Shown here: positions 1 to 64,000 of the stretch, piece after piece | How the letters are laid out: each line of letters begins with the position of its first letter | Position numbering within the stretch: position 1 is the stretch's first letter | DNA from: Salisaeta longa DSM 21114 | Lineage (GTDB): Bacteria; Bacteroidota; Rhodothermia; Rhodothermales; Salinibacteraceae | Length of the DNA stretch: 64,000 nucleotides | NCBI RefSeq assembly: GCF_000419585.1 | Contig: NZ_ATTH01000001.1 | Span: 2,581,001-2,645,000 of the forward strand | Direction: 5' to 3' | Translations under genes and position numbers: made by a program | The notes under the pieces: generated by a model | Seen by the model: the letters and a program-made list of their open reading frames with translations, nothing else | Told to the model about the DNA's origin: nothing | Databases searched by the model: none

Positions 1-264
1 ATGAAAGCGTTCCTTCATCTCGCCGGCGGCTTTGCGCGTGAACGTGATGGCTGCCAGGTCGCGCGGACGGGCCGCGCCGGTGCGCAGCAGCGCCACCATG
101 CGGGCCACCAGCGTCGTCGTTTTGCCCGATCCCGCCGCGGCGCGCACAACAAAGTTCGTGTCGGCCTCGAAGGAGTCCAGCGACGGGAGGGGCTCGTCGG
201 GTTGCCACGGCCCGATGCAGGCGCGGGCGGCGTGGTCGGCGGAGGCGTTGGGGGCGGTAGACAT
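1..264 (-). CDS. addA: AddA/UvrD-family helicase-nuclease, N-terminal fragment
   Basis: This is the first 88 codons of a superfamily 1 DNA helicase; the gene runs off the left edge. The fragment shows a Walker A motif (AAGSGKTT) near residues 43-50 and the motif Ia segment AAITFTRKAAGEM near residues 72-84, as in UvrD, AddA and RecB. It starts 42 bp after the stop of the AddB-like gene on the same strand. That pairing supports AddA, the helicase and nuclease subunit that processes double-strand breaks for RecA. The C-terminal nuclease domain lies outside the window, so AddA rather than plain UvrD is inferred from context. Confidence 0.8.
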   Translation of the reverse strand, partial: MSTAPNASADHAARACIGPWQPDEPLPSLDSFEADTNFVVRAAAGSGKTTTLVARMVALLRTGAARPRDLAAITFTRKAAGEMKERFH

Positions 265-306
265 AGCGCGGTGGAGGGATGCGATGGATGCGGCGACGGA
301 TCGGTG

Positions 307-3300
307 CTACTGAAGAAAATGCGGGACCGGACGCGCTTCTTCGGGAAATGCTTTGGCGGCCAGCGCGCGCTTCCGTGCGTCTAGGTCGGGCACGAGAGCG
401 TCGTACGCGCCAAACGCCCAACTGCTTGCCGCGTCCAGGTCGGGGCGCATGGGAAACGTACCGGTGCGCAGGAGGCGCATGAGGTGGCGGAGGGTGCCGT
501 GCAGGGCGGTCTCGGCGCGTTCGTCGAGCGGCCACGACAGGCGGTTGCCCATCTCTTTCACGGAGAAAAACGCGTAGCCTGATTCTGCAACTGGACGGTC
601 GAAGTGTTGGTGTGCAACGGCTCCGTAGAGCGCCCACTGCAGCGTCTCGCCGTGCTTCAGGGGCCACTCGGTGTCGAAGCTGTAGCGGCTGCCCGTCTTG
701 TAGTCCCACAGGTGGAGCCGGCCGTCGGCGGCCGTGTCGATGCGGTCGATGCGGCCACGCAGCGGCACCGCCGCACCGTCGGGGAGCCTCAGGCGGAAGG
801 GCCCCGCGTCGCCCCGCCGCTTGCGGGCGCCCCGGTAGCCAAAGCCCCACTCTACGTGTAGCGGCTCGAAGGCGTCGGCGCGCTGCCGCTCGCTTTCCAC
901 AAACAGCCGGGCCGGAAGCATCAGTCGTTTGCGGATGCTATCGCGCGACGTGCCCGCCCCGATGTGGTCGCGGGCCGCCCAATCGTCGATGCACGCGTCG
1001 ATGTGGTCCATCAGCCGCTCGTGGGCCGCGTCGGTAGCCAGCGCCTCGGGGTCTTCGCGCATGAACTGCTCGAAGGCCCGGTGCAAGATGGCGCCCTTGC
1101 GCAGTGCATCGAGCCACGGCTCGTCGTGCAGCGCAGGCTCGTTGAGCGGTCGCACGCGCAGCACGTACTTCACGAAGTAGGCGTAGGGCGAGGCGGCGAG
1201 CGTCTGCAGGCGGTTGGCAGAGAGGGGCGCGCCGCGGTACGACGGGTCGAGCGGATCGAGCGCCGGGTAGTCGGCGGCAGACAGCAGGCCGTCGTAGGCG
1301 GTGTAGCGGTCGGCGGCCCGCGCAGCCCGCGCCTGTTCGCCATCGCGTATCCACGGGTGCTGGGCGTGCAGCGCAGCCCGCGCCGTAGACCACGCCGTGG
1401 AGGGGGGCGGATCGCCGGCCGCGGGCGGGGCCGATGCCGGGTGGGTAGCTACGAGCCACGCCTCATCAGCCGACAGGGCCGGAAGCTGCGCCGGCGGCAC
1501 GAATCCTTCGCGCGCGGCAGTGCCGGGCGGTACCTGGTGGGCGGCGAGGTGGTCGCGGTACAGCGTCGAGGCAAACCGCTCCTCGCCGGTGGCCGGATCA
1601 AAGTGCATCGCCACGAGCGTCTGCGCCCCGGTGTGCCGGTCGAGGGCCGCGCGAAAGCGCCAGGCGGCGGCATCGGCGGCGCGGCGCGGGTGCGCCACGG
1701 TGGCGGCTTGCTCCTCCGAGAGCGTCGCCCGCACCGGCCCGCGCAACACCGGGTCGTCGAGCGAGGCCACAGCGGTCGTCTCGTTGTCGAGGCCCACCAC
1801 GTACAGATCGGTGCGCCCCATGAAGCCGGCGCTGTCGAGCGGTACGATATGCAGCGCCCCGGGCTGCGGCCGCCGCGCGCCCACGTACCGCGACGTAAGT
1901 TCGTTGCGCAGCACCGGCAGCACGGCGCCCAGCGACTGGGGCGGGTCGACCGCAAGGGTGCGCCACTCCGGAAAGATCGTGGCGTGCAGCACGCGATGCG
2001 CCACCTGGTCGTACGTCCCGGGGCGGTCTGTGGCACCGGATGCGCTGGGAAGCGGGGGACGCTGCGTACCGAGCGGGCAGGCATCGAGCGACGGTCCGAA
2101 GCGGTCGAGCAGGGCTTCGCTCCAATCGGCCATCGCGCCGACCGTCACCGGTTCCGGGAGGGAGCCAATGACGTCGCGGAGCCACGCGCGCACCACCACG
2201 AGCCGGTCGTGGGTGCGCTGGCGCTCGTCGGTGGACGCCTCGGCGCAGCGGTCGATGCGGGCCGACAGGATCTGCTCGTAGCCGTTGCGATGCGGCGGGT
2301 AGCGGCTTTCGGCGAGCAGCGACGCGGCCTGTGGCCCGTCGACCGTTGGCGCGGTATCCAGCGCCGCGTACCAGTGGCCCGGATCGTTGGCCGCGGCGTC
2401 TTGTTGCCGGCTCAGCCACGGCCCAATCCGCAGGAGGCGGGCGCGCAGCAGGTGAATCAGTTCGTCGGCGGCAAAGCCGTTCGCCAGCCATCGGTAAGCG
2501 CCGATGAGCGCCTGAAACGGACGCAGCGTGGGCCCGGGCAGGCCCGGCCCGGCGGTCGCGGGCACCCCCGCCTTTTCGGCCTCATCAATCAGCAGCGGGA
2601 GGTAGGGCTGGGAGGCCGCGTAGGCGATTTCCACCTGGTCGAGGGGCGTCTCGCGATCCAGGATGCGCCGCAGGACGGCGCGCACCTCGCGGATGGGACC
2701 GGCGGCGCGTACTGGTGTGATGTGGCGCGGCCCGCGGGGTTCGGCACGAAGCTGTTCGATACCGGGGCGGTCGCCCAAGAGCGCCGCGGCGGTATGGGCC
2801 GGCGCCTGGTCGCTGCGCGGCGGCGCGAGGGTGTAGGTCTGGGCGCTGTGGTCGCGCAGGGCCAGCACAAGCTGCAGCGCCCGCTGATGCAACTCGGTCT
2901 CGCCCGGAACGGCGACCACCGCCTGTGGCGGCACACGCTGCGGCACGGATGCGGCCGCCCACCGAAAGACATCGGCGCGGTCGTACAGGCCCTCCGCCTG
3001 CAAGCGATCCTCGTAGGCTTGCAACAAAGCGGGCAGGTACTGCGCCAGGCCCGCGGCATTGCGCCCCGGAAGATCGGCGGGCGTTACGTTGGTCGCGCGC
3101 AGCGTGGCAAGTGCGTCCGCCAGCGGCCGCACGAGGCGCTCCGGCGCGTCCAGCGCGGCGTCCTCCATCGCACGCAGCAGATCGCCCACCAGCACCTCGC
3201 GGCCCACGCCGTCAATGAGCCGCTGATCGGGCGGAAGGCGCTCGCTAGCCAGTTCTTTCGCCAGATGCCACGGCGTAATGCACCGCAGCCCGCTGCAGGG

Positions 3301-3462
3301 CGCCACCGAGCGTGCGACGGCCGTCACCAGGGCGCGCCCCAGTTGCTGATACGGCACCAGCACCCACTTGGGCGCTAACGGATGCTTGGTACAAAGCCGG
3401 GCGACCTGATCCACAATGGTGCTGACGGCGGCGGGCGATGCCGAAGGAGACGAAGCATCCAT
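307..3462 (-). CDS. addB: AddB/RexB-like PD-(D/E)XK nuclease subunit
   Basis: This 1051-residue protein is the likely partner of AddA in a RecBCD-type recombination nuclease. The C-terminal third has the PD-(D/E)XK nuclease signature: GAILHRAFEQF near residue 790 and a GRIDRID...LHLWDYKTG block near 910-930. No N-terminal Walker A motif is visible, unlike Bacillus AddB. AddB normally carries a 4Fe-4S cluster on one Cys before the GxxxH motif and three near the C-terminus. Here the first position reads SPYAYF (Ser758 in place of Cys) and the C-terminal segment after about residue 1010 contains no Cys. The cluster therefore appears to be absent. The addA start lies 42 bp downstream. Confidence 0.8.
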   Translation of the reverse strand: MDASSPSASPAAVSTIVDQVARLCTKHPLAPKWVLVPYQQLGRALVTAVARSVAPCSGLRCITPWHLAKELASERLPPDQRLIDGVGREVLVGDLLRAMEDAALDAPERLVRPLADALATLRATNVTPADLPGRNAAGLAQYLPALLQAYEDRLQAEGLYDRADVFRWAAASVPQRVPPQAVVAVPGETELHQRALQLVLALRDHSAQTYTLAPPRSDQAPAHTAAALLGDRPGIEQLRAEPRGPRHITPVRAAGPIREVRAVLRRILDRETPLDQVEIAYAASQPYLPLLIDEAEKAGVPATAGPGLPGPTLRPFQALIGAYRWLANGFAADELIHLLRARLLRIGPWLSRQQDAAANDPGHWYAALDTAPTVDGPQAASLLAESRYPPHRNGYEQILSARIDRCAEASTDERQRTHDRLVVVRAWLRDVIGSLPEPVTVGAMADWSEALLDRFGPSLDACPLGTQRPPLPSASGATDRPGTYDQVAHRVLHATIFPEWRTLAVDPPQSLGAVLPVLRNELTSRYVGARRPQPGALHIVPLDSAGFMGRTDLYVVGLDNETTAVASLDDPVLRGPVRATLSEEQAATVAHPRRAADAAAWRFRAALDRHTGAQTLVAMHFDPATGEERFASTLYRDHLAAHQVPPGTAAREGFVPPAQLPALSADEAWLVATHPASAPPAAGDPPPSTAWSTARAALHAQHPWIRDGEQARAARAADRYTAYDGLLSAADYPALDPLDPSYRGAPLSANRLQTLAASPYAYFVKYVLRVRPLNEPALHDEPWLDALRKGAILHRAFEQFMREDPEALATDAAHERLMDHIDACIDDWAARDHIGAGTSRDSIRKRLMLPARLFVESERQRADAFEPLHVEWGFGYRGARKRRGDAGPFRLRLPDGAAVPLRGRIDRIDTAADGRLHLWDYKTGSRYSFDTEWPLKHGETLQWALYGAVAHQHFDRPVAESGYAFFSVKEMGNRLSWPLDERAETALHGTLRHLMRLLRTGTFPMRPDLDAASSWAFGAYDALVPDLDARKRALAAKAFPEEARPVPHFLQ

Positions 3463-4220
3463 ACACGAAGCGCGAGAAACGAGGGGCTATCCGATGCAGC
3501 CGTAACGAGCACCCGAAGATTCAGGTTCGCGGCAAGGTCTGATCAACGCGTACGTTGCGTAGTCTACCATCGGCGCGCGCATCCCCGGACGTGAAAGGTC
3601 TGCTGTATCACGGCTTGGGGGTCGCGCTCGCTCCGTTCGCTCGCAGTGACAACAGGGTAAAATGAGGGGGCGATACGTCAATGGTTCAGATGGCCGTTCG
3701 GGCCGGTTTGTGCAAGTGTACGCCCAACGTGCGAAAGCAGCAGCCCCCTGCTTGTCATCGCGAGGACTGACCGGAGGGAGGGACGTGGCGATCTCCATGT
3801 ACGGGCAGGAGCGTCCCATTGCGGAGATTGCCCCTTAAAGGCACTGACTTCCAGGATGTGACGCTGATTGCACTGTGCGGCAGGTTTTTGCTCGTTTGCG
3901 GAGATTGCACCTACGGCATGACCTAAAGGCCCCCGCGCTCCTTTCAGTCGCTCGCAATGACATGAGTGGTTGGATGAGCAATGACATGAGTGGTTGGATG
4001 AAGGGTCAAGCGCCGATGGTTCAGATGGCCGTTCGGGCCGGTTTGTGCAAGTGTACGCCCAATGCGCGAAAGCAGCAGCCCCCTGCTTGTCATCGCGAAG
4101 AACGAGTGCACGTGGGGGGACGTGGCCAACACGTTACACCCCGGCGCGGCCCGCGCAAGAACAGCCGCCGCCGCCCGCGCGTGGATCAACCGTTCCTCTG
4201 TTTGTCAAACCGCTGTGCTT
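3463..4220. repeat. Repeat-rich intergenic region upstream of the ABC ATPase gene
   Basis: This 758 bp non-coding stretch is made largely of repeats. An 83 bp unit at 3681-3763 recurs at 4016-4098 with only two mismatches. A 24 bp unit is perfectly tandem at 3954-3977 and 3978-4001. Segments around 3630-3695, 3753-3834 and 3862-3929 have inverted relatives at 9174-9231, 9036-9116 and 9284-9350. The core resembles the widespread bacterial repeat type with TCATTGCGAG and CTCCGTTCGCTC segments. Open frames through it have no recognisable product. Confidence 0.75.
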
Positions 4221-4934
4221 ATGTCCGCCAAGGCCCCGCTTATTGCGCTGCGCGACGTCGTGAAGTCGTACCAGGAAGGCGATACAACCCGCACCGTGCT
4301 CAACGGACTCGATCTCTCGCTCGACGGCGGCGCGTTTGTGGTGCTGATGGGCCGCAGCGGTGCCGGCAAAAGCACACTGCTCAACATCATCAGCGGCATC
4401 GATCGGCCCGACGCGGGCCGCGTGCGCATCGGCGACACCGAGCTTACCACGCTCAACGAGACCGAACGCACGCGCTTCCGGCGCCGACACATTGGGTTCA
4501 TTTTTCAGTCCTTCAACCTCATCTCCACGCTCACGGTGGCCGAGAACATCACGCTGCCCCTGGAGCTCAGCGGTGCGCTGGATGACGCAGCGGAGCAACG
4601 CGCCCTGGAGGTGCTGAACCGCGTGGGCGTGCCCAACCGCGGCGACAGCTTCCCCGATCGCCTCTCCGGCGGCGAACAACAGCGCGTCGCCGTGGCGCGC
4701 GCCCTCTCCACCGAGCCGCTGCTTGTGCTGGCCGACGAGCCCACCGGCAACCTCGACTACGAAACCGGGCAGCAGGTGCTCGATCTGCTCACGACGCTCG
4801 TCCGCGATACCGGCACCACACTGCTTGTTGCCACACACGATCGCGCCCTGGCCGACCGTGCCGATCGGGTGCTGACGCTGCACCAGGGCCGCCTCACCGA
4901 GGCCCGCCTCCAGGACGTGGCCGCCGCTTCTTAA
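4221..4934 (+). CDS. ABC transporter ATP-binding protein, LolD/MacB type
   Basis: This 237-residue ATPase energises the FtsX-type permease encoded 28 bp downstream. It has Walker A GRSGAGKS (44-51), a Q-loop (Gln96), the signature LSGGEQQ (148-154) and Walker B LLVLADEP (167-174), followed by GNLD, typical of the LolD/MacB/YbbA subfamily. I placed the start at the ATG giving MSAKAPL because family homology begins there; an open frame continues 53 codons upstream into repeat DNA. Members of this subfamily work by mechanotransmission on lipoproteins, lipids or peptides rather than by classical import. The substrate cannot be told from the sequence. Confidence 0.88.
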   Translation: MSAKAPLIALRDVVKSYQEGDTTRTVLNGLDLSLDGGAFVVLMGRSGAGKSTLLNIISGIDRPDAGRVRIGDTELTTLNETERTRFRRRHIGFIFQSFNLISTLTVAENITLPLELSGALDDAAEQRALEVLNRVGVPNRGDSFPDRLSGGEQQRVAVARALSTEPLLVLADEPTGNLDYETGQQVLDLLTTLVRDTGTTLLVATHDRALADRADRVLTLHQGRLTEARLQDVAAAS

Positions 4935-4962
4935 TCCGTCTTTTCTTGTCGTCCGCTTCGGT

Positions 4963-7506
4963 ATGACTCTCCTGCAGCGCGCCAGTTTTCGGTACCTCAC
5001 GCGGCATCCGTGGCTCATGGGCCTTTCGGTGCTGGGCGTCGCCCTGGGCGTGGCCGTCGTCGTATCAATCGATCTGGCCAACACCAGCGCCAGCCGCGCC
5101 TTTCGCCTGTCGGCCCAAACCGTGACCGGCAAGGCCACCCATCAGGTGGTGGGCGCCGCGAACGACCTCTCCGGCGATGTTTACCGCCGCCTCACGGTGC
5201 AGCTGGGCCTCAGGAAGGCCGCGCCCGTGGTGGAAGGCTATGGAGCGCTCGCGCCCTCCGGCCGTACGATGCAGGTGCTAGGTGTCGATCCGTTCTCCGA
5301 GGCACCCTTCCGGCCGTACGTCGCCACCGGCGCGCAGGGCATCGACGTGGGCACGTTCATCACGCGGCCCACGGCGCTCATGGCCCAATCCACCGCGCAG
5401 GCCCTGGGCGTGCAGGCGGGCGACACGCTGCGTCTGGCCGTAGAAGGCGTGTCGCACCGGCTCGTGGTGGGCGCGCTGCTACGGCCCAAGAGCGAACGCA
5501 CGCGCAGCGCCATCCGCAACCTGCTGGTGGTGGACATCTCGACGGCGCAGGACCTCTTTGACATGCCCGGGCAACTGTCGCGCATCGACCTCATCGTTCC
5601 CAAAGGGGCGGACGGGCGGCCGACGCTCGCGGCGATCCGATCCGCGTTGCCGCCGGGTGCGCAGCTACGGCCTACGGGCACGCGCACCTCGACCATCGCG
5701 CAAATGACCCGCGCCTTTGAGCTGAACCTTACGGCGCTCAGCCTGCTCGCGCTGGTGGTGGGCGCGTTTCTCATCTACAACACGATGACGTTTTCGGTGG
5801 TGCAGCGGCGTGGCCTCATCGGGCGGCTGCGGGCGCTGGGCGTCACGCGGCGGCAAGTCTTTGGCCTGATTCTGGGCGAGGCGGCGCTGCTGGGCCTTGC
5901 GGGCACCGCCCTGGGATTGCTGGGCGGCATCGTCCTGGCGCTGGGGCTCGTGCAGCTCATCACCCAAACCATCAACGACCTCTACTTTGTGGTGACGGTG
6001 CGCGAGCTCTCGGTGGCACCGTGGACGCTCCTGAAGGGCGCGGCCCTGGGGATGGGCACCACGTTGGCGGCGGCCCTCCCGCCGGCCCGCGAGGCCACGC
6101 GCGCAACGGTGAGCACGGTGCTGCAGCGCTCGGCGCAGGAGACCTCAATCCGGATGCTGGCGCCGCGCCTGGCGGGGGCGGGGGCGGTGGTGGCGCTTGG
6201 GGCAACGGCGCTGCTGCTGTGGCCTACGCGCAGCATCTGGATGGGCTACGCCGGGCTGCTGGGCGTGCTGGCCGCGGCGGCGCTCGTCATTCCGCTGGTG
6301 GTGTGGGGCCTGGCGCGCGGCGTGCGTCCGCTCATGGGGCGCCTTGCCGGCGTGCTGGGCCGCATGGCGGCGCGTGGGGTGGCCACTACGCTGAGCCGCA
6401 CGGCCGTGGCCATCGCGGCGCTCACCATCGCGGTGGCATCCACGGTGGGCGTGGGCGTCATGATTCAGAGCTTCCGCGGCACGGTGGTGTCGTGGCTGAG
6501 GCAGGCCCTGCAGGCCGACGTGTACGTGCAGCCGCCCAGCCTCGTCTTCCGGCGCTCGAATGCCACCCTGCAGCACGACACGGTGCACCGCCTCAAGACC
6601 ACCGCGGGCGTCGCGTCGAGCCACACGGTGCGCCGCGTCACGGTGCGTACCCGCGACGGACAGGCCGAGCTGGTGGCCGTGGCCCCCGGCCCGCAGATCG
6701 AGGACATCTACCGGCTGAAAGCGGGCGACGCCTCCGCGATCTGGCCGGCGTTTCAGGGCGGGTCGTTTGTGCTGGCCTCCGAACCGTACGCCTACAAGCA
6801 CCGCGTGGCGGTGGGCGACACCGTGCGCCTGCAAACCGACCGCGGCTGGCGGGCGCTGCCGGTGCGCGGCATCTACTACGATTACGGCTCGGATGTGGGT
6901 ACGCTGCTCATGAGCCGCTCCACCTACACCGGGCTCTACGACGACCGCGGCATCTCGGGGCTCGCGCTCTACGCGGCGGACGGCCAATCCGTAGACGCGC
7001 TCATTCAGCGGATGCGGGCGCGGCTGGCCGGCAGCACGCAGGACGTCATCATCCAGTCCAACAAGACCCTGCGCGAGGCGTCCCTCAAAATCTTCGATCG
7101 CACGTTCACCATTACGGCCGTGCTGCGCCTTCTGGCCGTTATCGTGGCGTTCATTGGCGTGCTCACCGCGCTGATGGCGCTGCAACTGGAGCGGCAGCGC
7201 GAGCTGGCGGTGCTGCGCGCAACGGGCATGACGCCGCCGCAGGTGGGCGGCTACGTGACGCTGCAGACGGGGCTTATGGGTCTTATGGCGGGGCTGCTTG
7301 CGCTCCCGCTGGGCTACCTGCTGGCGTACGTGCTGGTGCACGTCATCAACAAGCGCTCGTTTGGGTGGACGCTGCAGGTGACGGTCTCGGGCGAGGTGCT
7401 ACTGCAGGCGGTGGCACTGGCGCTGGTGGCGGCGCTGCTGGCCGGGGCCTATCCGGCCTACCGGATGATGCAGGTGCGCCCGGCCACGGCACTCCGTGAG
7501 GACTAG
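4963..7506 (+). CDS. ABC transporter permease with two FtsX domains
   Basis: This 847-residue inner-membrane protein has an N-terminal transmembrane helix (about 15-35), a large periplasmic domain, and two FtsX-type permease domains (about 255-385 and 710-845). A middle group of hydrophobic helices lies near 400-490. This layout matches the YbbP/LolCE-like large permeases that pair with a LolD-type ATPase, and the ATPase gene is directly upstream. A role in moving lipids, lipoproteins or amphipathic molecules out of the inner membrane is inferred from the family. The C-terminus ends in a typical PATALRED tail. Confidence 0.85.
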   Translation: MTLLQRASFRYLTRHPWLMGLSVLGVALGVAVVVSIDLANTSASRAFRLSAQTVTGKATHQVVGAANDLSGDVYRRLTVQLGLRKAAPVVEGYGALAPSGRTMQVLGVDPFSEAPFRPYVATGAQGIDVGTFITRPTALMAQSTAQALGVQAGDTLRLAVEGVSHRLVVGALLRPKSERTRSAIRNLLVVDISTAQDLFDMPGQLSRIDLIVPKGADGRPTLAAIRSALPPGAQLRPTGTRTSTIAQMTRAFELNLTALSLLALVVGAFLIYNTMTFSVVQRRGLIGRLRALGVTRRQVFGLILGEAALLGLAGTALGLLGGIVLALGLVQLITQTINDLYFVVTVRELSVAPWTLLKGAALGMGTTLAAALPPAREATRATVSTVLQRSAQETSIRMLAPRLAGAGAVVALGATALLLWPTRSIWMGYAGLLGVLAAAALVIPLVVWGLARGVRPLMGRLAGVLGRMAARGVATTLSRTAVAIAALTIAVASTVGVGVMIQSFRGTVVSWLRQALQADVYVQPPSLVFRRSNATLQHDTVHRLKTTAGVASSHTVRRVTVRTRDGQAELVAVAPGPQIEDIYRLKAGDASAIWPAFQGGSFVLASEPYAYKHRVAVGDTVRLQTDRGWRALPVRGIYYDYGSDVGTLLMSRSTYTGLYDDRGISGLALYAADGQSVDALIQRMRARLAGSTQDVIIQSNKTLREASLKIFDRTFTITAVLRLLAVIVAFIGVLTALMALQLERQRELAVLRATGMTPPQVGGYVTLQTGLMGLMAGLLALPLGYLLAYVLVHVINKRSFGWTLQVTVSGEVLLQAVALALVAALLAGAYPAYRMMQVRPATALRED

Positions 7507-7550
7507 GCTGTGTTTGAACTCGCGCGCTCCGTAGATTTTTCAAACACAGC
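7507..7550. terminator. Hairpin between convergent genes
   Basis: A perfect 12 bp inverted repeat (GCTGTGTTTGAA at 7507-7518 and its complement at 7539-7550) starts at the base after the permease stop codon. The loop is 20 bp. It lies between convergent genes and probably acts as a bidirectional terminator, although a long T-tract is missing. Confidence 0.55.
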
Positions 7551-7577
7551 GTAAGCCGTTGTCCCTGCATCACACAG

Positions 7578-7612
7578 GCGCGCCGGATCGCATCGCTGCA
7601 ACCCGGCGCGCC
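7578..7612. terminator. Second GC-rich hairpin between convergent genes
   Basis: A perfect 10 bp inverted repeat (GGCGCGCCGG at 7578-7587, complement at 7603-7612) stands just before the 3' end of the minus-strand DJ-1/PfpI gene. It probably ends transcription of that gene. No clear T-tract is present. Confidence 0.4.
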
Positions 7613-7636
7613 CACTATCTGAACCGATGATGCGCG

Positions 7637-8230
7637 CTACGCAGTGACCGGATCCGCGTCCTCGATGCGCGTGCCCAGCACCTCCAGGAACGACGCAAGC
7701 CACGGCACATGCTTCGACCAATCGGGGGCCGTTACCAAGTTGCCGTCGACCACGGAGCCGCTCTCGGGCGCAACGTACGTGCCACCGGCGGCCTCCACCT
7801 CGGGCGCGCACGCCGGGTAGGCCGAGCAGCGCTTGCCCTCCAGCACATCCGCCGCGGCAAGCAGTTGGGCCGCGTGGCAGACGGCGGCGATGGGCTTGTT
7901 CTCGTTCGCAAAGTGCTGCACGATCGAAATCACGCGGTCGTTGAGGCGCAGGTACTCCGGCGCACGGCCGCCCGGCAAACAGAGGGCGTCGTAGTTGGCC
8001 GGATCGATGTCATCAAACGTGGCGTTGAGGGCAAAATTGTGCCCCGGCTTCTCCGTGTACGTCTGGTCGCCCTCAAAGTCGTGGATCGCCGTTTTTACCG
8101 TTTGGCCCTTGCGCTTCTCGGGGCACACCGCGTGGACCGTGTGACCCACCATCTGCAGCGCCTGAAATGGCACCATCGTCTCGTAGTCTTCGCCGAAATC
8201 GCCGACGATCATCAGGATGTCTTTTGCCAT
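7637..8230 (-). CDS. DJ-1/PfpI family protein
   Basis: This 197-residue cytosolic protein belongs to the DJ-1/PfpI (class I glutamine amidotransferase-like) superfamily. The nucleophile elbow [10 protein letters not shown] places the conserved Cys at residue 118 with His119. A conserved acidic residue sits in DFGEDYE (about Glu14) and the [10 protein letters not shown] loop spans 86-95. Family members act as chaperones, glyoxalases/deglycases or proteases. The extended first half ([12 protein letters not shown]) is like the stress-induced PfpI-type proteins. The specific activity cannot be assigned. Only a 93 bp gap separates its start from the DoxX gene upstream on the same strand. Confidence 0.85.
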
Positions 8231-8323
8231 GTCGTCACCTTGCCGTTTGTTGAAGAACGCGTGCAGGGTATAGACCGCCTGAACGGCCGATAAGATTCCC
8301 GCGCGCCGACCGTCAACGAATTG

Positions 8324-8782
8324 TTACGGGTCGTTGACGGCGGTCGTTGGGCGCGACCGCGCGGCCCACCAGTGGTCGAGGCTGTAGCGCCCGGGGCCCG
8401 TAAGCAGTAGCGCAATAAACACGGTGAGCATCTCGGTGGCGTGCCAGGGTCCGCCGTCAATGGCGCCGCTGATGTGCCCCGCCGCGGCCACGAGCATGGT
8501 GGCGCACAAAAACGCGAGCGCCGGGCGGAAAAACAGGCCGAGCATAAGGAGCAGACCGCCCACAAACTCCGATGCCGCGCCCAAAAAGCCCCACACCGTG
8601 GGCCAAACCGTGATGCCCAGCACGCGCATCTTCTGCCCGAGGCCGGCCCACTGCTCCGGACCGCCAAAAATCTTCGCCGCGCCGTACACAAACACAAACG
8701 AGATGCCAATGCCGATGCGCAGCACCAGCACGGCAGTGTCGACCGAAGCCCAACGCTTAACGTCTGTCATTGCGTTCGTCAT
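8324..8782 (-). CDS. DoxX family membrane protein
   Basis: This 152-residue integral membrane protein has four hydrophobic segments. It carries the DoxX pattern: VLRIGIGISFVFVYGAAKIFGG at the N-terminus and a GPGRYSLD segment at the C-terminus. I chose the ATG giving MTNAMTDVKRW because the extra upstream residues are polar and lack family similarity. DoxX proteins have been linked to quinone or thiosulfate oxidation and redox stress, but most members are uncharacterised. A second DoxX gene lies 0.9 kb away on the same strand (9677-10081). Confidence 0.8.
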   Translation of the reverse strand: MTNAMTDVKRWASVDTAVLVLRIGIGISFVFVYGAAKIFGGPEQWAGLGQKMRVLGITVWPTVWGFLGAASEFVGGLLLMLGLFFRPALAFLCATMLVAAAGHISGAIDGGPWHATEMLTVFIALLLTGPGRYSLDHWWAARSRPTTAVNDP

Positions 8783-9676
8783 TTTTTTGGAGAATGAGTG
8801 AAGGCTGACAACGCACAAGCGCGGAGAGCGGTTCACAGGTCAATCGCACGAGTCATCGTGAATCCGCTCTGAGCGCTTCAAAGTCAGCCCCTGCTTCCGC
8901 GGTATGGCGTCGTCATTTTGCACATCACTCCTGAACGGCTACAGCACGAATAAGCACAATTGACGCAAGGGCCCTGGGCATCTTGGAAGGAAGGCTAGGT
9001 CATCCTGGAAGGGGGGGCGCAAGGTCATGCTGGAAGTGCAATCTTCGCAATGGGGCGTTCCTGCTCGGACATGGAGATTGCCACGTCACTCACTCCGTTC
9101 GCTCCTCGCAATGACACATTGATGTTTGCTTTTTCGTACGCTGCGCGTGCAGATGAATAAATTAACCCTAACCACCATCTGAACGATTCACGTATCGTTT
9201 CTACATTTTACACTCTTGTCATTGCGAGCGAGCGGGCCTTTAGGTCATGCCCGTGGTGAGGCCGCAAGGTCATCCCGGAGGGGGTCTTTAGGTCATTCCG
9301 TGAGTGCAATTTCCGCAGACGAGCAAAAATCTGCCGCATAATGCAATCAGCAAGACATGCGAGAAGAACAACGGCACGAGGAATCGTGAATCCGCCGTGA
9401 GCACTTCAAGTCAGCTCCTTCTTCTGGGGCATGTCGTCCCCATTCTGCAAATCACTCCTGATCGGTATCAGTCTGACCCTCCAATTGGTGCGGTTGCCTT
9501 GGGGCCGTTCATACCACAAGTGTCCTCTCAGCCGACACAGCGCGCTGTGTCGGTACGCGTTCAGGTGCACCGGTGCGATCACGGCCCGGTGCAGGGATGT
9601 TGGGGGGGCGAATGCAAAAAGGCACGCCCAGCCTATGGCCCGACGTGCCCGTTGCTGCGAATGCGTTGCGCCAGGT
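8783..9676. repeat. Repeat-bearing intergenic region between two doxX genes
   Basis: This ~890 bp stretch has no supportable gene. Three segments (9036-9116, 9174-9231 and 9284-9350) are inverted, diverged copies of repeats at 3.6-3.95 kb. A separate ~100 bp direct repeat, roughly three-quarters identical by eye, occurs at 8846-8944 and 9374-9472. The region includes an AT-richer part near 9120-9225. It looks like a site of repeat insertion and local duplication. Confidence 0.7.
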
Positions 9677-10081
9677 TTACAGCTTGGCGTCTACGCTGTA
9701 CTTCCCGGGGCCCGCGATAAGCACCACGGCGAAAGCCAAGAGGTACAAGACGGCCATCTCGGGACTCCCGTTGCCGGTCATCAGGTGCATGAGCATGGCC
9801 ATGCCCATCGTGAGAACGACCAGGAGGGACGCCGGACGAGCCGCGAGGCCAATCACCACCAAGAGCGACCCTGCAAACTCAGCAATGGCTGCCAGAAAGC
9901 CCCAAAAGGCGGGGGCAAAGTCGAGCCCAATCAGCGCGGTGGCGCCGCCCACCTGCGCCCATGCTTCCGTGCCGCCGGTGATTTTCCCCAGGCCGTGCCC
10001 CAGCGCCAGGTAGAGGCCCGCGCCCACGCGCAGCACGAGAAGTCCTAAGTCTTTGTCTCCGCTCCAGTTCGATCCAATCAT
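9677..10081 (-). CDS. DoxX family membrane protein (second copy)
   Basis: This 134-residue membrane protein has the DoxX layout. It has an N-terminal LVLRVGAGLYLALGHGLGK segment, three further hydrophobic helices and a C-terminal GPGKYSVD motif matching GPGRYSLD in the other DoxX protein here. Its closest visible relative in the window is that neighbour, but the two are clearly diverged. The physiological role is unknown; DoxX proteins are commonly tied to redox or quinone metabolism. Transcription is minus strand from the spacer next to korB. Confidence 0.8.
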   Translation of the reverse strand: MIGSNWSGDKDLGLLVLRVGAGLYLALGHGLGKITGGTEAWAQVGGATALIGLDFAPAFWGFLAAIAEFAGSLLVVIGLAARPASLLVVLTMGMAMLMHLMTGNGSPEMAVLYLLAFAVVLIAGPGKYSVDAKL

Positions 10082-10198
10082 CGTCGTGTGTCAAAGTGTG
10101 TGTGGCAACAAGTATTTGTGGAAGGTACAGGCGCCCGGGGCAGAAGTGACAGCCGCGATCTATATCTTAGCAGAACCGTTACGTTTGGCGCCCGCGCA

Positions 10199-11425
10199 CT
10201 AGTCGATCGTCCAGGTATCGCCGCTGTGCAGCAGGTCGTGCAGGGTGCCCGCGCCTTTCTTTTCGGTAACGGCTTCCAGCTGCTGATGCACGAGATCGCC
10301 GTACGTGGGCCGCGCTTCTTGATAGAGCACGCCAAAGGGCCGCGGCAGGTCGTCCTCCCAAAAGATGCGCCCCAGCAGGTGGGCCATCTGCCGGTCGGAC
10401 GTGTCGTAGACGAGGCAGTCGCTCACCGACCAGCGATCGCTCTCCAGGTCGATGGCCTCCAGCGAAAGGCCGTCCAGGCGCAGCCCCTTCGTGCCGTTGG
10501 CATACGTCAGCGGCTGTCCGTCCTCCACAAACAGCGCGCGCTCGGACTTCGTGTCGCGCTCGGTGAATTCGAAGAAGGCGCCGTCGTTGAAGATGTTGCA
10601 GTTCTGGTAGATCTCCAGAAAAGACGCCCCGGCATGCGCGTGGGCCGCTTTCATCAGGGCCTTCATGTGCTTCGGGTCGCGGTCCATGGTGCGCCCCACG
10701 AACGACGCATCGGCCCCCAGCGCCACCGCCACCGGGTTAAAGGGCGCATCCACCGAGCCGTACGGCGTGCTCTTGGTCACCTTGCCGAGCTCCGAGGTCG
10801 GGCTGTACTGCCCTTTGGTAAGGCCGTAAATCTTGTTGTTGAACAGCAGGATTTGCGTGTCGATGTTGCGGCGCAGGGCGTGAATCAGGTGGTTGCCGCC
10901 AATGGAGAGCGCATCGCCGTCGCCCGTCACAATCCACACGTCGAGCGCCGGGTTGCTCACCTTCAGGCCGGTGGCAAACGCCGGCGCGCGCCCGTGAATG
11001 GAGTGCATGCCGTACGTGTCCATGTAGTACGGGAAGCGCCCCGAGCAGCCGATGCCGCTGATGAACACGACGTTCTCCTTGTCGACGCCCAGCTCGGGCA
11101 GCACGCGCTGCACCGTTGAGAGGATGGCATAGTCGCCGCACCCCGGGCACCACCGCACGTCTTGATCCGACTGAAAGTCTTTGCGGGAGAGGCCGTTGCC
11201 GCCGCCGTCGCCGCTAAACCCGGGCGGCATGGCGGGTTTTTTGCCGGGGCCCTTGGGTTTTTTGCCGGGGCCCTTGGGTTTCTTCGCGCCCGGCGGGCCG
11301 GCGGGTTTTTTCGTGTCGGAAGGGCCTGCGGGCTTCTTGGTGCCGCTGTCTTTCGAAAGGCCCGGCGGCAGGTTGGGCTTTTTGGTGTTCGGCTCCTTCG
11401 AACCGTTGGTGGTGTTGTCAGCCAT
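10199..11425 (-). CDS. korB: 2-oxoacid:ferredoxin oxidoreductase, beta subunit
   Basis: KorB binds thiamine diphosphate and, with KorA, oxidatively decarboxylates 2-oxoglutarate (or a related 2-oxoacid) to the CoA ester while reducing ferredoxin. The protein has 408 residues, longer than the usual ~340. Family homology starts near residue 85 with SDQDVRWCPGCGD (Cys93 and Cys96 as cluster ligands). It continues through GIGCSGR and the GDGDALSIGGNH thiamine-binding motif. The first ~80 residues are a Lys/Pro/Gly-rich tract with repeated KKPAGP and KKPKGPG units, encoded partly by a perfect 21 bp tandem repeat. It is 53 bp downstream of korA, in one operon. Confidence 0.9.
   Translation of the reverse strand: MADNTTNGSKEPNTKKPNLPPGLSKDSGTKKPAGPSDTKKPAGPPGAKKPKGPGKKPKGPGKKPAMPPGFSGDGGGNGLSRKDFQSDQDVRWCPGCGDYAILSTVQRVLPELGVDKENVVFISGIGCSGRFPYYMDTYGMHSIHGRAPAFATGLKVSNPALDVWIVTGDGDALSIGGNHLIHALRRNIDTQILLFNNKIYGLTKGQYSPTSELGKVTKSTPYGSVDAPFNPVAVALGADASFVGRTMDRDPKHMKALMKAAHAHAGASFLEIYQNCNIFNDGAFFEFTERDTKSERALFVEDGQPLTYANGTKGLRLDGLSLEAIDLESDRWSVSDCLVYDTSDRQMAHLLGRIFWEDDLPRPFGVLYQEARPTYGDLVHQQLEAVTEKKGAGTLHDLLHSGDTWTID
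11235..11276 (-). repeat. Two perfect 21 bp tandem repeats inside korB
   Basis: The unit at 11235-11255 is repeated exactly at 11256-11276 and encodes the KKPKGPG units of the KorB N-terminal tract. Such repeats can change copy number by slippage, so the length of this tail may vary between strains. Confidence 0.85.
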
Positions 11426-11478
11426 AACGAAACGTCTGAGAAGGCAAGTGCAGCAAAAAGGGGCGCGCGGCGTAGCCG

Positions 11479-13356
11479 TTAGCCAAGGTGGTTCTCGATG
11501 GCCGCCACAATTTCCTCCGCCCGGAAAGGGCGGCCCTGAATTTTGTTGAGCGGCTGAAAGTCGCGGAGGTAGGTGTCGCGCAGCAGGCGGATGAGCTGCC
11601 CGTTGTTCAGCTCGGGCACGAGAATGGTCTCGAACCGATCCAGGATCTCCTCCAGGTCGCGCGGCAGCGGGAAGACATGCCGCAGTTGCACGCGGCCCAC
11701 GCGGCGCCCGCTCTCATTCACGCGTTCCACGGCCTCTTCGATGGCACCCTTGGTGGAGCCCCAGCCCAGCACCAGGAGCTCGCCTTCGGTGGCGCCGTGC
11801 ACCGCCGTGGGCGGGTAATCCTGTGCCACTCGCTCAACTTTCGCGGCCCGCGTCTCCACCATCCGCTGATGATTTTCCGCATCGTACGACACGTTGCCGG
11901 TGCGTGCTTCCTTCTCCAGCCCGCCAATGCGATGCTCCAGCTTGGGCGTGCCGGGCCGGGCCCACACGCGGGCCAGGGTGTCCTCGTGGCGCACATACGG
12001 CAGAAACTGGTCGTTGCCGTCGTCGTCCTTGTGCATCGTGCGGTCTGTAGGACCGGTCTCGAAGCGCACATCGAACGGCGGCAGGTCGTCAATCGACGGG
12101 ATGCGCCACGCCTCCGAGCCGTTGCCGAGGTACCCGTCGGCCAGCAGCATCACCGGCGTCATGTACTTCGTGGCGATGCGCGCGGCCTCGTACGCCGCAT
12201 AGAAGCAGTCGCCCGGCGAGGTGGGCGCGATCACCGGCAGCGGCGCCTCGCCGTTCCGGCCGTACAGGGCCTGCAACAGGTCGCCCTGCTCCGGCTTGGT
12301 GGGCAATCCGGTGGAGGGCCCGCCGCGCTGCATGTTAATCACCACAAGCGGCAGCTCGGTCATCACGGCCAACCCAATCGTCTCGGTTTTGAGCGCAACG
12401 CCCGGACCGCTCGTGGCGCACACGCCCAAGTTCCCACTAAAGCTGGCCCCCACGGCCGAGCCCACCGCCGCAATCTCGTCCTCGGCCTGGAAGGTGATGA
12501 CGCCAAAGTTTTTGTGCTTGCTAATTTCGTGGAGGATGTCGGAGGCCGGCGTGATGGGATACGAGCCGTAGAACACATCCAAGCCGCTTTGGTCGCCCGC
12601 CGCCACAAGACCCAGCGCCAGCGCCTGCGCGCCGCGGATGGCCCGGTAGGTGCCCGGCTTCATGGCCGCCGCATCGACGGTGTAGCGATGCCCGATGGCC
12701 TCAATCGTCTCGCCGTAGTGCGTGCCCTTGCGTAGCACGTGCAGGTTGGCGTCGCGGATCGCCGGTTGGTCGGCAAACTTCTGGCGGATCCAGTCCTCGG
12801 CGGGCGCCACGGGCCGCGAGTACATCCACAGGGCGAGCCCCAGCGCAAACATATTCTTGGAGCGGTCCACCTGCTTCTTCGACAGCGAGGTGTCGGCCAG
12901 CGCGTCGCGCGTGAGCGTCGTCAGCGGGATCTCGATCACCTCGTAGTCGGCCAGTGAGCCGTCCGTCAGCGGATTGCTGTCGAGGTCGGCCAGGTCAAGG
13001 TCGCGGTCGGCAAACGCATCGGTGTTTACGGCGATGGTGCCGCCGGTGCGCACGCGATGCTTGTGCACCTTGAGCGCCGCCGCGTTCATGGCAATGAGGA
13101 GGTCTACCTTGTCGCCCGGCGTGTGAATGTCGACGGCCCCAAAGTGAAGCTGGAAGCCGCTCACGCCATAAGTAGTGCCCGCCGGCGCGCGAATCTCCGC
13201 GGGGTAATCCGGGAGCGTGGCGAGGTCGTTGTGGGCATAGGCCGAGGCCAGCGTAAACTGCGAGCCGGTCAGTTGCATCCCGTCGCCCGAGTCGCCCGCA
13301 AAGAGGACCGTAGCTTCGGGAATGGATGTGGGGGCGGCGGTGTCGGGTGCGCTCAT
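11479..13356 (-). CDS. korA: 2-oxoacid:ferredoxin oxidoreductase, alpha subunit (gamma domain fused)
   Basis: This 625-residue protein contains an N-terminal gamma-type domain and a C-terminal alpha (pyrimidine-binding) domain, the fused arrangement common in Bacteroidota. Supporting segments are FAGDSGDGMQLTGSQ at the start, YSITPASDILHE-like (YPITPASD) near residue 270, and ATSGPGVALKTE with MQRGGPSTGLPTKPEQGD in the alpha domain. It forms the heterodimer with KorB encoded next. In an aerobic halophile the pair would supply reduced ferredoxin in place of a lipoamide-dependent 2-oxoglutarate dehydrogenase. The preceding 288 bp contains no other gene. Confidence 0.92.
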   Translation of the reverse strand: MSAPDTAAPTSIPEATVLFAGDSGDGMQLTGSQFTLASAYAHNDLATLPDYPAEIRAPAGTTYGVSGFQLHFGAVDIHTPGDKVDLLIAMNAAALKVHKHRVRTGGTIAVNTDAFADRDLDLADLDSNPLTDGSLADYEVIEIPLTTLTRDALADTSLSKKQVDRSKNMFALGLALWMYSRPVAPAEDWIRQKFADQPAIRDANLHVLRKGTHYGETIEAIGHRYTVDAAAMKPGTYRAIRGAQALALGLVAAGDQSGLDVFYGSYPITPASDILHEISKHKNFGVITFQAEDEIAAVGSAVGASFSGNLGVCATSGPGVALKTETIGLAVMTELPLVVINMQRGGPSTGLPTKPEQGDLLQALYGRNGEAPLPVIAPTSPGDCFYAAYEAARIATKYMTPVMLLADGYLGNGSEAWRIPSIDDLPPFDVRFETGPTDRTMHKDDDGNDQFLPYVRHEDTLARVWARPGTPKLEHRIGGLEKEARTGNVSYDAENHQRMVETRAAKVERVAQDYPPTAVHGATEGELLVLGWGSTKGAIEEAVERVNESGRRVGRVQLRHVFPLPRDLEEILDRFETILVPELNNGQLIRLLRDTYLRDFQPLNKIQGRPFRAEEIVAAIENHLG

Positions 13357-13644
13357 GCAGGCACGCGATCGGTTATTAGATTGATTCTAAATTGGAGCAC
13401 ATGTACGCGCCGTTTCGAGGGATGATTCGTCGCGTAATCCTCCGGCAGCGCCAACGAAGGCTCGCAAGCAAGGTTCATCCGGCCGCCCGCGTGTAGCGGA
13501 TGGGTTACGTCTGCAGGGCAGGGCCGGCGCCGTACCGTGCCTCATGGCTGGCGGATCGCTGCGCGCCTCGTTCGCTCCATGACACCCGTTGCGCGCTTGG
13601 GTGTACCATGCACCGACCGCTGATTTGCCGCAATCCCCAACGCC

Positions 13645-14499
13645 ATGCCCACCGATCATTACGTTTACGACCCTCGCTTTCAAACGCCCGACGCCCAAAC
13701 CGAAGCCTTTGCCGACTTTGCGGCCATCGTGCGGCAGCTCCGCCGTGACTGCCCGTGGGACCGCGCCCAGACGCACACGTCCGTGAAGGAGTTGCTGGTG
13801 GAGGAATGCTACGAGGTGGTGGCCGCCATTGAGGCGGAAGACGACCAGGCCCTGATGGAGGAGCTGGGCGACATCTTTTTGCACGTGCTGTTTCATAGCA
13901 CCATCGCCGACGAGCGCGACTGCTTTACGGTGCTGGATGTGATGCGCGCCGAGATGGACAAGCTGATTCGCCGCCACCCGCACGTGTTTGGCGACGAGGC
14001 GGCCGACGATCCCGCCGCGGTGCGCGCGTCGTGGGAGCAGATTAAGCAGGCCGAGCGCGATGCTGCGGCAGACGCCACACCGGATGCTGATGAGGGCGCA
14101 GCCTCGGCGCTCGATGGCGTGCCCGCTCGGTTGCCCGCGCTCCTACAAGCGCAGCGGATGCAAGAAAAAGCCGCCGGCGTAGGCTTCGACTTTCGCACTC
14201 CCGAGGCGGCCTGGGAGAAGGTGGAGGAGGAACTGCGCGAGTGGAAGGCGACGCAGGCCAACGACGCCTCGCCCGCCCGGCAATCCGAGGAGCTGGGCGA
14301 CGTGCTGTTTGCGCTGGTGAACTACGCGCGCCTCGCGGGTCACTCCGCCGAGAGTGCCCTGCGGGCTGCCAACCAGAAGTTTGCGCGGCGCTTTGGCTAC
14401 ATCGAAGCGCAACTGGCGCGCCGCGGCACGCCCATCGCCGAAGCAAGCACGGATACCACCGAGGCCCTTTGGAACGAAGCAAAAGCGGCCGAATCGTGA
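13645..14499 (+). CDS. mazG: Nucleoside triphosphate pyrophosphohydrolase MazG
   Basis: MazG hydrolyses (d)NTPs to the monophosphate and pyrophosphate, cleaning the nucleotide pool. The 284-residue protein has two MazG-type domains. The first opens with the family signature CPWDRAQTHTSVKELLVEECYEV (about 37-59), followed by EELGDIFLHVLFH. The second contains AWEKVEEELREWK and the metal-binding-like EELGDVLFALVNYARL. The acidic linker (about 130-160) is enriched in Asp and Ala. It reads toward parA, with 129 bp between the genes. Confidence 0.92.
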   Translation: MPTDHYVYDPRFQTPDAQTEAFADFAAIVRQLRRDCPWDRAQTHTSVKELLVEECYEVVAAIEAEDDQALMEELGDIFLHVLFHSTIADERDCFTVLDVMRAEMDKLIRRHPHVFGDEAADDPAAVRASWEQIKQAERDAAADATPDADEGAASALDGVPARLPALLQAQRMQEKAAGVGFDFRTPEAAWEKVEEELREWKATQANDASPARQSEELGDVLFALVNYARLAGHSAESALRAANQKFARRFGYIEAQLARRGTPIAEASTDTTEALWNEAKAAES

Positions 14500-14628
14500 T
14501 GATTTCTTTTCCGTTCCCTCATGCAGCAGCGGTAGACATTCCCCCGCCCGCTTTGGTACATTGCCCATTAGCGGCGTTCACATAGCGCCGTTCCCGCCAC
14601 CGGATGCTACCAGACCGCGGATGGCCCT

Positions 14629-15492
14629 ATGGGCAAAGTCATTGCCATTGCAAACCAGAAGGGCGGCGTGGGCAAAACCACGACGGCCATCAACCTGGCG
14701 GCTTCGCTGGCCGCTAGCGAGTACTCAACCCTGCTCATCGACATCGACCCGCAGGCCAACTGCTCCTCGGGCATTGGCGTTGACCCGCAAGACGTTGACG
14801 CCTCGGTGTACGAGGTGCTGATTGGCGACGTGAGCATCGACGAGGCGGCGCGCTCTACCGAACTTCCGTTTTTAGACCTCGTGCCCAGCCACATCAACCT
14901 GGTGGGCGCCGAGATTGAGATGATTGACGTGATGGAGCGCGAGCAGATCTTGAAGCGCGCCCTGAAGCGCGCCCGCCGCAAGTACGACGTCATCATCATC
15001 GACTGCCCGCCCTCGCTGGGGCTGCTCACGTTGAACGCCCTCACGGCGGCCGACGGCGTGCTGGTGCCCGTGCAGGCCGAATATTTTGCGCTGGAAGGCC
15101 TGGGGCAGCTGCTGAACACCATCAAGATTGTGCGGCAGCACCTGAACCCGGAGCTGGCGCTGGAGGGCGTGTTGCTGACCATGTTCGACTCGCGCCTGCG
15201 CCTTTCGAACCAAGTGGCCGACGAGGTGCGCCGCTACTTTGGCGACAAGGTATTCCAGACGATTGTGCAGCGGAACGTGCGCCTCTCGGAAGCGCCCAGC
15301 TTTGGCAAACCGGTCATTTTGCACGATGCAAGCAGCAAGGGCGCCCGCAACTACATGGCCCTGGCCCGCGAGATTCTGGACAACAACCCGGACATCGCGG
15401 GCGCCGCGGCTGGCGATACGACCGACGATGCGCCACCCCTGCCTGATGCCTCCGATGCAACACCCGCCAACGGCTTCTCGTTTTCGGAGTGA
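14629..15492 (+). CDS. parA: Chromosome partitioning ATPase ParA/Soj
   Basis: This 287-residue ATPase binds DNA non-specifically and drives segregation of ParB-parS complexes. It starts with a deviant Walker A box ([14 protein letters not shown], residues 10-23), has the Walker A' [11 protein letters not shown] and the Walker [11 protein letters not shown]. The C-terminal 30 residues are an Asp/Ala-rich tail. The start at MGKVIAIAN matches the family. parB follows 42 bp downstream. In many bacteria parAB lies near oriC, but I found no parS or origin signature in this window. Confidence 0.95.
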
Positions 15493-15534
15493 TGACAGGC
15501 TTTTCGCCGCTTTACGACACACCAACGCTTTAGT

Positions 15535-16476
15535 ATGGCTAACAAACGTGCATTAGGCAAAGGCCTCAGCGCCCTGCTTCCGTCCGACGAACAGGACGAC
15601 GGGTCCTCTGGGGCCGACGCGCCGGCGCGCGCTGAGGGCAGCCGGCTGCTTGGGCGCGTGGCCGAAGTGGCCGTCGAGGCGATACGGCCCAACCCGTACC
15701 AGCCGCGGCAGTCGTTTAGCGACGAAGCCCTGGGCGAGCTGGCCGCCTCCATCGAGCAGCTGGGCATCATCCAGCCCATCACCGTGCGGGCGCTAGGCGG
15801 CGGGCAGTTTGAAATCATATCGGGCGAGCGCCGCTGGCGGGCCGCGCGCCGGGCGGGGCTGGAGCATGTGCCTGCCTTTGTGCGCAAGGCCGACTCCGAG
15901 CAGATGCTGGAGATGGCCCTTGTGGAAAACGTCCAGCGCGAGGAGCTCAACCCCATCGAGGTGGCCATGGGCTACCAGCGCCTCATCGACGAATGCAGCC
16001 TCACCCAGGAGGAGGTGTCCGAAAAGGTGGGCAAGAGCCGCTCGACGGTGGCCAACTTCCTGCGCCTCCTGAAGCTGCCGCCCCGCATTCAGGCGGCGCT
16101 GCGAGACGGCGACATCGCCCAAGGCCATGCCCGCGCGCTCATCGCCATCGACGACACCGAGGTACAGCTTACGTTTTTGCAGCGCACCATCGCCGAGGAG
16201 TGGTCGGTACGCACCGTAGAGCGCGAGGTGCGCGCGTGGCACGAGGCGCAATCTGCCGACGCCAGTGACGACGATGATGATGACGCGCCGCCCGCGCCCG
16301 ATCCGGCCCCGTCGCGCAACGACCTGCAGCTCGAAGACCTGCGCAGCAAGCTCCGCTCCCGCTTCAGCACACAGGTGCGCATCCAGCACAAATCCAACGA
16401 CGAAGGGCGCATCGAGCTCGCCTACTACTCGCAGGAAGACCTGGAGCGCCTGATGGAATTGCTGCTTGATGCGTAA
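15535..16476 (+). CDS. parB: Chromosome partitioning protein ParB/Spo0J
   Basis: This 313-residue ParB is the parS-binding CTPase of the segregation system. The N-terminal nuclease-like domain shows IRPNPYQPRQSF, the box GERRWRAARRAG and ALVENVQREELNPIE. It is followed by a helix-turn-helix around SEKVGKSRSTVANFLRLLKLP. An acidic linker (DASDDDDDDAPP) separates it from the C-terminal dimerisation domain. It is co-transcribed with parA. The downstream gene overlaps its stop codon, which suggests translational coupling. Confidence 0.95.
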   Translation: MANKRALGKGLSALLPSDEQDDGSSGADAPARAEGSRLLGRVAEVAVEAIRPNPYQPRQSFSDEALGELAASIEQLGIIQPITVRALGGGQFEIISGERRWRAARRAGLEHVPAFVRKADSEQMLEMALVENVQREELNPIEVAMGYQRLIDECSLTQEEVSEKVGKSRSTVANFLRLLKLPPRIQAALRDGDIAQGHARALIAIDDTEVQLTFLQRTIAEEWSVRTVEREVRAWHEAQSADASDDDDDDAPPAPDPAPSRNDLQLEDLRSKLRSRFSTQVRIQHKSNDEGRIELAYYSQEDLERLMELLLDA

Positions 16477-17083
16477 GCCATTGCCTATGCTCCGCTGGCT
16501 TGCGTACGCGCTTATCGTTGGAGGGCTGTGGGGCGCCGCCGCGGCCCCCGTGCACGCGCAGCCCGACAGCATTCGGACGGAGATTTTGCGTCGCAAGGGC
16601 TTCGCGCCCGATCATTCGCCCCAAGGCGCCCTGTGGCGCGCACTGGCTGTGCCAAGCTGGGGGCAGTACTACAACCGGCAGTACTACAAAATGCCGTTTG
16701 TGTACGCCGGGCTGGGCGGGTTGGGCTACTCCATCGTGCGCATGAACCAGCAATACGTGCTGTATCGCCACGCGCACCTGTACAAGATTGAGACCGAGCG
16801 CACGCCCGACGCGCCCAATCCGTATGCCAACTTCGAGGACGCCTACAACAAAATCACCGCCGATTTGGGCGGGCAGGTGTCGGCCCGCGTGCTGCGTCGG
16901 CAGCGCGACAAGTACCGCCGGTGGCGCGATCTCTCGGTCGTGGGGTCGGTTATCTTTTATGGCCTCACCGTGCTCGATGCGTACGTAAGCGCGCACCTGC
17001 TCACGTTTGATGTGGGCACCGTGGAGGCGCGCGTGCTGCCCACCCCACACGGCGCAGCCGCCACGTTCTCCATCCGTTTCTGA
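16469..17083 (+). CDS. DUF5683 family protein
   Basis: This ~204-residue exported or membrane-associated protein has an N-terminal hydrophobic segment with an Ala-rich cleavage-like end (PVHAQPDS). It carries the DUF5683 core: PSWGQYYNRQYYKMPFVYAGLGGLGY and a second hydrophobic helix near 150-170. DUF5683 is typical of Bacteroidota and has no established function. The first ATG overlaps the parB stop codon; an internal ATG 18 bp later (MLRWLAY) is an alternative start. The overlap with parAB suggests co-expression. Confidence 0.75.
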   Translation: MRKPLPMLRWLAYALIVGGLWGAAAAPVHAQPDSIRTEILRRKGFAPDHSPQGALWRALAVPSWGQYYNRQYYKMPFVYAGLGGLGYSIVRMNQQYVLYRHAHLYKIETERTPDAPNPYANFEDAYNKITADLGGQVSARVLRRQRDKYRRWRDLSVVGSVIFYGLTVLDAYVSAHLLTFDVGTVEARVLPTPHGAAATFSIRF

Positions 17084-17367
17084 TGTGAAGCCGACTCCAA
17101 ATTGATGGCGGAAGGGCTTACATCTTGTTAACATCTCGTCGCCTCAGAAACCCCATGGATCGGGAATCTATTCGGAAAGCGATTGCAGCATCCGCTGTGC
17201 ATAGGTTATTTGTGATAAATGTGTGAAGCTAGGGGGCGGTGTTACCTTTGCTTTGCGTCCCGCGGCTGCACACAGACGGACTATACGATATCCGTTGCCT
17301 TTGCTATAAGTCGAGCAGCGCCCACGGCCCGTAGGCCCGGTCTGCTTATTGTACGCACGACCTCCCG
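17084..17367. other. Intergenic region upstream of the SPT-like gene
   Basis: This 284 bp stretch holds no gene. A TACCTTTG at 17243-17250 matches the Bacteroidota -7 consensus TAnnTTTG, and a TGTG 19 bp upstream (17220-17223) is a weak match to the -33 TTTG. It could be the promoter of the downstream operon. This is a pattern match only. Confidence 0.3.
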
Positions 17368-18687
17368 ATGTTTATGACCATGCCCGACCGTACGACGCCC
17401 GCCTCAGAGCCCACGCCTGCTGCCTCTCCCGAGGCACCAGCCGACGCGTCTAAACCGTCGCTGTTTGACAAGTGCCAGCGCTTTTTTGACCCCTCGGGCG
17501 ACTACGCACAGTCGAAGGAAGCCGACCTTTACCCATACTTTCGCCCCATTGAGCGCAACGATGGCTCCCGTGCCGTCATGAACGGTCAAGAGCTGGTGAT
17601 GGCCGGGTCGAACAACTACCTCGGGCTCACGTCCGATCCCCGCGTGAAGGCGGCCGCCCAAGAGGCCATTGCCAAGTACGGCACGGGCTGCACCGGCAGC
17701 CGCTTCCTGAATGGCACGCTCGACTTGCACTTGGAGCTGGAAGAGCGTCTGGCCGACTTCATGGGCAAAGAGGCGTGCGTTCTGTTTTCCACCGGCTACA
17801 TGACCAACGAAGGCGTCATTGAGGCCGTGGCCGGTCGGGGCGATGTGATCTTCTCCGACAAGGACAACCACGCGTGCATCAACGCGGGCACGCGCACCAG
17901 CCTGGCCGACACCCGTCGCTACCGCCACAACGACATGGCGCACCTCCGGCAGATGCTGGAGCGGGTGGACGAGGAGCGCCCCGCGGCGGGCAAGCTCATC
18001 ACCACCGATGGCGTCTTCTCGATGAGCGGCAAAATTGCCCGGATCCCCGAGCTCCTGCAGCTTGCCGACGAGTTTGATGCGGCCCTCATGCTCGACGACG
18101 CGCACGCCATTGGCGTCGTGGGCCCCGGCGGCACCGGCTCGGCGGCCACCTTTGGATTGAAGGACGAGGTGGACCTCATCACGGGCACCTTCTCGAAGAG
18201 CTTCTCCTCGCTGGGCGGCTTTGCCGTGGGCGACGAGGATGTCATCGAGTTCATCCGCCACGAGAGCTCGCCCCACGTGTTTAGCGCGTCGATGCCGCCG
18301 GCCAACACGGCCACCGTGCTGAAGTGTCTGGAGATTCTGCAGGACGAGCCGGAGCGCCTCGACCGCCTCTGGGAGATTTCGGAATACATGCGCGACGGGT
18401 TCCGCGAGCTGGGCTTCGACGTGTGGGACAGCGAGTCGCCCATCATCCCCGTGGTGGTGGGCGACCTGGAGACGTGCTTTACCTTCTGGCGCGACCTCAT
18501 CGAGGAAGGGGTGTTTGTGAACGCGGTGGTGCCGCCCGCCGTGCCGCCCGGGCAAGCCCTCATGCGCACGTCGTACATGGCCACGCACACCGACACCGAG
18601 CTCGACCACATCCTGTCGGCCTTCCGCAAGGTGGGCCTGAAGCACGGCGTCATTGGCTCGAACGGTCACCACGCCAACGCGGCGTAA
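17368..18687 (+). CDS. Alpha-oxoamine synthase, serine palmitoyltransferase/CapB-like
   Basis: This 439-residue PLP enzyme condenses an amino acid with an acyl thioester. The PLP lysine lies in GTFSKSFSSLGGF near residue 275. The substrate-binding segments YLGLTSDPRVK, GTGCTGSRFLNGTLDLHLELEE and DDAHAIGVVGPGGTGS are conserved. The segment ADLYPYFRPIE before the core is typical of bacterial serine palmitoyltransferases rather than BioF or Kbl. Possible products are 3-keto-sphinganine, or a capnine-type precursor if cysteate is used; Salinibacter is known for sulfonolipids. The ~45-residue Pro/Ala-rich N-terminus is unusual. A GNAT gene follows, which could act in N-acylation. Confidence 0.82.
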   Translation: MFMTMPDRTTPASEPTPAASPEAPADASKPSLFDKCQRFFDPSGDYAQSKEADLYPYFRPIERNDGSRAVMNGQELVMAGSNNYLGLTSDPRVKAAAQEAIAKYGTGCTGSRFLNGTLDLHLELEERLADFMGKEACVLFSTGYMTNEGVIEAVAGRGDVIFSDKDNHACINAGTRTSLADTRRYRHNDMAHLRQMLERVDEERPAAGKLITTDGVFSMSGKIARIPELLQLADEFDAALMLDDAHAIGVVGPGGTGSAATFGLKDEVDLITGTFSKSFSSLGGFAVGDEDVIEFIRHESSPHVFSASMPPANTATVLKCLEILQDEPERLDRLWEISEYMRDGFRELGFDVWDSESPIIPVVVGDLETCFTFWRDLIEEGVFVNAVVPPAVPPGQALMRTSYMATHTDTELDHILSAFRKVGLKHGVIGSNGHHANAA

Positions 18688-18713
18688 CCCTACAGGCTGC
18701 TCTGTGTAGCATG

Positions 18714-18750
18714 AAGCGCGCTCGGGTCTCCGCCGGGCGCGCTTTTGTTG
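18714..18750 (+). terminator. Rho-independent terminator after the SPT-like gene
   Basis: The stem GCGCGC (18716-18721) pairs with GCGCGC (18737-18742), extended by CGG/CCG, and is followed by TTTTGTTG. It stands 29 bp after the synthase stop and before the GNAT gene, so part of the transcription may end here. Confidence 0.7.
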
Positions 18751-18786
18751 TGTCGCCGTCGTGCTCACCATCGCCCCTGTCCCCTT

Positions 18787-19920
18787 ATGGCCGTTACCGT
18801 TCGCCCCGTCGCGGGCCGCGCCGATCGCAAGCGCTTCATCGACCTGCCCTTTCAGCTGTACCCCGGCACCTACCCGGCCTGGGTGCCGCCGCTGCGCCGC
18901 GACGTAAAGCACACCCTCGACCCGTCCAAGAATCCATTCTTCGAGCACGGCGCGATCGAGCAGTTTCTGGCGACCGACGCCTCGGGTACAGTGGTGGGGC
19001 GCATCGCAGCCATCGAGAATGGCATGCACCTGCAAAAGTACGACGACGGGGCGGGGTTCTTCGGCTTTTTTGAGTGCATTGAGGATTACGCCGTGGCCGA
19101 GGCGCTTCTCGACACGGCGGCCGCGTGGCTCCGCGACCGCAACCTGACGCACATGCGCGGGCCGGCGAACCCGTCGCTAAACGACACCGCCGGCCTGCTG
19201 GTGGATGGCTTCGAGGAAGAACCGTTCATCCTGATGCCCTACAACCCGCCGTTCTACGAGGACTTTTTGACGCGCTACGGCTTTACGCGGGCCATGACGA
19301 TGTGGGCGTACTACGTCCACAAAAAGTACGTGCAGGTCGACCGCCTCAAGCGCGGCGCGGCCCTCGTACACCGGCGCACGCCCGGCCTGTCCATCCGCAC
19401 GCTCAACATGGACCGCTTCGCAGAGGATGCGCGCACGATCCTCGACATCTACAACGATGCGTGGTCGGACAACTGGGGCCACGTGCCCATGACCGAGGCC
19501 GAGTTTGAGCAGCTCGCCGGCCAGATGAAGCAGATTGTAGAGCCCGACCTGGTCTTCTTAATCGAGCACGAAGGCACGCCCGTGGCGTTCTCCATCACGC
19601 TGCCCAACATCAACCGGGCCCTCAAGGAAATTCCCAGCGGGCGGCTCTTTCCGCTGGGCCTGCCCAAGCTGCTGGCCTACGCGCACTTCGGCATCTACGA
19701 ATGCCGCATGCCGCTGATGGGCGTGCGCAAGGCGTTTCAGGGGAAAGGCCTGGACGCGCTGCTGGTGCTCGAAACGATTGTGGAGGGGCCGAAGCTGGGC
19801 TTTGACGCGTGCGAGATGAGCTGGGTGCTGGACAGCAACGACCGCCTCAAGAACCACGTCGAGTCGCTGGGCGCGGTGGCGGACAAAGAATACGCCATGT
19901 TCGAGCGCGGGCTGTCGTGA
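18787..19920 (+). CDS. GNAT-fold acyltransferase-like protein
   Basis: This 377-residue cytosolic protein belongs to a GNAT-like family often labelled hypothetical or YghO-like. It begins VTVRPVAGRADRKRFIDLP and contains the acceptor segment NPPFYEDFLTRYGF. A C-terminal acyl-CoA-binding-like region reads VRKAFQGKGLDALLV and ends SLGAVADKEYAMF. I chose the ATG giving MAVTVRP. From memory, GNAT-type proteins serve as bacterial ceramide synthases in Caulobacter. The position just after an SPT-like synthase therefore suggests N-acylation of a long-chain base. That is inference; the terminator between the genes argues for partly separate expression. Confidence 0.6.
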   Translation: MAVTVRPVAGRADRKRFIDLPFQLYPGTYPAWVPPLRRDVKHTLDPSKNPFFEHGAIEQFLATDASGTVVGRIAAIENGMHLQKYDDGAGFFGFFECIEDYAVAEALLDTAAAWLRDRNLTHMRGPANPSLNDTAGLLVDGFEEEPFILMPYNPPFYEDFLTRYGFTRAMTMWAYYVHKKYVQVDRLKRGAALVHRRTPGLSIRTLNMDRFAEDARTILDIYNDAWSDNWGHVPMTEAEFEQLAGQMKQIVEPDLVFLIEHEGTPVAFSITLPNINRALKEIPSGRLFPLGLPKLLAYAHFGIYECRMPLMGVRKAFQGKGLDALLVLETIVEGPKLGFDACEMSWVLDSNDRLKNHVESLGAVADKEYAMFERGLS

Positions 19921-20317
19921 GGGGCGCTATATACTGTATGAAGCATCAACGAGCGAACGCGGGCGGGCCCCGGTGGTGTGAAACCGCACACTGGGCGCGG
20001 TGGACGTGATCGCCCTGGGGCGTCGCATGCTGGAAGATGGAGCCGGCGATGGCCGTGGGCGACCAGCATTAGCGAAGGATACGTTGACTTTTTCATGAGC
20101 GGTACCTAAGGTACATGAAGATCCCATTGCGCATGGAAAAACAAAGCTCCAGGAATCACAACGTCCTATGCCAACCGAGTTGACATAGCACCGGGCCCGC
20201 TACAGCCATCGCATTGAGGTTCAGGTGTTTGCGCGAAATGATAGATGCGTGCTATGTCAAGTGTGTTGATATAAGCATAGGTTATGCGGCGCAGGCGTTG
20301 CCGCTTGACCGGAACGG
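19921..20317. other. Left border of the low-GC island
   Basis: This ~400 bp stretch contains no supportable gene. It holds an imperfect 24 bp inverted repeat (20168-20191 against 20249-20272) with a perfect 12 bp core (20180-20191 and 20249-20260). A GTTATGC box at 20281-20287 is identical to the 3' box of the attC-like sites further right. If functional, that box would mark the left end of the first cassette. Base composition drops from here. Confidence 0.5.
20168..20272. repeat. Imperfect inverted repeat at the island border
   Basis: The two 24 bp arms match at 19 positions and flank a ~57 bp loop. The size resembles a recombination site, but there is no unpaired base in the inner arm and the outer boxes do not match the other sites. 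It may be a diverged attC, an operator or a transcription stop for the convergent minus-strand gene. Confidence 0.45.
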
Positions 20318-21355
20318 TCAGTTGGACAGATTTTCAGGAATGTCGATCAGCAGTGACTTATCTGCTTCGACAGCGGCGACGCGCTCGTTGTATAGATCAA
20401 GCAATGCTTTGAATTGCTTCTTGAAGGCGTCTCTCGAAAAGGCGGCAATCTCATTCAGGTTCTGCCCGATGAAGCCTTCGATGGATTGCACGCTGATATT
20501 TGGATCATGGGTCTCATGGGCAATCTGCCGGATGCTGCCCTTCATGGAATCCCTGACCATCAAGTGCACTTCATAGCCTGCCCGCAAGTCCTTTACGCAT
20601 TTCTGATAGTGCCCGTCCATCGGTGCAACTGTGACGTGGAAAACGGAATCGTTGATCTCGAAGTCGCCGCGCCGCCCGGTCTGCACGTCCGCCGTTGAAT
20701 AACCGTGGTTTGGAATCTCAATGTCTGGCAGGCGGAGTTGCAACTTTGCGCCAACGAGATGTTGCGCAACCGCACCGGCTTTGCTCTCTGCCTTGTCGAG
20801 CGCATCGGCTATGATTTGCGTCGCGTTGCGCGTCGGATCGTACTCGACAGCAATTCGAGCTCGCTTGCGCCATTCACATTTGGCGTATTCGCCCGCCACC
20901 CAGACCAGATGCTCCAGCATCCGCGTCAGAACGGCATTGCGGGCTTCATCGCCCAACTCGTCAAGACGGGTAGCTCGAAGCGCTTCGAGAAGTTCTTCCG
21001 CCGCGTGAAGCGAGCCAGAACTTGTGCGTCCTGCCTCTGCCGGAATGGGCCTCGTCTCGCCAAACCGCGCGAGTATTTTAGAGACGTTGTGCGGCGTCTG
21101 CATTTTGACCTGTGCGCCAGACGACGTAGTGTGCGCTTTTCGGTCGAGGTTGTAGTTCTTCAGGAGCCGGTCAAGCGTAATCAGCGCGGCGTACACGCGG
21201 CTGCGAACGGGAAGCTCGCCGTGCCGCTTTTGCGCCTCGCACCACGAGCCGAAGTGACGCAGCGCCTCTATCTCGCGCTCGTCCGCGAACGCTCCTTCGA
21301 TTTCGTCTCCACTGAAATTGAGGCGTAACTGATTGTCAACATTTTTTCTGTTCAT
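20318..21355 (-). CDS. DUF4928-like protein of a restriction locus
   Basis: This 345-residue soluble protein resembles the DUF4928 family, which occurs beside restriction-modification genes; I recognise this only tentatively. Visible segments are RSRVYAALITLDRLLKNYNLD, LPDIEIPNHGYSTADVQTGRRGDFEINDSVFHVT and a C-terminal helical part. The GDFEI...VFHVTVAP stretch resembles the beta-strand core of a PD-(D/E)XK-like fold. It is divergent from the DUF3883-type gene, with a 96 bp shared promoter region. I chose the ATG giving MNRKNVD; a GTG five codons upstream is also possible. No methyltransferase gene is nearby. Confidence 0.5.
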   Translation of the reverse strand: MNRKNVDNQLRLNFSGDEIEGAFADEREIEALRHFGSWCEAQKRHGELPVRSRVYAALITLDRLLKNYNLDRKAHTTSSGAQVKMQTPHNVSKILARFGETRPIPAEAGRTSSGSLHAAEELLEALRATRLDELGDEARNAVLTRMLEHLVWVAGEYAKCEWRKRARIAVEYDPTRNATQIIADALDKAESKAGAVAQHLVGAKLQLRLPDIEIPNHGYSTADVQTGRRGDFEINDSVFHVTVAPMDGHYQKCVKDLRAGYEVHLMVRDSMKGSIRQIAHETHDPNISVQSIEGFIGQNLNEIAAFSRDAFKKQFKALLDLYNERVAAVEADKSLLIDIPENLSN

Positions 21356-21451
21356 GGTCGTACCTTGCACATTTTGTCATGACAGGATCGTAAATCAAGC
21401 TCGTTGCGTTGGTAACGTGCTTCCAACGACCAAAGCGGCAAAGAAGGCGCC

Positions 21452-22237
21452 ATGAAAGCAATGGACGACTGCAACGCACTCGCGCTCGTTGTGGCCTACT
21501 ACATCTCGCGGTTCGATGCGGCGGCTTATGAACGGCTTGGGCGTAACACAAAGAAGTCCGCCCACAGAGCCGTCGGGCAGGCGCTTGGCGTAAAGGCGAG
21601 CACTGTGAAAAATATGCGGGACGAGTTCGATCCGCTGCACGACAACCCGCGTAAAGGGTGGCACAAGCGCGACCTGCGCCCCAGCCGGCAGAAGATCGTT
21701 GAGATGTTCGGCGAAATGGATGAGGAAGGACTCTACGACGTGGTGCGCGGCATTTTGCAAGATCCGACTTTCCGCGACGCAGACGACGTGCAGGAAGTTG
21801 TAAGAGAGGTGATAGAAACCGACAAAAAGCCCGTGCGAGAGTCGGCTTCACCGGCTTCTCGAATGAAAACGGGACGCATGGCTGAAGACTTCTTCATCGA
21901 CTTCCATGCTGAAACCAACCGACCTGCGCCCGGCCTTCTGCACGACAGGCGCTACCATGCGTGCGGCTACGACTTCGAAATTCAGGACTCATCGGCCACC
22001 ACGTTCGTAGAGGTGAAAGGAATGGCGGAACAGAGTGGAGGAATTCTATTCACGGATAAAGAATGGCGCGTGGCCTCTCAGAAATCCGGCGCTTACGTTG
22101 TGGCGCTCGTTCGCAATCTCGTCGCCACACCGGACGTCAGTTTCATCTGGAATCCCACTGCCTCTCTGGAACCGAAGCAACGCCTCTACACGACGATTCG
22201 AAGGTCGTGGACGGTTCCAGGAGCGCAGCTTTCTTAG
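21452..22237 (+). CDS. DUF3883-containing protein, probable restriction endonuclease subunit
   Basis: The C-terminal ~110 of 261 residues match the DUF3883 pattern: RMAEDFFIDFH, then GYDFEIQDSSATTFVEVKG, then GGILFTDKEWRVA and YVVALVRNL. The D...E-V-K arrangement is a PD-(D/E)XK nuclease-like core. The N-terminal half (NTKKSAHRAVGQALGVKASTVKNMRDEFD) looks like a DNA-binding helical domain. With the divergent DUF4928-like gene and the Vsr remnant it suggests a type II restriction locus. A cytosine methyltransferase would be expected with Vsr but is missing. An AAGG sequence upstream of the ATG could be the ribosome binding site. Confidence 0.6.
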   Translation: MKAMDDCNALALVVAYYISRFDAAAYERLGRNTKKSAHRAVGQALGVKASTVKNMRDEFDPLHDNPRKGWHKRDLRPSRQKIVEMFGEMDEEGLYDVVRGILQDPTFRDADDVQEVVREVIETDKKPVRESASPASRMKTGRMAEDFFIDFHAETNRPAPGLLHDRRYHACGYDFEIQDSSATTFVEVKGMAEQSGGILFTDKEWRVASQKSGAYVVALVRNLVATPDVSFIWNPTASLEPKQRLYTTIRRSWTVPGAQLS

Positions 22238-22279
22238 GTTCATCAGGTTGCTTGTGGACTGTCCCTCAAGACACTGTGA

Positions 22280-22606
22280 GAAAGAGATTTCGGTTCCTTT
22301 GAGTTTCACGCCGATGATTTGCCGGGCAAACCGGATCTTGTTGAGCGGGAGGCTCGTGTTGCAATTTTCTTGGACAGTTGCTTCTGGCACGGTTGCCCGG
22401 AACATTTACGAATGCCTGAATCCAACCGAGATTATTGGGAAAAGAAAATCAGCCGCAACAAGCGTCGAGACCGAGAAGTTACCAATGAACTTGAGGAAAA
22501 AGGTTGGCTCGTAAAACGCATTTGGGGACACTCGATCAAAAAAGACAGAGCGCGAAAATGGTGGCTTACGCGGCTTGAGACCCTGATAGCTGAAAGAACA
22601 GGATAA
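22280..22606 (+). pseudogene. vsr: Very short patch repair endonuclease (Vsr), N-terminally truncated
   Basis: The reading frame opens after a stop at 22277-22279. It encodes GSFEFHADDLPGKPDLV, then CFWHGCPEH, NRDYWEKKISRN and GWLVKRIWGH, all hallmarks of Vsr, which nicks T:G mismatches made by cytosine methylation. About 30-40 N-terminal residues of the family (the SRIRGKDTKPE region, which includes a catalytic Glu) are missing. No other frame in the 42 bp before it supplies them. There is no in-frame ATG before the core; TTG at 22319 is the only plausible start. The absence of a methyltransferase supports a decayed locus. An attC-like site begins 7 bp after the stop. Confidence 0.75.
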
Positions 22607-22613
22607 ATGCGCC

Positions 22614-22737
22614 ACATAACAATTCATAGCAGCCGACGAAGGGCTTCAAAGTCTGATGCGATTGCGCGGACGTTGGCGCATCCGTAGCTTTTTCTAACCG
22701 CACTACCGCCCTTCGCGGCTGAATTCTGCCGTTATGC
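22614..22737 (+). other. attC-like recombination site A
   Basis: The outer boxes are ACATAAC (22614-22620) and GTTATGC (22731-22737), extended to nine of ten complementary bases by flanking GCC/GGC. The inner arm at 22631-22644 pairs with 22708-22720 over 13 bp, leaving a single unpaired A at 22636. This matches the classical attC pattern of class 1 cassettes, where the inner arm also reads GCCG-A-CG. Spacing and total length (124 bp) fit attC sites. The boxes differ from RYYYAAC/GTTRRRY at one position. Confidence 0.82.
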
Positions 22738-22809
22738 GGCTACATCCGAACACGGGCGATGCTGTTGTAGTTGAAGACTATCAGTTCCAGCAAAAGGAAG
22801 GTGCCAGAC

Positions 22810-23007
22810 ATGAGTGTGAAAGAAATCGAGAATGCAATCACCCAGCTTTCTCCTGAGGAACTGGCCGAGCTTTCGGCGTGGCTCGCGGATTACCAGGCGA
22901 ACGTCTGGGACAAGCAGATTGAACGAGACCTTGACGCAGGACGATTGGATGCCCTCTTGGAGGAGGTCGACGAAGAGTATGAAGCTGGAGAAGCGAAACC
23001 ACTGTGA
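22810..23007 (+). CDS. Antitoxin of a RelE/ParE-type pair
   Basis: This 65-residue acidic protein starts MSVKEIENAITQLSPEELAELSAWL. That helix is typical of small antitoxins encoded just before RelE/ParE toxins. Its stop codon overlaps the toxin start by 4 bp (GTGA), so the two are translationally coupled. I placed the start at the ATG before SVKEIEN; a frame 13 codons longer lacks similarity. The antitoxin would neutralise the toxin and probably autoregulate the promoter. It stands just after attC-like site A. Confidence 0.72.
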   Translation: MSVKEIENAITQLSPEELAELSAWLADYQANVWDKQIERDLDAGRLDALLEEVDEEYEAGEAKPL

Positions 23008-23267
23008 AGCATTTCACTCTTCCGCGATTCTGGAAGCATTACCGCAATCTGCCCGAAGACATTCAGGAGATGGCAGATCGGAAATTCGAACTGCTCAAGT
23101 CCAATCCACGTCATCCGTCCCTGCACTTCAAGAAGATCGGAAATAAGGAGCAGCTATGGTCGGTGCGCGTCGGTCTGCATTACAGAGCGTTGGGGAGAGA
23201 GAAGCCTGAAGGGATCGTGTGGTTCTGGGTTGGGACGCACGCTGAGTACGATAGACTCATTTCTTGA
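23004..23267 (+). CDS. RelE/ParE superfamily toxin
   Basis: This 87-residue basic protein has the RelE/ParE fold pattern: RFWKHYRNLPEDIQEMADRKFELLKSNP, then LHFKKIGN, then WSVRVGLHYRALGRE and WFWVGTHAEYDRL. Arg and His residues of the C-terminal sheet match those of RelE-type mRNA interferases or ParE gyrase inhibitors; the sequence does not settle which. It begins at GTG, overlapping the antitoxin stop. It is followed 13 bp later by attC-like site B, so the pair forms one compact cassette of about 670 bp. Confidence 0.8.
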   Translation: MKHFTLPRFWKHYRNLPEDIQEMADRKFELLKSNPRHPSLHFKKIGNKEQLWSVRVGLHYRALGREKPEGIVWFWVGTHAEYDRLIS

Positions 23268-23280
23268 ACGCCAATCCGCC

Positions 23281-23410
23281 GCATAACCCACCGTTGCACC
23301 TGACGGTGGGCATTTCGGCGTCGTTTGCTGCTGTGCCCTTGCCAGAACGGTTTCCTTCATTTTAGGGACGCTGCCAGAGATTCCACCGCAGGTGAACTTT
23401 GCCGTTATAC
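23281..23410 (+). other. attC-like recombination site B
   Basis: The outer boxes are GCATAAC (23281-23287) and GTTATAC (23404-23410). The inner arm CACCTG-A-CGGTGG (23297-23309) pairs with 23383-23394 over 12 bp, leaving one unpaired A at 23303, in the same place as in site A. Total length is 130 bp. The agreement of two sites with unrelated arm sequences but identical architecture is what identifies the family. Confidence 0.82.
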
Positions 23411-23431
23411 CGCTTAAACTAAATCACTGAG

Positions 23432-23593
23432 ATGTCAGAAGTTTTTCAATATAAATACGAAGACCTTTTCAATCTAACTATTCAAGCTCTGAAAAATTTG
23501 GGCGGATCAGCTTCTATATCAGAAATTGAAGATCAGGTTAGTAAAATTCTCAATTTATCAGATGAAGAGATTAACGATATTCAAAAAAAGTAG
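23432..23593 (+). CDS. Mrr N-terminal-like winged-helix fragment
   Basis: This 53-residue open frame is much more AT-rich than its surroundings. It resembles the N-terminal winged-helix domain of Mrr-type restriction enzymes: YEDLFNLTIQALKNLGGSASISEIEDQV followed by LNLSDEEINDIQ. The domain normally precedes a catalytic PD-(D/E)XK domain, which is absent. The fragment begins 21 bp after site B and ends where a VapC remnant begins. It may be a domain left by recombination or a small cassette protein. Confidence 0.5.
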   Translation: MSEVFQYKYEDLFNLTIQALKNLGGSASISEIEDQVSKILNLSDEEINDIQKK

Positions 23594-23752
23594 AGCAAAA
23601 CTAAGATACAGGTTAGCTTGAGACAGAAATTACCTTTTCATCACCGCGACCCATTCGACCGTATGATCATCGCGCAGGTGCAGGTGGAAGCCCTGTCGGT
23701 CGTGAGCAAGGATGAGGCGTTCGCGGACTACGACATTGACCTTCTGTGGTAA
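23594..23752 (+). pseudogene. VapC (PIN-domain toxin) C-terminal remnant
   Basis: The frame from 23594 to the stop at 23750-23752 encodes LPFHHRDPFDRMIIAQ and then VVSKDEAFADYDIDLLW. This is the C-terminal third of a VapC ribonuclease, including the DPFDRM and S-x-D acidic positions. There is no start codon before the core, and the preceding codons derive from AT-rich DNA. The N-terminal Asp-containing strand of the PIN domain is missing, so the protein would be inactive. Confidence 0.72.
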
Positions 23753-23763
23753 GACCAAGAAGC

Positions 23764-23880
23764 GCTATACCCCATCTCTGCTGCGGACGGCGGGCTGGTG
23801 CTCGCTGTCAAAAGGTAGCACCTCACGTGCCGCCTCTGTAAGGTAGCAGTACCCGCTTCCGCAGAGCTACACCGTTATGC
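23764..23880 (+). other. attC-like recombination site C (degenerate)
   Basis: The 3' box is GTTATGC (23874-23880); the 5' box GCTATAC (23764-23770) is a weaker match. The inner arm at 23781-23794 pairs with 23852-23864 with two mismatches and again one unpaired A (23787). Length is 117 bp. It follows the VapC remnant directly. Confidence 0.55.
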
Positions 23881-23973
23881 CGCTATACTCGCAGCTGTGA
23901 ATCATCCGATGGGTAGGGTGCGTTTTATTTTCATTGTTGCTTCATGCCCTCTCCTTTCGATGCAGGACGTGCC

Positions 23974-24204
23974 ATGAAACGCGAAGAGATTTTCCACCGG
24001 GATCCAGACATTCAGGGTGGGGCCCCCGTCTTCACAGGGACGCGCGTTCCGGTCGACTCGCTTGTTCAGCATCTTCGGCATGGCAAGCGCCTCGACGAAT
24101 TTATCGACGACTTTCCGAGCGTTCGGCGCGAGCAGGCCGAAGCGTTTTTGCAGCTGGCCGAAGAGGCCGCGCTTGCTGAAGATCACCCCCCGCGTGCGGC
24201 ATGA
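23974..24204 (+). CDS. DUF433 family antitoxin
   Basis: This 76-residue protein matches DUF433, which forms pairs with DUF5615 PIN-like proteins. The pattern is RDPDIQGGAPVFTGTRVPVDSLVQHLRHGKRLDEFIDDFPSV, followed by a helix RREQAEAFLQLAEE. The domain is a small winged or ribbon DNA-binding antitoxin. The stop codon overlaps the downstream start (ATGA), so the two are coupled. I used the ATG giving MKREEIF; an in-frame ATG ten codons upstream is possible. Confidence 0.8.
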   Translation: MKREEIFHRDPDIQGGAPVFTGTRVPVDSLVQHLRHGKRLDEFIDDFPSVRREQAEAFLQLAEEAALAEDHPPRAA

Positions 24205-24548
24205 CGGTTCTTTTCGATGAAAACATCCCGCGCAAGCTCAAGTGGCGCCTCATGGAGCGAGGCATTGAGGTAGTGACCGTTCCGGAACGCGGATGGGCCG
24301 GTGTAAAGAACGGAGCGCTGCTCGACCGGAACGGAGCGCTGCTCGACCGGGCGGAAGAAGCGTTCGACGCATTGCTCACGATGGACCAGGGCATTGAGTA
24401 CCAGCAGAATTTTGAAGGGCGGGAGCTGGCCATTGTGACGGTCGTAGCGCCAACCAACGAGTACGAGACACTTCTTCCACTAGTACCTGAAATTGTGGAT
24501 GCAGCGCGGAAAGCAACAAAAGGCGCAGTCATATCCGTAGCGGCATAA
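24201..24548 (+). CDS. DUF5615 PIN-like toxin
   Basis: This 115-residue protein has the DUF5615 pattern: MTVLFDENIPRKLKWRL with the conserved Asp6, then VVTVPERGWAGVKNG, then ALLTMDQGIEYQQNF (second acidic site). It is the predicted ribonuclease partner of the DUF433 antitoxin. The segment NGALLDR is duplicated in frame by a perfect 21 bp tandem repeat, which may alter the loop before the second helix. The end of the gene overlaps attC-like site D. Confidence 0.8.
   Translation: MTVLFDENIPRKLKWRLMERGIEVVTVPERGWAGVKNGALLDRNGALLDRAEEAFDALLTMDQGIEYQQNFEGRELAIVTVVAPTNEYETLLPLVPEIVDAARKATKGAVISVAA
24309..24350 (+). repeat. Perfect 21 bp tandem duplication in the DUF5615 gene
   Basis: The unit at 24309-24329 is repeated exactly at 24330-24350 and doubles the residues NGALLDR in frame. 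Exact identity suggests a recent slippage event. Confidence 0.9.
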
Positions 24549-24662
24549 CACAACGCTGCAGGTGAAAAGCCTGCCTGCGGCTTTGCCGCTTTCAAGTGCT
24601 GGCACCACATCTGCTCGCTTCACAGTTGGAAACAGGCTTGCATCTGAGCCTCCACGTCATGC
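24543..24662 (+). other. attC-like recombination site D (decayed)
   Basis: GCGGCATAAC at 24540-24549 pairs with GTCATGCCGC (24656-24665) at nine of ten bases. The 3' box reads GTCATGC instead of GTTATGC, changing the crossover triplet. The inner arms pair only partly, around GCAGGTG and AAGCCTG segments. Length is 120 bp. I read it as a decayed site that is probably no longer recombinogenic. Confidence 0.4.
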
Positions 24663-24708
24663 CGCAGCAATCGCCATGAGATTCTTCTCAACTCAGGAAG
24701 TGAAAGCC

Positions 24709-24958
24709 ATGCCCCTGCGCACCGCCCTGCTCCTTCTTGCTGTGCTTTCTGGACGTCTGATTCAGCCACCTCAGCAGGCCGTTGCCCAATTCGGAGTCGA
24801 AGAAAAGCTACGTCATATTCTACTTCGGTGCTACGTCGTGCGGGTCCTGTAACCGTCCAGAGGTCATCGACGCCGTAAAGAAAATCGCATCAGAGTTTGT
24901 GCGGAGCGAGGAAGTGGTCCTCGAACCAAGCGCAGCGGCTGGGAGTCTAAATTGTGCT
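24709..24958 (+). pseudogene. Frameshifted thioredoxin-like exported protein
   Basis: The first frame encodes a signal peptide, MPLRTALLLLAVLSG, ending in QAVAQFG. About 30 bp later the +1 frame continues with SYVIFYFGATSCGSCNRPEVID, a thioredoxin-like strand with a CGSC redox motif. One frameshift near 24790-24815 would join them. The thioredoxin part breaks off after ~50 residues at the start of the next module, so the gene is both frameshifted and truncated. Confidence 0.55.
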
Positions 24959-24984
24959 TCCCTCTACTTCAGCCCGTTGCTGTC

Positions 24985-25206
24985 ATGAGCAAGTCCTACG
25001 AAATTGCCAACGAGCAGGGCGATATCGTCGTTCGCTTCAACGGCGAGCTCGTCAATCACGACGCGCTCACGCGGCTTCTTGACTTTGTCGAGCTCGAATC
25101 GATTCGCAAGCGCAGCCAGCTCAGCGCAGAGGATGCGGCGAAGCTAGCGGATGAGATCGACCGCTCGGTCTGGGAGCGCATTAAACCCAAGTACGCAGCC
25201 TCCTAA
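24985..25206 (+). CDS. Putative antitoxin of a PIN-domain pair
   Basis: This 73-residue protein (SKSYEIANEQGDIVVRFNGELVNHDALTRLLDFVELESIRKRSQL) ends in a helical segment, EDAAKLADEIDRSVW. It stands 3 bp before a PIN-domain gene on the same strand. I do not recognise a named antitoxin family. Size, acidity, and tight linkage to a PIN toxin make an antitoxin role likely. Confidence 0.6.
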   Translation: MSKSYEIANEQGDIVVRFNGELVNHDALTRLLDFVELESIRKRSQLSAEDAAKLADEIDRSVWERIKPKYAAS

Positions 25207-25209
25207 CGT

Positions 25210-25626
25210 GTGAGTGGGCCTGTTGTCGTTGACACCAACGTTCTGTTTTCCGCTCTTCTGCGCAAAAGCGCACACTTCACGGAGGTACTTCTGACCTCCA
25301 ACCGGCGTTTTCTGATCAACGAACTTGCCGTGGTTGAGCTCTTCAAGCACAAGGGGAAGATCGTGCGGCTCAGCCGTCTTGGCGACGAGGATATCGTGCA
25401 CCTTTTCTACGAGCTGTTGCGCGAATTGGAGCTTTACAAGGAAGAGCTTATCGCGCCGGCCAACCGGGCCAAAGCCGCTGAGCTATGCCAGGACGTGGAC
25501 CTAACCGATGCGCCGCACGTGGCCATTGCGCTTGAAACCGGAGAACGCCTCTGGACAGGCGATCAGAAACTGAAAGAAGGGCTCCGGGCCAAAGGATTCT
25601 CCCGATTTCTCGAACCGCCGCGCTAG
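25210..25626 (+). CDS. PIN-domain toxin (VapC-like ribonuclease)
   Basis: This 138-residue PIN domain begins at GTG with VVVDTNVLFSALL (first Asp at residue 8) and has an acidic residue in INELAVVELFKHKGK. It carries the second cluster DLTDAPHVAIALETG and ends with LWTGDQKLKEGL. These four acidic positions form the metal site of PIN ribonucleases. It is likely toxic unless bound by the 73-residue partner upstream. Attc-like site E begins 11 bp after its stop. Confidence 0.82.
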   Translation: MSGPVVVDTNVLFSALLRKSAHFTEVLLTSNRRFLINELAVVELFKHKGKIVRLSRLGDEDIVHLFYELLRELELYKEELIAPANRAKAAELCQDVDLTDAPHVAIALETGERLWTGDQKLKEGLRAKGFSRFLEPPR

Positions 25627-25637
25627 TCTCCAGCCCC

Positions 25638-25752
25638 ATATGACCCAGCACTGCTGCCGACGACGGGCAGCGGCTAATTTCTGACGGCGGCATTTCGGTT
25701 GCTGGCGCTGCGCCCTTCCATTGCCCTTTGCGGCAGAGATCATCCGTTATGC
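25638..25752 (+). other. attC-like recombination site E
   Basis: The 3' box is GTTATGC (25746-25752) and the 5' box ATATGAC (25638-25644) is degenerate. The inner arm TGCCG-A-C at 25655-25661 pairs with the complementary arm at 25718-25736, leaving one unpaired A (25660) as in sites A and B. Length is 115 bp. It is the rightmost site I can find. Confidence 0.68.
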
Positions 25753-25896
25753 CAGAAGCCAAAAACACCCGTGCAGAAACCCCGCCCTCGCTAGGGGTGT
25801 AAAGGGGGCTCTTTTGAACTTATGTGAAGCAAATGAGCCCATTGAATCAGCACGACCGACGATTGAGCGGTGCATGCTGCAGAGGAGGCGCGCGCG

Positions 25897-26649
25897 ATGG
25901 CCACCCCACGTGACGCAGGCGGATTCAGGCTGCGCGGGCTGGATACGACGCGCATCGAGACCTTTACGGACGCAGCATTCGCGTTCGCGTTGACGCTGCT
26001 TGTCATTTCGCTCGATCCGCCCACGACCATGCAGGCGCTGACCGGCGCGCTCGTACACGTGCCAGGCTTCGTTTTCAGCGCAACCCTGCTCATGGTGTTC
26101 TGGAATGGACACCACCGCTGGAGCCGGCGTTACGGCCTGGATGATGGCACGAGCATTGTGCTTAGTTGCCTTCTCGTGTTCACCATCCTCGTCTTCGTCT
26201 ACCCGCTGCGCTACATGGCCCGCGCCGTCACAGGCGCCACCGCGAGCTTGATCGGCCTGCCGATTGGGCCCGACATTCGCACGCTTGGTATCACCAGCGT
26301 GCACGATGTAAACCTGATGTTCGTGATCTACGGCATCGGCTTCATGTTCATGTCCATGACTATTGCGCTGCTTAACCTGCACGCGTGGCGGCATCGCCAC
26401 GCGCTGGCGCTGGATGAGACGGAGCGCATCGAGACGCGTATGGAGCTCGGTACGTGGTGCATCCTGTTCATCGCAGCTCTGCTGTCGACGATAACCGCTG
26501 CGGCCTTTCCGAATGCCCTGCCAATTGGCGGCTGGCCATACGCACTGCTTGGAATCGTGATGCCGATCTACAGGCGCCACATGAGGCAGGGCACGCGTCG
26601 GCTGCGCACGGGCGCCCCCTCGGAGCGCGCAGGCTCGTTGAGCCGCTGA
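25897..26649 (+). CDS. TMEM175/DUF1211-like ion channel subunit
   Basis: This 250-residue membrane protein resembles bacterial TMEM175 (DUF1211) potassium channels. The N-terminal helix reads RIETFTDAAFAFALTLL, close to the family motif RxxxFSD but with Thr for Ser (Arg19, Phe23, Thr24, Asp25). Five further hydrophobic helices follow. The start is fixed by a strong ribosome binding site, AGGAGG at 25883-25888, 8 bp before the ATG. It follows attC-like site E, so it could be a further cassette, but no site follows it. Confidence 0.75.
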   Translation: MATPRDAGGFRLRGLDTTRIETFTDAAFAFALTLLVISLDPPTTMQALTGALVHVPGFVFSATLLMVFWNGHHRWSRRYGLDDGTSIVLSCLLVFTILVFVYPLRYMARAVTGATASLIGLPIGPDIRTLGITSVHDVNLMFVIYGIGFMFMSMTIALLNLHAWRHRHALALDETERIETRMELGTWCILFIAALLSTITAAAFPNALPIGGWPYALLGIVMPIYRRHMRQGTRRLRTGAPSERAGSLSR

Positions 26650-26794
26650 TTCTTCAGGCAGTGTCTCAACACCTAGGGCCCAAGGGAAGCGGAGAGGGGT
26701 GCTGCGCAGCCGCAAGGCCCTGAAGCGACACGCAACGGTCCCCTGCGGCTGGCGTATCCAACGCATCGCTTTTGTCTCTTCTTCCCCACGGCCT

Positions 26795-27520
26795 ATGGAC
26801 GTTGCGTTTGTGTACTTCGACATCGACGATACGCTGCTTGACCACCGCCACGCCGAGCGCGCGGCCCTCGCGGACGTGCGCACCCGCTACCTGGAGACGT
26901 TTGGACGCTATTCCGTCGATGAGCTCCAAACGCTTTATCACACCATCAACGCGCCGCTGTGGCGGCAGTACGCGCAGGGGGCCATTGACAAAACCGACGT
27001 AAAGGACCAGCGCTTTGTGAAGCTTCTGGAAGCGGTGGAGGCGCCGCACGCCGATGCGGCCCGCGTGGGCAGCTACTACATGCAGCGCTACGGCGCCCAC
27101 TGGCGCTTCGTCCCCGGCGCCCACACGGCGTTCGAGGCCATTGCGCAGCGGTACCCGGTGGGCCTGCTCACCAACGGCTTTGCGGAGGTGCAAGCCCAAA
27201 AGCTGAAGCAATTTCCGGTGCTGGCGGAGCGCGCGCAGGCCGTGATCATCAGCGAGGAAACCGGCTACATGAAGCCGCACCCGGAGGTGTTTGCGCAGGC
27301 CAGCGCGGCCGCCGAGACGCCGCCGGAGCGCATCTTGTACGTGGGCGACTCCTTTCCCTCGGATGTACAAGGTGGGCAGCGGGCCGGGTGGCGCGTGGCC
27401 TGGTACCTGCGCGACGAGCCGCCCAAAGACGCCACCACCGACGCCCGCGGCTTCGCGTTTACGTCGTGGGCAACGCTTCGCGAGCGGCTGGGGCTTCCCG
27501 CTGCCGAATCCGCTGCGTAA
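26795..27520 (+). CDS. HAD-family hydrolase, YjjG-like nucleotidase
   Basis: This 241-residue HAD phosphatase has motif I FDIDDTLLD (nucleophile Asp9, acid Asp11), motif II LLTNG, motif III around TGYMKPHPEVF (Lys) and motif IV YVGDSFPSD. The layout is like YjjG, a pyrimidine 5'-nucleotidase that removes non-canonical nucleotides. The start is the ATG giving MDVAFVYFD. Its last 62 bp overlap the 3' end of the convergent epimerase gene. Confidence 0.85.
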   Translation: MDVAFVYFDIDDTLLDHRHAERAALADVRTRYLETFGRYSVDELQTLYHTINAPLWRQYAQGAIDKTDVKDQRFVKLLEAVEAPHADAARVGSYYMQRYGAHWRFVPGAHTAFEAIAQRYPVGLLTNGFAEVQAQKLKQFPVLAERAQAVIISEETGYMKPHPEVFAQASAAAETPPERILYVGDSFPSDVQGGQRAGWRVAWYLRDEPPKDATTDARGFAFTSWATLRERLGLPAAESAA

Positions 27521-28952
27521 GCGCCCGCAGCATGCCGCGGAAGACCCATCGGTGCACCGGGGCCACCAGGTACCAGTAGAGCGTGCCCCACAGCCCGCGC
27601 GGCTCAAAGAAGACCGTCTGCGTAATGCGCGTCTCCGCTGCGGCGGGCGTCACCTCGTACTGAAGCCATGCCCGCCCCGGCAGCTTCATCTCGGCGCGAA
27701 ACCGTACCAGGCGGTTGGCCTCTAGCGCCTCAACCCGCCAGAAGTCGACGGCATCGCCGGGGCGCAGGGTCTCCGCATCGCGGCGGCCCGCGCGAAATCC
27801 GACGCCGCCCAGCAGTTGATCGATCCGTCCGCGCAGGCGCCAAAGCGAATCGGCATAGCCCCAGCCGTTGCGTCCGCCCAGCCGCTCAATTTCCGCAAAC
27901 GCCGCCGCAGGCGAGGTCTGCACCGTAGCGGTGCGCGTCTCCCGAAAGAGCCCTTCGGTCACCTCCAGCGTCGGCGTATCGTCGGGGGCTGAAGGAACGG
28001 ACGACTGCGCGCTGTTCCACACCGTGGGCAAATCGCCGCTCGCGGCGCGCCGCAGCGCCAGCCGCACCGCCGCCTCGTAGCTGATGGGCCGCACGCTCGG
28101 AAACATCGTCCGTGCCACCTCGGGCCGGTCGACGGTCACTTCGTTGTCGAGCCCCTCGATGAGCGGCCGCGCGATGGTCGACGACACCGGCGTGACGAAA
28201 CCCACCCAGTACGACGAAAGCCGCGGCGTAAGAAACGGCACGTTGACGATGCGCCGCTTCAGCCCGCGCACCTTCGCGTAAATCTGAAACATATCGCCGT
28301 AGGTGAGCACGTCGCTGCCGCCAATCTCGATGGTCTCGCCGGTGCTCTCGGGGGTGGAGAGCGTCGCGACGAGGTACTGCAGGACGTTGCGGATGGCGAT
28401 GGGCTGCGTGGGCGTTTGCACCCAGCGCGGGCACAGCATGACGGGCACGCGCTCGGTGAGCGACCGCACCAGTTCAAACGACAGGCTGCCCGATCCTACA
28501 ATCACCGCCGCCCGCAGTTCGGTGACGGGCACCGGGCCCTCGCGCAGCACGTCGCCGGTTTCGAGCCGGCTGCGAAGGTGCTTCGATTGCTGCTCGCCCT
28601 TGGGCTGGATGCCGCCCAGGTAGATGATGCGCCCCACGCCGGCGTCCGCGGCTGCCGCACGCACGTTGGTCGCGGCCATCCGGTCGCGTTCGGCAAACGA
28701 CGCCCCGGCGCCCAGCGAATGGATGAGATAGTACGCCGCGTCGATGCCTTGCATGGCGGGCCCAACCGTGTCGCGCTCCAGCGCATCGCCCTCCACAATC
28801 TCCACCCGATCGGCCCACGGGCGCGCCTGTACGCGGCGGGCGTCGCGCACAAAACACCGCACGCGGTAGCCCTCCCGCAGCAGGCATGGCACCAGCCGGC
28901 CGCCCACGTATCCCGTGGCGCCCGTGACCAGAATGTGTTTAGCTGCTGCCAT
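27459..28952 (-). CDS. SDR-type NAD(P)-binding protein with DUF2867 domain
   Basis: This 497-residue protein has two parts. Residues 1-~330 form an atypical short-chain dehydrogenase with the NAD(P) motif VTGATGYVGGRLV (about 6-18) and IIYLGGIQPKGEQQSKHLRSR. Residues ~340-480 form a DUF2867 domain (WGYADSLWRLRGRIDQLLGG, then LWGTLYWYLVAPVHRWVF). This combination is conserved in many bacteria and is often called NAD-dependent epimerase/dehydratase; no substrate is established. The start at MAAAKHILVTG matches the Rossmann fold. It overlaps the convergent HAD gene by 62 bp. Confidence 0.85.
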   Translation of the reverse strand: MAAAKHILVTGATGYVGGRLVPCLLREGYRVRCFVRDARRVQARPWADRVEIVEGDALERDTVGPAMQGIDAAYYLIHSLGAGASFAERDRMAATNVRAAAADAGVGRIIYLGGIQPKGEQQSKHLRSRLETGDVLREGPVPVTELRAAVIVGSGSLSFELVRSLTERVPVMLCPRWVQTPTQPIAIRNVLQYLVATLSTPESTGETIEIGGSDVLTYGDMFQIYAKVRGLKRRIVNVPFLTPRLSSYWVGFVTPVSSTIARPLIEGLDNEVTVDRPEVARTMFPSVRPISYEAAVRLALRRAASGDLPTVWNSAQSSVPSAPDDTPTLEVTEGLFRETRTATVQTSPAAAFAEIERLGGRNGWGYADSLWRLRGRIDQLLGGVGFRAGRRDAETLRPGDAVDFWRVEALEANRLVRFRAEMKLPGRAWLQYEVTPAAAETRITQTVFFEPRGLWGTLYWYLVAPVHRWVFRGMLRALTQRIRQREAPAAREALPTT

Positions 28953-29141
28953 GGTGCGGGGTCGTGTTGTGCTATTCCATTTGTTCTCTGAACGGACCAC
29001 ACGCCCTTCCGTGCCCGCGCGACACCATTGTTAAGGTCCGCGGCCGAATTACAGGAATATAGCACCTGCACAAGAACTCCTGCGGTCGCGCATACATTTT
29101 GATTGACACGCTGCGATTCCTTCATCTAATCCAACTGCCCC

Positions 29142-29348
29142 ATGGCTGACGCTTCCGATGACACCCGCACGTGGCCCGAACTGGCCATTGGCCTGTACGA
29201 CAAGCTGACGGGCCGCGATGCCGAGATCACCTATGAGTTTGACGACTTTGAGCTGTCGGTGCCCAGCAAGGTGGGCGATGGCGCCGACCACGCCCAGTGG
29301 CGCATGAACGGCACGCTCCGCATCCGCACGCGCGACAACGCCAGCTAA
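29142..29348 (+). CDS. Small conserved-type protein of unknown function
   Basis: This 68-residue acidic protein (WPELAIGLYDKLTGRDAEITYEFDDFEL, then HAQWRMNGTLRIRTRD) is predicted to be soluble and mostly beta. It is divergent from the DUF2867 gene and 46 bp before the next small gene. I do not recognise a family. Codon use matches its neighbours, which supports real coding. Confidence 0.6.
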   Translation: MADASDDTRTWPELAIGLYDKLTGRDAEITYEFDDFELSVPSKVGDGADHAQWRMNGTLRIRTRDNAS

Positions 29349-29394
29349 CCCCGTTGCGCCCGCACCTCCGATCCCCCACAAGCCGCCCCCGCCC

Positions 29395-29793
29395 GTGCCG
29401 CGCCGTCCCCTCAGCATTGACGCCGATCTTTCGATTACCGTCGACGGTGCGCCGGTGACGGTGCGCGGGCGCGGAGCAACCCTCATGGTAGAGGTGCCCC
29501 GGCTGCGCACGTTCCGACAACTTGCCGATGCGGCGGGCGCAACCCGTACCGAGTGGCTCGATGCGGCGCTACGGCATGGCGACCTCACACTGGAGATCCG
29601 CTGCGACGGAACGGTGCTGGGGCGGCTGGGCGCGGGCGCCCAACCCAACGCTTCGGCGCGCCTGCTGCGTCTTGCCCAGGCCGAGGTGCACCCGGCGCGC
29701 GCGGCCCGCGTGGCCGCTCGGCATCACCCCTGGGCCGCTGCCCTTGCCGGCGCCGGTCTGGCCGCCCTGCTCCTCTGGTGGCGTCGCCGGTAA
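29395..29793 (+). CDS. Small membrane-anchored protein of unknown function
   Basis: This 132-residue protein begins at GTG. It has a beta-rich soluble part (DLSITVDGAPVTVRGRGATLMVEVP) and a C-terminal hydrophobic helix (AAALAGAGLAALLLWW) ending in positive residues. That makes it a likely tail-anchored inner-membrane protein. Neither sequence nor neighbours identify a function. It is 24 bp upstream of the RNase Z start and is probably co-transcribed with it. Confidence 0.55.
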   Translation: MPRRPLSIDADLSITVDGAPVTVRGRGATLMVEVPRLRTFRQLADAAGATRTEWLDAALRHGDLTLEIRCDGTVLGRLGAGAQPNASARLLRLAQAEVHPARAARVAARHHPWAAALAGAGLAALLLWWRRR

Positions 29794-29817
29794 GCCCCTG
29801 ATCTGCGTGGTGTGTTC

Positions 29818-30762
29818 ATGGAAACAGTTGTTTGCCCGCTGGGCACAGCGTCTGCCACGCCGGCGCACGGTCGTCACCTTTCGGCTTGGGTGATGCAGCG
29901 CCACGGCACGCTCTACCTGTTGGATTGCGGCGAGGGCACACAGTACCGACTGCGCGAGGAAGGCTACGCGCTGGCACGCATCGCAGCCATCTTCATCACG
30001 CACCTCCACGGCGATCACTGCTTCGGATTGCCCGGCCTCCTCTCCTCGATGGCCCTCAACCAGCGCCAGGCCCCGCTTACGCTTGTCGCCCCGGCGCCCC
30101 TCGATTCCATGCTGCAGGCACTGCCCGGCCTGGATCCCGACCGGCAGCCGTTTCCTATTGAGCGCGTGCTGCTCGACGAATCGCTCACGCAGCAGACGGT
30201 GTACGCCGCGGACGGGCTCCGCGTGACGGCGCGCCCGCTGACGCACCGGACGTTTACCGCGGGCTATCGGGTGGACGAAGACGATCGGCCGGGGCGCTTC
30301 TTTCCGGAAAAGGCCCGGGCGCTGGGCGTCACGGACGAACGCCTCTTTGGCACCCTGCAGCGCGGCACCCCCGTGACGCGCGACGACGGCACCGTGGTGC
30401 ATCCGCGCGACGTTATGGGGCCGCCGCGACCGGGCGTTACGTGGGCGTACGTCACCGATACGCGTCCGTGTGCCGCGGGCCGCGCGCTGGCCCGCCACGC
30501 CGACCTCCTCGTGCACGACGCCACATTCAGCGAAGCGCACCGCGCCCGCGCCGCCGACACCGGCCACAGCACCGCCCGCGAGGCGGCCCGCGTAGCGCAA
30601 GCCGCCGGGGCCAAGCAGCTTGCGCTCACCCACTTCAGTGCCCGCTACCCCACCCCCGAGGTACTTGTGGAAGAGGCACGTGACGTATTCAGCGCGTCGG
30701 TGGCCGCCGAAGAGGGTCGGCCCTTCGTGCTCGACCCGCGCGAGACATCCCGCGAATCGTGA
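29818..30762 (+). CDS. rnz: Ribonuclease Z (tRNA 3'-endonuclease)
   Basis: This 314-residue metallo-beta-lactamase-fold enzyme removes 3' trailers from tRNA precursors. The metal-binding motif THLHGDH gives His62, His64, Asp66 and His67. The family segments LDCGEGTQYRLR, GLPGLLSSM, YVTDTRPC, LVHDATF and GHSTAREAARVA (PxKxxH-like region nearby) are present. I used the ATG giving METVVCP; a GTG two codons upstream is open. At least tRNA-Ser in this window lacks an encoded CCA, so 3' trimming followed by CCA addition is needed. Confidence 0.88.
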   Translation: METVVCPLGTASATPAHGRHLSAWVMQRHGTLYLLDCGEGTQYRLREEGYALARIAAIFITHLHGDHCFGLPGLLSSMALNQRQAPLTLVAPAPLDSMLQALPGLDPDRQPFPIERVLLDESLTQQTVYAADGLRVTARPLTHRTFTAGYRVDEDDRPGRFFPEKARALGVTDERLFGTLQRGTPVTRDDGTVVHPRDVMGPPRPGVTWAYVTDTRPCAAGRALARHADLLVHDATFSEAHRARAADTGHSTAREAARVAQAAGAKQLALTHFSARYPTPEVLVEEARDVFSASVAAEEGRPFVLDPRETSRES

Positions 30763-30866
30763 AAGCCCGGGCAACAAGCGGCCCGCGGCTGGCACGTGGC
30801 GCAACATGGATTTGCCGGTGTGAGTTGGGCAACTGTTCTGGACCTCCGATCTTTGGCCTCCTGCAC

Positions 30867-32684
30867 GTGGCTTCTTCGTCTACAACCGACGCACGCACCG
30901 AAGAGCAGAAGCTGGATGCGCTCAACGGTACCCTCTTGCGCCGCATGATCGCGACGCTCGCGCCCTATCGCGGGTGGGTGGTGCTTGCGCTCGTCATTAC
31001 CGTTACCGCGTCGCTGCTGGGGCCGCTGCGCCCGTGGCTCATCCAGCAGGCCATCGACAACTACATCGTGACGGGCGACCTCGACGGCCTGGGGCGCATC
31101 ATTGGCTTTCTGGTGCTTGCGCTCGTGGGCGAAGGCGTGTTTGCGTTCGGCAAAAACTACCTTACGCAGTGGATCGGCCAGCACGCCATCGACGACCTGC
31201 GCACGCGCGTCTTCGAGCACATCCAGCGGCAGCCCCTGTCGTTTTTCGACCGCACGCCCATCGGCAAGCTCATCACGCGCACCACGAGCGACGTGCAGGC
31301 CCTCAGCGACCTGCTCTCCTCCGGCGTGGTCGTCATTTTGGGCGACAGCATGCGCGTGCTGTTCATCGCCGCCTTCATGTTCTACTACAACGTGACGCTC
31401 GCCCTCGTCACGCTGGCCGTGCTGCCGCTCATGATTGCGGTGACGGCGTGGTTTCGCAAAAACGCGCGGGCCATGTACCGCGAGACGCGCAAGCAGGTCT
31501 CACGCATGAATGCGTTCATCCAAGAGCACGTCACCGGGATGGCCATCGTGCAGCTCTTTGGGCGCGAGGCCGACGAGATGGAGCGCTTCCGGTCGATCAA
31601 CGACGACCACCGGCAGGCGCAAATCAAAACCATCTTCTACTTCGCCGTCTTTTGGCCGGCGGTTCAAATTGTATCGGATGTGGCCCTGGGCGCCGTTCTG
31701 TGGTTTGGCGGGCTGCGCTCCATGACCGGCACGCTCACGCTGGGCGTGCTCATTGCGTTCTTGCAGTACGTGCGGCAGTTCTTCCAGCCCATCCGCAACC
31801 TCTCCAACCAGTACGACACGCTGCAGCGCGCCCTTTCGGGGGCGGAACGCATCTACGGGCTGGTCGATGAGGACGAACGCCTCGCCGAGCGCGACGACCC
31901 GGTGACGCTGGACGCCGTGGCGGGCCGGATCGAGTTTCGGAACGTCTGGTTTGCGTACGAGGACGATGCGGAGGGCGCCCCCGACTGGATTCTGAAGGAC
32001 GTGTCATTCACGGTGGAGCCCGGCGAGACGCTCGCTTTGGTGGGCGCCACGGGCGCGGGCAAGTCGACCGTGATGAACGTGCTGCTGCGGTTTTATGACG
32101 TGCAGCGAGGCGACATCTTCCTCGACGGCGTAAACATCCGCGACCTGCGCCTCGATGATCTCCGCCAGCACCTGGGATTGGTGTTGCAAGACGTATTTTT
32201 GTTCTCGGGCTCCGTAGAGCGGAATCTGACGCTGGGCGACGACACCATCGACCCCGACACGATGAAGCGCGCGGCCGATTTGGTGCAAGCCAGCGACTTT
32301 ATCGAGCGCCTGCCCAACGGCTATCAGCAAGACGTGAAAGAGCGCGGGTCGTCGCTTTCGCACGGGCAGCGGCAGCTCTTGGCGTTTGTGCGGGCGCTGC
32401 TGTACGATCCAGCGGTGATGGTGCTCGACGAAGCCACCTCCAGCGTAGACACCGAGACGGAGCAGCTCATTCAGAACGCGCTGGAGCGCCTGACCGAAAA
32501 CCGCACCACGCTGGCTATCGCGCACCGCCTCTCCACCATCCGCGATGCCGATCAGATTTTGGTGATGCACAAAGGCGAGATTCGCGAGCGCGGCACCCAT
32601 CAGGAGCTGCTGGCTCACGAGGGCCTGTACCGCAAGCTGTACGATCTGCAGTACCGCGATCAGGAGCGCGCGGCCGCTGCGTAG
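30867..32684 (+). CDS. ABC exporter, fused permease and ATPase (MsbA/MdlB type)
   Basis: This ~605-residue half-transporter has an N-terminal six-helix membrane domain and a C-terminal ATPase. The ATPase shows Walker A GATGAGKST (near 392-400), signature LSHGQRQ (near 495-501) and Walker B VMVLDEATSS (near 516-525). It would homodimerise and export lipids or drugs. The start is uncertain: I chose GTG at 30867 just before ASSSTTDARTEEQK. An open frame extends to 30759 without similarity and would overlap the rnz stop. Confidence 0.85.
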   Translation: MASSSTTDARTEEQKLDALNGTLLRRMIATLAPYRGWVVLALVITVTASLLGPLRPWLIQQAIDNYIVTGDLDGLGRIIGFLVLALVGEGVFAFGKNYLTQWIGQHAIDDLRTRVFEHIQRQPLSFFDRTPIGKLITRTTSDVQALSDLLSSGVVVILGDSMRVLFIAAFMFYYNVTLALVTLAVLPLMIAVTAWFRKNARAMYRETRKQVSRMNAFIQEHVTGMAIVQLFGREADEMERFRSINDDHRQAQIKTIFYFAVFWPAVQIVSDVALGAVLWFGGLRSMTGTLTLGVLIAFLQYVRQFFQPIRNLSNQYDTLQRALSGAERIYGLVDEDERLAERDDPVTLDAVAGRIEFRNVWFAYEDDAEGAPDWILKDVSFTVEPGETLALVGATGAGKSTVMNVLLRFYDVQRGDIFLDGVNIRDLRLDDLRQHLGLVLQDVFLFSGSVERNLTLGDDTIDPDTMKRAADLVQASDFIERLPNGYQQDVKERGSSLSHGQRQLLAFVRALLYDPAVMVLDEATSSVDTETEQLIQNALERLTENRTTLAIAHRLSTIRDADQILVMHKGEIRERGTHQELLAHEGLYRKLYDLQYRDQERAAAA

Positions 32685-32827
32685 CCGCGCCGCGGAGGGT
32701 TACCCGCGGGTCGAATTGTTTGCATCGCCCGCCGCATGCCAATCCGCGAGCACCTCGTCGGTCGTTCCAATTGCTGCAAACGTGTCATGCAGGTTTGCCA
32801 GTGCTGCCGCATGCAGGCCCTCGGCGT

Positions 32828-34441
32828 TTATGATGGGGGCAACACGGACACAACCCCACGGCGCGTGTGTCCGTCGGCCTGCACCCGGTAGCCGTACACG
32901 CCAGGCGGTAGGCTGTGTACGGAGAGCGCGTGGCGGTTGTAGCCCGCGCGTAGCGGCATCGTCTGGGCTATCTGCACCCGTCCGAGCCGGTCGACGAGGG
33001 TGATGCGGGCGTGGCGCGCCCCCGCCGCGGCGCGCACTACAACCTGCACCCGGCGGGTGGCCCGCAGCGGGTACGGCGGTTCGATTTGCGTGAGCGGCGG
33101 CGGCCAGAGGCGCGTCCATGCCACCGCGGTGCGCACGGCGGCCGTGCCGTCTGCGATGCCCCAGCCCGTGCGGTTGTTGGGGCGGCCCGGGTGCGAGGCC
33201 GTCTGCCGCAGGATGGCCCGCACCTGGAGGGGCCGGAGGCGCGGGTTGGCCTGCAGCATCTGCGCTGCGATGCCGCTCACCATGGGCGCGGCAAACGAGG
33301 TCCCGCCGCCGCGCACAAACGTATCGCGGCCGTTGGCAACAGCAACGCGCGTGCCCAGCGCTGCTACGTCGGGTTTGATGCGGCCGTCGGCCGTGGGGCC
33401 GCGTGCGCTAAACGAAGCGCGCGACGAGTCGGGGCGGACGGCGCCCACGGTGATCACCGAGTCGGCATCGGCCGGCGTGCCCACATAGTACCAGCAGCGT
33501 TCGGCGCGCGCGCAGCCGCCGTTGCCCGCGCTTGTAACGACCGTTACGCCCAGGGCCGCGGCCCGGTCGGCCGCACGCGTCGTCACCGCCGTGTCGCCAT
33601 CCAGCGCCGCCGGCATGTAGCTGCGTTCCCCCTCATCGAAGCGCGTGTAGCCCAGCGAGATGTTGACGACATCCACCCCTTGGCGCTCCAGCCACTCCAG
33701 GCCCGCCACAAAAAAGTCCTCTTCGATATTCCGCTCGTAGGGGGTGTGCTCGGTCGTTGCGGCCCACACGGTAGCGCCGTGCGCCGGCCCCACGTAGCGC
33801 CCCGGCTGGTAGCCCACCGCAACCGAGGCCACCATCTGGCCATGCTGGCCCTGCTGCGTGCCCGGCGTAAAATCGCGCAGCCCGCGCAGGCGGCCCGAGG
33901 CGCGCAGGGGCGCAAACACCGTGTGTTGGAAGCCGCGATACGAGGCATCCATAAACCCGAGGTGCACGCCGCGGCCATCGAAACCGTCGTCGAGGGCGCG
34001 CACGGCGTTTACGGTTGCGAGCTGCAACCCCGCGAGGCCCGGCTGTACCACCTCCGGAGCGCGCACGGCGGTCCGCTGCAACCGAAGGCCCAGCGGCTGC
34101 ACCCGGCGCACCATCGGCAGCGCCTCCACCGCCCGGCGCTCCGCGGGCGTCAAGGCCACGCTTACAGCGCCCAGCCACCGGCTGACGGTGCGTAGCGGAC
34201 CGGCGGTTGCCCGCAGCGCGCGCTGGGTAGCAGGCGGTAGCTGCCAGCAGTGCACGCCGTTGCGCCCCCGTAGCGCGCGCCGGGCCCGGGCCGCATCGGT
34301 CCCCGGACACGCCGCCGGCTGCCGCTCCAAAAACACCCAGAACGTGCGCTCCGCATCCGCAGGTGCCGACTGTCCGTGCGCCGCCCCCGCCGTGCAGAGC
34401 ACGAGAAGCCCCAGGCTCCAAAGTATTCGGCCGGTGCGCAT
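32828..34441 (-). CDS. Secreted S8 (subtilisin-like) peptidase with C-terminal sorting-like domain
   Basis: This 537-residue preproprotein has a signal peptide (ILWSLGLLVLCTAGAAHGQ, cleavage near residue 24) and a propeptide. The catalytic domain has Asp165 (GFMDASYRG), His200 (GQHGQMVAS), oxyanion Asn307 (SAGNGG) and Ser382 (GGGTSFAAP). Residues ~460-537 form a beta-rich domain (ITLVDRLGRVQ, then LPPGVYGYRV) resembling type IX secretion sorting domains of Bacteroidota. A long frame continues upstream of the ATG, but it only reflects the overlapping exchanger gene, which ends 2 bp upstream. Two Cys pairs could form disulfides. Confidence 0.85.
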   Translation of the reverse strand: MRTGRILWSLGLLVLCTAGAAHGQSAPADAERTFWVFLERQPAACPGTDAARARRALRGRNGVHCWQLPPATQRALRATAGPLRTVSRWLGAVSVALTPAERRAVEALPMVRRVQPLGLRLQRTAVRAPEVVQPGLAGLQLATVNAVRALDDGFDGRGVHLGFMDASYRGFQHTVFAPLRASGRLRGLRDFTPGTQQGQHGQMVASVAVGYQPGRYVGPAHGATVWAATTEHTPYERNIEEDFFVAGLEWLERQGVDVVNISLGYTRFDEGERSYMPAALDGDTAVTTRAADRAAALGVTVVTSAGNGGCARAERCWYYVGTPADADSVITVGAVRPDSSRASFSARGPTADGRIKPDVAALGTRVAVANGRDTFVRGGGTSFAAPMVSGIAAQMLQANPRLRPLQVRAILRQTASHPGRPNNRTGWGIADGTAAVRTAVAWTRLWPPPLTQIEPPYPLRATRRVQVVVRAAAGARHARITLVDRLGRVQIAQTMPLRAGYNRHALSVHSLPPGVYGYRVQADGHTRRGVVSVLPPS

Positions 34442-34443
34442 GA

Positions 34444-35376
34444 CTACAGGTACGGGACGATCAGATAGCCCATGTAGGCCACAAAGCCGCTTACCAGCAA
34501 GCCCCCCTCCCAGCGCGCCAACTCGTAATGGGTGCGCGCCAGGGGCAACAGCAACAATGCAAATCCAATCATCACCGGAAAGTGAATCCGCAGCGCTGCA
34601 GCATCCACATCCAGCGGACGAAACAGCGCCACGAGGCCCACCACAAACAGGACGTTGAGCATGTTGCTGCCCACCACGTTGCCAAACGAGAGATCGGCTT
34701 CGTCTTTGAGCGTGCCCACGAGCGACGCGGCCAGCTCGGGCAGGCTCGTGCCCAGCGCCACCACGGTGAGGCCCACCACGGCATGATCGATGCCGAAGCG
34801 GTCGGCCATCGAGACGGCGCTCTCCACCATCCAGTGTGCGCCAACGGCCAGCCCCACAATGCCGCCCACGATGTAGAGCGTGCGGCGGACGCCAGAGACG
34901 CCGACCTCCTCGGCAGACACCGCCTCGGCCGTGCGGCCCTGCGACGCCAGGTACGTAAGCAGCGCCACCAGGCCCACCAGCAGGATGCCGCCGTCGAGCG
35001 CCGTAACCGCGCCGTCCCACGCCAATCCGTAAAACACGAGCATGGTAAGCAGCATGAACGGATACTCCTTTTTGAGCACCGGCGCCTGCACGGTAAGCGG
35101 CACCACCAACGCGCAGACGCCCAGGATAAGCGCGATGTTGGCAATGTTGGAGCCCACGATGTTGCCCAGCGCCAGCGCCGACTCGCCCTGTACGGCGGCA
35201 AGGAGGTTCACCACAAACTCGGGCATCGAGGTGCCCAGCGCCACGATGGTGAGGCCTACCAGGATGGGACGGATGCCGTAGCGGAGTGCGACGCTTGACG
35301 CCCCGGCAATGAGGCCCTCCGCTCCGTAGTACAGCGCGATGAGCCCAACAACGAACAGTGCAACATCAACCAGCAT
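34444..35376 (-). CDS. CaCA-family Na+/Ca2+ exchanger (YrbG-like)
   Basis: This 310-residue inner-membrane antiporter has ten hydrophobic segments and the two inverted alpha-repeats that define the family. Repeat 1 is VALGTSMPEFVVN with GNIVGSNIANI; repeat 2 is VALGTSLPELAAS with GNVVGSNMLN. Glu and Asn residues in these motifs bind the cation. It would expel Ca2+ (or another cation) using the Na+ gradient, which fits a salt-loving host. It is 26 bp downstream of the cytidine deaminase and 2 bp upstream of the subtilase, so all three form one operon. Confidence 0.9.
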   Translation of the reverse strand: MLVDVALFVVGLIALYYGAEGLIAGASSVALRYGIRPILVGLTIVALGTSMPEFVVNLLAAVQGESALALGNIVGSNIANIALILGVCALVVPLTVQAPVLKKEYPFMLLTMLVFYGLAWDGAVTALDGGILLVGLVALLTYLASQGRTAEAVSAEEVGVSGVRRTLYIVGGIVGLAVGAHWMVESAVSMADRFGIDHAVVGLTVVALGTSLPELAASLVGTLKDEADLSFGNVVGSNMLNVLFVVGLVALFRPLDVDAAALRIHFPVMIGFALLLLPLARTHYELARWEGGLLVSGFVAYMGYLIVPYL

Positions 35377-35402
35377 GGACGTATCCGAAAAGGGTCAGGA
35401 GG

Positions 35403-36194
35403 TTAAGCGTTCAGCATTGTGCGCCCGTTAAACGAATCGGGCAGGAGGTCGGGGACGGCTGCCTGATGAACCGCCGAGTCATCGCCACGATCCATAATGA
35501 CCGTGGCCTGCGGCGCGTGCTCCACGAGCCATTGCCGGCAGGCCCCGCAGGGCGACCCGTGGGGATCGCGCAGGCAGGTAAGGTAGAGCCGATCGGCCGG
35601 GTGCAAGCCATATGAGCGGGCCGTGCCCAGGGCATTGCGCTCGGCACACAGGATGCGCGCCCAGTCCGGATGCTCCACGTTCACCCCGGACACCCACCCG
35701 TTCGTTGTTTCGAGCACAGCGCCCACCGGAAACGCCGAAGCCGGGACATAGGCCCGCTCCGCCACGCGGCGCGCCAGGGCCCGGCCGGCCGCGTCATCAA
35801 CCGGCGCCGCCTCCAAGAGCGGCGACAGCGGATCGCCGATCTGCTCGGGCCCGTGCCTGCCGTGCACGTGCCACACGCGGTCGGTTGTCGGCGTGAGGGG
35901 CACGGAAAGCCCTTCCAGGTAGGTGGCCTCCTCGGGGCGCACGGGCCGGCTGCAGGCCACGCCCACGATGCGCGCGGTGGCCTGCAGCGCCACCGCCGTG
36001 GTGAACGCGTTGTGCAGCGCAGGCAGGGTGAGCGAGAACGACGCGCTCTCGACGCGCACGCCGGGAATCCAGTGGCCGTCGGTGAGGAGCAGCGCAGCGC
36101 CCACCGGTGCCTCCGAGAAGGGAACGTACGCCCGTGGGGCCGCCGTTTCGGCACAGTTCAAGAGGGCGGCGAGCCAGGGGGGCGAAGCATCCAT
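35403..36194 (-). CDS. cdd: Cytidine deaminase, two-domain type with swapped order
   Basis: The 263-residue protein deaminates (deoxy)cytidine to uridine. The C-terminal domain is catalytic: CAERNALG gives zinc ligand Cys183 and proton shuttle Glu185, and SPCGACRQW gives Cys216 and Cys219. The N-terminal domain keeps the fold (YVPFSEAPVGAALLL, then ESASFSLTLPAL) but has lost the zinc site. The E. coli-type enzyme has its catalytic domain first and its degenerate domain (with ENAAFNPTLPPL) second. The start is the ATG giving MDASPPW. Confidence 0.85.
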   Translation of the reverse strand: MDASPPWLAALLNCAETAAPRAYVPFSEAPVGAALLLTDGHWIPGVRVESASFSLTLPALHNAFTTAVALQATARIVGVACSRPVRPEEATYLEGLSVPLTPTTDRVWHVHGRHGPEQIGDPLSPLLEAAPVDDAAGRALARRVAERAYVPASAFPVGAVLETTNGWVSGVNVEHPDWARILCAERNALGTARSYGLHPADRLYLTCLRDPHGSPCGACRQWLVEHAPQATVIMDRGDDSAVHQAAVPDLLPDSFNGRTMLNA

Positions 36195-36363
36195 ACGGCG
36201 TGCGGCGGGGCAATCGGGAATCCAGGGACCGGCAGTATCGCTTGATTCACCGAAAGTTTCGCAGAACGCGGCTTGCATTGGCGCGGCCGGCGCGCAAGGT
36301 TGTACGGCAGCGGCCCAGTGCGTATGCTAAAGCACGCACGCAATTGGAGCAGCTGTAGCATAG

Positions 36364-36452
36364 GCCGGAGTGGCGGAATCGGCAGACGCAACGGACTTAA
36401 AATCCGTTGGTGCTTGTGCACCGTGTGGGTTCGAGTCCCACCTCCGGCACCA
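36364..36452 (+). tRNA. tRNA-Leu (UAA)
   Basis: The acceptor stem GCCGGAG (36364-36370) pairs with CTCCGGC (36442-36448), and ACCA follows, so CCA is encoded. The anticodon loop CTTAAAA gives anticodon UAA. A long variable arm typical of tRNA-Leu and the T-loop GGTTCGAGTCC are present. A toxin-antitoxin pair lies immediately downstream on the other strand. Confidence 0.95.
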
Positions 36453-36506
36453 TTTCGAGGGACCAAATGCCTTGAGCTGTCTGGAATCGGCGGCCCGCTG
36501 GGTTTT

Positions 36507-36866
36507 CTACTGGTCCTTTCCTGTCGTCTGCAGCTCCTCCAGAATTGCTTGGAGGTGCAGCTGTACCTCGGGAAAGTCTTCATGGACCGCATTCCATACG
36601 ACCTCCAGGTTCACAGCGAAGTACTGGTGAGCAAGGATGTCTCGCATGCCAGCCATTTTGCGCCATGGCACATCGGGATAGCGCTTCTGAATTGACTCGT
36701 CGATCTGTTTCGTTGCCTCTCCAATAATCTCGAAGGCTCGCTGCAGGGCGTACTGCGTGCGCCGGTCGCCTTCCAGTGCTTCGAACGTCACGTCTTCGAC
36801 GAACGCTTCGGCCGCGTCCATGGCCTCCACAATGTCGAGAATGTACTGCGTCTGGCCACGGCTCAC
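36507..36866 (-). CDS. hepT: HepT-like toxin (DUF86)
   Basis: This 119-residue HEPN protein is the toxin of the HepT/MntA system. It carries the RNase motif R-x4-H in MRDILAHQYF, and helices typical of DUF86 (YILDIVEAMDAAEAFVED, YALQRAFEIIGEATKQI). Its start overlaps the stop of the nucleotidyltransferase gene by 4 bp. In characterised pairs, MntA AMPylates HepT near this motif to block it. The gene lies 55 bp from tRNA-Leu. Confidence 0.85.
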   Translation of the reverse strand: MSRGQTQYILDIVEAMDAAEAFVEDVTFEALEGDRRTQYALQRAFEIIGEATKQIDESIQKRYPDVPWRKMAGMRDILAHQYFAVNLEVVWNAVHEDFPEVQLHLQAILEELQTTGKDQ

Positions 36867-37171
36867 AGGTATTCCACCTCCCGGCGGATGTTGTCGGCCG
36901 CAGGGCCTTCTTTTAGCGCATCCGGCATGCCCAGATCCACCGAAAGGCCGAGCGTATCTTCGAGGTAGTGCTTGAGTCCAATGAAATCGAAGAGCCCCGG
37001 CGTCTCGGTGAAGGTCACGAGCAGGTCCAGGTCGCTCGCCTCGGTTTGTTCCTCGCGCACGTATGAGCCACAGATGCCGAGCTGCTCCACGTGGTAGCGC
37101 TCGCGCAGGACAGGCATCTCGGCCCGGAGCTGCCGCCGAATGGCGTCGAGGGTGCGCATGGATGGTATCAT
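36863..37171 (-). CDS. mntA: MntA-type nucleotidyltransferase antitoxin
   Basis: This 98-102-residue minimal nucleotidyltransferase carries the GSYVREEQ...SDLDLLV motif (GSx10DxD pattern) that binds Mg-ATP. It is the antitoxin that modifies HepT. Two starts are possible: ATG at 37171 (MIPSMRT) or ATG at 37159. The first overlaps the stop of an upstream frame as ATGA, which favours it if that frame is translated. Confidence 0.85.
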   Translation of the reverse strand: MIPSMRTLDAIRRQLRAEMPVLRERYHVEQLGICGSYVREEQTEASDLDLLVTFTETPGLFDFIGLKHYLEDTLGLSVDLGMPDALKEGPAADNIRREVEYL

Positions 37172-37449
37172 CGGTTAAGGGACAGTATGTGTACGCTGTT
37201 TCCCCTTGGAGCGTTCAGGAAAATCGAGCCGCCTGAATCGATCGTCTCGATGAGGTCCGAGAGCGCCATCGGCCCCGGTTGCCTAGCACGTTGAGAAGTC
37301 TCCGCTGGAGCGGAGATAGGTCGTGCGTGGTGCGCCAAGGGCCGCCCGGCCTTGGCGTGCTTCAGCAGGCGGGAACTTTGGGTGACGGCCATGCACGTAA
37401 AGCGCTGTGGAACAGAAATGCCATCGATAACCCCACAATTTTTTCTCAT
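37168..37449 (-). pseudogene. Possible frameshifted helix-turn-helix remnant upstream of mntA
   Basis: One frame ends GPMALSDLIETIDSGGS and stops overlapping the mntA start (ATGA). In the adjacent frame just upstream, the sequence LSPLQRRLLNVLGNRG would join it naturally if one base were shifted. Together they resemble a small winged-helix domain. The rest of the frame shows nothing recognisable. This is tentative. Confidence 0.3.
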
Positions 37450-37592
37450 GCCTACATGATTATGATCGCGCCATTCCGCCAGCCGCCCATTCAGGAGAAG
37501 AGAACTCGATGAGCAGTTGTACGCTCGGAGTTAAAATCGTGCCCGGCTTCCGAAAACCGTCCGGCTGGGCGCAGCGTTAGGGCTGCTCCACT

Positions 37593-38648
37593 GTGCCCTG
37601 GAACCGCCCGCTCCGTATGCCCCGCCGCCCGCTCCTGTTGAGCCTTGGATTGCTGCTCGCGGTGGGCGGGTCGGTGGTGGGGGCGACGGCTATGGGCAGC
37701 GTAGAGGTGTCGTGGACGCTGGCCGCGCGCGTCCTGTGGGCGCAGCTGGGCGGGCCGCCGGTCGACGCGCCGGTGGCCGCGCGTATCGTGTGGCAGCTGC
37801 GCCTTCCCCGCGCGGTGCTCGCGCTCCTTGTGGGCGGCGGCCTCTCGGTGGTGGGCGTCGCCATGCAGGCGCTGGTGCGCAATCCGCTGGCCGAGCCGTA
37901 CGTGCTGGGCATCTCCAGCGGTGCCTCGGCCGGGGCCTCGCTGTTCTACCTGGGCTTTCTGCCGCCGCTCGTGGCGCGCCACGTCTCCATGCCGCTGGCG
38001 GCAGTGGGGGGCGGATGGGCCACGCTGCTGGTGGTGTACGCCGTGGCCCAGCGCGGCGCGCGCCTGTCCATCCCCCGCCTGCTGCTCGCGGGCGTCGCCC
38101 TCTCGGCCCTGATGGGCGCCGTCACCTCCTTCATCACGTTTGCGTCGCCGGAGCCCGACAAACTGCGGGCGGTGCTGTTTTGGCTGCTGGGCTCGCTAAG
38201 CGGCACGCAGTGGACCATGCTGACGGTACCGGCGGTCGTTACGCTTAGCGGGGGCGTGGTGCTGTGGGCCCTGGCCCGTCCGTTGGATGCGTTCCTCCTG
38301 GGCGAGGAGGCCGCACTGCACCTGGGGGTGCCCGTCGAGACGCTCAAGCACGTGCTGCTCGCTCTCGCGGCCCTCATCACCGGCACCCTCGTGGCCGTCT
38401 CGGGCGCCATCGGCTTTGTGGGGCTCATCGTGCCGCATGCCGTGCGCGCGGTGGTGGGCGTGCCGCACCGGCGCGTGCTGCCGCTCAGCTTCCTCGGCGG
38501 CGCCCTCTTCCTCTTGTGGGCCGACGTGGCGGCGCGGAGCCTCCTGCCCGGACAGGAACTTCCCGTGGGCATCCTCACGGCCCTGTGCGGCGTGCCGTTC
38601 TTTCTGATGCTGCTGCGCCGCGGCACCTACCACTTCGGGATCTCCTGA
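37593..38648 (+). CDS. FecCD-family ABC transporter permease
   Basis: This 343-351-residue permease has about ten hydrophobic helices and the BtuC/FecCD signatures: RLPRAVLALLVGGGLSVVGVAMQALVRNPLAEPYVLG and GAIGFVGLIVPHAVRAVVG. It would import a siderophore or cobalamin. No ATPase or binding-protein gene is next to it, so it is either an orphan or works with components elsewhere. GTG at 37593 and ATG at 37617 are both possible starts. I found no cobalamin riboswitch upstream. Confidence 0.85.
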   Translation: MPWNRPLRMPRRPLLLSLGLLLAVGGSVVGATAMGSVEVSWTLAARVLWAQLGGPPVDAPVAARIVWQLRLPRAVLALLVGGGLSVVGVAMQALVRNPLAEPYVLGISSGASAGASLFYLGFLPPLVARHVSMPLAAVGGGWATLLVVYAVAQRGARLSIPRLLLAGVALSALMGAVTSFITFASPEPDKLRAVLFWLLGSLSGTQWTMLTVPAVVTLSGGVVLWALARPLDAFLLGEEAALHLGVPVETLKHVLLALAALITGTLVAVSGAIGFVGLIVPHAVRAVVGVPHRRVLPLSFLGGALFLLWADVAARSLLPGQELPVGILTALCGVPFFLMLLRRGTYHFGIS

Positions 38649-38819
38649 GCACTTGTGGCTGCGCCGGATGCATCGCCTCCCGCGTCATTGTGCACGCTAC
38701 ACTGCCCGATATCGCCAAACTGTCCAGAAATTTTACAGGAAGAACCCGCACCGTGCTGTTTCGCTCGGATCGCTTCGTTTTCTTTTCCATCCGGTATTTT
38801 CTTGAAAGCACCACCGCTC

Positions 38820-40472
38820 ATGCCTTCCTCGGTTCGCGAACGCACGGCGTGTATTCACCTTCCGCATACCTCGTACGAGGCCAACGGAGCCGCCTCGCCG
38901 GTGCGCCTGTGCGTGATTGACCTGGGCACCAACTCCTTCCACGCCGTCATTGTGGATGCCCACCCCAACGGCAGCTTCAAGGTCATCGACCGCATGAAGG
39001 AAATGGTGCGCCTGGGCGAGCACGGGCTGATGGATCATGTGCTGCCGCCCGAGGCCATGGAGCGCGGCGTGCAAGCCCTGCGGCGTATCGATCTGCTGGC
39101 GCGGGGGTGGAACGTCCGCGAGTTTCTTGCCTACGCCACAAGCGCAATCCGCGAGGCCCAAAACGGCGGGGCGTTCATCGAGCGCGTGTGGGACACCCTT
39201 GGCCTGCGCATCCGGCCGATCAGCGGAGCGCAGGAAGCCCAGCTCATCTATCAGGGCGTCGCGCGGGCCGTCGACCTCTCGGAGCCGTCGATGATTGTGG
39301 ACGTGGGCGGCGGCTCGGTGGAGTTTATCGTCGTGGCCAAGGGCACGGTGCACCTCGCCACGAGCCTAAAACTGGGGGCGGCCCGCATGACCGAGCAGTT
39401 CGTGACGACCGACCCCATCACGCCGGATGAGCAGGACGCGATGCGCGCGCATTTTCGCATGTCGCTGGAAGCGGTTCTGGAGGCGGCGCGGGCCCACCGC
39501 GTCGAGACCATCGTGGGCTCGTCGGGCACGGTCAAGAGCCTGGCCCGCGTGTGCGTGAATGCCCACGGCGATGGCGAGCGCACCATCTTCCAGCAGGACC
39601 TCGCCGCCGGCGACTTTCGGACGGCCCTGCGCCGCGTGATTGACGCGGCCGCCGAGGAGCGCATGGCCCTGGCGGCCATCGACCCGCAACGCGCCGATCA
39701 GATTGGCGCGGGGGCGCTGCTCATGGACGAGCTGCTCGCCCAGCTTCCCATCCGGCGCCTGCGGGTGTCGTCGCACGCCCTGCGCGAGGGCATGGTGGTG
39801 CAGTTTATTGAAGACAACTACCAGCGGCTGCGCTACCTGGCGCCGTTCCGCACGGTGCGGCGCCGCAGCGTCTACGAGATTGGCTTCCGCTTCTCGTGGG
39901 AGGAGCAGCATGCCCAGCACGTGGCTGCCACCGCGGGGCTTCTCTTCGACGTGTGCGCGCCGTTGTACGCGGGCCCTGCCGCCGATGCCGAGCTGCTGGA
40001 GTACGCGGCCCTGCTCCACGACGTGGGCTACCACATCAACCACCCCGACCACCACCTCCACTCGCATTACCTGATCCAGAACGCCGATCTGCGCGGGTTT
40101 CAGCCGCTGGAGGTCTCCATCATTGCCCTTGTGGCCCGCTATCACCGCGGCGCGTCGCCCGACGCCACGCACCCGTCCTTTGCTGCCCTCACGCCCGCGC
40201 AGCAGCAGCGCGTGCGGAAGCTGAGCGTGCTGCTACGCATTGCCGAGGGCCTCGACCGGAGCCACTTCCAGAACGTGCGCGCCCTGCGGCTCGCCCTCAC
40301 CAGCGAACGCTTAACCCTTGCCCTGCATACCAACGCCGATCCGGAGCTTGAAGTGTGGGCCGTGCGGCAAGAAGCGGCGCGCTTTGAAGACACCTTCGGG
40401 CGCACGCTCACCGTCACCACCACCGACGACCTGCTCACGGGCAACGTGCCGCCTGCTGCAATGGCCCCCTAA
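38820..40472 (+). CDS. ppx: Ppx/GppA phosphatase with HD domain
   Basis: This ~550-residue protein has an N-terminal actin-like Ppx/GppA fold. The phosphate-binding motifs are VIDLGTNSFHAVIVD and VDVGGGSVEF, with GSSGTVKSLARV after them. A C-terminal HD domain follows (AALLHDVGYHINHPDHHLHS). It would hydrolyse polyphosphate or pppGpp. I used the ATG giving MPSSVRERTA; an open frame extends 55 codons upstream without similarity. The NtrC-type regulator follows 33 bp downstream. Confidence 0.88.
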   Translation: MPSSVRERTACIHLPHTSYEANGAASPVRLCVIDLGTNSFHAVIVDAHPNGSFKVIDRMKEMVRLGEHGLMDHVLPPEAMERGVQALRRIDLLARGWNVREFLAYATSAIREAQNGGAFIERVWDTLGLRIRPISGAQEAQLIYQGVARAVDLSEPSMIVDVGGGSVEFIVVAKGTVHLATSLKLGAARMTEQFVTTDPITPDEQDAMRAHFRMSLEAVLEAARAHRVETIVGSSGTVKSLARVCVNAHGDGERTIFQQDLAAGDFRTALRRVIDAAAEERMALAAIDPQRADQIGAGALLMDELLAQLPIRRLRVSSHALREGMVVQFIEDNYQRLRYLAPFRTVRRRSVYEIGFRFSWEEQHAQHVAATAGLLFDVCAPLYAGPAADAELLEYAALLHDVGYHINHPDHHLHSHYLIQNADLRGFQPLEVSIIALVARYHRGASPDATHPSFAALTPAQQQRVRKLSVLLRIAEGLDRSHFQNVRALRLALTSERLTLALHTNADPELEVWAVRQEAARFEDTFGRTLTVTTTDDLLTGNVPPAAMAP

Positions 40473-40505
40473 CGCTGGCAATCCCCAAGGCTCACCCACT
40501 GCGCC

Positions 40506-41882
40506 ATGCCCACCATCCTGGTTGTTGACGACGAAGGAAGCATCCGCCGCACGCTGCGGGAAATTCTGGAGTATGAGGACTACGCGGTCGACGTGGCCAC
40601 CGAGGGCAGCGAAGCCCTCACCATGCTCCGCGAAACCACGTACGATGCCGTGCTGCTCGACATCAAGATGCCCGCCCCCGATGGCATGGAGGTCCTGCGC
40701 ACCCTGGCCGACGAACAGCCCACGCTGCCCGTCATCATGATCAGCGGCCACGCCACCATCGAGACCGCCGTGGAGGCCACCAAGCTCGGCGCGTACGACT
40801 TCATCGAGAAGCCGCCCGACCTCAACCGCCTGCTCGTCACCGTTCGCAATGCGCTCGACCGCAACACGCTGGAGGTGGAAAATCAGCGCATGCGGCAAAT
40901 GATTACCGAGCAGGCCGGCGACCTCTCCCCCATCATCGGCGAGAGCGACGCCATTGCCGACATCAAGGCCACCATCGACCGGGTGGCCGCCACCGAGGCG
41001 CGCGTGCTCATCACCGGCGAAAACGGTACGGGCAAGGAGCTGGTCGCGCGGTGGATCCACCAGAAGTCGGGCCGTGCCGACGCGCCCCTCGTGGAGGTCA
41101 ACTGCGCGGCCATCCCCAGCGAGCTGATCGAGAGTGAGCTGTTTGGCCACGAAAAGGGCAGCTTCACCGGCGCCACGCAGCAGCGCATCGGTAAGTTTGA
41201 GCAGGCCGACGGCGGTACGCTCTTCCTTGACGAAATTGGCGACATGAGCGCCTCGGCCCAGGCGAAGGTGCTACGTGCCCTGCAAGAATCGACCATCCAG
41301 CGCGTGGGCGGAGGCCAGCCCATCGAGGTGGACGTGCGCGTGGTTGCGGCCACGAACAAAGACCTGATGGCCGAGATGGAGGAGGGCCGCTTTCGGGAAG
41401 ACCTGTACCATCGCATTGGCGTCATCCTGATTGACGTGCCGCCGCTGCGGCATCGCCGCGACGATATTCCGCCGCTCGCGCGCCACTTCGCCCAGCACCT
41501 GGCCCGCCGGCACGGCATGCAGCCCCGCACCTTTACCGACGCGGCCATTCAGCACCTCCGCCAAGCCCCGTGGCGCGGCAATGTGCGCGAGCTGCAGAAC
41601 GTGGTCGAGCGGCTGCTCATCCTGGCCGACGGCGACACCATCACCGCCGAAGCCGTAGAGCGCCACATTGGCCCCTCGGCGCCCGGCGACTCGCTGGCTA
41701 CCGACCTCATCCACAGCCACGAGGACTTCACCGAAGCCCGCGATGCCTTCGAGCGGGCCTTCATCCAGCACAAGCTCAATGCGCACGACTGGAACGTGAG
41801 CCAAACGGCGGAAACCATCGGCATCCAGCGCTCGCATCTCTACAACAAGCTCAACAAGTACGGCATCGAGCGGGGCGACTAA
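40506..41882 (+). CDS. Sigma-54-dependent response regulator, NtrC family
   Basis: The 458-residue regulator has a receiver domain with phospho-acceptor Asp52 (VLLDIKMP). An AAA+ domain with Walker A GENGTGKE (171-178), the sigma-54 contact loop GSFTGA (218-223) and Walker B GGTLFLDE (236-243) follows. The C-terminal Fis-type helix-turn-helix reads WNVSQTAETIGIQRSHLYNKL. It would activate sigma-54 promoters on phosphorylation. No histidine kinase is adjacent. It shares direction with ppx, 33 bp apart. Confidence 0.92.
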   Translation: MPTILVVDDEGSIRRTLREILEYEDYAVDVATEGSEALTMLRETTYDAVLLDIKMPAPDGMEVLRTLADEQPTLPVIMISGHATIETAVEATKLGAYDFIEKPPDLNRLLVTVRNALDRNTLEVENQRMRQMITEQAGDLSPIIGESDAIADIKATIDRVAATEARVLITGENGTGKELVARWIHQKSGRADAPLVEVNCAAIPSELIESELFGHEKGSFTGATQQRIGKFEQADGGTLFLDEIGDMSASAQAKVLRALQESTIQRVGGGQPIEVDVRVVAATNKDLMAEMEEGRFREDLYHRIGVILIDVPPLRHRRDDIPPLARHFAQHLARRHGMQPRTFTDAAIQHLRQAPWRGNVRELQNVVERLLILADGDTITAEAVERHIGPSAPGDSLATDLIHSHEDFTEARDAFERAFIQHKLNAHDWNVSQTAETIGIQRSHLYNKLNKYGIERGD

Positions 41883-42024
41883 GAACCTGTTTTAATGCAT
41901 GCCGCCGGGCTCCGCGCGCCCGGCATGTGTCCTGTGCGGAGCGGTGTTTACGCAGTGGAAAGTGCATCCTTGATCGGGCCTATGGCCCGTGCACGTATCT
42001 CACACAAACCGAACCCTTTTTACC

Positions 42025-42534
42025 ATGCGCTATCTCTCTACAGGTCTCTCGGTGCTTGCCGTCTTGCTTTTGCTGCTGCCGGCCTCCGCGACCGCCCAAA
42101 CAACGGTTGAGGTTGGGCCGCGCCTTGGCATTAGCCTGGGCGATGCCGCAGACATCGGGGGCGACATCTTCCTCGGTGCCGACGCGCGCATCAGCTCCGC
42201 CAGCTTGCCGGTGGTTATCAACCCGGCCTTCGACTACTACTTCGTCAGCACCGACGGCGTCAGCCTCTTCAATGTTAGCCTGAACGCGCTCTACGAGTTT
42301 ACGGGCAGCGACCAGGTCTTCACGCCGTACGCGGGCGGCGGGCTCGGCATTGTGCGCACCTCGTTCGATGCCGGCTCGTTTGGCACCGGCAGCGACACCG
42401 ACATCGGCCTGAACCTGGTGGGCGGCGCCAAATTCCAGACCGGCAGCCTGCAGCCGTTTGTGCAAGCCAAAGCCAAGGTGGGCGGCGACGTTTCGCTGTT
42501 CAACATCATGGGCGGGCTGCTCTTCCGGTTCTAG
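42025..42534 (+). CDS. Small outer-membrane beta-barrel protein
   Basis: The 169-residue protein has a signal peptide (LSVLAVLLLLLPASATAQ) followed by alternating strands: VEVGPRLGISLGDAADIGGDIFLGADAR, FDYYFV, FTPYAGGGLGIVR, FQTGSLQPFVQAKAKVG. It ends with the barrel terminus GGLLFRF. This fits a small eight-stranded outer-membrane barrel. The start is the ATG at 42025. Function is unknown. It is followed by a rho-independent terminator. Confidence 0.75.
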   Translation: MRYLSTGLSVLAVLLLLLPASATAQTTVEVGPRLGISLGDAADIGGDIFLGADARISSASLPVVINPAFDYYFVSTDGVSLFNVSLNALYEFTGSDQVFTPYAGGGLGIVRTSFDAGSFGTGSDTDIGLNLVGGAKFQTGSLQPFVQAKAKVGGDVSLFNIMGGLLFRF

Positions 42535-42618
42535 CGGGGCTGGTCCTCACCACGCCTCCCATTTTCAGGTAATCACTCGCGACGCCGCCAACGTCACGAG
42601 CGGTTCGTGAATGGGCCT

Positions 42619-42668
42619 GCCGTAGCTGTCACCTGCACCGTTGTGTAGGCGACGGCTGCGGCTTTTTT
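42619..42668 (+). terminator. Rho-independent terminator after the barrel protein gene
   Basis: The 12 bp arm at 42619-42630 pairs with 42651-42662 with two G-U pairs, and six T residues follow (42663-42668). Confidence 0.7.
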
Positions 42669-42791
42669 ATGGTTTGCGGCGCTCGTTGGCGCTCTTCTGC
42701 AAAATAATGCCGTAACTATTTGGAAATATGCCTCCTTCACCCTATCTTTCAAATCGTTCACCGATTCTCCACCACCTGCTTTTCCGTCTTT

Positions 42792-43589
42792 ATGTGGACC
42801 CGCTGTTGTTGCCTGGCAAGCACGCTTTTCCTTGCCGGCCTGCTCGTAGGGTGCGGCTCCGACGCGCCCGACGCCTCGGCCACGCCTGATGCCGCCTCCG
42901 CCCCCGACGCTTCCAACGCGGCGGCCGCGCCCCTCCCCGACTCCGTCAATGCCCTATCGCAGGCGGCCCAGGCCAACGGGTGGCGCCTGTTGTTCGACGG
43001 CACGTCGATGGCGCAATGGCGTGGGTTTACGCAGGATTCGATGCCCGACGATTGGACGATTGCCCGCGGGGCGATGCACTTTACCGGTGCGAACGACGAC
43101 GCGCCCGACGATATCATCACGCGTCAGATGTACGACCACTTCGATCTGCGGCTGGAATGGCGCATCTCGGAAGGCGGCAACAGCGGCATCATGTTCAACG
43201 TGCGCGAAGAGGGCTACGAGTGGCCGTGGCAAACCGGCCCCGAGATGCAGGTGCTCGACAACAAGCGGCATCCGAACGGCGAAAATCCCAAGACCACCGC
43301 CGGTGCCAACTATGCCCTCTACGCCCCGGCGCAAGACGTCACCAAGCCGGTGGGGCAGTGGAACGAAGCCCGCCTGGTGGTGCGCGGCGATACCGTGACG
43401 CACTACCTGAACGGCACCCAACTGGTGCGCTACGTCATTGGCAGCGAGGAGTGGACGCAGCGCGTGCAAAACAGCAAATTTGGCGAGATGCCGGGCTACG
43501 CTTCTTTCGATAGCGGCTACATTGCCCTGCAAGATCACGGCGATCCGGTGTGGTTTCGCGACATCAAGATTCGCACGCTGAACCCGTAA
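42792..43589 (+). CDS. DUF1080 lipoprotein, 3-keto-disaccharide hydrolase family
   Basis: This 265-residue lipoprotein has a lipobox (LLVGC, lipidated Cys near residue 21) and an Asp/Ala/Pro-rich linker. One DUF1080 domain follows: WRLLFDGTSMAQWRGF, DLRLEWRISEGGNSGIMFNV, WPWQTGPEMQVLDN and a terminal GDPVWFRDIKIR. The family has a concanavalin-like fold and includes enzymes that hydrolyse 3-keto-glycosides. It would act in the periplasm or at the outer membrane. An MFS transporter and oxidoreductase genes follow, which fits sugar oxidation and cleavage. Confidence 0.85.
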   Translation: MWTRCCCLASTLFLAGLLVGCGSDAPDASATPDAASAPDASNAAAAPLPDSVNALSQAAQANGWRLLFDGTSMAQWRGFTQDSMPDDWTIARGAMHFTGANDDAPDDIITRQMYDHFDLRLEWRISEGGNSGIMFNVREEGYEWPWQTGPEMQVLDNKRHPNGENPKTTAGANYALYAPAQDVTKPVGQWNEARLVVRGDTVTHYLNGTQLVRYVIGSEEWTQRVQNSKFGEMPGYASFDSGYIALQDHGDPVWFRDIKIRTLNP

Positions 43590-43623
43590 CCCGCAGCCCT
43601 TCTCGTGTGCAGCCCCTGGCTTT

Positions 43624-45165
43624 ATGAGCGCCCCGCTCCCCGACATCGACCGTAAGCGTTTATTCCTTGGCAGTTGCATAGCGCTCATCGCCACATCCGT
43701 GGCCTTTGCCACCGTGGGCGCGATCATGCTGGCCCTGAAGCGCGAATTCATCCTCACCAATGCGGAAGTGGGGTGGATTGGCGGGGCGGCGCTGTGGGGC
43801 TTTGCCGTGTCGCAGGTGGTGTTTGCGCCGCTTTGCGACACGCTGGGCATGCGCACGCTCTTGCGCCTGTCGTTTGTGGGCCACCTCGCGGGCACCGCCT
43901 GCATGATTGGCGCCACCGGCTTTGGGATGCTCTTTGCCGGCGCGCTCGTCATTGCGATGGCCAACGGGCTGGTAGAGGCGGCGTGTAATCCGCTGGTTGC
44001 CACCCTCTACCCCAACAACAAAGCCGTTAAGCTCAACCAATTTCACGTCTGGTTTCCGGGCGGTGTGGTGCTGGGTGGGGTCGGAAGTTTTGTGTTGGAC
44101 CAAGTGGGCCTCGGGGCGTGGGAGCTCAAACTGGGACTGATCCTCATTCCTACGGTGGTCTACGGCGTGCTGATGCTGCGCGCCTCGTTTCCGCCGACCG
44201 AGAACGTACAGGCTGGCGTGAGCACTGGCCAGATGTTTAAGGCCACGTTTGCCACGCCGCTGATGTGGCTGATGCTCTTTTGCATGGCGCTTACCGCCTC
44301 CACCGAGCTGGGCCCCAACCGATGGGTGCCCGCCGTGCTGGAGTCGGGCCTGAGCCAGGCCGCCGGGGGCTTTGTGGGCATCGGGGTGCTTGTGCTCGCC
44401 TGGATCAACGGCCTCATGGCGCTCATGCGCTACAACTCGGATAAGATCGTGGGCCGCTTTTCGCCCACGCTGGTGCTCCTGGCGTCATCCGTCGTCGCCA
44501 CCGGCGGGCTCCTCTGGCTGAGCTACGCCGACACGGCCCTCATGGCCTTCGGCTCGGCAACGGTGTTTGCGCTGGGCGTCGCGTATTTTTGGCCCACCAT
44601 GCTCGGCTTTGTCAACGAGCGCATGCCGCGTACCGGCGCCCTGGGGCTGGGCCTGATGGGCGCGGTGGGCATGGCCGTTGTGGGCCTCGTCACCGCTCCG
44701 CAAATGGGCGGCATCGCCGACGAATACGCCCACGAACGGCTGCCCGAGGCGCGCGTGGTGGACGTTTTGCAAACGGTGCGCGCTACGTATCCGGCCCTCA
44801 CCGCCGACGTGCCCAGCGGCTTCACGGGCGACCTCGAACGCGCAATCACGACGGCCCAAAAGGCCCTTGCCGCCCACCAGCAAAGCGGCGCGCTGCCGCA
44901 GGGCACCACCGCCAACGCACTGCGCGCCGTGGTGGATAGTAAAGCCGCCGTGGAGTCTACCACCAACGCCACCGCGCAGGCCCTGCCCGACCGGGCTGCA
45001 GGCCTGCTGGGGCCGGCCGACAACTACGGCGGACGCATGTCCTTTCGCTACATCGTGCCCTTTACGGCCCTCCTCATCCTCATTTTTGGCGGCCTCTACC
45101 TGCGCGACCGGCGGCGCGGGGGCTACGAAGTCGAATCCCTTGCCGCCACCTCCGATGCCTCTTAA
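43624..45165 (+). CDS. MFS transporter, probable sugar permease
   Basis: This 513-residue major facilitator protein has twelve hydrophobic segments. A family-like loop MRTLLRLSFVGHLAG lies between helices 2 and 3. An unusual ~110-residue soluble insert (about 370-480, rich in Ala, Thr and Asp) lies before the last helix. Related proteins in Bacteroidota sugar clusters import glucosides or their keto derivatives. The position between DUF1080 and the GMC dehydrogenase subunits supports a sugar substrate. Confidence 0.8.
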   Translation: MSAPLPDIDRKRLFLGSCIALIATSVAFATVGAIMLALKREFILTNAEVGWIGGAALWGFAVSQVVFAPLCDTLGMRTLLRLSFVGHLAGTACMIGATGFGMLFAGALVIAMANGLVEAACNPLVATLYPNNKAVKLNQFHVWFPGGVVLGGVGSFVLDQVGLGAWELKLGLILIPTVVYGVLMLRASFPPTENVQAGVSTGQMFKATFATPLMWLMLFCMALTASTELGPNRWVPAVLESGLSQAAGGFVGIGVLVLAWINGLMALMRYNSDKIVGRFSPTLVLLASSVVATGGLLWLSYADTALMAFGSATVFALGVAYFWPTMLGFVNERMPRTGALGLGLMGAVGMAVVGLVTAPQMGGIADEYAHERLPEARVVDVLQTVRATYPALTADVPSGFTGDLERAITTAQKALAAHQQSGALPQGTTANALRAVVDSKAAVESTTNATAQALPDRAAGLLGPADNYGGRMSFRYIVPFTALLILIFGGLYLRDRRRGGYEVESLAATSDAS

Positions 45166-45188
45166 CGTCTGACCTTAGCTTTTGGCTT

Positions 45189-45782
45189 ATGGCTTCCTCC
45201 GCTAACATCTCGCGCCGCGAGGCGCTCAAGCGCACCGCCCTCCTCGTGGGCGGGCTCGTCTCGGCGCCTGTGTGGAGCAGCGCCCTCACCGGCTGTGCGC
45301 CCACCAGCGACGGGCCGCTCGTCCTCTTGTCCGAGGCGCAGTTTGAGCTCGTGGCGCCCATGACCGACATCATCATTCCGCCGACGGACACGCCTGGGGC
45401 CCGCGCGGCCGGCGTGCCGCGGTTCATCGATCGCATGGTGGGCGACAGCTTTTTGGCGAAGGATCGGAAGCGCTTCATGGACGGTCTGCAAGCGTTCGGC
45501 GCACAAGTGCGCGCCGCGCACCAACGCCCGTTTGCTGAACTCTCGCGTGCGCTGCAGACGGCCGCCGTGGCCACCCTCGACGACGACACCTTTGGCCCCG
45601 ATGCGCCGCCGCCCGATCCCGAGGCGCCCTCCTTCTTCCGCATGTTCAAAGAGCTCACCCTCGTGGGCTACTACACCTCCGAAGTGGGCGCCACCCAGGA
45701 GCTACGCCTCAACATCGTGCCGGGCTACTACGACGGCAACGTGCCCTTTGCCGACATCGGGCGCGCCTGGTCGCAAGATTAA
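45189..45782 (+). CDS. Gluconate 2-dehydrogenase subunit 3-like protein
   Basis: This 197-residue protein has a twin-arginine signal (SRREALKRTALLVGG) and a DUF1329/gluconate-2-dehydrogenase-subunit-3-type domain. Visible parts are FELVAPMTDIIIPPTDTPGARAAGVPRFIDRMV and ELTLVGYYTSEVGATQELRLNIVPG. It is the small partner of a GMC-type dehydrogenase and likely carries it through the Tat system. The oxidoreductase gene follows 37 bp downstream. Confidence 0.85.
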   Translation: MASSANISRREALKRTALLVGGLVSAPVWSSALTGCAPTSDGPLVLLSEAQFELVAPMTDIIIPPTDTPGARAAGVPRFIDRMVGDSFLAKDRKRFMDGLQAFGAQVRAAHQRPFAELSRALQTAAVATLDDDTFGPDAPPPDPEAPSFFRMFKELTLVGYYTSEVGATQELRLNIVPGYYDGNVPFADIGRAWSQD

Positions 45783-45819
45783 CCGCCGGTCTCTTTCTGT
45801 CTTTCCTTTGCAGTGTGTT

Positions 45820-47535
45820 ATGCCTTACGTACAATCGTCTGATCGCAGCAATCACTACGACGCCATCGTCGTGGGCTCGGGCATCTCGGGCGGGTGGGCC
45901 GCCAAGGAGCTCACCGAGCGCGGCCTGCAAACCCTTGTGCTAGAGCGCGGGCCCGACGTGCAGCACGGCGACTACCCCACCGAGCACAAGGCCCCGTGGG
46001 AGATGCCCTACAACGGCCAGGGCAACAAACAACAGATGAAAGAGGAGCAGCCGCGCCAGTCGATGGCAGGGCCGGTGAATCCGTACAACAACCACTTCTT
46101 CGTTAACGACACCCAGCACCCGTACACCTTCGACGAAGACACCCCGTTTTTGTGGATCCGCGGGTACCAGAAGGGCGGGCGCTCGCTTACGTGGGGCCGC
46201 CAAACGTACCGGTGGAGTCCGATGGACTTTCGCGCCAATGCGGAGGAGGGCGTGGCCGTCGATTGGCCCATACGCTACGATGATGTAGCGCCCTGGTACA
46301 GCTACGTGGAGCGCTACGCAGGCATTACCGGCCGGGAGGAAAACCTGCCGCAACTGCCCGACAGCGAGTTTTTGCCGCCCATGGCCATGAACGTGGTGGA
46401 GAAAGACCTGCGCTCGCGCATCGAGGAGAACTTTCCGGAGCGCACCATGACCATCGGGCGCGCGGCTATTCTCACCGAGCCGAAGCCCGAGCAGGGACGT
46501 CAGGCGTGCCACTTTTGCGGACCCTGCGACCGGGGCTGCAGCGTGGGGGCCTACTTCTCCAGCCAGAGCAGCACGCTGCCCGCGGCCCGCAAAACCGGCC
46601 GCATGACCATGCAATGCAACAGCATTGTGCACAGCGTGCTGTACGACGACGCCACCGGCCGGGCCACCGGCGTGCGCGTCATCGACCGGGAGACCAAAGC
46701 GGAGCGCACCTATACCGCCGACGTCATTTTCTTGTGCGCTTCGGCGCTGGGCAGCACCAAGATCTTGCTCAACTCGACCTCGCAGGCGTTTCCCAACGGC
46801 CTGGCCAACAGCAGCGGCACGCTGGGCAAGTTTATCATGGACCACCACTTTAAAGTGGGCGCCGTGGGCACCATGCCGGGCTACGACGACACCTACTACT
46901 ACGGCAACCGGCCCAACGGCATCTACGTGCCGCGCTTTCGGAACCTGCCGGGCGGCGGCGACGCCGTCGACTTTTTGCGGGGCTACGGCTACCAGGGCGG
47001 CGCATACCGCGAGAGCTGGGGCCGCGCGCTCAACGAAGAGGGCATCGGGGCGGGCCTCAAAGACCGCATCCGCGAGCCGGGGCCGTGGAAGATGATGTTC
47101 TACGGCTTTGGGGAAATACTGCCGTACGAGGACAACTACGTGACGCTCGATGAAAGCACTACCGACCCGTGGGGCATGCCGGCGCTACGGATGCACGTGA
47201 CCCTGGGCGAAAATGAGCGCCGCATGCGCGAGGACATGAAAGCGGCGGCAGCCGAGATGCTTGATGCAGCGGGTGCTACCGACATCACAGTGTTCGAAGA
47301 TCGGTACTGGCCCGGTGAGGGCATCCACGAGATGGGCGGCGCCCGCATGGGCCGCGATCCCCAAACGTCTGTCCTCAACGCCCACAATCAGGCGCACGAC
47401 GTGCCGAATCTTTTCGTTACCGACGGCGCCTGCATGACCAGCGCCGCCTGCCAAAACCCCTCGCTTACGTACATGGCCCTCACCGCGCGGGCCGCGGAAT
47501 ACGCCGTGCGTCAGCTGGAAAACGGCACCCTGTAG
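45820..47535 (+). CDS. GMC oxidoreductase, large dehydrogenase subunit
   Basis: This 571-residue FAD enzyme has the nucleotide-binding motif IVVGSGISGGWAAKELTERG near residue 16. A Cys-rich CHFCGPCDRGCS segment near 228-240 is typical of gluconate-dehydrogenase-type members. The C-terminal GMC domain reads HEMGGARMG, FVTDGACM and CQNPSLTYMAL. It lacks its own signal peptide and probably travels with the Tat-exported small subunit. It would oxidise a glycoside at C3 or a sugar C1/C2. The frame extends further upstream only through the preceding gene. Confidence 0.88.
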   Translation: MPYVQSSDRSNHYDAIVVGSGISGGWAAKELTERGLQTLVLERGPDVQHGDYPTEHKAPWEMPYNGQGNKQQMKEEQPRQSMAGPVNPYNNHFFVNDTQHPYTFDEDTPFLWIRGYQKGGRSLTWGRQTYRWSPMDFRANAEEGVAVDWPIRYDDVAPWYSYVERYAGITGREENLPQLPDSEFLPPMAMNVVEKDLRSRIEENFPERTMTIGRAAILTEPKPEQGRQACHFCGPCDRGCSVGAYFSSQSSTLPAARKTGRMTMQCNSIVHSVLYDDATGRATGVRVIDRETKAERTYTADVIFLCASALGSTKILLNSTSQAFPNGLANSSGTLGKFIMDHHFKVGAVGTMPGYDDTYYYGNRPNGIYVPRFRNLPGGGDAVDFLRGYGYQGGAYRESWGRALNEEGIGAGLKDRIREPGPWKMMFYGFGEILPYEDNYVTLDESTTDPWGMPALRMHVTLGENERRMREDMKAAAAEMLDAAGATDITVFEDRYWPGEGIHEMGGARMGRDPQTSVLNAHNQAHDVPNLFVTDGACMTSAACQNPSLTYMALTARAAEYAVRQLENGTL

Positions 47536-47581
47536 TACGGTAGGCCGCCTTGTTCTTCTCACTCACACCCAACATTGCCGC

Positions 47582-48466
47582 ATGAACCGACGCTCCTTCC
47601 TACAGCTTGCGGCGAGCCTCACGGGCGGGTCGGCCGTCGCCGCGCTCACCGCCTGCACCGCCGATCCCAAGCCGTCCGCTGCGTCTTCTGCCGTAGCCGA
47701 TACGACCAGCGCGCGGGCCGCGGCCATTCGTCCCATTGGCGTGCAGCTGTACACGGTGCGCACGCTCCTGGCCAACGACTTTGTAGGCACCATCGAGCAG
47801 CTGGCCGGCATGGGCTACCAAACCCTCGAGTTTGCCGGCTACTACGATCAGTCGTCGGCCGGGGTCGGGGCACTGCTCAAGCGGTTGCAGCTTGCAGCCC
47901 CCTCGGCCCATTGCATGCCCGCCGACATCCGCGAGCGCCCGCAAGCCCTCATCGACCGGGCCCAGGCCCTGGGCCACCGCTACCTCGTGTGTGCGTATCT
48001 GCAGGAGAAGGATCGCGGCTCGCTCGACGCCTACCGCCGCATCGCCGAGCTGCTCAACACGTTTGGGCAACGCTGCGCCGACGCCGGCGTGCAGCTGGCC
48101 TATCACAACCACGACTTTGAGTTTGCCGCGCTCGACGGCACCGTGCCCTATGACCTCTTGCTATCGGCCACCGAAGACGATCTGGTGCAGATGGAGGCGG
48201 ATGTGTATTGGATGCATGCCGCGGACGTCGATCCGGTGGCCTATTTTCGGAAGTACCCCGGGCGCTTTCCGCTCTGGCACCTCAAAGATCGCACCGCTAG
48301 CGGTGCCATGGCGCCGGTCGGGGAGGGCACCATTGACTTTGGGGCGCTCTTTTCTCATGCTACCACGGCCGGATTGCAGTACGGCTTTGTGGAGCACGAC
48401 AATCCCAGCGATCCGCTGGCCTCGCTGCGCGCCAGCATGCAACATCTGCAAGGCCTCTTGCCCTAA
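47582..48466 (+). CDS. Exported sugar isomerase/epimerase-like TIM barrel protein
   Basis: This 294-residue xylose-isomerase-like TIM barrel protein begins MNRRSFLQLAASL, a Tat-like signal, and has a lipobox-like ALTAC. The barrel shows PIGVQLYTVR, YQTLEFAGYY, LAYHNHDFEF and a final GFVEHDNP, with His and Glu metal ligands. It is therefore a periplasmic lipoprotein. Related DUF1080-linked proteins isomerise or cleave 3-keto sugars. It follows the GMC gene by 46 bp. Confidence 0.8.
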   Translation: MNRRSFLQLAASLTGGSAVAALTACTADPKPSAASSAVADTTSARAAAIRPIGVQLYTVRTLLANDFVGTIEQLAGMGYQTLEFAGYYDQSSAGVGALLKRLQLAAPSAHCMPADIRERPQALIDRAQALGHRYLVCAYLQEKDRGSLDAYRRIAELLNTFGQRCADAGVQLAYHNHDFEFAALDGTVPYDLLLSATEDDLVQMEADVYWMHAADVDPVAYFRKYPGRFPLWHLKDRTASGAMAPVGEGTIDFGALFSHATTAGLQYGFVEHDNPSDPLASLRASMQHLQGLLP

Positions 48467-48534
48467 GCACTCGCTGTTTTGGGCGCGCCTAGGCAGCGCC
48501 GTTTCGCTTTTCGCCACCAACCTCCCGCAACGTC

Positions 48535-49704
48535 ATGGCCCTTCATCGTCCGATTCGGTACGGCATGGTGGGCGGCGGCCCCGGCGCTTTTATTGGCGCC
48601 GTGCACCGCGCCGCCGCCGCGCTCGACGGCGCACTCGACCTCGTAGCTGGGGCGTTCTCGTCCGATCCCGAAAAGTCGAAGACCCAGGGCGCGGCGCTGC
48701 ACCTCGACCCGGCGCGCGTCTACGCCTCGTACGAGGAGATGGCCGCGCGCGAAGCGGCCCTGCCCCGCGAGCAGCGCATCGACGCGGTGTCTATCGTAAC
48801 GCCCAACTTCTTGCACTACGACGTGGCCCGCGCGTTCATCGAGGCGGGCATCCACGTGATCTGCGACAAGCCGCTCACCACCACCCTTGCAGACGCCGAG
48901 GCGCTGTGTGAGCTCGTTGCCGCGCACGACGTGGTGTTCGCGCTAACGCACACCTATGCCGGGTATCCGCTGGTGAAGCAGGCCCGCGCGATGGTTGCCG
49001 ATGGTGCCCTGGGCACGCTGCGCAAGGTTGTCGTTGCGTACCCCCAGGGCTGGCTGAGCGCCCCGGCGGCCGCGGATGACAAGCAGGCCGACTGGCGCAC
49101 CGACCCGCAGCGCGCGGGGGCCGGCGCCCTGGGCGACATTGGCACGCACGCCGAACACCTGGTGCGCTACGTCACCGGTCTAGACATGACCCGCCTGTGT
49201 GCCGATGTGGGCACCGTGGTGGAGGGTCGGGCGGTAGACGACGACGTGAACATGCTGGTGCGCTACACGAACGACGTGCGGGGCGTCCTCTATTGCTCGC
49301 AAGTCAGCCAGGGCGAGGAGAACAACCTGCGGATGCGCGTCTATGGCACCACCGGGTCGCTCGACTGGCGCCAGGAAGATCCGCACCGCCTGGTGGTGCG
49401 CCGCAACGGACAGCCCCACCAGGTGTACACCCACGGCAGCGAATACCTCGCGGCCGCCGCGCAGCACTACACCCGCCTGCCGGCCGGCCACCCCGAGGGC
49501 TTCATCGAGGCCTTCGCCAACATCTACCGCAGCGCCGCCCGCACCATTGGCGCGCGCATCGCGGGCACCACGGTCGATCCGCTCGATCATGACTTTCCAA
49601 CGGTGCAGGATGGCGCCATCGGCGTCCACTTTATCGAAACGGCACTCAAAAGCGGTCGCCAAGACGCCTGGGTGGATGCCCGCTACACGCCGCCTGCGCC
49701 GTAA
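48535..49704 (+). CDS. Gfo/Idh/MocA family oxidoreductase
   Basis: This 389-residue NAD(P)-dependent sugar dehydrogenase has an N-terminal Rossmann domain ([20 protein letters not shown]), then the EKPLTTT-like motif [14 protein letters not shown] (catalytic Lys). The second domain contains [19 protein letters not shown]. It would interconvert a hydroxyl and keto group on a sugar, consistent with 3-keto-glycoside chemistry. It is cytoplasmic and sits between two isomerase-type genes. Confidence 0.88.
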
Positions 49705-49730
49705 CGCACGCTCTGCTAAGCATTCCCGCC

Positions 49731-50741
49731 ATGCCTATGCCTCGCCCCGTCACCCTGTTTACCGGTCAGTGGACCGACCTTTCGTTTGACACCATCCTCG
49801 ACCACGTGCCCCGCTGGGGCTACGACGGCATCGAGATGGCCTGTGCCGTCGACCACTTCGATGTGCGGCGCGCCGCAAGCGACGATGGCTACGTGCAAAG
49901 CGTCCGCGACGCCCTTGCCGCGCACGACCTGAAGGTGTGGGCCATCAGCAATCACCTGGTGGGGCAAGCCGTGTGCGACCGGGTCGACGCGCGCCATCAG
50001 GCCATCTTGCCTGCGCGCGTGTGGGGCGACGGCGACCCCGCCGGCGTTACGGTACGCGCCATCGAGGAGATGAAAGCCACTGCGCACGCGGCCAGGGCCC
50101 TGGGCGTAGACACCGTCACCGGCTTTACGGGCTCCAGCATCTGGCACCTCTTCTATGCCTTCCCCCCCATTTCCCCTGAACATATTGACGCCGGCTTTCG
50201 GGATTTTGCCGACCGGTGGGCGCCCATCCTGGACGTATTTGACAAAGCCGGCGTGCGCTTTGCGCTGGAGGTTCATCCCACCGAAATTGCATTTGATGGC
50301 GCCTCGGCGCAGCGCGCCCTTGAAGCCGTCGACCATCATCCGGCGTTTGGGTTCAACTACGACCCGAGCCACTTCGCCTATCAGCGCGCCGACTACCTCG
50401 ACTTCATCGACACGCACGCCGCCCGCATCTTTCACGTCCACATGAAGGACGTATGGTGGGCCGACGGGCCGCGCACGGCGGGCGTCTTTGGCGGCCATCT
50501 GCCGTTTGGGCACGAGGATCGGTACTGGGACTTCCGCTCCATTGGCCGGGGCAAGGTGCGGTTTGAGGAGATCATGCGCCGCCTCAACCGCATCGGCTAC
50601 GACGGCCCGCTCTCCATTGAGTGGGAAGACGCCGGGATGGACCGCGCCCACGGGGCCGAAGAGGCCTGCAAGCGGGTGCGTGCCCTCGACTTCCCGCCGT
50701 CCGATCGCGCCTTCGATGCGGCCTTCGAGGAGGGAGCGTAA
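49731..50741 (+). CDS. Sugar phosphate isomerase/epimerase family protein
   Basis: This 336-residue cytoplasmic TIM barrel has metal-binding segments: [52 protein letters not shown] and HVHMKDVWW, ending with [10 protein letters not shown]. These supply the Glu, Asp and His ligands of the xylose-isomerase fold. It follows the Gfo/Idh/MocA gene by 26 bp and closes the sugar cluster. The substrate is unknown. Confidence 0.85.
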
Positions 50742-50756
50742 GACGCGCCGCCGCGC

Positions 50757-51248
50757 TCAGCCGTCCAGATGAATCACGTCGGCCTGGGCCGGTGCTCCGT
50801 TGGTCAGCCGGAGCCGCACGCACGTCTTTTCCTGGTGGAAGCCCTGGCGGCCCGCCGCGCCGGGGTTCACGAACAGGAGATTGCCCAGCGACGGCACGCG
50901 CTCAACCTGCAGGATGTGGCTGTGCCCGCAGATGAACACGTCGGGCGGATCCTGCGCCAGCCAGTCGTCAACGCGCCGCTGCCAGCGGCCCGGCCGCCCG
51001 GCAATGTGCGTCATGGCAACATCGACGCCCGCGCACGTCCGGCGCACGCGCTCCTCGCAGCGATGGCGGATGTCCCAGCCGTCCACGTTGCCGAACACCG
51101 CCGTAACGGGCGCAATCGTTTCGAGGGCATCCAGAATCGACAGGTCGCCGATGTCGCCCGCATGAAAGATGTGATCGACGCCGGCGAGGTCGTCGAGCAG
51201 CGCCGGGTGCAGGTAGCCGTGCGTGTCGGAGACAATGCCTAAGGTCAT
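50757..51248 (-). CDS. YfcE-type metallophosphoesterase
   Basis: This 163-residue phosphodiesterase has the ordered metal motifs SDTHG (7-11), HAGDIGD, GNVDG, a THI segment and GHSH. It is a calcineurin-like enzyme of the YfcE/MJ0936 group with broad phosphodiester substrates. Its start overlaps the tadA stop by 4 bp (ATGA), so the two are translationally coupled. Confidence 0.9.
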   Translation of the reverse strand: MTLGIVSDTHGYLHPALLDDLAGVDHIFHAGDIGDLSILDALETIAPVTAVFGNVDGWDIRHRCEERVRRTCAGVDVAMTHIAGRPGRWQRRVDDWLAQDPPDVFICGHSHILQVERVPSLGNLLFVNPGAAGRQGFHQEKTCVRLRLTNGAPAQADVIHLDG

Positions 51249-51706
51249 TCGGTGGCGGAGCGGCGGTGACGGAAAAAGGCGCGGAGCAGGTCGGCCGCGC
51301 GATCGCTCAACACGCCCTCAATGACCTCCATGCTGTGGTTGAGCCGGTCGTCGGAGACGATGCTGTAGAGGGTGGAGGCAGCCCCGGCCTTTGCGTCGCG
51401 CGCGCCGAAGACGAGGCGCTGCAGCCGTGCATTGACCAGCGCGCCGGCGCACATGGGGCAGGGCTCTAACGTCACGTAGAGCGTGCAGTCGGTGAGGAAT
51501 TTAGTGCCCAGCGTATCGCAGGCCGCGGTGATGGCAATCACCTCGGCGTGGGCGGTGGGGTCTTGCAGGCGCTCCACCCGGTTGTGGCCGCGGCCCACCA
51601 CGCGCCCGCCGCGCACCACCACCGCGCCCACAGGCACCTCATCGGCCTCGTAGGCCCGCTCGGCTTCGCGAAAGGCTTGCTGCATCCAACGACGGTGGGT
51701 ATCCAT
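51245..51706 (-). CDS. tadA: tRNA-specific adenosine deaminase TadA
   Basis: This 153-residue enzyme converts A34 to inosine in tRNA-Arg(ACG). The zinc site is HAE (His53, Glu55) with PCPMC (Cys83, Cys86). The start is the ATG giving MDTHRRWMQQAF, which matches the family; an open frame eight codons longer precedes it. It is followed, with a 4 bp overlap, by the phosphoesterase gene. Confidence 0.93.
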   Translation of the reverse strand: MDTHRRWMQQAFREAERAYEADEVPVGAVVVRGGRVVGRGHNRVERLQDPTAHAEVIAITAACDTLGTKFLTDCTLYVTLEPCPMCAGALVNARLQRLVFGARDAKAGAASTLYSIVSDDRLNHSMEVIEGVLSDRAADLLRAFFRHRRSATE

Positions 51707-51748
51707 GAGGCGATTGAAGCTCACAAGCACACAAGCGATAGAGCTGCG

Positions 51749-53125
51749 CTAGGCCGTTTGTGCTGCGTAGCGCGCGTGAAACCGAATGATGGACTGAATG
51801 CCTGCGTGGAAGCGGTCGAGGCCAAAGTGCTCGTTGGGCGAGTGAATGGCATCCGAGTGGAGCCCAAAGCCCATGAGCACCGTCTCCAGGCCCAGGATTT
51901 CCTTGAAGTCGGCCACGATCGGGATGGAGCCGCCGTCGCGGATGAGACGCGTTTCGGTATCGTATACGGTAGACATGGCCTCCTGCGCTGCCTGCATGGC
52001 CGGGTGCGAGCGATCCACCAGCACCGGCTTGCCGCCGTGCAGGCGCTTCACCTCCAGCCGCATGGTCTCGGGCACGCGGGCGCGCAGGCACGCCTCCAGC
52101 TTGTCGTAGATGGCGTCGGGTTGCTGGTTTGGCACCAGGCGCATCGACAGTTTGGCATGCGCCACCGACGGCAGCACCGTCTTGGCCCCTTCGCCCGTGT
52201 AGCCGCTCCACAGGCCGTTGACGTCGAGCGTTGGCCGCGCCGAGATGGCCTCCAGCACGCTATAGCCGTTCTCGGTGCACACCTCGCGCAGCCCAATCTC
52301 GTCCATCCACTCCGCCTGATCAAACGGAAGCGCCGCGTACGTCGCGCGCTCCTCGTCGGTGAGCGGCCGCACGTCGTCGTAAAATCCCGGAATGGTGACG
52401 CGGTGGTCGTCGTCGTGCAGGCTGCCGATGAGCGCGCTGAGGGCGTTGGCCGGATTCTCGACCGCGCCGCCGTACAGGCCCGAGTGCAGGTCGCGCTGCG
52501 GGCCCGTAAGCGAGATTTCGGCATACGCCAGCCCGCGCAACCCGTACGTAATCGACGGCACACCAGGCGCAAACATGCTCGTATCCGAGACCACCACGAC
52601 GTCGGCCTGCGAGAGCCGCGCCTTGTGCTCTTTGATGAACGGCACGAGGTGCGGCGAGCCGGTTTCCTCCTCGCCCTCCAGCACAAACAGCAGGTTTACG
52701 GGCGGCGTCTCTTCGGCCTTCAGGTACGCCTCCAGCGCCTTCAGGTGCATAAACATTTGCCCCTTGTCGTCGCACGCGCCGCGGGCATAAAGCGTCCCGT
52801 TTTTGCGCGTCGGCTCAAACGGCGGCGTCTCCCACAGCTCCTCCGGGTCGGGCGGTTGCACGTCGTAGTGGCCGTAGACCAGCACGGTCGGCTTGTAGTC
52901 GCCGGTGACGTGCTCGGCGTACACCACCGGATGGCCCGCGGTAGGGCACACTTCGGCGTGCTGCACGCCAAGCCCCTCCAGATGATCGGCCAGCCAGTGG
53001 GCCGCCTGTTGTACCTCATCGGCGTAGGCCGAGTCGGTGCTTACCGATGGAATACGCAGAAGCGCTTCGAGCTGCTCAACGAACGTATCGGCGTGGTCGT
53101 TGGCGTACGCGAGGGCGTGCTTCAT
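51749..53125 (-). CDS. M20 family dipeptidase
   Basis: This 458-residue zinc peptidase has the M20 motifs VYGHYDVQP (His, Asp ligands), GACDDKGQ and the catalytic EGEEETGSP. The C-terminal ligand region DAIHSPNEHFG closes the site. It resembles the CNDP/dipeptidase branch that cleaves dipeptides. I chose the ATG giving MKHALAYAND because the longer frame has an unrelated Cys-rich start. It is cytoplasmic and next to tadA on the same strand. Confidence 0.9.
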   Translation of the reverse strand: MKHALAYANDHADTFVEQLEALLRIPSVSTDSAYADEVQQAAHWLADHLEGLGVQHAEVCPTAGHPVVYAEHVTGDYKPTVLVYGHYDVQPPDPEELWETPPFEPTRKNGTLYARGACDDKGQMFMHLKALEAYLKAEETPPVNLLFVLEGEEETGSPHLVPFIKEHKARLSQADVVVVSDTSMFAPGVPSITYGLRGLAYAEISLTGPQRDLHSGLYGGAVENPANALSALIGSLHDDDHRVTIPGFYDDVRPLTDEERATYAALPFDQAEWMDEIGLREVCTENGYSVLEAISARPTLDVNGLWSGYTGEGAKTVLPSVAHAKLSMRLVPNQQPDAIYDKLEACLRARVPETMRLEVKRLHGGKPVLVDRSHPAMQAAQEAMSTVYDTETRLIRDGGSIPIVADFKEILGLETVLMGFGLHSDAIHSPNEHFGLDRFHAGIQSIIRFHARYAAQTA

Positions 53126-53308
53126 GAGAACGGCAATCGGTGAGTGGGCAAATGAGAACGCGTCCGCTCCTTGGAATACGTAACAGGCGCATGCGTTCTC
53201 TTGCCGGCCCTTCGCCTCCTGTCGGGTCAATGCGTAGGAGAGCCGAGGGGCGGACGCTCACCATTCGGCTCCCCTGTGCGTCGTCCGCCGTGTGTCTCCA
53301 TGCAAGAT

Positions 53309-54364
53309 TCAGGAAGCCGATGGCGGCGCTGCGGGGTAGGCCGCCTGCAGCTTCCGCAGGATGCGGTGCGCGTCTTGCGACCGGCGCCCCTGCAGCAGCG
53401 CAACGGTCTTGAACTGCTGGCGGGCGGCTTCAATCTTGCCCTGGGCAAGCAGGGCCTTGCCGAGGAAGAAGCGGGCCTCAAGGGCGAGGAAGGAGCCCTC
53501 GGGCGTGTGCGTCAGGACGTAGGTTAGGTCTTGGGTTGCCTGTCGAAGGGCGGTGGAGTCGTACGACGGAAACAGGCCGAGCGGGGCCGAGCGGGCCGAA
53601 CGGAGCGCCTGCAGCGCCCGTAGAAAGCGGGCGTCGGGGGTGGTTGGTGCCTTGGCGGCGTCGGCGGCGCTCCGCGTACGCGTCGTGTAGCCCTCGATGC
53701 GCGTTTCCTGCATCGACACGGCCGCAAGGCGTTCGGCCGTAGACTGCTGCGCGCGGCCGATCGCGTAGAGCGCGCCGTACGTGAGGCCCACAAGAAGCAC
53801 CGCGGCCACGGCCCAGCGCGTGACCGTGCGCATTGGGGCGCCCCATAGATGCATGTGTTTGCTTGTGCCTTCCGGCGGGCGCTCGGCCACCGACGGCGCC
53901 GGCCCCTCCCTGTCGCCCGAGGCGTCGGGCGACCCATCATCAGACGAATCGTCGAGCAGCGTATCGTCTAACGCAAAGCCGGTAAGCGCCTCGAACTGCT
54001 CATCGGCGCGGTCGAAGTGCTCGGCGGCGTCCGCAGCCCGCTGGCGGTACCGCTCGTAGGTTGCCTGCAGCGTTTCGTCCGTCGCCAGTTGGGCTTCGAG
54101 CACCTCGAAGCGCGCCTTGAGCGCGGGGGCCACGTCGCCCGGATGCATGAACTGCACGGCCACGTAGTAGGCGAGCAGCGGGTGGGCCTCCGCGCCGGTA
54201 GCCGGGGCATACGCCTGCTGCCCCAGGGCTTCGAGCGCCTTCACATCGCGCAGGAGCGCCTGCATCTGCGGACGATGGCGCACCGCCTCCTCAACCGCTG
54301 CCTGGTCTTCTGCCGACAGCGCGCTGTAGTTCAAAATGTGATCTTCTAATCGCTGATCATCCAT
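53309..54364 (-). CDS. Anti-sigma factor-like membrane protein
   Basis: This 351-residue protein has an N-terminal cytoplasmic helical domain (DDQRLEDHILNYSALSAEDQAAVEEAV), an acidic linker near 135-170, one transmembrane helix (about 184-202) and a periplasmic helical, TPR-like region (FLGKALLAQGKIEAARQQF). Downstream of an ECF sigma gene, this layout suggests an anti-sigma regulator. No zinc-binding HxxxCxxC motif is visible, so the mode of binding is unclear. The start is the ATG giving MDDQRLE. Confidence 0.6.
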   Translation of the reverse strand: MDDQRLEDHILNYSALSAEDQAAVEEAVRHRPQMQALLRDVKALEALGQQAYAPATGAEAHPLLAYYVAVQFMHPGDVAPALKARFEVLEAQLATDETLQATYERYRQRAADAAEHFDRADEQFEALTGFALDDTLLDDSSDDGSPDASGDREGPAPSVAERPPEGTSKHMHLWGAPMRTVTRWAVAAVLLVGLTYGALYAIGRAQQSTAERLAAVSMQETRIEGYTTRTRSAADAAKAPTTPDARFLRALQALRSARSAPLGLFPSYDSTALRQATQDLTYVLTHTPEGSFLALEARFFLGKALLAQGKIEAARQQFKTVALLQGRRSQDAHRILRKLQAAYPAAPPSAS

Positions 54365-54528
54365 GAAGAGCTTCTGTCTCATCCAACGCGCCACAGCCGC
54401 AATACCACGCCGGCCTCAGCACGTAGCTATCGATCTCAAATACTATGTACTCGGTTAAACTGTTTGTATGACACGCCTCGCTACCCAACGTAACGGACTG
54501 AATTGTAAATAAGTCGCAGGTTGCTCCA

Positions 54529-55161
54529 TTACCGCTGCTTCCATGCGTCAAAATATTCCCTTAGACCCTCGTCTTGGCGCAGTTGCTTCAGCGCGCGCGA
54601 CTTGTATGCCCGAACGGTGCCCACAGATTTTCCGATGGCTTCGCTCACCTCCTCGAACGAGGCATGCTCCAGCAGGCACATCCGCGCGGTCACCTGCAGG
54701 TAATCCGGCAGGGCCTCGATGGCATTCTCAATCGGTTGTCGCAGGAAGGCGCCTTCGGGGATGGGCGGCAGGGTATCGGCCGGGAGCGTTGGGGCCTCCT
54801 CGTCATCCAGCGAGTCCATGTGCCGGTCGCCCCGCTGGTAGTTCAAGAACGTATGCTTGCAGATGACGCTCACCCAGTTTGCGTACCGCTTCGGGTTGCG
54901 CACCGTATCGCGCGAGGACTGCGCCCGCGTGTGCGCCTTCTCAACAAGTGCGTCCAGGTCGGAGGCTTGCTTCAGTTCGCCCCGAATCATCTTGTAGAAG
55001 TAGTAGCGCTGCACGTATCCGTACGTCCACAGCTCAACCAGCTTCAAGTCTTTTTGCGATGCGTTGGCGCACCACCGCGCAAACACGTCGTTCACCGCGG
55101 CGGTATCATCCAGGGCAAAAGGCAACACCTCGGCAACACGCTGAAAGGGAGGGGACGACAT
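54529..55161 (-). CDS. ECF-type sigma-70 family factor
   Basis: This 210-residue sigma factor has a region 2-like helix set (AHTRAQSSRDTVRNPKRYANWVSVICKHTFLNYQRG) and region 4 (IEALPDYLQVTARMCLLEHASFEEVSEAIGKSVGTVRAYKSRAL). The DNA-recognition helix in region 4 is clear; region 2 is diverged. It is 164 bp upstream of the anti-sigma-like gene on the same strand. I used the ATG giving MSSPPFQR. Confidence 0.8.
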   Translation of the reverse strand: MSSPPFQRVAEVLPFALDDTAAVNDVFARWCANASQKDLKLVELWTYGYVQRYYFYKMIRGELKQASDLDALVEKAHTRAQSSRDTVRNPKRYANWVSVICKHTFLNYQRGDRHMDSLDDEEAPTLPADTLPPIPEGAFLRQPIENAIEALPDYLQVTARMCLLEHASFEEVSEAIGKSVGTVRAYKSRALKQLRQDEGLREYFDAWKQR

Positions 55162-55510
55162 GGGCGAGCGTACCGTACCAACTAACTGAAACTGGTAGAA
55201 CGAAGGCAAGATGGCTGATCGGCGCCGAGCCTAACAAATCTTAAATGACCGCAACGCCAATGAACGCAATTTAATGCCAGACGTCAAGAAAAACAACGCA
55301 CCCGGGCCTTCCATCAAGATTGATGGAATACAGGGATGCTTGAAAACCTATCCACAGAGGATACGTGGGAAGGAGACTGAATTGTCTACGTTCCCTTCCC
55401 GGCCATGGAACGGGGCTACGCGCCGATGACTGGTGCAGCAAAGACCTGTCGCGCGCCCCATCTGCTTCATGGCTTCCGGTACCGTTTAGCCCTTGGATGC
55501 ATAAATTGAT
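55162..55510. promoter_or_regulatory. Divergent intergenic region between sigma factor and rplM
   Basis: This ~350 bp region has no gene and separates the divergent sigma gene from rplM. It contains the 16 bp palindrome CCATCAA-GA-TTGATGG at 55311-55326, a possible operator, and a DnaA-box-like CTATCCACA at 55350-55358. A ribosomal-protein leader and promoters are expected here but cannot be defined by eye. Confidence 0.45.
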
Positions 55511-55954
55511 ATGGACACGCAGAGCTTTAAGACGTATAGCGCCAAACCCGATGATGTGGAGCGTGCCTGGTACGTGATCGATGCGACGGACGAGGTGGTG
55601 GGTCGCCTTGCCTCGCGCATCGCGCACGTGCTGCGCGGCAAGCACAAGCCGTCGTTTACGCCGCACATCGACACCGGCGACTATGTGGTCGTCGTCAATG
55701 CCGACAAGGCACGGTTTACCGGACGCAAAGAGACCGATAAAACGTACCGTACCTACAGCGGCTATCCGGGTGGCGAACGCGAGCTGACGCCTGAAGAGGT
55801 GCGCGAGCAAAAGCCGACGTACATCCTGGAGCACGCCGTAAAGGGCATGATGCCCAGCGGCCCCCTGGCGCGCCGCATGCTGAAGAAGCTGAAGATATAC
55901 GCCGGTGCCGACCACCCGCACGACGCCCAACAGCCCCAGCCGCTGGACTTGTAG
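55511..55954 (+). CDS. rplM: 50S ribosomal protein L13
   Basis: This 147-residue protein matches L13: [45 protein letters not shown], then the GGERE and [12 protein letters not shown] segments. L13 is an early assembly protein of the large subunit. It is followed 62 bp later by rpsI, the usual pairing. Confidence 0.97.
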
Positions 55955-56016
55955 CGCCTACCGCGCACGCTTGATGCGCTCCGTTGCTTCCTCGTTTTGA
56001 CAACCTCCGCTTTTTT

Positions 56017-56415
56017 ATGGCTTCAATCACACAGTTTAACGCCGTGGGCCGTCGCAAGACCTCGACGGCGCGCGTCTACCTTCGCCCCGGCGATGGCACC
56101 ACCTTCGTTGTAAACGGCAAAGACGCGTCCGAGTACTTTCCGGTAGCCTGGCGCCGCCGCGCGCTCGACCAGCCGTTTGTGGCCACCGAAACCATCGGCG
56201 ACTTCAACGTCGTCGTGAATGCCTCCGGCGGCGGACTTACCGGGCAGGCCGAGGCGATTCGGCTGGGCATCGCCCGCGCGCTCGTCTCTTATAACGAGGA
56301 GCTGCGCAAGCCCCTGCGCGACGCCGGCTTCCTGACGCGCGACGACCGCATGGTCGAGCGCAAAAAGTACGGCCAGCCCAAAGCGCGCAAGAAAGGCCAG
56401 TACAGCAAGCGTTAA
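56017..56415 (+). CDS. rpsI: 30S ribosomal protein S9
   Basis: The 132-residue protein matches S9: [19 protein letters not shown], then [18 protein letters not shown] and the C-terminal [17 protein letters not shown], whose tail reaches the P-site tRNA. The start at MASITQFN fits the family. A strong hairpin follows. Confidence 0.97.
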
Positions 56416-56427
56416 CCCAACGCAATT

Positions 56428-56473
56428 CCGGAGGCGCCGGGCGAGGTGTGCAAGTCCTCGCCGCGCGCTCCGG
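56428..56473 (+). terminator. Strong hairpin after rpsI
   Basis: CCGGAG (56428-56433) pairs with CTCCGG (56468-56473), and inner GGCGAGG/CCTCGCC arms extend the stem around a short loop. No T-tract follows, so termination may depend on Rho. Confidence 0.5.
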
Positions 56474-56592
56474 CCTTCCATCAATCATACGGCCCGATGC
56501 TGCGGCGGGGTGACCGCGCGCTGCGTGGTTTCGCCGAGCAACCGACGGTCGTAGTAGCGTAACCCATCTACCCTGTAATCCAACCACCGAAC

Positions 56593-57588
56593 ATGGCTGA
56601 CGAACAAACGCCAAAAGAAGCCGCTGCTGCAGCGGAGACCGACGACACCACCGACACCGACGATGCGGCTTCGGCAGCCGATACGGACGCCGCCGCCGAG
56701 GATGCGGCGACGGACGCATCTGCTGCGGACGATGCGCCTGCGACGGATGACACCGACGCGGACGATGCCGACGATGAGGAAGCAGACGTCTCGGATGAGG
56801 CGGGCGACACGGATGACGTAGACGAAGACGACGTAGACGAAGACGACGCGGCGGATGATGACGATGCAGACGACGCGGACGCGGATCCGCTCGTGAGCAT
56901 CGAGGAGCTGCTGAAGGCCGGCGCCCACTTTGGCCACCTCACGAGCCGGTGGAATCCGCGCATGGAGCCGTACATCTTCATGAAGCGGAATAACATCCAC
57001 ATCATCGACCTGATGCAAACGCAGGGCATGCTCGCCGAAGCAGCCAAGGCGGCCCGTCGCTTCGCGCGCCGCGGCAAGAGCATCCTGTTTGCCGGCACCA
57101 AAAAGCAGGCCTCCGACATCGTGCGGCGCCACGCCGAAGCCTGCAACATGCCGTTTATGGTTGACCGCTGGTTGGGCGGCACCATGACCAACTTCCAAAC
57201 CATCCGTCGCTCGATTCGCCGCATGGAGGAGATCGAGAAGATGGAAAAAGACGGCACGCTCGACAAGCTCAAGAAGAAAGAAAAGCTCATGCGCCTCCGC
57301 GAGCATGAGAAGCTCGAAAACACCCTGGGCGGCATTCGCAATATGCCGCGCGTGCCCGGGGCCATCTTTATTGTGGATGTGCGCCGCGAGGACATCGCCG
57401 TGAGCGAGTCCCTCAAGCTGGGCATTCCCATCATTGCCATGGTAGATACCAACGGCGACCCGCGGGACATTGATTACCCCATCCCGGCCAACGACGATGC
57501 GCTCAGCTCCATCGAGCTGGTAACAAGCACCATCGCCGCGGCCATCCAAGAAGGCCAGAAAGAGCGACAGGCGAAAAAGCAATCGTAA
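56593..57588 (+). CDS. rpsB: 30S ribosomal protein S2 with long acidic N-terminal extension
   Basis: Residues 99-331 are a normal S2 (SIEELLKAGAHFGHLTSRWNPRM, RWLGGTMTNFQTI, IPIIAMVDTNGDP). The first 98 residues are an added tract of mainly Asp, Ala and Thr with 47 acidic residues and one lysine. Typical S2 is about 230-260 residues, so this is an unusual extension. The start at MADEQTPKE is the only ATG before the acidic stretch, and the frame is open throughout. A terminator separates it from tsf. Confidence 0.95.
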   Translation: MADEQTPKEAAAAAETDDTTDTDDAASAADTDAAAEDAATDASAADDAPATDDTDADDADDEEADVSDEAGDTDDVDEDDVDEDDAADDDDADDADADPLVSIEELLKAGAHFGHLTSRWNPRMEPYIFMKRNNIHIIDLMQTQGMLAEAAKAARRFARRGKSILFAGTKKQASDIVRRHAEACNMPFMVDRWLGGTMTNFQTIRRSIRRMEEIEKMEKDGTLDKLKKKEKLMRLREHEKLENTLGGIRNMPRVPGAIFIVDVRREDIAVSESLKLGIPIIAMVDTNGDPRDIDYPIPANDDALSSIELVTSTIAAAIQEGQKERQAKKQS

Positions 57589-57608
57589 TCCTAAGGCCGT
57601 TTCGGTCC

Positions 57609-57641
57609 GCCGGGTCGTGCATCGCACGGTCCGGCTTTTTT
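57609..57641 (+). terminator. Rho-independent terminator between rpsB and tsf
   Basis: The stem GCCGGGTCGTGC (57609-57620) pairs with GCACGGTCCGGC (57624-57635), with two G-U pairs and a 3 bp loop. Six T residues follow. It may attenuate tsf transcription. Confidence 0.8.
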
Positions 57642-57681
57642 CCGCTGGATCCTTGACTGTTGACAGAGACTCCCTGAACGC

Positions 57682-58512
57682 ATGAGCATTTCCGTACAAG
57701 ACATTAAAAAGCTGCGCGACGCGACCGGCGTGGGCATGATGGACTGCAAGAAAGCCCTGAAAGAAGCCGACGGCGATTTTGAGGCAGCGGTTGAACTGCT
57801 GCGCAAGAAAGGTCAGAAGGTAGCGGCCAAGCGGGCCGACCGCACCGCCGAAGAGGGCCTGGTCGTTACGCGCATCAGCGACGACGAAAGCACCGGCGCC
57901 ATTGTGGAGGTCAACTGCGAAACGGACTTCGTTGCGCGCAACGACGACTTCCAAACGTTTGCCGCCACCATCGCCGATCAGGTGCTGGCCGAGCAGCCGA
58001 GCGCCCTTGATGCCCTGAAGGCGCTTCCGTTTGACGACGACCACACGATTGACGAAGAGCTGGCAGCCATCACAGGCCGGATCGGCGAGAAAATTGCCAT
58101 CCGCCGCTTCGATGTGCTCGACAGCGACGCGGGCACGATCCTGTCGTACGTACACCCCGGCTCGAAGCTGGGCGTTTTGATTGAGGTGACGGGCGACGGC
58201 GACGTGCACGATGCCGGCCGCGACGCGGCCATGCAGGTGGCTGCCATGAACCCCATTGCTGTGCGCCGCGAGGAAGTCTCCGAAGAGAAGCAGGAGAAGG
58301 AGATGGAGATTGCACGCGAGGCTGCGCTCAACGAGGGCAAGCCCGAGCACGTCATCGACAACATCGTGCAGGGCAAGCTCAACCGCTTCTTTGAGGACAA
58401 CGTGCTGCTGGAGCAGAAATTCGTGAAGGACGGCTCGATGAGCGTGGGCGACATGCTTGACGAGGCCGGCGTTGACGTGCAGCGGTTTGTGCGCTACGCC
58501 CTGGGCAACTAA
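57682..58512 (+). CDS. tsf: Elongation factor Ts
   Basis: This 276-residue protein is the nucleotide exchange factor of EF-Tu. It shows the TS-N domain ([35 protein letters not shown]), then EGLVVTRI and the [10 protein letters not shown] motif, and a C-terminal dimerisation subdomain ([17 protein letters not shown]). It follows rpsB, the usual order, before pyrH and frr. Confidence 0.97.
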
Positions 58513-58578
58513 ACCCCCCGACGTGCGCGCATCACCGCGCCAACTCGTTCTTCCTCACCCGGTTTGCTAGTCTCTCCC

Positions 58579-59358
58579 ATGGCCGATGCATCGCCCGAAG
58601 CTGCCGCGTCGTCGCTCACGCACCGGCGCGTCCTGCTCAAACTTAGCGGCGAAGCCCTCCTGGGCGCCGATCGCTCGTTTGGCATCGACGAGTCGGTGCT
58701 GCGTACCTACGCGCAGGAAATTAAACAAGCCGTAGCGCTGGGCGCCGAAATCGCCATCGTGATTGGCGGCGGCAATATCTTTCGTGGGGTGCAGAATGCC
58801 ATGAAGGGCATGACGCGCGCCCACGCCGACTACATGGGCATGCTGGCCACAATGATTAACGGCATGGCCCTGCAAGATGCCCTGGAGCAAGCCGGACTCA
58901 AGACGCGCTTGCAGTCGAGCATCAAGATGGAGGAGATTGCCGAGCCGTTCATCCGGCGGCGGGCGATGCGCCATCTTGAAAAGGGGCGCGTCGTCATTTT
59001 TGGTGCAGGAACGGGCAATCCGTACTTTACAACCGATACGGCGGCTGCGTTGCGCGGCCTTGAGATTGATGCCGAGGTGATTTTGAAGGGCACGCGCGTA
59101 AACGGCGTGTTTGCCGAAGACCCCGAAGAAAACCCCGAGGCCACGCGCTTCGCCCGTATTCACGGCGACGAAGTGATTCGGCGCGGGCTGCGGGTGATGG
59201 ACATGACAGCCTTTACGCTGTGCCAGGAGTCGGAGATGCCGATCATCGTGTTCAACATGGGCGTTGAAGGCAACCTGGCCCGCGTGCTACAAGGCAACAC
59301 CGCCATAGGCACCCGCGTGCACTGGAACGACGACGCGCCCGCCACGCAGCCCGCGTAA
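58579..59358 (+). CDS. pyrH: Uridylate kinase
   Basis: This 259-residue UMP kinase has the amino-acid kinase fold: [48 protein letters not shown] and [10 protein letters not shown]. It phosphorylates UMP to UDP. I chose the ATG giving MADASPEAA; a TTG five codons earlier is open. The gene is in the tsf-pyrH-frr order typical of bacteria. Confidence 0.96.
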
Positions 59359-59395
59359 TCCCAACGCTTCCTTTCCGTTCATCCCCTATTGCATT

Positions 59396-59965
59396 ATGGC
59401 TGACGACCCCATTCAAAATCTGCTGGACGACGCCCACACGCAGATGGACGAAACGCTGGAGTACCTGCGCTCCGAGCTTAAGGCCTTTCGCGTGGGCCGC
59501 GCCCGCCCGGCCATGCTCGAAAATATTCGCGTGGACTACTACGGCAGCCAGACGCCGCTCAACCAGCTCGCCACCATCACCGCGCCGCAGGCCGATCTGC
59601 TCCTCATCCAGCCGTTCGACAAGAACGCCATCCAGGACATCGAGCGGGCCATCATGACCTCCGACCTGGGCCTCAACCCGAACAACGACGGCCAGCAAAT
59701 TCGCATTCCCGTGCCGCCGCTCTCCGAGGAGCGCCGCAAGGAAATTGCCAAAACCGTGCGCGAGCGCGCCGAAGACGCCAAAATCTCCATTCGCAATATC
59801 CGGCGCGAGTTTAAGGACGAGCTGAAGCAAACCATCGCCGAGGAAAACCTGTCGGAGGACGTCTTGTACGGCGGCGAAGAAGACATCCAGGCGCTTACCG
59901 ACGAATTTACGGAGCGCATCGACCAGCTGATGGAACGCAAGGTAGAGGAAATCATGCAAGTCTGA
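59396..59965 (+). CDS. frr: Ribosome recycling factor
   Basis: The 189-residue factor releases ribosomes after termination together with EF-G. It matches RRF along its length: LKAFRVGRARPAMLENIRVDYYGSQTPLNQLATI, then IRIPVPPLSEERRKE and a C-terminal coiled helix ending VEEIMQV. A rho-independent terminator follows. Confidence 0.97.
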   Translation: MADDPIQNLLDDAHTQMDETLEYLRSELKAFRVGRARPAMLENIRVDYYGSQTPLNQLATITAPQADLLLIQPFDKNAIQDIERAIMTSDLGLNPNNDGQQIRIPVPPLSEERRKEIAKTVRERAEDAKISIRNIRREFKDELKQTIAEENLSEDVLYGGEEDIQALTDEFTERIDQLMERKVEEIMQV

Positions 59966-59976
59966 CGTTTTGCCAC

Positions 59977-60000
59977 CGGGGGCCGTGCCCCCGTTTGTTT
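59977..60000 (+). terminator. Rho-independent terminator after frr
   Basis: CGGGGGC (59977-59983) pairs with GCCCCCG (59987-59993), loop CGT, then TTTGTTT (59994-60000), right before tRNA-Ser. Confidence 0.85.
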
Positions 60001-60088
60001 GGAGGGGTGCCCGAGCGGTCGAAGGGGCTCGCCTGGAAAGCGAGTGTGCCGTCCTGCGGTACCGAGGGTTCGAATCCCTCCCCCTCCG
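60001..60088 (+). tRNA. tRNA-Ser (GGA)
   Basis: The acceptor stem GGAGGGG (60001-60007) pairs with CCCCTCC (60081-60087), with discriminator G at 60088. The anticodon loop CTGGAAA gives GGA. A long variable arm typical of tRNA-Ser is present. CCA is not encoded. Confidence 0.95.
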
Positions 60089-60178
60089 CTGATGTGTGTC
60101 CCGTCCATGGCCGAGTGTTCACCCGGAGCGCTCGGCTGTCGTATATCTCGCAGCCCCGCTCGTCTCGTTCTCGATGTT

Positions 60179-61072
60179 ATGATTGCTAGCATGACCGGCT
60201 TTGGCCGCGGCACGGCCACGGCCGAAGGCGTTACCGCCACCGTAGAAATTCGATCGGTGAACAAACGGCATTTCGATCTCTCGCTGCGCGCCCCCGACCT
60301 GCTTGCGCCCCGCGAACGCGCCATCGAGACGCAGATCAAAAACCGGTTCGACCGCGGCCGCTTCAAGGTGAACGTGCGCCTCGATGCCGAAGACGCCGAC
60401 ACGCCCGCCGTCCGCGTGGATACCGCCGCGGCGGTGCACTACAAACAGGTGCTTGAGCGCCTGCGCGCCGCCGCCCAACTGCAGGAGCCCATTCGCCTGG
60501 AGCACCTGCTGCACTTTTCGGGCGTGTTTACCACCGAAGAACCGGACGACGAGGATCCCGACGCCCGCCTAGCGGCGGTGTGGCCTGCCGTAGAAGCGGC
60601 GCTTGCGGACGCCATCGATGCGCTCGATGCCATGCGCCGCGAGGAAGGCGCTGCCCTGCACGACGACCTGCAGGACCGCCTGAATGCCATGAGCGACCAC
60701 TTGGCGGTCATCCAAGAGCGGGCGCCGCAGCGGGTTGAGGAGCACCAAGAGCGCCTGCGCACCCGTCTGGCCGAGCTGCTCGACGACGATCGCCTCGACC
60801 GCGACCGCCTCGAAACCGAAATTGCCATCATCGCCGACAAGCTCGACATCAACGAGGAGTGCGTGCGCCTGCGGTCGCACGTCGATCAGTTTGAAACCGC
60901 GCTGGAGAGCGCTGAGCCGGTGGGCCGCAAGCTCAAGTTTTTGGTGCAGGAGATGCACCGCGAGGCCAACACCATTGGCGCAAAGGCCAACGACGATGTG
61001 GTGTCGCGCCATGCGGTGGGCATCAAGGAAGAAATCGAAAAGCTCCGCGAGCAAATTAATAACGTCGAATAA
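60179..61072 (+). CDS. yicC: YicC family endoribonuclease
   Basis: The 297-residue protein starts MIASMTGFGRG and has VEIRSVNKRHFDLSLRAP, with a C-terminal block DKLDINEECVRLRSHVDQF and the final ANTIGAKANDD segment. YicC proteins are RNA endonucleases; the region before gmk is their common location. The start is the ATG giving MIASM. The frame extends upstream through the tRNA without a family match. Confidence 0.93.
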   Translation: MIASMTGFGRGTATAEGVTATVEIRSVNKRHFDLSLRAPDLLAPRERAIETQIKNRFDRGRFKVNVRLDAEDADTPAVRVDTAAAVHYKQVLERLRAAAQLQEPIRLEHLLHFSGVFTTEEPDDEDPDARLAAVWPAVEAALADAIDALDAMRREEGAALHDDLQDRLNAMSDHLAVIQERAPQRVEEHQERLRTRLAELLDDDRLDRDRLETEIAIIADKLDINEECVRLRSHVDQFETALESAEPVGRKLKFLVQEMHREANTIGAKANDDVVSRHAVGIKEEIEKLREQINNVE

Positions 61073-61186
61073 GCCCGGGCCGAGCCACCGCTAGGGGCTG
61101 TTTTCTCCGGCGCCACGTGGTCCTCCTGCCCAACGGCCGCACCCGGCGGCCGCTCTCGTCCGAACGCATTGAACGGTCTGCCCTGT

Positions 61187-61753
61187 ATGTCTGCTCGTCG
61201 CATCATTGTCCTCACCGCTCCCAGTGGGGCGGGCAAAACGACCATTGCCCGCCGCGTGATGCCCCAACTCCCCACGGTCGACTTTTCGGTGTCGGCCACC
61301 ACGCGCGCGCCGCGTCCGGGCGAAGCGCATGGCACCGACTATTATTTCCTGTCGACGGACGACTTTCAGGAAAAAATGGAGGCGGGCCAGCTGCTCGAAT
61401 ACGAAGAAGTGTACCCCGGCATGTTCTACGGCACGCTGCAATCGGAAGTGGACGCAAAAGGCCGCACCGGCGGGGTGCTGCTCGATATTGACGTAAAAGG
61501 CGCCCTGAACGTCAAGCAGCAGTTTGGAGACGATGCGCTCGTGTGCTTCATTCAGCCGCCGTCGATGGAGGAGCTGGAGCGCCGCCTGCGCGGGCGCGGC
61601 ACCGAGGACGAGCACGACGTGGCCGAGCGCCTCGACCGTGCGCGCTGGGAGATGCAGCAGGCCGATCGCTTCGATGCCGTTGTTGTGAATGACGACCTCG
61701 ACAAAGCCGTCGACGAAACCCTGGCGTACATCCGGCAGTTTATCGAAAGCTAA
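61187..61753 (+). CDS. gmk: Guanylate kinase
   Basis: This 188-residue enzyme phosphorylates GMP to GDP. Walker A is APSGAGKT (11-18). The GMP-binding segments are FSVSATTRAPRPGE and GTDYYFLSTDDF. LLDIDVKGALNVK and GRGTEDEHDVAERLDRAR complete the family signature. The start is the ATG giving MSARRII, 114 bp after yicC. rpoZ follows. Confidence 0.96.
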   Translation: MSARRIIVLTAPSGAGKTTIARRVMPQLPTVDFSVSATTRAPRPGEAHGTDYYFLSTDDFQEKMEAGQLLEYEEVYPGMFYGTLQSEVDAKGRTGGVLLDIDVKGALNVKQQFGDDALVCFIQPPSMEELERRLRGRGTEDEHDVAERLDRARWEMQQADRFDAVVVNDDLDKAVDETLAYIRQFIES

Positions 61754-61789
61754 CGCACACGCCACTCTTTATAGAATCGCCTGCCGCCG

Positions 61790-62083
61790 ATGGCTATCCA
61801 AACCCTCGACGTCGATGACCTTGCTGCACGTACCGGAAATATCTACGAGACGGTAGCGATCCTCTCGAAGCGTGCCCGCCAAATTGCGTCGAACGAGCAA
61901 ACGGAGATTGAGGAGAAGCTCCAGTATTTTGAGGGCTTCGGGCCGGAGATGGAAGACGTGCACATGCAAGAAGAGCAAGCGGCCGCCTCGAAGGAGTTCG
62001 AGAAGCGCCCCGAGCCTACCGAGCGCGCCATCAAAGACTTTGTGGACGACGAGCTGTACTTCCGTCACGCCAACGAAGAATAA
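61790..62083 (+). CDS. rpoZ: RNA polymerase omega subunit (Bacteroidota type)
   Basis: The 97-residue protein matches Bacteroidota omega: NIYETVAILSKRARQIASNEQTEIEEKLQYFE, followed by KRPEPTERAIKDFVDDEL. Omega supports assembly of the beta' subunit. It is 36 bp after gmk, the common location between gmk and coaBC. Confidence 0.85.
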   Translation: MAIQTLDVDDLAARTGNIYETVAILSKRARQIASNEQTEIEEKLQYFEGFGPEMEDVHMQEEQAAASKEFEKRPEPTERAIKDFVDDELYFRHANEE

Positions 62084-62191
62084 GCACCGGCGTCCGTTGT
62101 CCGCCTCGCATCCGGCGCCGATGAAGCCTGTGCACCACCCTGCAGGGCCGGGCCGCCGGATGTTTTGTTGTCTCGTGCCTCGTGTGCCGTC

Positions 62192-63409
62192 ATGGCCCTC
62201 CCCGACCTCACCGACCGGCGCCTGCTGTTGGGCGTTACGGGAAGTATTGCGGCGTATAAAGCAGCCCTGCTCGTGCGTCTCCTAAAGCGTGCCGGTGCCG
62301 CCGTGCAGGTGCTCATGACGCCCGACGCCGCCCGCTTTATTCCGCCGCTCACGCTGGGCACCCTCTCCGAGCGGAAAGTCCTCACCGAAATCTTTCCGGC
62401 CAACGAAGACGGCTCGTGGACGCAGCACGTCACGTTGGGCACCTGGGCCGATCTGTTCGTCATTGCCCCTGCAACGGCCCAAACGATCGCCAAGCTGGCC
62501 GGGGGCTTCAGCGACTCGATGCTCACCGCCACGGTGCTCTCGGCCAACTGCCCGCTCCTGGTGTGCCCCGCCATGGACCGCGACATGTACCAGCACCCGG
62601 CCACGCAGCGCAACCTCAGGCAGCTTGCCGACTACGGCTATCACGTCATGCCGGCGGCGCACGGCGCGCTCGCCAGCGGCCTGGTGGGGCAGGGCCGCAT
62701 GCCCGAACCTGCGGCCATCGTGCGCGAGATTGCCGAGCGCCTGCTGCCCACCGACGGCCCCCTCAGCGGCCAGCACGTGCTCGTGACCGCCGGCCCAACG
62801 CAAGAACCCATCGACCCGGTGCGGCACCTCACCAACCCGTCGACCGGCACAATGGGGGTTGCCCTTGCGCAGGCCGCGGCCGCCCGCGGGGCCCGCGTCA
62901 CCCTCGTGGCCGGGCCAACCACGCTCGACACGCCGCCGGGCGTCTCGCGCGTCGACGTGCGCACCGCCGCCGCCATGCACGAGGCCGTGCAGCGCCGCCG
63001 CGACACCGCCGACTGGGTGCTGATGGCCGCCGCCGTTGCCGACTACACGCCCGCCGATCCGTCCGACCGCAAGCAAAAAAAGCGTGACGATGATCTCACC
63101 ATTCGTCTCCGGCGCACGCCCGATATTCTGAAAACGCTGGGCGCCCACAAGCACGACGGGCAACGCCTGCTGGGCTTCGCGCTGGAAACCCACGACGGCC
63201 TCGCGCACGCCAAAGAAAAGCTGCGAGCCAAAAACTTGGACTGGATTGTGCTGAACAACCCGACGGAGGAGGGCGCGGGCTTCGGGCCGTCAACCAACGC
63301 CGTTACCTTGCTTGGTGCGGACGGCTCCCGCACCGCGTTCCCCCAGATGGACAAATTTGCCCTGGCCGGCGCTCTTTTGGATCATGTAATTGAAGCCCCC
63401 CATGCGTGA
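62192..63409 (+). CDS. coaBC: Phosphopantothenoylcysteine decarboxylase/synthase
   Basis: This 405-residue bifunctional enzyme of coenzyme A synthesis has an N-terminal flavodoxin-like CoaC domain (VTGSIAAYKAALLVR, ATAQTIAKLAGG and the flap CPAMDRDMYQHP). The C-terminal CoaB domain reads VTAGPTQEPIDPVRHLTNPSTG, MAAAVADYTP and LKTLG, ending in the WIVLNNP segment. The start is the ATG giving MALPDLTD. The last 8 bp overlap the start of the next gene. Confidence 0.95.
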   Translation: MALPDLTDRRLLLGVTGSIAAYKAALLVRLLKRAGAAVQVLMTPDAARFIPPLTLGTLSERKVLTEIFPANEDGSWTQHVTLGTWADLFVIAPATAQTIAKLAGGFSDSMLTATVLSANCPLLVCPAMDRDMYQHPATQRNLRQLADYGYHVMPAAHGALASGLVGQGRMPEPAAIVREIAERLLPTDGPLSGQHVLVTAGPTQEPIDPVRHLTNPSTGTMGVALAQAAAARGARVTLVAGPTTLDTPPGVSRVDVRTAAAMHEAVQRRRDTADWVLMAAAVADYTPADPSDRKQKKRDDDLTIRLRRTPDILKTLGAHKHDGQRLLGFALETHDGLAHAKEKLRAKNLDWIVLNNPTEEGAGFGPSTNAVTLLGADGSRTAFPQMDKFALAGALLDHVIEAPHA

Positions 63410-64000
63410 CCTCCTTCGCAGCACGCGCCAGCTGCTCGCGCACGAACGCGCCCTCACGGGCTCCTGGCTTCCCCTAAACGCTCATCGCTCTGCCACCGCT
63501 TCCGACGACGACATGCCCAACCAAGACCTGTTCGGCAACACGATCGACCCGACCGAAGACGCGTCTCTCCCGCCGCACGCACGCATCCACGCGCTCATCC
63601 CAGAGGAGGCGCCGTACCGCGATGTGGAGTCGCTTGAGGAACTGGAAGCCATCGTCGCCAACACTGTGTTCATCCCGCTCGATGAGGAGCGCCAGAACCC
63701 GGTGTTTGGCGTCGGTACGCCCACGGCCGACCTCCTCGTCATTGGGGAAGCGCCCGGGCGCGACGAAGACAAAGAGGGCGAGCCGTTCGTGGGCCGCTCG
63801 GGGCAGCTCCTGGACAAAATTTTGGCGGCGATCAACTTCGATCGCTCCGACATTTACATCACCAACATCCTCAAGAGCCGCCCGCCCAACAATCGCGACC
63901 CGCAGGCGGAAGAAGTGGAGGCGCACATCCCGATCCTGTACAAGCAGATCGAACTCATCCGCCCGCAGATTATCCTGTGCGTGGGTAAGGTGGCCGCCAA
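63402..64000 (+). CDS. Family 4/5-type uracil-DNA glycosylase, 3'-truncated by window edge
   Basis: About 199 codons are visible; the gene continues beyond 64000. The conserved active-site block is VIGEAPGRDEDKEGEPFVGRSGQLLD (about 113-138), followed by TNILKSRPPNNRDP. This identifies a family-4-like uracil-DNA glycosylase. Family 4 enzymes hold a 4Fe-4S cluster on four Cys. Here the aligned positions appear to be Thr88, Ile91, Ser159 and His175, so the cluster is predicted to be lost. A ~75-residue N-terminal extension precedes the core. The start overlaps the coaBC stop. Confidence 0.85.
   Translation, partial: MRDLLRSTRQLLAHERALTGSWLPLNAHRSATASDDDMPNQDLFGNTIDPTEDASLPPHARIHALIPEEAPYRDVESLEELEAIVANTVFIPLDEERQNPVFGVGTPTADLLVIGEAPGRDEDKEGEPFVGRSGQLLDKILAAINFDRSDIYITNILKSRPPNNRDPQAEEVEAHIPILYKQIELIRPQIILCVGKVAA

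Follow-up and report, generated by a model that had tools for sequence, protein, structure and literature searches.

We propose that two neighbouring genes of Salisaeta longa DSM 21114, located in a stretch of 64,000 nucleotides of contig NZ_ATTH01000001.1 (positions 2,581,001 to 2,645,000, hereafter the window), each encode an enzyme dedicated to the synthesis of bacterial ceramide, a reading to which we give a probability of roughly 85%. In the proposed pathway, the first enzyme, Spt, with PLP held on K277, would convert L-serine and a long-chain acyl thioester to 3-ketosphinganine with the loss of CO2, while the second, a tandem-GNAT enzyme of the bCerS/CerS kind, would move a second acyl chain onto the free amine. 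The reduction, either before or after acylation, would fall to a CerR-type SDR whose gene lies elsewhere in the genome. The observed basis of this reading consists of sequence membership, active-site residues, a predicted fold, gene linkage, co-occurrence and the presence of a CerR candidate, and it is from these that we would infer the reactions, which acyl donors are used, whether acylation precedes reduction, and what head group the lipid finally carries.

The gene pair and its surroundings

Both open reading frames were confirmed where the initial annotation had placed the pair (Table 1), on the same strand and separated by a gap of 99 bases. The GNAT frame as a whole spans 18745-19920 (+), with a likely ATG start at 18787. 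The nearest named relatives are Salinibacter altiplanensis and Salinivenus. Between the two genes lies a terminator-like hairpin (the RNA of 18705-18760 folds at -27.9 kcal/mol, z -2.87), and a shared transcript of spt and the GNAT gene is therefore not to be assumed. Related intergenic stretches, of which 18 were examined, show a comparable hairpin in 7 cases, including L111, L113 and both Salinivenus loci; the Salinibacter altiplanensis stretch has none. A scan for sigma-70 promoters was not above chance, with one found against 0.8 expected.

Table 1. Features of the window and of the organism's own genome. Positions carrying the prefix G000:C1 refer to the genome, all unprefixed positions to the window.
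Feature	Position	Strand	Basis
spt-like gene, alpha-oxoamine synthase (PLP-dependent), 439 aa	17368..18687	+	Pfam, PDB and NCBIfam scores, site residues, tree
bcerS/cerS-like gene, tandem-GNAT N-acyltransferase, 377 aa	18787..19920	+	YghO homology, predicted fold
terminator-like hairpin, intergenic	18713..18745	+	13 pairs in scan, T-rich tail after
DUF4928/type II restriction-enzyme-like gene	20318-21370	-	
NOV_C-domain protein gene	21452-22237		
possible Vsr-like fragment	22319-22606		by eye
two small genes resembling a toxin-antitoxin pair	22771-23267		by eye
PIN-type genes	24201, 25210		
CerR candidate	L104 1474-2490 = G000:C1:1846920-1847906		profile match
separate Kbl (glycine C-acetyltransferase)	G000:C1:2401282-2402427		NCBIfam over cut-off

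Genes for ParA and ParB occupy 14629-16476; immediately after them come a DUF5683 gene and then the spt pair. Directly downstream of the pair, over 20200-25700, the G+C content is 49-59% per kb, as opposed to 61-66% before. This stretch, which holds the restriction-enzyme-like, toxin-antitoxin-like and PIN-type genes of Table 1, is perhaps an acquired defence/toxin island.

Probable assignment of the two enzymes

Judged by its sequence, the synthase groups with the serine palmitoyltransferases (SPT) and not with Kbl or BioF. It matches the Pfam family Aminotran_1_2 (E 1.6e-55). Among solved structures it comes closest to the Sphingobacterium SPT chains 8guh/3a2b, which give 409 bits along query residues 49-422; the cysteate-C-fatty acyltransferase 28eh gives 234 bits and PDB chains of BioF 207 bits at best. 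Sphingomonas SPT chains reach at most 291 bits, slightly above chains of BioF/Kbl (282) and Kbl (273). The top NCBIfam model is that of the Bacteroidota SPT, NF047600, with 491.1 bits; because this score is under the curated cut-off of 640, the equivalog label is not claimed. The BioF/Kbl-type models give 325-388 bits, with the synthase falling below both the BioF cut-off (377.9 vs 426.45) and the Kbl cut-off (325 vs 493), and the remaining two SPT models, at 388 and 315 bits, are no better than these.

At the active site, H168, D243, H246, K277 and R400 do not vary among the 25 oxoamine synthases or the 43 class sequences compared, and as a set they cannot tell SPT apart from Kbl and BioF; we take K277 to be the PLP lysine and R400 the substrate arginine. 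Residue D244, next to the conserved D243, is Asp, Glu or Gly elsewhere. A further active-site position, according to passages of PMC9304779, separates the cysteate-using SulA, where it is Lys281, from SPT, where it is alanine, and here the window synthase carries A307. Across the 25 rows this site is Ala in 18 (all of them SPT-side), Asn in the four of Kbl type and Thr in the three BioF, and the alanine is kept in each of the 43 class sequences compared, these being the ones with the locus available out of 146 genomes. The same division is seen in a tree of the 25 synthases, built without a CapB/SulA row and with branching inside the SPT side only partly resolved, where 18 SPT-side rows, the window synthase included, stand against 7 BioF/Kbl rows with support of 100/99. 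The window synthase falls in a Rhodothermia branch together with Aureispira. Since one SPT-side row is a Priestia synthase without known function, which has the same alanine, the branch by itself is not proof of SPT function. In essence, the synthase has the catalytic-site residues and the diagnostic alanine of the Sphingobacterium SPT (3a2b/8guh) and the Bacteroidota SPT family, but is unlike them in its Rhodothermia branch, in its score under the SPT model cut-off and in its adjoining GNAT acyltransferase gene.

The GNAT protein, on the strength of sequence comparison, is a homologue of the bacterial ceramide synthase family CerS/bCerS, which agrees with the initial annotation of an SPT-like synthase beside a GNAT protein of that kind. 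Its full-length alignment with E. coli YghO spans 382 aa, with 33.5% identity and an E-value of 7e-76. In passages of PMC9386255, yghO is listed as the counterpart of Caulobacter CC_1154, an acyl-CoA N-acyltransferase (CerS/bCerS) needed for dihydroceramide, while the function of the E. coli gene is there called only possible. The link between our protein and CC_1154 runs through YghO rather than through a direct comparison with the Caulobacter sequence. Identity to the homologues of Rahnella, Sphingomonas, Rubrobacter, Streptomyces and Aureispira is 34.6-39.4%, and a tblastn search of a plasmid collection returned GNAT homologues with at least 80% query coverage in 44 records, YghO among them. 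With CerS/bCerS (CC_1154, YghO) the protein has in common the full-length YghO homology and the linkage to spt, as well as its predicted tandem-GNAT fold, whereas it is set apart by an identity of 33.5-35.5% to the three proteobacterial homologues and by the hairpin, which may separate the transcripts here.

Pfam gives sub-threshold matches only (GNAT PF00583, E 0.0033; FemAB_like, E 0.035), and phmmer against the PDB yielded nothing meaningful (E 1.1 and 1.6). The predicted structure is a tandem GNAT with a mean pLDDT of 93.8, from a 46-row alignment, for which the best PDB fold match is 7q3a (Z 25.9, rmsd 3.2, 304 aligned residues), followed by the tandem GNAT 5kga (Z 23.3). Lower in the list, with Z ~16, are the N-myristoyltransferases, enzymes whose reaction likewise places a long acyl chain on an amine. 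Known members of CerS/bCerS presumably share the GNAT fold as well, although a fold shared on the evidence of a predicted model does not show function. The family PF04339 (FemAB_like) had also been considered as a handle on the Caulobacter CerS and was dropped, there being no match to it in the own genome at E 0.001 and its connection with CerS being unestablished.

Linkage, co-occurrence and a candidate reductase gene

Homologues of both the spt-like and the GNAT gene are present in all 146 class genomes examined, and in 138 of them the two are adjacent on one strand in the order spt-GNAT. The eight genomes without adjacency include one genus (three genomes), two with gaps of 2.7 and 6.0 kb, and one contig-end case. 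In this count, G119, G140 and G142 enter with partial SPT matches, G140 through its second fragment (contig C35, beside the GNAT gene) and not the slightly better one on C40. The presence and adjacency of the two genes across the class are far beyond chance. Because both homologues occur in every class genome examined, we predict that ceramide-type lipids belong to the core of the membrane throughout the class; a literature search for ceramide in this class gave no paper among the matches listed. While the gene pair is of a known kind, its adjacency across the class is modestly new. According to passages of PMC11334938, Bacteroidota that produce sphingolipids do not have the three ceramide genes near one another, and the window pair is an exception to this scattering for two of the three.

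Eighty named loci were compared as well. In the 40 loci L110-L149 (52-76% identity), the synthase lies at most 417 nt upstream in 37 and 2.7 kb upstream in one, and was not found in two. In the other 40, it lies at most 417 nt away in 10, further upstream in 10 and on the opposite strand in four, and no synthase was found within the stretch covered in 16. In thirty of the 80, the synthase is further up, on the opposite strand or absent, rather than at most 417 nt away on the same strand. On Rubrobacter and Streptomyces plasmids, and likewise in four of five Gemmatimonadota-titled loci, spt is followed by the GNAT gene and then by a CerR-like SDR gene. The plasmid loci of E. coli, Rahnella and Sphingomonas have genes for an acyl carrier protein, spt and an SDR within about 6 kb of the GNAT homologue, with a fatty acyl-AMP ligase also near the homologue in E. 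coli and Rahnella.

The association extends to the rest of the phylum. Among 222 genomes outside the class, a strong GNAT match is present in 145 of the 151 that bear SPT as against 3 of the 71 that lack it, at thresholds (E <=1e-90 for SPT-like, E <=1e-62 for GNAT) that were set post hoc on rounded E-values and with kinship ignored. The six SPT-bearing genomes that miss a strong GNAT match comprise two without any match and four with a weak one. Where families are mixed, f22, f23, f25 and f48 fit the trend (f25 with some overlap), while f27 and f40 break it and hold all three of the SPT-lacking, GNAT-bearing genomes.

For the third activity of the proposed pathway, the own genome offers a single clear candidate. 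Against a profile of six SDRs, called CerR-type from their position beside spt, it scores 293 bits, the next protein scoring 135; its gene is unlinked, some 750 kb from the spt-GNAT pair. By eye, it is preceded by a patatin-like gene on the opposite strand and followed by what may be an exosortase-type membrane gene. An SDR with a C-terminal extension that is encoded within the window (27459-29000, minus strand) was rejected as CerR: its matches are mostly to the NAD fold and reach at most 50 bits to Rubrobacter, whereas CerR-type proteins give at least 87 bits among themselves. Whether acylation or reduction comes first is a matter of debate for Caulobacter, as passages of PMC11087976 and PMC11324152 make clear.

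Halocapnines and alternative readings

The initial annotation had offered the pair as the source of either a sphingolipid or a sulfonolipid. The sphingolipid half is upheld by the SPT grouping, the YghO homology and the linkage, and the sulfonolipid half is not, so that the data favour ceramide as the product of the window pair. Published halocapnine keeps its carboxyl group, and a decarboxylating synthase would not leave one. According to the text of PMC5167729, halocapnines occur in members of Salinibacter, Salinivenus and Salisaeta, and Rhodothermus has mainly DPG and PE, while a table of the same paper gives halocapnine for Salinibacter ruber and Salisaeta longa and not for iranicus or luteus. 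Passages of PMC6508672 call halocapnine synthesis not well defined. The only oxoamine synthases found in the own genome are the window synthase and Kbl, and the genomes of altiplanensis, iranica and lutea, none of them a species with halocapnine in that table, hold two each, with no third found. Across 12 family genomes, such matches number two in 11 and one in the remaining one. Halocapnines are reported in Salinibacteraceae, yet only an SPT-type enzyme and Kbl are seen in the genomes examined, which sharpens the question of their origin.

One answer would be a promiscuous synthase in Salinibacteraceae that makes ceramide from serine and halocapnine from cysteate or some other sulfonated amino acid, a reading that overlaps with our own and that we consider unlikely. 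It would account for the lack of a further lipid-type oxoamine synthase in the genomes examined, and a poorly defined halocapnine route leaves room for it. Against it stand the carboxyl group of halocapnine and the fact that the three named genomes searched come from species outside the table's halocapnine producers. Moreover, a shift of the active site specific to Salinibacteraceae, sought in the 43 class sequences, was not found at catalytic sites; only two core sites, both non-catalytic, distinguish this family from the other class sequences compared. The supply of cysteate also bears on the matter, and a search for a cysteate synthase had been suggested by the initial annotation. TIGR03844 has no match in the own genome. 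Of 27 family genomes, 14 being at least 90% complete, none passes the cut-off of the CapA model NF053679, but none of 14 controls does so either, which makes it a test with no positive control. The best own-genome match to the CapA model exceeds the cystathionine beta-synthase cut-off, and the own-genome PALP-family scan covered four of five loci, L096 (TrpB-like by eye) being left out. There is, in our estimate, an equally slim chance that a single SPT-type synthase of Salinibacteraceae starts both ceramides and halocapnines, with the CerS-type neighbour acylating both. If true, halocapnines would represent a second, independent invention of sulfonolipid synthesis.

Less probable still is the sulfonolipid pair proper, in which a CapB/SulA-type synthase would make 3-ketocapnine and the GNAT protein would N-acylate capnine, giving halocapnine-type lipids. 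The reports of halocapnines in the three genera speak for it, as does the finding that the own genome and its three named relatives show a window-type synthase and a Kbl-like one. The window synthase does belong to the same oxoamine synthase family as SulA/CapB (Alistipes, Capnocytophaga; 28eh) and has catalytic residues in common with them (passages of PMC9304779). In contrast to these enzymes, it has A307 in place of Lys281, with alanine throughout the class sequences, it scores far lower against 28eh than against SPT, and the searches for both known types of cysteate synthase came back empty, with the limits on the CapA test given above. Salinibacteraceae also differ from the rest of the compared sequences at the two non-catalytic sites only, even though Rhodothermus is described with chiefly other lipids. 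These points make the sulfonolipid alternative improbable for the window pair.

That the synthase is instead a Kbl- or BioF-type enzyme beside an unrelated GNAT neighbour, an identity that the initial annotation had set against its own proposal, is highly improbable, for while all these enzymes form one superfamily and their raw scores overlap, the reading is contradicted by the scores below both cut-offs, the tree, the A307 site, the linkage and co-occurrence with the GNAT gene, and the separate Kbl of the genome, its second oxoamine synthase (636.6 bits vs a cut-off of 493).

Two observations concern other members of the superfamily. In locus L002 (1501-3687, minus strand), an NAD-dependent epimerase-like gene immediately precedes that of a Kbl scoring over its curated cut-off, a layout that resembles the arrangement for threonine breakdown; the epimerase is left unnamed by NCBIfam, its best model being D-erythronate dehydrogenase at a score below cut-off. 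Some other genomes of the order (G003, G006 and G099, family f2) have a third oxoamine synthase, with 42-43% identity to the window synthase.
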